Of a DNA stretch of 10,720 nucleotides, positions 1 through 10,720 are shown in pieces (the first letter of the stretch is position 1; each line of letters begins with the position of its first letter). Origin of the DNA: Alphaproteobacteria bacterium (GTDB lineage: Bacteria; Pseudomonadota; Alphaproteobacteria; Micropepsales; Micropepsaceae); the NCBI GenBank assembly GCA_015654715.1, contig JAATGK010000183.1, positions 1 through 10,720 of the forward strand. The letters are read 5' to 3'. Both the position numbers and the translations under genes were made by a program. The notes under the pieces were generated by a model. The model ran no database searches. It was given only the letters and a program-made list of their open reading frames with translations, and was not told where the DNA came from.

Positions 1-2849
1 AAGGCCTGCTTGATGCCGAATTCCATGCCCTTGAGCGGCTTACCGGCGCCCTGGGTCGGCGAGGTCACGGAGACGCAATGATTGCGAATGACGCCGTCCT
101 GGTCCGGTAGATCGCAACGAGTGACAGAACCGTTGGTGATGAAGCTCTGCACATCGATGTAGAACAGCGAGAAGCTGATGAGGTTCTGTTTGCCGTAATA
201 ATACTCGAACGACAGGTCATAGTTCGACGAACGCCACGGATCCAAAGCCGGCGAACCGGACGAACTGCCGCTCAGCACCGGGAACAGGCCGGTGACCGTA
301 TCGATGCCGTAGTTCAGCGTCAGACCGCCGCCCCACTGGCTGAGGTTGAGGTTCTGCGTGTTCTTGGCATAGCCAGCACGGACCTTGAACTCATCCGTCA
401 CGTCGACCGACGCATTGATCGCGGGAAGAACGTCCGTGTAGGAACGATTGACCACGGACGTGCCGTTGTCGGCCGCAAGCTGACCATAAGGCAACGGGTT
501 TCCGACCGCATGTTGAGTCACAGTGAGGTTGGTCTTGATAATGCGGACACCGGCATTCAGCGAGAACGGCACGTAGAGATCGCCATCCAGACTACCCTGC
601 ACATAGCCAGACTGCTGGTCCAGATCGACGTGCCAAGTGCCGCCCGGATCGACGTTGCGACGTTCGCCCGGGAACAACGCGTTTTGGAAGGCCCGCGTAT
701 TGTCCATCGCCTTGGGATCAAGATTGTACATCGTGATTCCGCCAATGCCGGCGAGGTTGCTGTACTGCCGCATGTTGCTGGAGACGATCGACGGCAACTG
801 CGTCGGGTTGAGGCCAGCGTAGTAATTGGCGGCGTAATAGGTGTTCACGCCAGTTATGGCGCCAGCCGTGCTCAACACGTTACCATGCGCATCGACGATC
901 GGAGCGGTGCTCGGCCCAGACCCGGCAATACACGTCGGCGCGTCATTCAAGGTTACGTCCGCCGCCTTCCACCGGACATAGCAGCCAGTGGCGCTGGGCG
1001 TGTAGGTGTAGCCGAGAACCTGATTAGTCAGGAATTGGCCGGGATGGTCCGGATCGGCCTTGTCACCCTTGATAACGGAGGCCGCCGTGTAAGCGCCATC
1101 GCCGCCGTACACCGGTGCATTGTAGTTGTAGTTCACGTTATCGGCAGCCCGGTTGCCCTGGCGGATGCCGAAATCGAACCGCACGCCGCTTTCCGGGAAG
1201 GTGTAGTGGCCATCGGCGCGCAACACGACACTCGACGTGGAACGCTCATGGTCGCCCTCGGCCGAGACTGTCTTGAGGGCATAATCGCTTTCGTTCTTGA
1301 TGGCCGCGGCATAGGTCGCGTCAGGGGTAATGGCCAGATGCGGGCCCGTCGTGTCGATGTCAACGTAATCGGCGTCCGACTGCACGCCGCCAGCGTTGAA
1401 CATGCGAAGACCGCCAACGCTCGAAACGCCCGCCGGGAATGTCGACGGGAACAGATACTGACCGGGCAGAAGCGATGACTGCTTGTTCCACTGCTGGCCG
1501 TTGGCGAGCGTGAACTGCAGATAGCTCTCTTCCAGGGTTTCGTGAGCGGCACCGTAAAGGGCGCGCACTTCGCCGTGGAAGTTGCCGCCGTTATCATACT
1601 TCATTTCGAAGTTGTAGTTGCGGGCGGTGTCTTTCTGGTGGTCGTTCTCGGAATAGGTCTCCATATCGCCGAGGTACTTACGATACTTCTGCGTCGTGTA
1701 TAATTCGTCCGGCGTGCCGTTCGGGCTGACGGTGACCCCCGTATCGCGCGATGCGAGCGGAACAAAGGTGGCGCCGAGCCAATTGGCGGAGTTTACCTGG
1801 TATCCGACCTGACGATTATGCTGGTCCATGTCGGTATAGAAGAAGTCAGCAACGACCGAGAAACCTTGGCCGAGATCGCCTTGCAGAGAGGCATTGAAAC
1901 CGACCTTCTCGCGTTCCATCATCTGCTGGAGCGCGGTGAAGTTTTCCGTGGTGTAGAAGGCGTGATTGGCCTTGCCGTCGCCATCGATGTCGACGGAGCA
2001 ATCGGCACCCGCCGGGAAAGCGAACGAACCGTCCGTATTGCGCGGGCAGCTAGTCGGATTCAAAACGTGGACAGCGCTAGGCAACGCAACGTTGTTGGGG
2101 CCCCACGACGAGAGAATGCCGTCCCACGATTTGGCCGAGTTCGAATCTTCACCCGCGAGTTGGCCGCCGTATTGGTCCATGCCATCCTGTGAGTTCGAAT
2201 TGGTCACGTCGGAGTATGTGCCGGCGACGAGCAAGCCCCACTTGCCCTTGTTGTAGCCGATCAGCGCGCTCGCTTCCGGCTCGTACTTGTTCGACTTCAC
2301 GCCGTGCGTTCCGTCGACGTTTGCCGAGAAGGTGAAGCCTTCATTGAGGTCGAACGGCCGCCGCGTTTTCAGGTTGATGGTACCGGTGATGCCGGCGTTC
2401 AGCATGTTGGCGGTCGACGATTTCACCACGTCGGCGCCGGAGAACAGTGTCGCCGGAATGTCGGTAAAATTCGGCTGCACGCTATCGATGGTGTCGGCAG
2501 TGACGAAAACTTCGCCATTCAACAACGTACCGACCTGCGGCAAACCACGAATCTCGACCGTGCTGCCTTCGCCGGCTGACCGATCGATCTGCACGCCGGT
2601 GATGCGCTGCAGCGAGTCAGAAATTGTCGCATCGGGGAGCTTGCCGATATCTTCGGCAACGATGCTGTCTTGGATGCTTGTTGCCGACCGTTTGAGGTCG
2701 ACGGCTTTGGCTTCCGACGCACGGATGCCAGTCACGACGACCGTTTCCAGCGGCCCGCCTGATTGCGCCCACACTGGCGTGACGCAGGCGGCCAGCGCCA
2801 AGGCAGCCACCGCAGTCTCGGTGCCCAAAAACATTCTTCGATTTCGCAT
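1..2849 (-). CDS. TonB-dependent outer-membrane receptor, Xanthomonas/Caulobacter type, 3' end outside window
   Basis: This is an outer-membrane beta-barrel that imports a large ligand using TonB energy. The frame is open without a stop from the ATG at 2849 to the left edge, giving about 949 codons; an estimated 150-200 C-terminal residues, including the last strands, are missing. A signal peptide is visible (basic start, hydrophobic residues 12-21, likely cleavage after VWA at 26-28). A TonB box-like ETVVVTG lies at 35-41. The plug follows, with DSIVAEDIGKLPDATISDSL, then ITGVQIDR and STVEIRGLPQ, all typical of this receptor class. The rest is Tyr/Asn/Gly-rich alternating barrel sequence. 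AGGGAAGGA sits 7 nt before the ATG and supports this start; a second in-frame Met at codon 6 is less well placed. It is divergent from the LacI-type regulator, with paired operators between them, so a carbohydrate ligand is inferred. The exact substrate is not readable. Confidence 0.93.
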   Translation of the reverse strand, partial: MRNRRMFLGTETAVAALALAACVTPVWAQSGGPLETVVVTGIRASEAKAVDLKRSATSIQDSIVAEDIGKLPDATISDSLQRITGVQIDRSAGEGSTVEIRGLPQVGTLLNGEVFVTADTIDSVQPNFTDIPATLFSGADVVKSSTANMLNAGITGTINLKTRRPFDLNEGFTFSANVDGTHGVKSNKYEPEASALIGYNKGKWGLLVAGTYSDVTNSNSQDGMDQYGGQLAGEDSNSAKSWDGILSSWGPNNVALPSAVHVLNPTSCPRNTDGSFAFPAGADCSVDIDGDGKANHAFYTTENFTALQQMMEREKVGFNASLQGDLGQGFSVVADFFYTDMDQHNRQVGYQVNSANWLGATFVPLASRDTGVTVSPNGTPDELYTTQKYRKYLGDMETYSENDHQKDTARNYNFEMKYDNGGNFHGEVRALYGAAHETLEESYLQFTLANGQQWNKQSSLLPGQYLFPSTFPAGVSSVGGLRMFNAGGVQSDADYVDIDTTGPHLAITPDATYAAAIKNESDYALKTVSAEGDHERSTSSVVLRADGHYTFPESGVRFDFGIRQGNRAADNVNYNYNAPVYGGDGAYTAASVIKGDKADPDHPGQFLTNQVLGYTYTPSATGCYVRWKAADVTLNDAPTCIAGSGPSTAPIVDAHGNVLSTAGAITGVNTYYAANYYAGLNPTQLPSIVSSNMRQYSNLAGIGGITMYNLDPKAMDNTRAFQNALFPGERRNVDPGGTWHVDLDQQSGYVQGSLDGDLYVPFSLNAGVRIIKTNLTVTQHAVGNPLPYGQLAADNGTSVVNRSYTDVLPAINASVDVTDEFKVRAGYAKNTQNLNLSQWGGGLTLNYGIDTVTGLFPVLSGSSSGSPALDPWRSSNYDLSFEYYYGKQNLISFSLFYIDVQSFITNGSVTRCDLPDQDGVIRNHCVSVTSPTQGAGKPLKGMEFGIKQA

Positions 2850-2972
2850 TTCGATTTCCTTCCCTCTAGTTACAAATTTCTTCGTTTTTCGAACCTTTGC
2901 GGCTCGCGTGTGCCTAGGTGGACCTGCGAATTGGTTGCCCCCCGGCATCGCCGCCACAATCTAGCCTCAATA

Positions 2973-2986
2973 GGAAAGCGCTTTCC
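2973..2986. promoter_or_regulatory. LacI-family operator palindrome, receptor-proximal (O1)
   Basis: GGAAAGCGCTTTCC is a perfect 14-bp palindrome with a central CG, the usual form of LacI/GalR operators. It lies 124 bp upstream of the receptor ATG and shares the AAAGCGCTTT core with the palindrome at 2995-3008. The centres are 22 bp apart, about two helical turns, so two repressor dimers could bind on the same face. The adjacent LacI-type regulator is the obvious candidate ligand. Confidence 0.75.
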
Positions 2987-2994
2987 ATCGCTAA

Positions 2995-3008
2995 GTAAAG
3001 CGCTTTAC
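2995..3008. promoter_or_regulatory. LacI-family operator palindrome, receptor-distal (O2)
   Basis: GTAAAGCGCTTTAC is a second perfect 14-bp palindrome. Its central ten bases are identical to those of the palindrome at 2973-2986, with only the outer two base pairs of each arm differing. It sits just downstream of the candidate receptor -10 element, as expected for a repressor site. Confidence 0.75.
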
Positions 3009-3018
3009 AATTTTCTCG

Positions 3019-3046
3019 ATATTGTGGTATTTCGGTCACAAGACAA
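3019..3046 (-). promoter_or_regulatory. candidate receptor promoter
   Basis: On the minus strand TTGTCT (3046-3041) is followed after 16 bp by CAATAT (3024-3019). The two palindromic operators lie immediately downstream at 3008-2973, where a bound repressor would block initiation or early elongation. The implied leader is about 160 nt. The match to a sigma-70 promoter is moderate and was assigned by eye. Confidence 0.3.
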
Positions 3047-3055
3047 CCGGGAGTC

Positions 3056-3085
3056 TGGTCATGGATTTGACCTTCGTCGTATAAA
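3056..3085 (+). promoter_or_regulatory. candidate promoter of the chimeric regulator
   Basis: TGGTCA (3056-3061) and TATAAA (3080-3085) are separated by 18 bp. The -10 matches the sigma-70 consensus at five of six bases and the -35 at four of six. Initiation near 3092 would give a leader of about 170 nt before the ATG at 3264, containing a CATCACG/CGTGATG inverted repeat at 3096-3122 and an operator-like palindrome at 3250-3263. Confidence 0.35.
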
Positions 3086-3095
3086 AGGACACCCG

Positions 3096-3122
3096 CATCA
3101 CGAGCCGATATTTTGCGTGATG
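3096..3122 (+). repeat. 7-bp inverted repeat in the regulator leader
   Basis: CATCACG (3096-3102) and CGTGATG (3116-3122) are perfect complementary arms around a 13-nt loop. They could form an RNA hairpin at the very 5' end of the predicted transcript or be a protein-binding dyad. No T-run follows, so it is not an intrinsic terminator. Confidence 0.35.
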
Positions 3123-3249
3123 GGGGACGTAGTAAGTACCAATGACGGTTGGAATTCTCCGGGAAAGGCACAACAGCTGCGATTGCCATCTGAATGACGC
3201 CGTCAGGCAAAAACTCGTGTCGTGGTCGCGTATCGCACAACGACGAAAT

Positions 3250-3263
3250 TGGTAGCGCTAACA
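3250..3263. promoter_or_regulatory. operator-like AGCGCT palindrome before the regulator start (O3)
   Basis: TGGTAGCGCTAACA has a perfect TAGCGCTA centre and imperfect outer arms, and shares the AGCGCT core of the two upstream operators. It ends one base before the ATG at 3264. Its centre is 255 bp from that of the operator at 2995-3008, so binding could give autoregulation or a DNA loop. Being non-coding only if translation starts at 3264, it weakly favours that start over the GTG at 3222. Confidence 0.45.
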
Positions 3264-4745
3264 ATGGTCGTTCAACTCCCACACAAGTCGCACGGCGTGT
3301 CCGAAATCGCATTGGATAGCATTGTCGATCCGGAAAATGCCCTCGTGCAGCTCGCGCGCACGCTCGATTGGCCGGGGCTCATAAAACGATTCGACCGGGA
3401 CCACTCCCTGCCCTTCGGCGGAGCGATTCTCTCCCGCCGGCTGCTTGTCGGCCTCATCATGTTGCGTCAGATATACGAGCTTTCTGACGGCGCACTTTTC
3501 AAGTTATGGTCTGAAAATCCCCATTTTCAGTACTTTTGCGGCGGCGAGCGCTTTCAGCGCCAGCCGCAATTTGATCAGTTCCTGCTTCGCATGCTTCCCC
3601 GCCTCATCGATGAGGAACTGCACACTTTGCTGGGTTCACGTACGGCCTCGGCACCGACGCCCCCGTCACCCGTTGCGCCCTCGGCTCTGGCGACCGCCGG
3701 CACGGAACACGTTCCGTCGCCCTCGTTGACGGGAACCAAGGCAGCGTCCCCGCCGAAAATCACCGACGTGGCAAAACGCGCCGGCGTATCGGTTAAGACG
3801 GTATCCCTGGTTCTCAATCGGCATCCCAACGTCAGCGAGCACACACGACGTAACGTACAAGAGGCGGTCAGAGCTCTCGCCTATAAGCCGAACGTCTTCG
3901 CACGGGGACTTGCGACGCTGCAATCCAATCTCGTGGCGATTCTCTATGCCGGCGAAGGCGAGTTCATATCTGCGCTGGAATCCGGCGCATTGGCGCGATG
4001 CCGTGAGGCGGGATTTCAAGTCCTTGTCGAATCGCTCGATCCTTACGCAAATAACATCGCCGAACAAACGCAGCGACTGATCTCGAGAACCTCGTTGCAT
4101 GGCGTGGTCGTTGTTCCCCCGCTGTGCGACATTCCTGAAGTCATCAACGTCTTGGCCGCTTCGAATACCAAGCTCGTGACAATCTCATCCGGCCGGCCAA
4201 ACGCGCAGATACCAAATGTCGGCGTCGACGACTTGCAGATCGGCTATGACGTCACGGCCCATCTTCTGAAGATCGGCCACCGCCGGATCGGCTTTATCGC
4301 CGGCTTACCGGATCATTATGCCGCCGCCAAACGCTGGGACGGATACTGTGCAGCATTGAAAGCTTTTGGCGTACCGGTCGACGAGAAACTCTTCCAGCAG
4401 GGCGAATTCACGCTCGAATCCGGGCGCCACGCAGCAAAGACCCTGCTTCGAATGAAGAAGCGGCCGACCGCGATTTTTGCGGCCAGCGACCAGATGGCTG
4501 CGGGCGTGCTCGGCGAGGCTCTGAGCATGGGCATAACCGTGCCGGACCAGTTGTCTGTCGCAGGCGTCGACGACTCCGTTATAGCCAAGATCGTTTGGCC
4601 GCAGATGACGACCTGCAACCAGCCCATCAAAAAAATGGCCTACGCCGCGCTTTCAATCCTGCTGTTGGGCGATGAAGATGAAAGTCCCCAGAACCTGGTG
4701 TTGGACCACAAACTCGTCGTCCGCGGCTCGACGTCGGCACCCTAA
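3264..4745 (+). CDS. Chimeric regulator: IS5-type transposase N-terminal domain fused to LacI-family repressor
   Basis: A 493-aa DNA-binding regulator, about 150 residues longer than a normal LacI-family protein. Residues 18-124 resemble the N-terminal domain of IS5-type transposases: DPENALVQLA, LSRRLLVGL, YELSDGALFKLWSENP and the signature HFQYFCGGERFQ at 86-98. No catalytic DDE domain follows. Residues 126-163 are a Pro/Ala/Ser/Thr-rich linker. Residues 166-185 (ITDVAKRAGVSVKTVSLVLN) are a classic LacI helix-turn-helix, 207-222 the hinge helix region, and 223-493 a full periplasmic-binding-protein-like sensor with RRIGFIAGLP, ASDQMAAGVL and SVAGVDD. The frame is unbroken throughout. The ATG was preferred over an in-frame GTG at 3222 because an operator-like palindrome directly precedes it; neither start has a clear Shine-Dalgarno. 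It probably represses the divergent receptor through the AAGCGCTT palindromes and binds an unknown sugar. Confidence 0.92.
   Translation: MVVQLPHKSHGVSEIALDSIVDPENALVQLARTLDWPGLIKRFDRDHSLPFGGAILSRRLLVGLIMLRQIYELSDGALFKLWSENPHFQYFCGGERFQRQPQFDQFLLRMLPRLIDEELHTLLGSRTASAPTPPSPVAPSALATAGTEHVPSPSLTGTKAASPPKITDVAKRAGVSVKTVSLVLNRHPNVSEHTRRNVQEAVRALAYKPNVFARGLATLQSNLVAILYAGEGEFISALESGALARCREAGFQVLVESLDPYANNIAEQTQRLISRTSLHGVVVVPPLCDIPEVINVLAASNTKLVTISSGRPNAQIPNVGVDDLQIGYDVTAHLLKIGHRRIGFIAGLPDHYAAAKRWDGYCAALKAFGVPVDEKLFQQGEFTLESGRHAAKTLLRMKKRPTAIFAASDQMAAGVLGEALSMGITVPDQLSVAGVDDSVIAKIVWPQMTTCNQPIKKMAYAALSILLLGDEDESPQNLVLDHKLVVRGSTSAP
3315..3638 (+). mobile_element. transposase-derived N-terminal segment retained inside the LacI-type gene
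   Basis: This part of the regulator gene encodes the IS5-type transposase N-terminal domain (DUF772-like). After the well-kept YFCGGERFQ signature, family members usually continue with a Ser/Thr-Arg-Trp-Arg-rich stretch leading to the catalytic core. Here FLLRMLPRLIDEELHTLLG stands in its place and the reading frame runs on into the linker. No terminal inverted repeats or target-site duplication were recognised, so this is a captured domain rather than a mobile insertion sequence. Confidence 0.7.
3702..3717. repeat. inverted repeat at the transposase/LacI junction
   Basis: ACGGAAC (3702-3708) and GTTCCGT (3711-3717) are perfect 7-bp arms around a 2-bp centre, inside the DNA that encodes the linker. 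A TTG codon at 3726, nine bases after it, is in frame and would start a 339-aa protein, the usual LacI length. The repeat could be a remnant of the fusion event, a regulatory dyad or chance. Confidence 0.4.
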
Positions 4746-4826
4746 ACACCCTGCGGGCGGCGAAGAGGACTCAAATCCAAGCGAGTTCATGTTCCGGGTA
4801 GATTGTGCCGCCGAACGTCGGGGAAC

Positions 4827-4842
4827 AAACGCGCGTACGTTT
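4827..4842. promoter_or_regulatory. weak operator-like dyad before the epimerase
   Basis: AAACG and CGTTT arms flank a 6-bp centre containing CG, 20 bp before the epimerase ATG. It does not share the AGCGCT core of the other sites. The 116-bp gap between regulator and epimerase shows no clear terminator, so the epimerase may simply be cotranscribed with the regulator. Confidence 0.2.
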
Positions 4843-4861
4843 TGATTTGGAGTATCGCATA

Positions 4862-6106
4862 ATGACACAGATTACTGATCGCGTGTGGCTCGACGGCATT
4901 CGTGCCGAGTTGCTCGGCAACATCCTTCCGTTTTGGATGCGCCATGCCCCAGATCAGGCGGAAGGTTTTAACAGCGTTGTCGATGAATACCTTAATGTCG
5001 ACAATGCAACGCCCCGCGCCAGCGTCGTCATTTCGCGTATTTTATGGACGTTTTCAGTTGCAGCCCGTCGCTTCGGCCCTGACTACCGGCCAATGGCCGA
5101 GCGCGCCTACAAATACCTCATGGACAAATTCTGGGATCGCAAATACGGCGGCCTTTATTGGATGGTGGACAGCGACGAAACTCCCGTATCGACACGCAAA
5201 CAGATATACGGCCAAGCGTTCGGCATTTACGGCCTGGCCGAATATCATCAACTGACCGGAGACAAAGAGAGCCTCAGCACCGCCCGCCAGATGCACGCCT
5301 TGATCGAGCAGCATAGTGCGGATCAAAGATATCGTGGCTACATCGAAGCGCTTGGACAAGACTGGACTCCGTTACGCGATATGCGGCTGTCGGAGAAGGA
5401 TATCAATTGTCCAAAAACCATGAACACGCATCTCCATGTGATGGAGGCCTATACCAATCTCCTGCGCGCCGATCCCGACGAAGCACTGAAGGTCGAGCTG
5501 TCCAAACTCGTCGACCTCACGCTTGATCGTATACTAGCCCCCGACGGGAGCCACTTGTGCCTGTTTTTTGACGAAGAGTGGACCTCGCAATCGGATACTA
5601 TTTCTTTTGGTCACGACATCGAGGCCAGTTGGCTGATCGTCGAGGCGGCCGAAGTTTTGGGGTCTCCGCAACAGTTGGAACGCGCCCGGAACGCAGCGAT
5701 AAGGCTTGCGGACTCTGTTCTCCGCAACGGCCTCGATCCGAACGGCGGTGTTAATTACGAAGCCCGGAGCAACAGGCCCATGATCGACGGCACCAAGCAC
5801 TGGTGGGTTCAGGCCGAAGCGCTCGTTGGCTTCTTTAACGCCTATCAGCTTACCGGCGACGACAAATTTCGCCATGCCGCTTTGCAAATTTGGAGATTCA
5901 TCCAGGAACGAATAGTCAATCGCGACCATGGCGAGTGGCATGCCAAACTGGCTCCCGACGGACACGTCCTCACCATGAACGAAGACCCAGAAGCGTATCT
6001 CATCGGTCCGTGGAAATGTCCTTATCACAATGCGCGGGCGTGTTTTGAGATGCTGGCGCGGCTCACGGCTAACTCCGCCGGCGTTGATGAAACGGCGTCC
6101 ACCTAA
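4862..6106 (+). CDS. AGE-family epimerase, probable cellobiose 2-epimerase
   Basis: A 414-aa cytoplasmic enzyme of the N-acylglucosamine 2-epimerase superfamily with an (alpha/alpha)6-barrel fold. Cellobiose 2-epimerase (EC 5.1.3.11) converts the reducing-end glucose of beta-1,4-disaccharides to mannose. Family motifs appear in order: SRILWTFS (58-65), KQIYGQAFGIYGLAEY (113-128), NTHLHVMEAYTNL (188-200), SFGHDIEASWL (248-258), KHWWVQAEALVGFFNAY (312-328) and GPWKCPYHN (382-390). By comparison with characterised enzymes, H251 and H389 are the likely general acid/base pair, with R59 and one of H190/H192 assisting. Length is normal. The ATG at 4862 is chosen because GGAG ends 9 nt upstream; an in-frame GTG at 4805 would add 19 residues without family similarity. 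It follows the regulator by 116 bp on the same strand. GPWKCPYHN points to cellobiose rather than N-acyl sugars, but mannobiose or free-sugar activity is possible. Confidence 0.88.
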   Translation: MTQITDRVWLDGIRAELLGNILPFWMRHAPDQAEGFNSVVDEYLNVDNATPRASVVISRILWTFSVAARRFGPDYRPMAERAYKYLMDKFWDRKYGGLYWMVDSDETPVSTRKQIYGQAFGIYGLAEYHQLTGDKESLSTARQMHALIEQHSADQRYRGYIEALGQDWTPLRDMRLSEKDINCPKTMNTHLHVMEAYTNLLRADPDEALKVELSKLVDLTLDRILAPDGSHLCLFFDEEWTSQSDTISFGHDIEASWLIVEAAEVLGSPQQLERARNAAIRLADSVLRNGLDPNGGVNYEARSNRPMIDGTKHWWVQAEALVGFFNAYQLTGDDKFRHAALQIWRFIQERIVNRDHGEWHAKLAPDGHVLTMNEDPEAYLIGPWKCPYHNARACFEMLARLTANSAGVDETAST

Positions 6107-7482
6107 CACTCGACAACATTGACGGCGAGGCCGCCAAGGGCGGTTTCCTTGTATTTGGTGCGCATGTCGTTACCGGTCTGACGCATAGTTTCGATCACGG
6201 CGTCGAGCGAAACCACATGGCGCCCGTCGCCCTGCAGCGCCAGATAGGCCGCATTGATCGCCTTGACGGCCCCCATCGTATTGCGCTCGATACACGGGAT
6301 CTGCACCAGCCCTTTGATCGGATCGCAGGTCAGACCGAGATTGTGCTCCATGCCGATCTCAGCGGCGTTCTCGATTTGCGCGTTGCTGCCGCCAAGCGCC
6401 GCCACCAATCCCGCAGCCGCCATCGAGCAGGCGACGCCCACTTCACCCTGGCAGCCCATCTCCGCTCCCGAAATCGAGGCGCGCGATTTGTAGAGAAACC
6501 CAATCGCCGACGCGGTCATCAAGAACGTGCGCGAGCCTTCGCGCGTCGCGGTCGGGATGAAGACCTCGTAGTATTTGAGGACGGCCGGCAGCACGCCGGC
6601 GGCGCCGTTGGTCGGCGCAGTGACGACCCGCCCGCCGGCTGCATTTTCCTCGTTGACCGCCAGCGCATAAAGGCTGACCCATTCAAACACCAGCGAGGGA
6701 TCGGAGCGCGGGCCGCGCGCCATAAGGTTTTCGTGCAGGTGCTTGGCGCGGCGCGAAACGTTGAGGCCGCCGGGCAAGACGCCGTCCTTGTGGCAGCCGC
6801 GGTCGATGCATTTGAGCATCGCCAAGCGCACGGAGTCGATGAAAGCCTCGGTCTCAACGCGCGAACGCCACGCCGCCTCGTTCGCCCACATGATCTCGGC
6901 AAACGAGAGCTTGTGGCGTTCGCCGGTGGCCAGCAACTCGGTCGCAGAGTGGAACGGATGGACGATCGCGCTGTTGATCCGGATGGGCGCCTGCCCCTTA
7001 ACGGTGATGGCGCCGCCGCCGATCGACAAATAGGTGCGGCTGAAGGGCACGCCGTCTTCGTAAACCGCGGTAAAAACCATCGCGTTGGCGTGATCCTTGA
7101 GGAACTCGCCGGTGCGGAACACCACATCCTCGCGCCGGAACGGGATCTCGGCTGTGCCGGCCAGCGTGAGGCGGCCTTTGTCGCCGACCGACGCCACCAG
7201 TGCCGCCACATCATCGGGATCGACCGTCTCGGGCAGCCAGCCTGACAAGCCCAGCATCACCGCATCGTCGGTGGAATGGCCGCGGCCGGTCAGGGCCAAA
7301 GAGCCGTATAAATCGCATTTGAGCGACACCGGAACGCCGCGCTCCAACGCCGCTTCGGCAAAGGCGTGCGCGGCGCGCATCGGCCCGACCGTGTGCGAAC
7401 TCGAGGGCCCGATACCGATCGTGAACAAATCAACGACACTCAAAGGCAAAGATTTCGACGCATCAAACGAACGGATGGACAT
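6103..7482 (-). CDS. sdaA: L-serine dehydratase (L-serine ammonia-lyase), single-chain iron-sulfur type
   Basis: A 459-aa cytoplasmic enzyme that deaminates L-serine to pyruvate and ammonia (EC 4.3.1.17) using a [4Fe-4S] cluster instead of pyridoxal phosphate. Both halves are fused in one chain: the beta part begins with [20 protein letters not shown] (15-34), and the alpha part carries [13 protein letters not shown] (288-300), [20 protein letters not shown] (339-358), [10 protein letters not shown] (379-388) and IPCIERN (395-401). C344, C386 and C397 are the expected cluster ligands. The chain ends in NVVEC, so C459 is its last residue; in the Legionella type-2 enzyme the terminal Cys occupies the cluster's open site. 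The length is full, with no frameshift. The ATG at 7482 precedes the family's N-terminal motif, but no strong Shine-Dalgarno is seen. The gene is convergent with the epimerase and their stop codons overlap. Confidence 0.96.
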
Positions 7483-8086
7483 GGGCTATCGCAGCAGGGT
7501 TCGGTCACCTCGTAGCATGCCGCCCCTAGCTGTGAGAGAGCAAGCTGGCGGCAAATGTGGTCGATTCCAACATAACAGCCATGCAGACGTCAGAAACGGG
7601 GCGCGGCTACCCCTGGGTTGGGCGGCACCGTGCGGCGCGCGAAGGTTTGGCGCGCTTTACTTGCCGGTCTGTTGGCGCTGATGAAGCGACGGCTACCAAA
7701 GAGCGCCTGACATTCCACAACATTGACGGTGAGGCCGCTGCGCCCGACCACAATCGCTGGTCCCTGTAACGGGTGAAATGCGCCAGGGCTTGATTTTGGT
7801 TTTTCAAGAGTCGCGATTTTTCTCCCCCTCCTTCCCCCTGACAAAGGTGACCGGACCATTCATTTTCAAGGTCCCCGCGTGGGGAGTGGGCGGCAAAACT
7901 ACCAGAATCGAATTCGAATCCCTCTAAACTGTACATTCGTTTTTCGCCAGCTTGCGTCGTGCGAATGCGGCGCAGCGACGTCTTCTCCGGCGCTGTCAAA
8001 GAGCCTTTTAGAAATGGGAAGCGAGGCAGACAATTTCAAGACCCCTTCGCCTGCCTTCGCTGCTACGCCGGCTGCGAAGCCGAGCG
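7483..8086. other. 604-bp region without a recognised gene
   Basis: This lies between the sdaA start and the kinase stop, both genes being on the minus strand. It contains the 33-bp sdaA-tail copy and presumably the sdaA promoter, which could not be placed convincingly. Short open frames cross it on both strands, for example minus 7607-7999, but none has a recognisable family motif or good ribosome-binding site. The 14-bp hairpin CGGCTGCGAAGCCG (8069-8082), just after the kinase stop, lacks a T-run. Confidence 0.6.
7706..7738 (-). pseudogene. 33-bp copy of the sdaA 3' end
   Basis: Bases 7706-7738 match 6102-6134, the last codons of sdaA, at 29 of 33 positions in the same orientation, exactly 1,604 bp apart. 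The minus-strand reading gives GLTVNVVEC, against GLAVNVVEC in sdaA, but the stop codon TAG is replaced by CAG. Two of the four differences are silent third-position changes (Val, Glu). This suggests the tail of a lost sdaA paralogue or tandem copy. Homology is not visible further upstream. Confidence 0.55.
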
Positions 8087-9541
8087 CTATTCCGCTGCCG
8101 TCCACTTCACGGTGGCGCGCAAGCCGCCGCCGTCGCGGTTTTCGAGGATCAGGGTGGCGGCTTGGCTTTTGGCGATGGCGTCGGCGATGGACAGGCCGAG
8201 GCCGGTGCCACCGGTGGTACGGCTGCGCGAACGATCGAGGCGCGTGAACGGCTGCAACACCTCGCCGAGCTGGCTCTCGGGAATGCCGGGACCTTCGTCT
8301 TCGATCACGAGTTCGACGGTACCATCGCTCGTGCGGATGGAAACTTGCGCCTTCTCGCCGTACTTCACCGCATTGTCGATCAGATTGCGCAAGAGGCGGC
8401 GCACCAGATTGACCTGCATCGTTACCGTGGTGCGCGGCGCCTCGATAAAAGTCACATCCTTGCCGAGACCGCGGAACTCTTCCACCACGGTATCGGCCAG
8501 CGCCGAAAGATCAACAAGTTGCTTCGGCTCGGTGGAATGGCCGAGACGGGCGAGGCCGAGGATTTCTTCGACCATCGCAGTCATCTCGTCGATGGTTTCG
8601 ACGAACTTGGCGCGCTCGGCTTCCGGCTCGACAGATTCGGCGCGGATGCGGAGCGAGGCGAGCGGCGTGCGCAGGTCGTGACCGATGGCACTCAACATGC
8701 GATCCTTTTCCGCCAACAGATCGCGCACGCGCTGCGCCATGGTGTTGAAAGAAGAGATCGCCACCTGCACTTCGCGCGGACCTTTCACGGCAATGGGCTC
8801 GAACTTCTCCTGCGGCTGCAGCACTTGAGCGGCCTCGGCCAGAATGCGGAGCGGCCGCGAAATGCGCGAGGCCCAGAACAACGTCGCGCTGAGCAGGATC
8901 ACGAACAAGGCGATCTGCGACAAGAACAGCGGATTGAGGATCAGCGGAAACGGCCGGAAGACATGAAAGCGGCCGACCAGCCAAATCCCGTCCGGCAACT
9001 GGGCGGCCAAGCGAATGTCGTCGTTGGTGCGATCGGGCGGCGGGCCATCAAACCCTTGGCTGGCCGGCTGGATCCGGTCGCCAGGCCACGGCATCGGTCC
9101 GCCGGAACCTTCAGCCCCGGGCGGCGGCGCGCTGAGCGGCAACAGGTGCCAGCCGCTGTGTTCGTGGCGGAACACCAGCAAAGCCAAGAACGGCACCGAG
9201 CGTTTCTGCAACGCCGTCGACAGTTCGGCTTCGATGTCCTGCTGACGGCCGAACGGGGGCATGTACATATCGCGGGTCAGCCAGAAGCGTTCGCCCACCG
9301 TTCTGGACGCCACCATGAAGCTCTCGCGGCGGTCCGCCGGCATCTGCGAGACACGGCTGGCGACATCGGTGAAACGGCGGATCGCCGGTTCGACCACCCT
9401 GGACGTCTGCCACTGGTCGATGACGTTGCGCGTCAGGAAGATGGCGAAGAACTGCGCCAGGAACAGGGCCGCAATGATCAAGAGCGCCGTTTGCCCGAAC
9501 GTGCTCCATGAGCCAAGAGTGAAGCGCGCGCGCCCGATCAC
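8087..9541 (-). CDS. EnvZ-like membrane sensor histidine kinase
   Basis: A 484-aa inner-membrane kinase expected to phosphorylate the response regulator encoded just upstream. It has a short cytoplasmic N-terminus, TM1 (about 16-37), a sensor loop (about 38-200), TM2 (about 202-224), a HAMP domain (about 226-278), then a dimerisation/phosphoacceptor helix with SAIGHDLRTPL and H288 as the predicted autophosphorylation site. The ATPase domain shows the N box NLIDNAVKYG (386-395), G1 DEGPGI (415-420) and G2 GGTGLGL (444-450). The sensor loop is Pro/Gly-rich around 138-170 and matches no sensor fold I recognise. The GTG start at 9541 gives a GTGA overlap with the regulator's stop and has GAGG suitably upstream; a TTG at 9583 is less likely. 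The signal is unknown. Confidence 0.93.
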   Translation of the reverse strand: MIGRARFTLGSWSTFGQTALLIIAALFLAQFFAIFLTRNVIDQWQTSRVVEPAIRRFTDVASRVSQMPADRRESFMVASRTVGERFWLTRDMYMPPFGRQQDIEAELSTALQKRSVPFLALLVFRHEHSGWHLLPLSAPPPGAEGSGGPMPWPGDRIQPASQGFDGPPPDRTNDDIRLAAQLPDGIWLVGRFHVFRPFPLILNPLFLSQIALFVILLSATLFWASRISRPLRILAEAAQVLQPQEKFEPIAVKGPREVQVAISSFNTMAQRVRDLLAEKDRMLSAIGHDLRTPLASLRIRAESVEPEAERAKFVETIDEMTAMVEEILGLARLGHSTEPKQLVDLSALADTVVEEFRGLGKDVTFIEAPRTTVTMQVNLVRRLLRNLIDNAVKYGEKAQVSIRTSDGTVELVIEDEGPGIPESQLGEVLQPFTRLDRSRSRTTGGTGLGLSIADAIAKSQAATLILENRDGGGLRATVKWTAAE

Positions 9542-10296
9542 ACCAACTGTACCTCGGTCACGAAACTGTAACCGCCGCCCCAAACCGTTTTTATATAAGT
9601 CGGATTCTTGGAGTCGGGCTCGATCTTCTTGCGCACGCGGCTGATGAGATTGTCGATCGAGCGATCGAACGCCGAAGCCTCGCGCCCTTGGGTCAGATCG
9701 AGCAACTGATCGCGCGACAACACAATGTGCGGGCGTTCCAGAAAGGCGAGCAGCAGATTGAACTCGCCGGTCGACAGCGGCACCACGACGCCGTCGTCGC
9801 CGAGGAGTTGCCGGGCGCCGGTCTTCAGCTTCCAGGTGCCAAACTGCATTGTCTTCTGAACGGGAAGGCGGCGCGACCGCGGTACCGACTGGGCCCGGCG
9901 GATCACCGCCTTGGTGCGCGCCAAGAGCTCGCGGGGCGCAAACGGCTTGACGACATAATCGTCGGCACCCATCTCGAGCCCGATGATGCGATCAGTCTCT
10001 TCCGACTTGGCCGACAACAGGATGGTCGGAATGTCGAGCTTTTCGCGGATCGAACGGCAAAGCGAGAGCCCGTCTTCGCCCGGCATCATGATATCGAGAA
10101 TGATGAGATCGAATTTGTAACGGCTGAGGAGATGACGGGCTTCGAGCGCGTGGCTTGCCATCGTCACACGGAATCCGTTGCGCTGCAGATAATGGCCGAG
10201 CGGATCGCGAACGCTGCGCTCATCCTCCACCAAGAGGATGTGATAGCCCTCCTCCGGCTTGAGGGCCATTTCCTGGCCGTCCAATTGCTCGGTCAT
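9538..10296 (-). CDS. OmpR/PhoB-family response regulator
   Basis: A 252-aa transcription factor and partner of the coupled kinase. The receiver domain (about 19-135) has acidic-pocket E24/D25 in LLVEDE, phosphoacceptor D68 in LIILDIMMPGEDG, switch-region S95 in LLSAK and K117 in VVKPF. A winged-helix DNA-binding domain follows (about 150-250), with PLSTGEFNLL, LSRDQLL, the recognition-helix segment DRSIDNLISRVRKKIE and the wing YIKTVWGGGYSF. The ATG at 10296 was chosen because GGGGGG lies about 7-12 nt upstream. An in-frame ATG at 10314 would add six residues but lacks a Shine-Dalgarno. Its stop overlaps the kinase start (GTGA), so the pair is cotranscribed and translationally coupled. The targets are not evident; EnvZ/OmpR is the closest familiar pair, without proof of orthology. 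Confidence 0.95.
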   Translation of the reverse strand: MTEQLDGQEMALKPEEGYHILLVEDERSVRDPLGHYLQRNGFRVTMASHALEARHLLSRYKFDLIILDIMMPGEDGLSLCRSIREKLDIPTILLSAKSEETDRIIGLEMGADDYVVKPFAPRELLARTKAVIRRAQSVPRSRRLPVQKTMQFGTWKLKTGARQLLGDDGVVVPLSTGEFNLLLAFLERPHIVLSRDQLLDLTQGREASAFDRSIDNLISRVRKKIEPDSKNPTYIKTVWGGGYSFVTEVQLV

Positions 10297-10413
10297 CACA
10301 TCGCCCCCCGACATGAGGACAGGGCGAGCTGCGGCGCAGCGACTCCGCCGGTACGCGCCCCAATACGCGAACTGTACACCCCTAGCTCTCCCGCTTGGCG
10401 CGATACGATATCG

Positions 10414-10428
10414 CCGGTCGCAGACCGG
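10414..10428. repeat. 6-bp stem inverted repeat in the response-regulator leader
   Basis: CCGGTC and GACCGG form perfect arms around a 3-nt loop, about 120 bp upstream of the response-regulator ATG. No T-run follows on either strand, so it is not a terminator. It may be a leader hairpin or chance in GC-rich DNA. Confidence 0.2.
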
Positions 10429-10497
10429 ACACCATCCTCGCGGACAATTTCATAAACCGGTTGGACCTCGGAAAACATTCGCAACTTGTCCTTCGGA

Positions 10498-10511
10498 TAA
10501 CTAATTGTAAC
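10498..10511. promoter_or_regulatory. tandem TAAC direct repeat upstream of the two-component operon
   Basis: TAAC occurs at 10498-10501 and again at 10508-10511, exactly 10 bp apart. The surrounding decamers, ATAACTAATT and GTAACAAAAT, agree at seven of ten positions. OmpR-family regulators usually bind tandem half-sites spaced 10-11 bp, so this could be an autoregulatory site about 200 bp before the response-regulator start. Confidence 0.3.
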
Positions 10512-10720
10512 AAAATGTCCCAGTCGCGGGCGGGCGCCGTGAGGCCGTTTTCGCCGCTTAGTGCGCGTGTTCCAGCGCCCTTGGAGTTTAACGCTGCACC
10601 CGGCAACAACCGTCGCGCCGGACTTTTGCGATGGTTGGCGCGGTATCCGGGGTTGCCCGGCACATATTTCCCAACGCGGCAGAATATTCTTCCTTTGTCT
10701 CAGGACTGTATGCGGAACAG

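What the first reader, a model, noticed from the sequence alone, without database searches (positions are those of the whole stretch)
3264..4745. Transposase N-terminal domain fused in frame to a LacI-family repressor
Seen: one uninterrupted frame joins about 107 residues resembling an IS5-type transposase N-terminus (HFQYFCGGERFQ signature) to a complete LacI-type HTH, hinge and sugar-binding domain. Known: that transposase region is an N-terminal, probably DNA-binding domain, and LacI proteins normally begin at their HTH. Inference: a transposase domain was captured by a repressor and now adds a second DNA-contact or multimerisation module. I know of no characterised example of this architecture.
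Basis: partly seen in the sequence, partly recalled or inferred. Interest (0 to 1): 0.85.

Follow-up and report, generated by a model that had tools for sequence, protein, structure and literature searches.

The report
Sugar repressor with captured transposase domain
A soil bacterium's sugar-sensing gene repressor carries, fused to its front end, the non-catalytic front domain of a jumping-gene enzyme, and relatives show that this borrowed piece was probably captured once and has been kept under selection, so it probably does something useful for gene control.

Summary
In detail: one frame (ATG 3264 to stop 4745) joins about 109 residues of an IS5-group transposase N-terminus (NCBIfam NF033578, E 5e-22; Pfam DUF772) to a complete LacI-family regulator. 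It is not a one-off. The architecture occurs in 9 of 69 genomes of the window's genus (named Rhizomicrobium by one matching record): 11 genes in three classes, A (window), B (9 loci) and C (transposase domain plus LacI HTH, no sugar-binding domain); protein searches gave 38 records. No fusion was seen in 27 other genomes of the order or in the class sample. Trees of both halves agree and put the fusions on one side of one branch, beside unfused LacI relatives from the same genomes: one capture. The captured domain is under purifying selection (dN/dS 0.06-0.18 in three sister pairs), folds confidently, has lost the transposases' W-R pair, is not basic, and lacks the catalytic domain. Likely targets are local: a TonB receptor and sugar genes, with LacI-type operators; in class B always a pair 152-157 bp apart (9 of 9 loci). 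Best reading: a domesticated transposase domain serving as an assembly (oligomerisation) module of a sugar-utilisation repressor. The origin is well supported; the domain's function is inferred.

The parts
3264..4745 (+). DUF772-LacI fusion gene, class A (493 aa), ATG start
   Evidence: open frame; Pfam and NCBIfam matches; start opposite a Met of P0003, read by eye
3306..3632 (+). captured transposase N-terminal domain (residues 15-123), all-helical in the model, ends before the transposase catalytic domain
   Evidence: NF033578 E 4.9e-22 and DUF772 E 2.3e-07; AlphaFold2 pLDDT 79-96 per block of ten over residues 21-120
3633..3752 (+). Pro/Ala-rich linker (residues 124-163), predicted disordered
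   Evidence: pLDDT below 50 for residues 127-159; residues 124-160 are 16-36% identical within class A
3759..3893 (+). LacI helix-turn-helix (PF00356)
   Evidence: E 9.7e-17 in the whole protein
3894..3917 (+). predicted hinge helix (residues 211-218)
   Evidence: secondary structure of the full-length model; mean pLDDT 55 for residues 211-220
3933..4733 (+). periplasmic-binding-protein-like effector domain (residues 224-490)
   Evidence: Peripla_BP_3 E 2.7e-32
2973..2986 (.). LacI-type operator candidate GGAAAGCGCTTTCC (perfect palindrome)
   Evidence: 4 sites of this rule in the window against 0.22 expected from mononucleotide shuffles, one of the 4 inside the epimerase gene
2995..3008 (.). 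LacI-type operator candidate GTAAAGCGCTTTAC (perfect palindrome), 22 bp from the first
3250..3263 (.). operator-like site TGGTAGCGCTAACA (one mismatch) directly before the fusion's ATG; a similar site precedes the class C gene
   Evidence: L041 8426 AGGTAGCGCTACCA
3..2849 (-). divergent TonB-dependent receptor gene, likely target, cut by the window edge; ATG at 2849 read by eye
   Evidence: PF00593 E 9e-14 and Plug E 1e-10 on the frame 3-2957
4862..6106 (+). AGE / cellobiose 2-epimerase-like gene, possibly co-regulated
   Evidence: PF07221 E 2.4e-40; NF041848 348 bits, below its cut-off of 800
2948..2983 (-). first copy of a 36-nt element found upstream of both the TonB receptor and the epimerase gene
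   Evidence: the repeat finder I1, 75% matched
4779..4814 (+). second copy of that 36-nt element
   Evidence: its 16-nt core, a pattern made from these two copies, has no other match without mismatch in the genome held

Best explanation
The gene encodes a LacI/GalR-type repressor whose ancestor, within Rhizomicrobium, captured in frame the pre-catalytic N-terminal domain of an IS5-group transposase, most likely once, directly in front of its HTH. The event was followed by duplication into a class A lineage (window), a class B lineage (nine loci) and a class C lineage that lost the sugar-binding domain. SHOWN by computation: the architecture, its conservation, the agreeing trees, purifying selection on the domain in class B, absence of the catalytic domain and of the W-R pair, and linkage to TonB-receptor and sugar genes with LacI-type operator candidates. 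INFERRED: the LacI part binds AAAGCGCTTT-type operators and represses uptake and processing of a saccharide until an inducer binds. The captured domain works mainly through protein-protein contact, as a dimerisation/tetramerisation module on a flexible linker: in A and B it would join two LacI-type dimers so that two or more operators are bound cooperatively or looped (22 bp apart in A, 152-157 bp apart in B); in C it would replace the lost effector domain as the dimeriser, giving an inducer-independent repressor.
For: Domain identity. Fusions in 9 of 69 genus genomes, 11 genes; 3 class A, 31 class B and 4 class C protein records, of which one is the same protein as a genome locus and four more are 92-99% identical to one. 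Both trees place the fusions on one side of one branch: LacI part 17 rows at 97/92, transposase-domain part 23 rows at 92/91; G083 is basal in B in both. dN/dS of the domain 0.06 (G010/G041), 0.06 (G048/G061), 0.18 (G000/G007). Fold confident alone and in the full-length model, linker disordered. Mean net charge of the domain -0.8 (A), -0.2 (B), -1.8 (C); W110 with R111 in 20 of 21 transposase rows and 0 of 49 fusion rows. Class C lacks the effector domain. Synteny. Operator pair 152-157 bp apart in 9 of 9 B loci; a 150-159 bp pair in 0 of 14 stretches of the unfused sister group, 0 of 88 other loci and 6 of 900 shuffled loci.
Against: The B operator spacing (152-157 bp, about 14.5-15 turns at 10.5 bp) is not strictly phased and may be fixed by the promoter that it spans; the range tested was chosen after seeing it, and the control loci are mostly shorter than the B loci and partly overlap. 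Operators 21-22 bp apart also occur at unfused sister loci (L036, L068, L069), so the tandem pair of class A is not special to fusions. LacI-type dimers with several operators exist without any extra domain (recalled). Within class B dN/dS of the domain rises to 0.48 in distant pairs and it evolves faster than the HTH and effector domain. Class C DNA was seen in one genome only; its four relatives are protein records. Selection on the class A domain rests on protein identity only.
Confidence: 0.55

Rival explanations
1. The captured domain is a second DNA-binding module: it contacts a sequence beside the LacI operator, as it presumably contacts transposon ends in the transposase, and so extends specificity or binds IS ends elsewhere in the genome.
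For: The transposase domain is generally presumed to be DNA-binding (recalled). A 36-nt element lies in the same orientation upstream of both the TonB receptor and the epimerase gene in the window, and its 16-nt core has no other exact match in the genome held (the pattern was made from those two places). Class B promoters hold further conserved blocks besides the operators. R113 is kept in 47 of 49 fusion rows.
Against: The domain is on average neutral to acidic and the W-R pair is gone in 49 of 49 fusion rows. In the window's genome the domain profile finds only the two fusions; of the nine genomes with fusions one (G010) also holds a related transposase at E up to 1e-8, so there are few IS ends to bind. 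The transposase domains are acidic too, so charge argues only weakly.
Confidence: 0.25
2. A passive tail: the IS fragment only brought a start codon and is tolerated without function.
For: The junction lies just before the parent's HTH and the linker evolves freely.
Against: The domain has dN/dS 0.06-0.18 in three sister pairs, core residues unchanged in 49 of 49 fusion rows (W36, R59, L67, W82, P86, Q89, G93) and a confident fold. Class C lost the effector domain but kept this one.
Confidence: 0.06
3. A sensor or partner-binding module: the domain binds another protein or a ligand and feeds a second signal into the repressor.
For: Folded, conserved, near-neutral domain on a flexible linker.
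Against: No partner candidate was sought. The Sel1-repeat gene seen at 8 of 9 class B loci has no counterpart in the window's 10.7 kb, so no partner common to A and B is evident.
Confidence: 0.12
4. A recent IS insertion, assembly join or frameshift artefact in this one genome.
For: The genome held is a 518-contig assembly, 74% complete.
Against: Independent assemblies carry the same architecture, including a one-contig genome; 38 protein records; synteny.
Confidence: 0.02

Closest known systems
LacI/GalR family repressors (CcpA, PurR, RbsR type)
   Same: HTH PF00356, hinge helix, Peripla_BP_3 effector domain, CG-centred palindromic operator candidates, linkage to sugar uptake genes
   Different: These begin at the HTH; here about 160 residues precede it. 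Class C has no effector domain.
IS5-group transposases (NCBIfam NF033578; Pfam DUF772 domain)
   Same: N-terminal domain, profile positions 8-100; in class B homology runs to just before the first catalytic Asp
   Different: No DDE catalytic domain, W-R pair absent, one or two genes per genome beside host regulatory sites
Unfused Rhizomicrobium LacI sister group (L002, L027, L028 and others)
   Same: 48-50% identical LacI part for L002, L027, L028, L014; in one 29-row clade with the fusions
   Different: No transposase domain; L002 and L027 sit beside an alpha-L-arabinofuranosidase-type gene instead (Pfam run on the L002 neighbour only)
Eukaryotic transposase-domain captures (for example the Tc1/Mariner HTH in F-box genes, PMC12062965, start of abstract in the search listing only; KRAB-transposase fusions, recalled)
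   Same: Host gene acquires a transposase domain and the new gene spreads
   Different: Here bacterial, an IS5-group domain, and the host part is a sugar repressor. Bacterial domesticated TnpB-like repressors (TldR, recalled) come from RNA-guided nucleases and are not LacI fusions.

Membership tests
LacI/GalR family | LacI-type HTH | tested here: met
   PF00356 60.9 bits, cut-off 27
LacI/GalR family | Periplasmic-binding-protein-like effector domain | tested here: met
   PF13377 112.6 bits, cut-off 26.5; not in class C
LacI/GalR family | HTH at the extreme N-terminus (usual, not strictly defining) | tested here: not met
   HTH begins near residue 165 of 493
LacI/GalR family | Palindromic CG-centred operator near the regulated gene | tested here: met
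   sequence evidence only, binding not tested
LacI/GalR family | Effector-controlled DNA binding as a dimer | not testable with these tools
   needs protein
IS5-group transposase | N-terminal DUF772-type domain | tested here: met
   NF033578 E 4.9e-22 for the domain (far below the whole-protein cut-off, as only positions 8-100 of 419 match), DUF772 above its cut-off
IS5-group transposase | DDE catalytic domain | tested here: not met
   profile match ends at position 100 of 419; class B homology stops at the first VVVDT motif
IS5-group transposase | W-R-x-R-x-G motif after the domain core | tested here: not met
   W110+R111 in 20 of 21 transposase rows and 0 of 49 fusion rows; G115 in 21 of 21 against 12 of 49 (all class B); R113 kept in 47 of 49
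IS5-group transposase | Terminal inverted repeats, multiple mobile copies | tested here: inconclusive
   an imperfect 36-nt inverted pair flanks the gene but lies at two promoters; the domain profile finds only the two fusions in this genome, which is 74% complete

The most novel reading that the evidence does not exclude
A domesticated bacterial transposase domain has become an assembly module for transcription regulators. It multimerises LacI-type repressors so that they bridge operators about 155 bp apart, and in class C it is the sole dimeriser of a new kind of minimal, inducer-free regulator made only of a transposase domain and a LacI HTH.
Probability: 0.33. Interest if true: 0.8.

Novelty: new variant of a known kind. 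Interest (0 to 1): 0.63.

Why it matters
Capture of transposase parts by host regulators is well described in animals and plants but hardly in bacteria (recalled; the paper searches made gave no case of this architecture). Here one capture has fused and unfused sisters in the same genomes, a derivative that lost the original dimerisation domain, and mapped operator candidates. It makes testable how an insertion-sequence domain becomes a regulatory module, and what a transposase N-terminal domain that has no solved relative by sequence does.

Tried and rejected

Recent IS insertion or assembly artefact: rejected. IS-end targeting: weak, since related transposases are rare in these genomes. Cross-lineage spread: no fusion among 27 other genomes of the order, 2 of which match the domain, or at the loci of the 19 other class genomes with a match, of 385 sampled. 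Limits: one locus per genome was checked, at most 11 candidates per genome were scored, and 2 of the 19 loci showed no frame with the motif used. Viral contigs: 2 loci; L134 has no LacI motif in the frame, L135 gave no frame with the motif. Named genome scan with the window protein: 2 loci, L039 and L040, no LacI motif in the frame.

A tRNA site beside the class C integrase: none found. Promoter and terminator scan: at chance level. The simple gene caller gave the fusion's place at L045, L126 and L129 to other overlapping frames, so the fusion is not in its list there; its position comes. The 150-159 bp range was chosen after seeing the B spacing; its 14 sister stretches are 12 loci (L132 and L133 are longer views of L002 and L027), and its 88 other loci partly overlap each other and include class A and C loci.

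Rows dropped: the LacI tree kept 54 of 84 profile hits (duplicates and matches under 250 residues removed, which drops the cut class B gene of G000) plus 8 of 34 class A/B protein records. The careful tree used 35 of those 62 rows. The domain tree used 32 distinct ORFs of 62 hits plus 12 of 38 protein records. The test that rejects class A standing apart from class B plus the sister group (p-AU 0.027) was chosen after the tree was seen.

Full report
1. One open frame runs from GTG 3222 (likely start ATG 3264) to the stop at 4745. The first 125 residues match an IS5-family transposase model (NF033578, positions 8-100 of 419, E 4.9e-22) and DUF772 (E 2.3e-07); the rest is a full LacI-type regulator. 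P0003, 80% identical over its aligned length, has a Met opposite ATG 3264 (read by eye).

2. It is a family. In the window's own genome there is a second fusion (G000:C127, 44% identical over residues 16-342, cut by a contig end). Profiles of the whole protein and of the domain find fusions in 9 of 69 genomes of the genus, 11 genes in all: one class A (window), nine class B, one class C. Protein searches with the N-terminal regions gave 3 further class A records (the fourth row is the window itself), 31 class B (all 31 with LacI, 30 of 31 with DUF772 in the precomputed domains) and 4 class C. Of these 38 records P0025 is identical to the protein of the G041 locus, and P0006, P0009, P0034 and P0037 are 92-99% identical to a genome locus. 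P0025 carries the only organism name seen, Rhizomicrobium sp.. The window's genome itself is unnamed; the genus name is taken from that record. None of 27 other genomes of the order holds a fusion. In a sample of 385 genomes of the class, 19 others match the domain, and none of the loci looked at has the LacI motif in the same frame.

3. One capture. A careful tree of the LacI part puts the 17 fused rows in one clade (97/92), inside a 29-row group with 12 unfused Rhizomicrobium LacI proteins, some from the same genomes (G000, G007, G010); the quick 62-row tree agrees (93). The tree of the transposase domain puts all 23 fused rows, class C included, on one side of a branch from 21 transposase-type rows (92/91, just under the star limit). 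In both trees A and B separate and G083 is the first branch of B; in the domain tree C is sister to A (100/99). In class B the homology to transposases runs through the domain to just before the first catalytic Asp, then a short linker leads into the parent's HTH. So the captured piece is the pre-catalytic part of the transposase.

4. It is kept. In class B the domain has dN 0.06 and dS 0.90 (G010/G041), 0.04 and 0.70 (G048/G061), and 0.06 and 0.35 (G000/G007). The same pairs give ratios of 0.00-0.18 for the HTH, 0.02-0.09 for the effector domain and 0.07-0.36 for the linker. More distant pairs have higher ratios for the domain (up to 0.48 within B, up to 0.62 across classes) with dS mostly near or over 1; the method (Nei-Gojobori) is rough there. 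The domain therefore evolves faster than the HTH and effector domain in most pairs. In class A the domain is 59-82% identical, the linker 16-36% and the effector domain 66-86%; in class C the domain is 62-98% and the linker 24-88%. The domain is predicted as an independent all-helical fold (mean pLDDT 83 with its ends, 85 of 139 residues at 90 or more), tied to the LacI part by a disordered linker.

5. What changed in the domain. Against 21 transposase-type rows the core residues W36, R59, L67, W82, P86, Q89 and G93 persist in 49 of 49 fusion rows (4 A, 40 B, 5 C; the 40 B rows include near-duplicates). The pair W110-R111, in 20 of 21 transposase rows, is in none; R111 alone is in none, W110 in one B row. 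G115, in 21 of 21 transposase rows, is kept in 12 B rows, and R113 in 47 of 49. The mean net charge is near zero or negative in all groups, transposases most of all. This speaks, weakly, against DNA contact. Class C is the strongest hint to function: it ends at the hinge, so it has no effector domain through which LacI proteins dimerise (recalled), yet it keeps the captured domain and the HTH in five proteins whose domains differ by up to 38%. A LacI HTH needs a partner to read a palindrome, and the captured domain is the obvious candidate.

6. Targets. In the window a TonB-dependent receptor lies divergently and an epimerase-like gene follows. At the class B loci a TonB receptor related to the window's recurs in 8 of 9 (L130 has a different TonB receptor), a Sel1-repeat gene in 8 of 9, an AGE-type epimerase gene in 7 of 9, and a GH130 (mannooligosaccharide phosphorylase type) gene in 5 of 9 (Pfam run on one member of each); the window's epimerase-like protein did not fall in the same cluster as theirs. 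G010 and G062 have another gene, without a Pfam match where tested (L044), in the epimerase's place. Pfam supports AGE and GH130, but NCBI's finer models score below their cut-offs, so the substrate is a guess: a manno- or glucooligosaccharide. LacI-type palindromes lie between the window's TonB gene and the fusion (2973, 2995), directly before the fusion's ATG (3250), and before the class C gene. In class B two operators stand 152-157 bp apart in 9 of 9 loci, in otherwise diverged sequence: TGAAAGCGCTTACC and AGAAAGCGCTTAC in seven, variants in L130 and L131. The pair lies upstream of the TonB receptor in seven; in L131 it overlaps the annotated receptor start, and in L130 other genes lie between. 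Controls: no such pair in 14 stretches of the unfused sister group or 88 other loci (mostly short, partly overlapping), and in 6 of 900 shuffled loci. In the window's genome RAAAGCGCTTWC falls at five distinct places, three of them at the two fusion loci (the reversed control gives 3 matches).

7. Mechanism. Most likely the protein is an inducer-controlled repressor of a saccharide uptake locus, with autoregulation, in which the captured domain joins repressor units. Steps shown: architecture, descent, selection (class B), linkage, operator candidates. Steps inferred: DNA binding, repression, inducer, autoregulation, oligomerisation, looping. Against looping: spacings are not strictly phased, and unfused relatives also have tandem operators 21-22 bp apart (L036, L068, L069).

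8. Literature. DUF772 with LacI occurs in one paper of the library; its passages concern programmed frameshifting in IS1182-type genes, and LacI only as a lab tool (PMC3711429, passages). Eleven papers mention DUF772 (listing); three hold Rhizomicrobium and LacI (listing). Searches for transposase-LacI fusions and for bacterial transposase domestication gave no case of this architecture in the listings seen; two searches listed only 15 of 2,320 and 10 of 444 papers. The nearest parallel seen is eukaryotic: a Tc1/Mariner HTH captured by F-box genes (PMC12062965, start of abstract in the listing). Subscription papers are mostly not in that library.

9. Verdict. A real, conserved transposase domain, captured probably once, in a LacI-type regulator, with a derived class that lost the sugar-binding domain. 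It is a new variant of a known kind. Origin: about 0.9 confident. Oligomerisation as the main role: about 0.5.

Noticed in passing
window 2948-2983 (-) and 4779-4814 (+): A 36-nt element, 75% matched, in the same orientation upstream of both the TonB receptor and the epimerase gene; its core TAGATTGTGNCGNCGA (made from these copies) has no other exact match in the genome held. Possibly a shared cis element or the domain's own site, possibly chance.
   Followed up: partly
L041:8449-11099: The class C gene of G007 lies between a divergent TonB receptor gene and a tyrosine-integrase gene; no tRNA was found between.
   Followed up: partly
L043 11900-11913 and aligned B loci: Between the two class B operators further blocks are conserved, among them a weaker operator-like TGATAACGTTCACA and a GAGTG block.
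   Followed up: no
L044:11473-12546 and L127:7154-8287: A gene of about 360-380 aa, without a Pfam match where tested (L044), stands in place of the epimerase gene at two class B loci.
   Followed up: no
L036:1035-1090: An unfused sister LacI locus has three operator-like sites at 21-bp steps.
   Followed up: no
L105 (G101, another genus of the family): A close transposase relative with a broken frame; only described.
   Followed up: no
window 6106-10314: Ordinary neighbours: L-serine ammonia-lyase (sda_mono) and a histidine kinase / response regulator pair on the minus strand.
   Followed up: no
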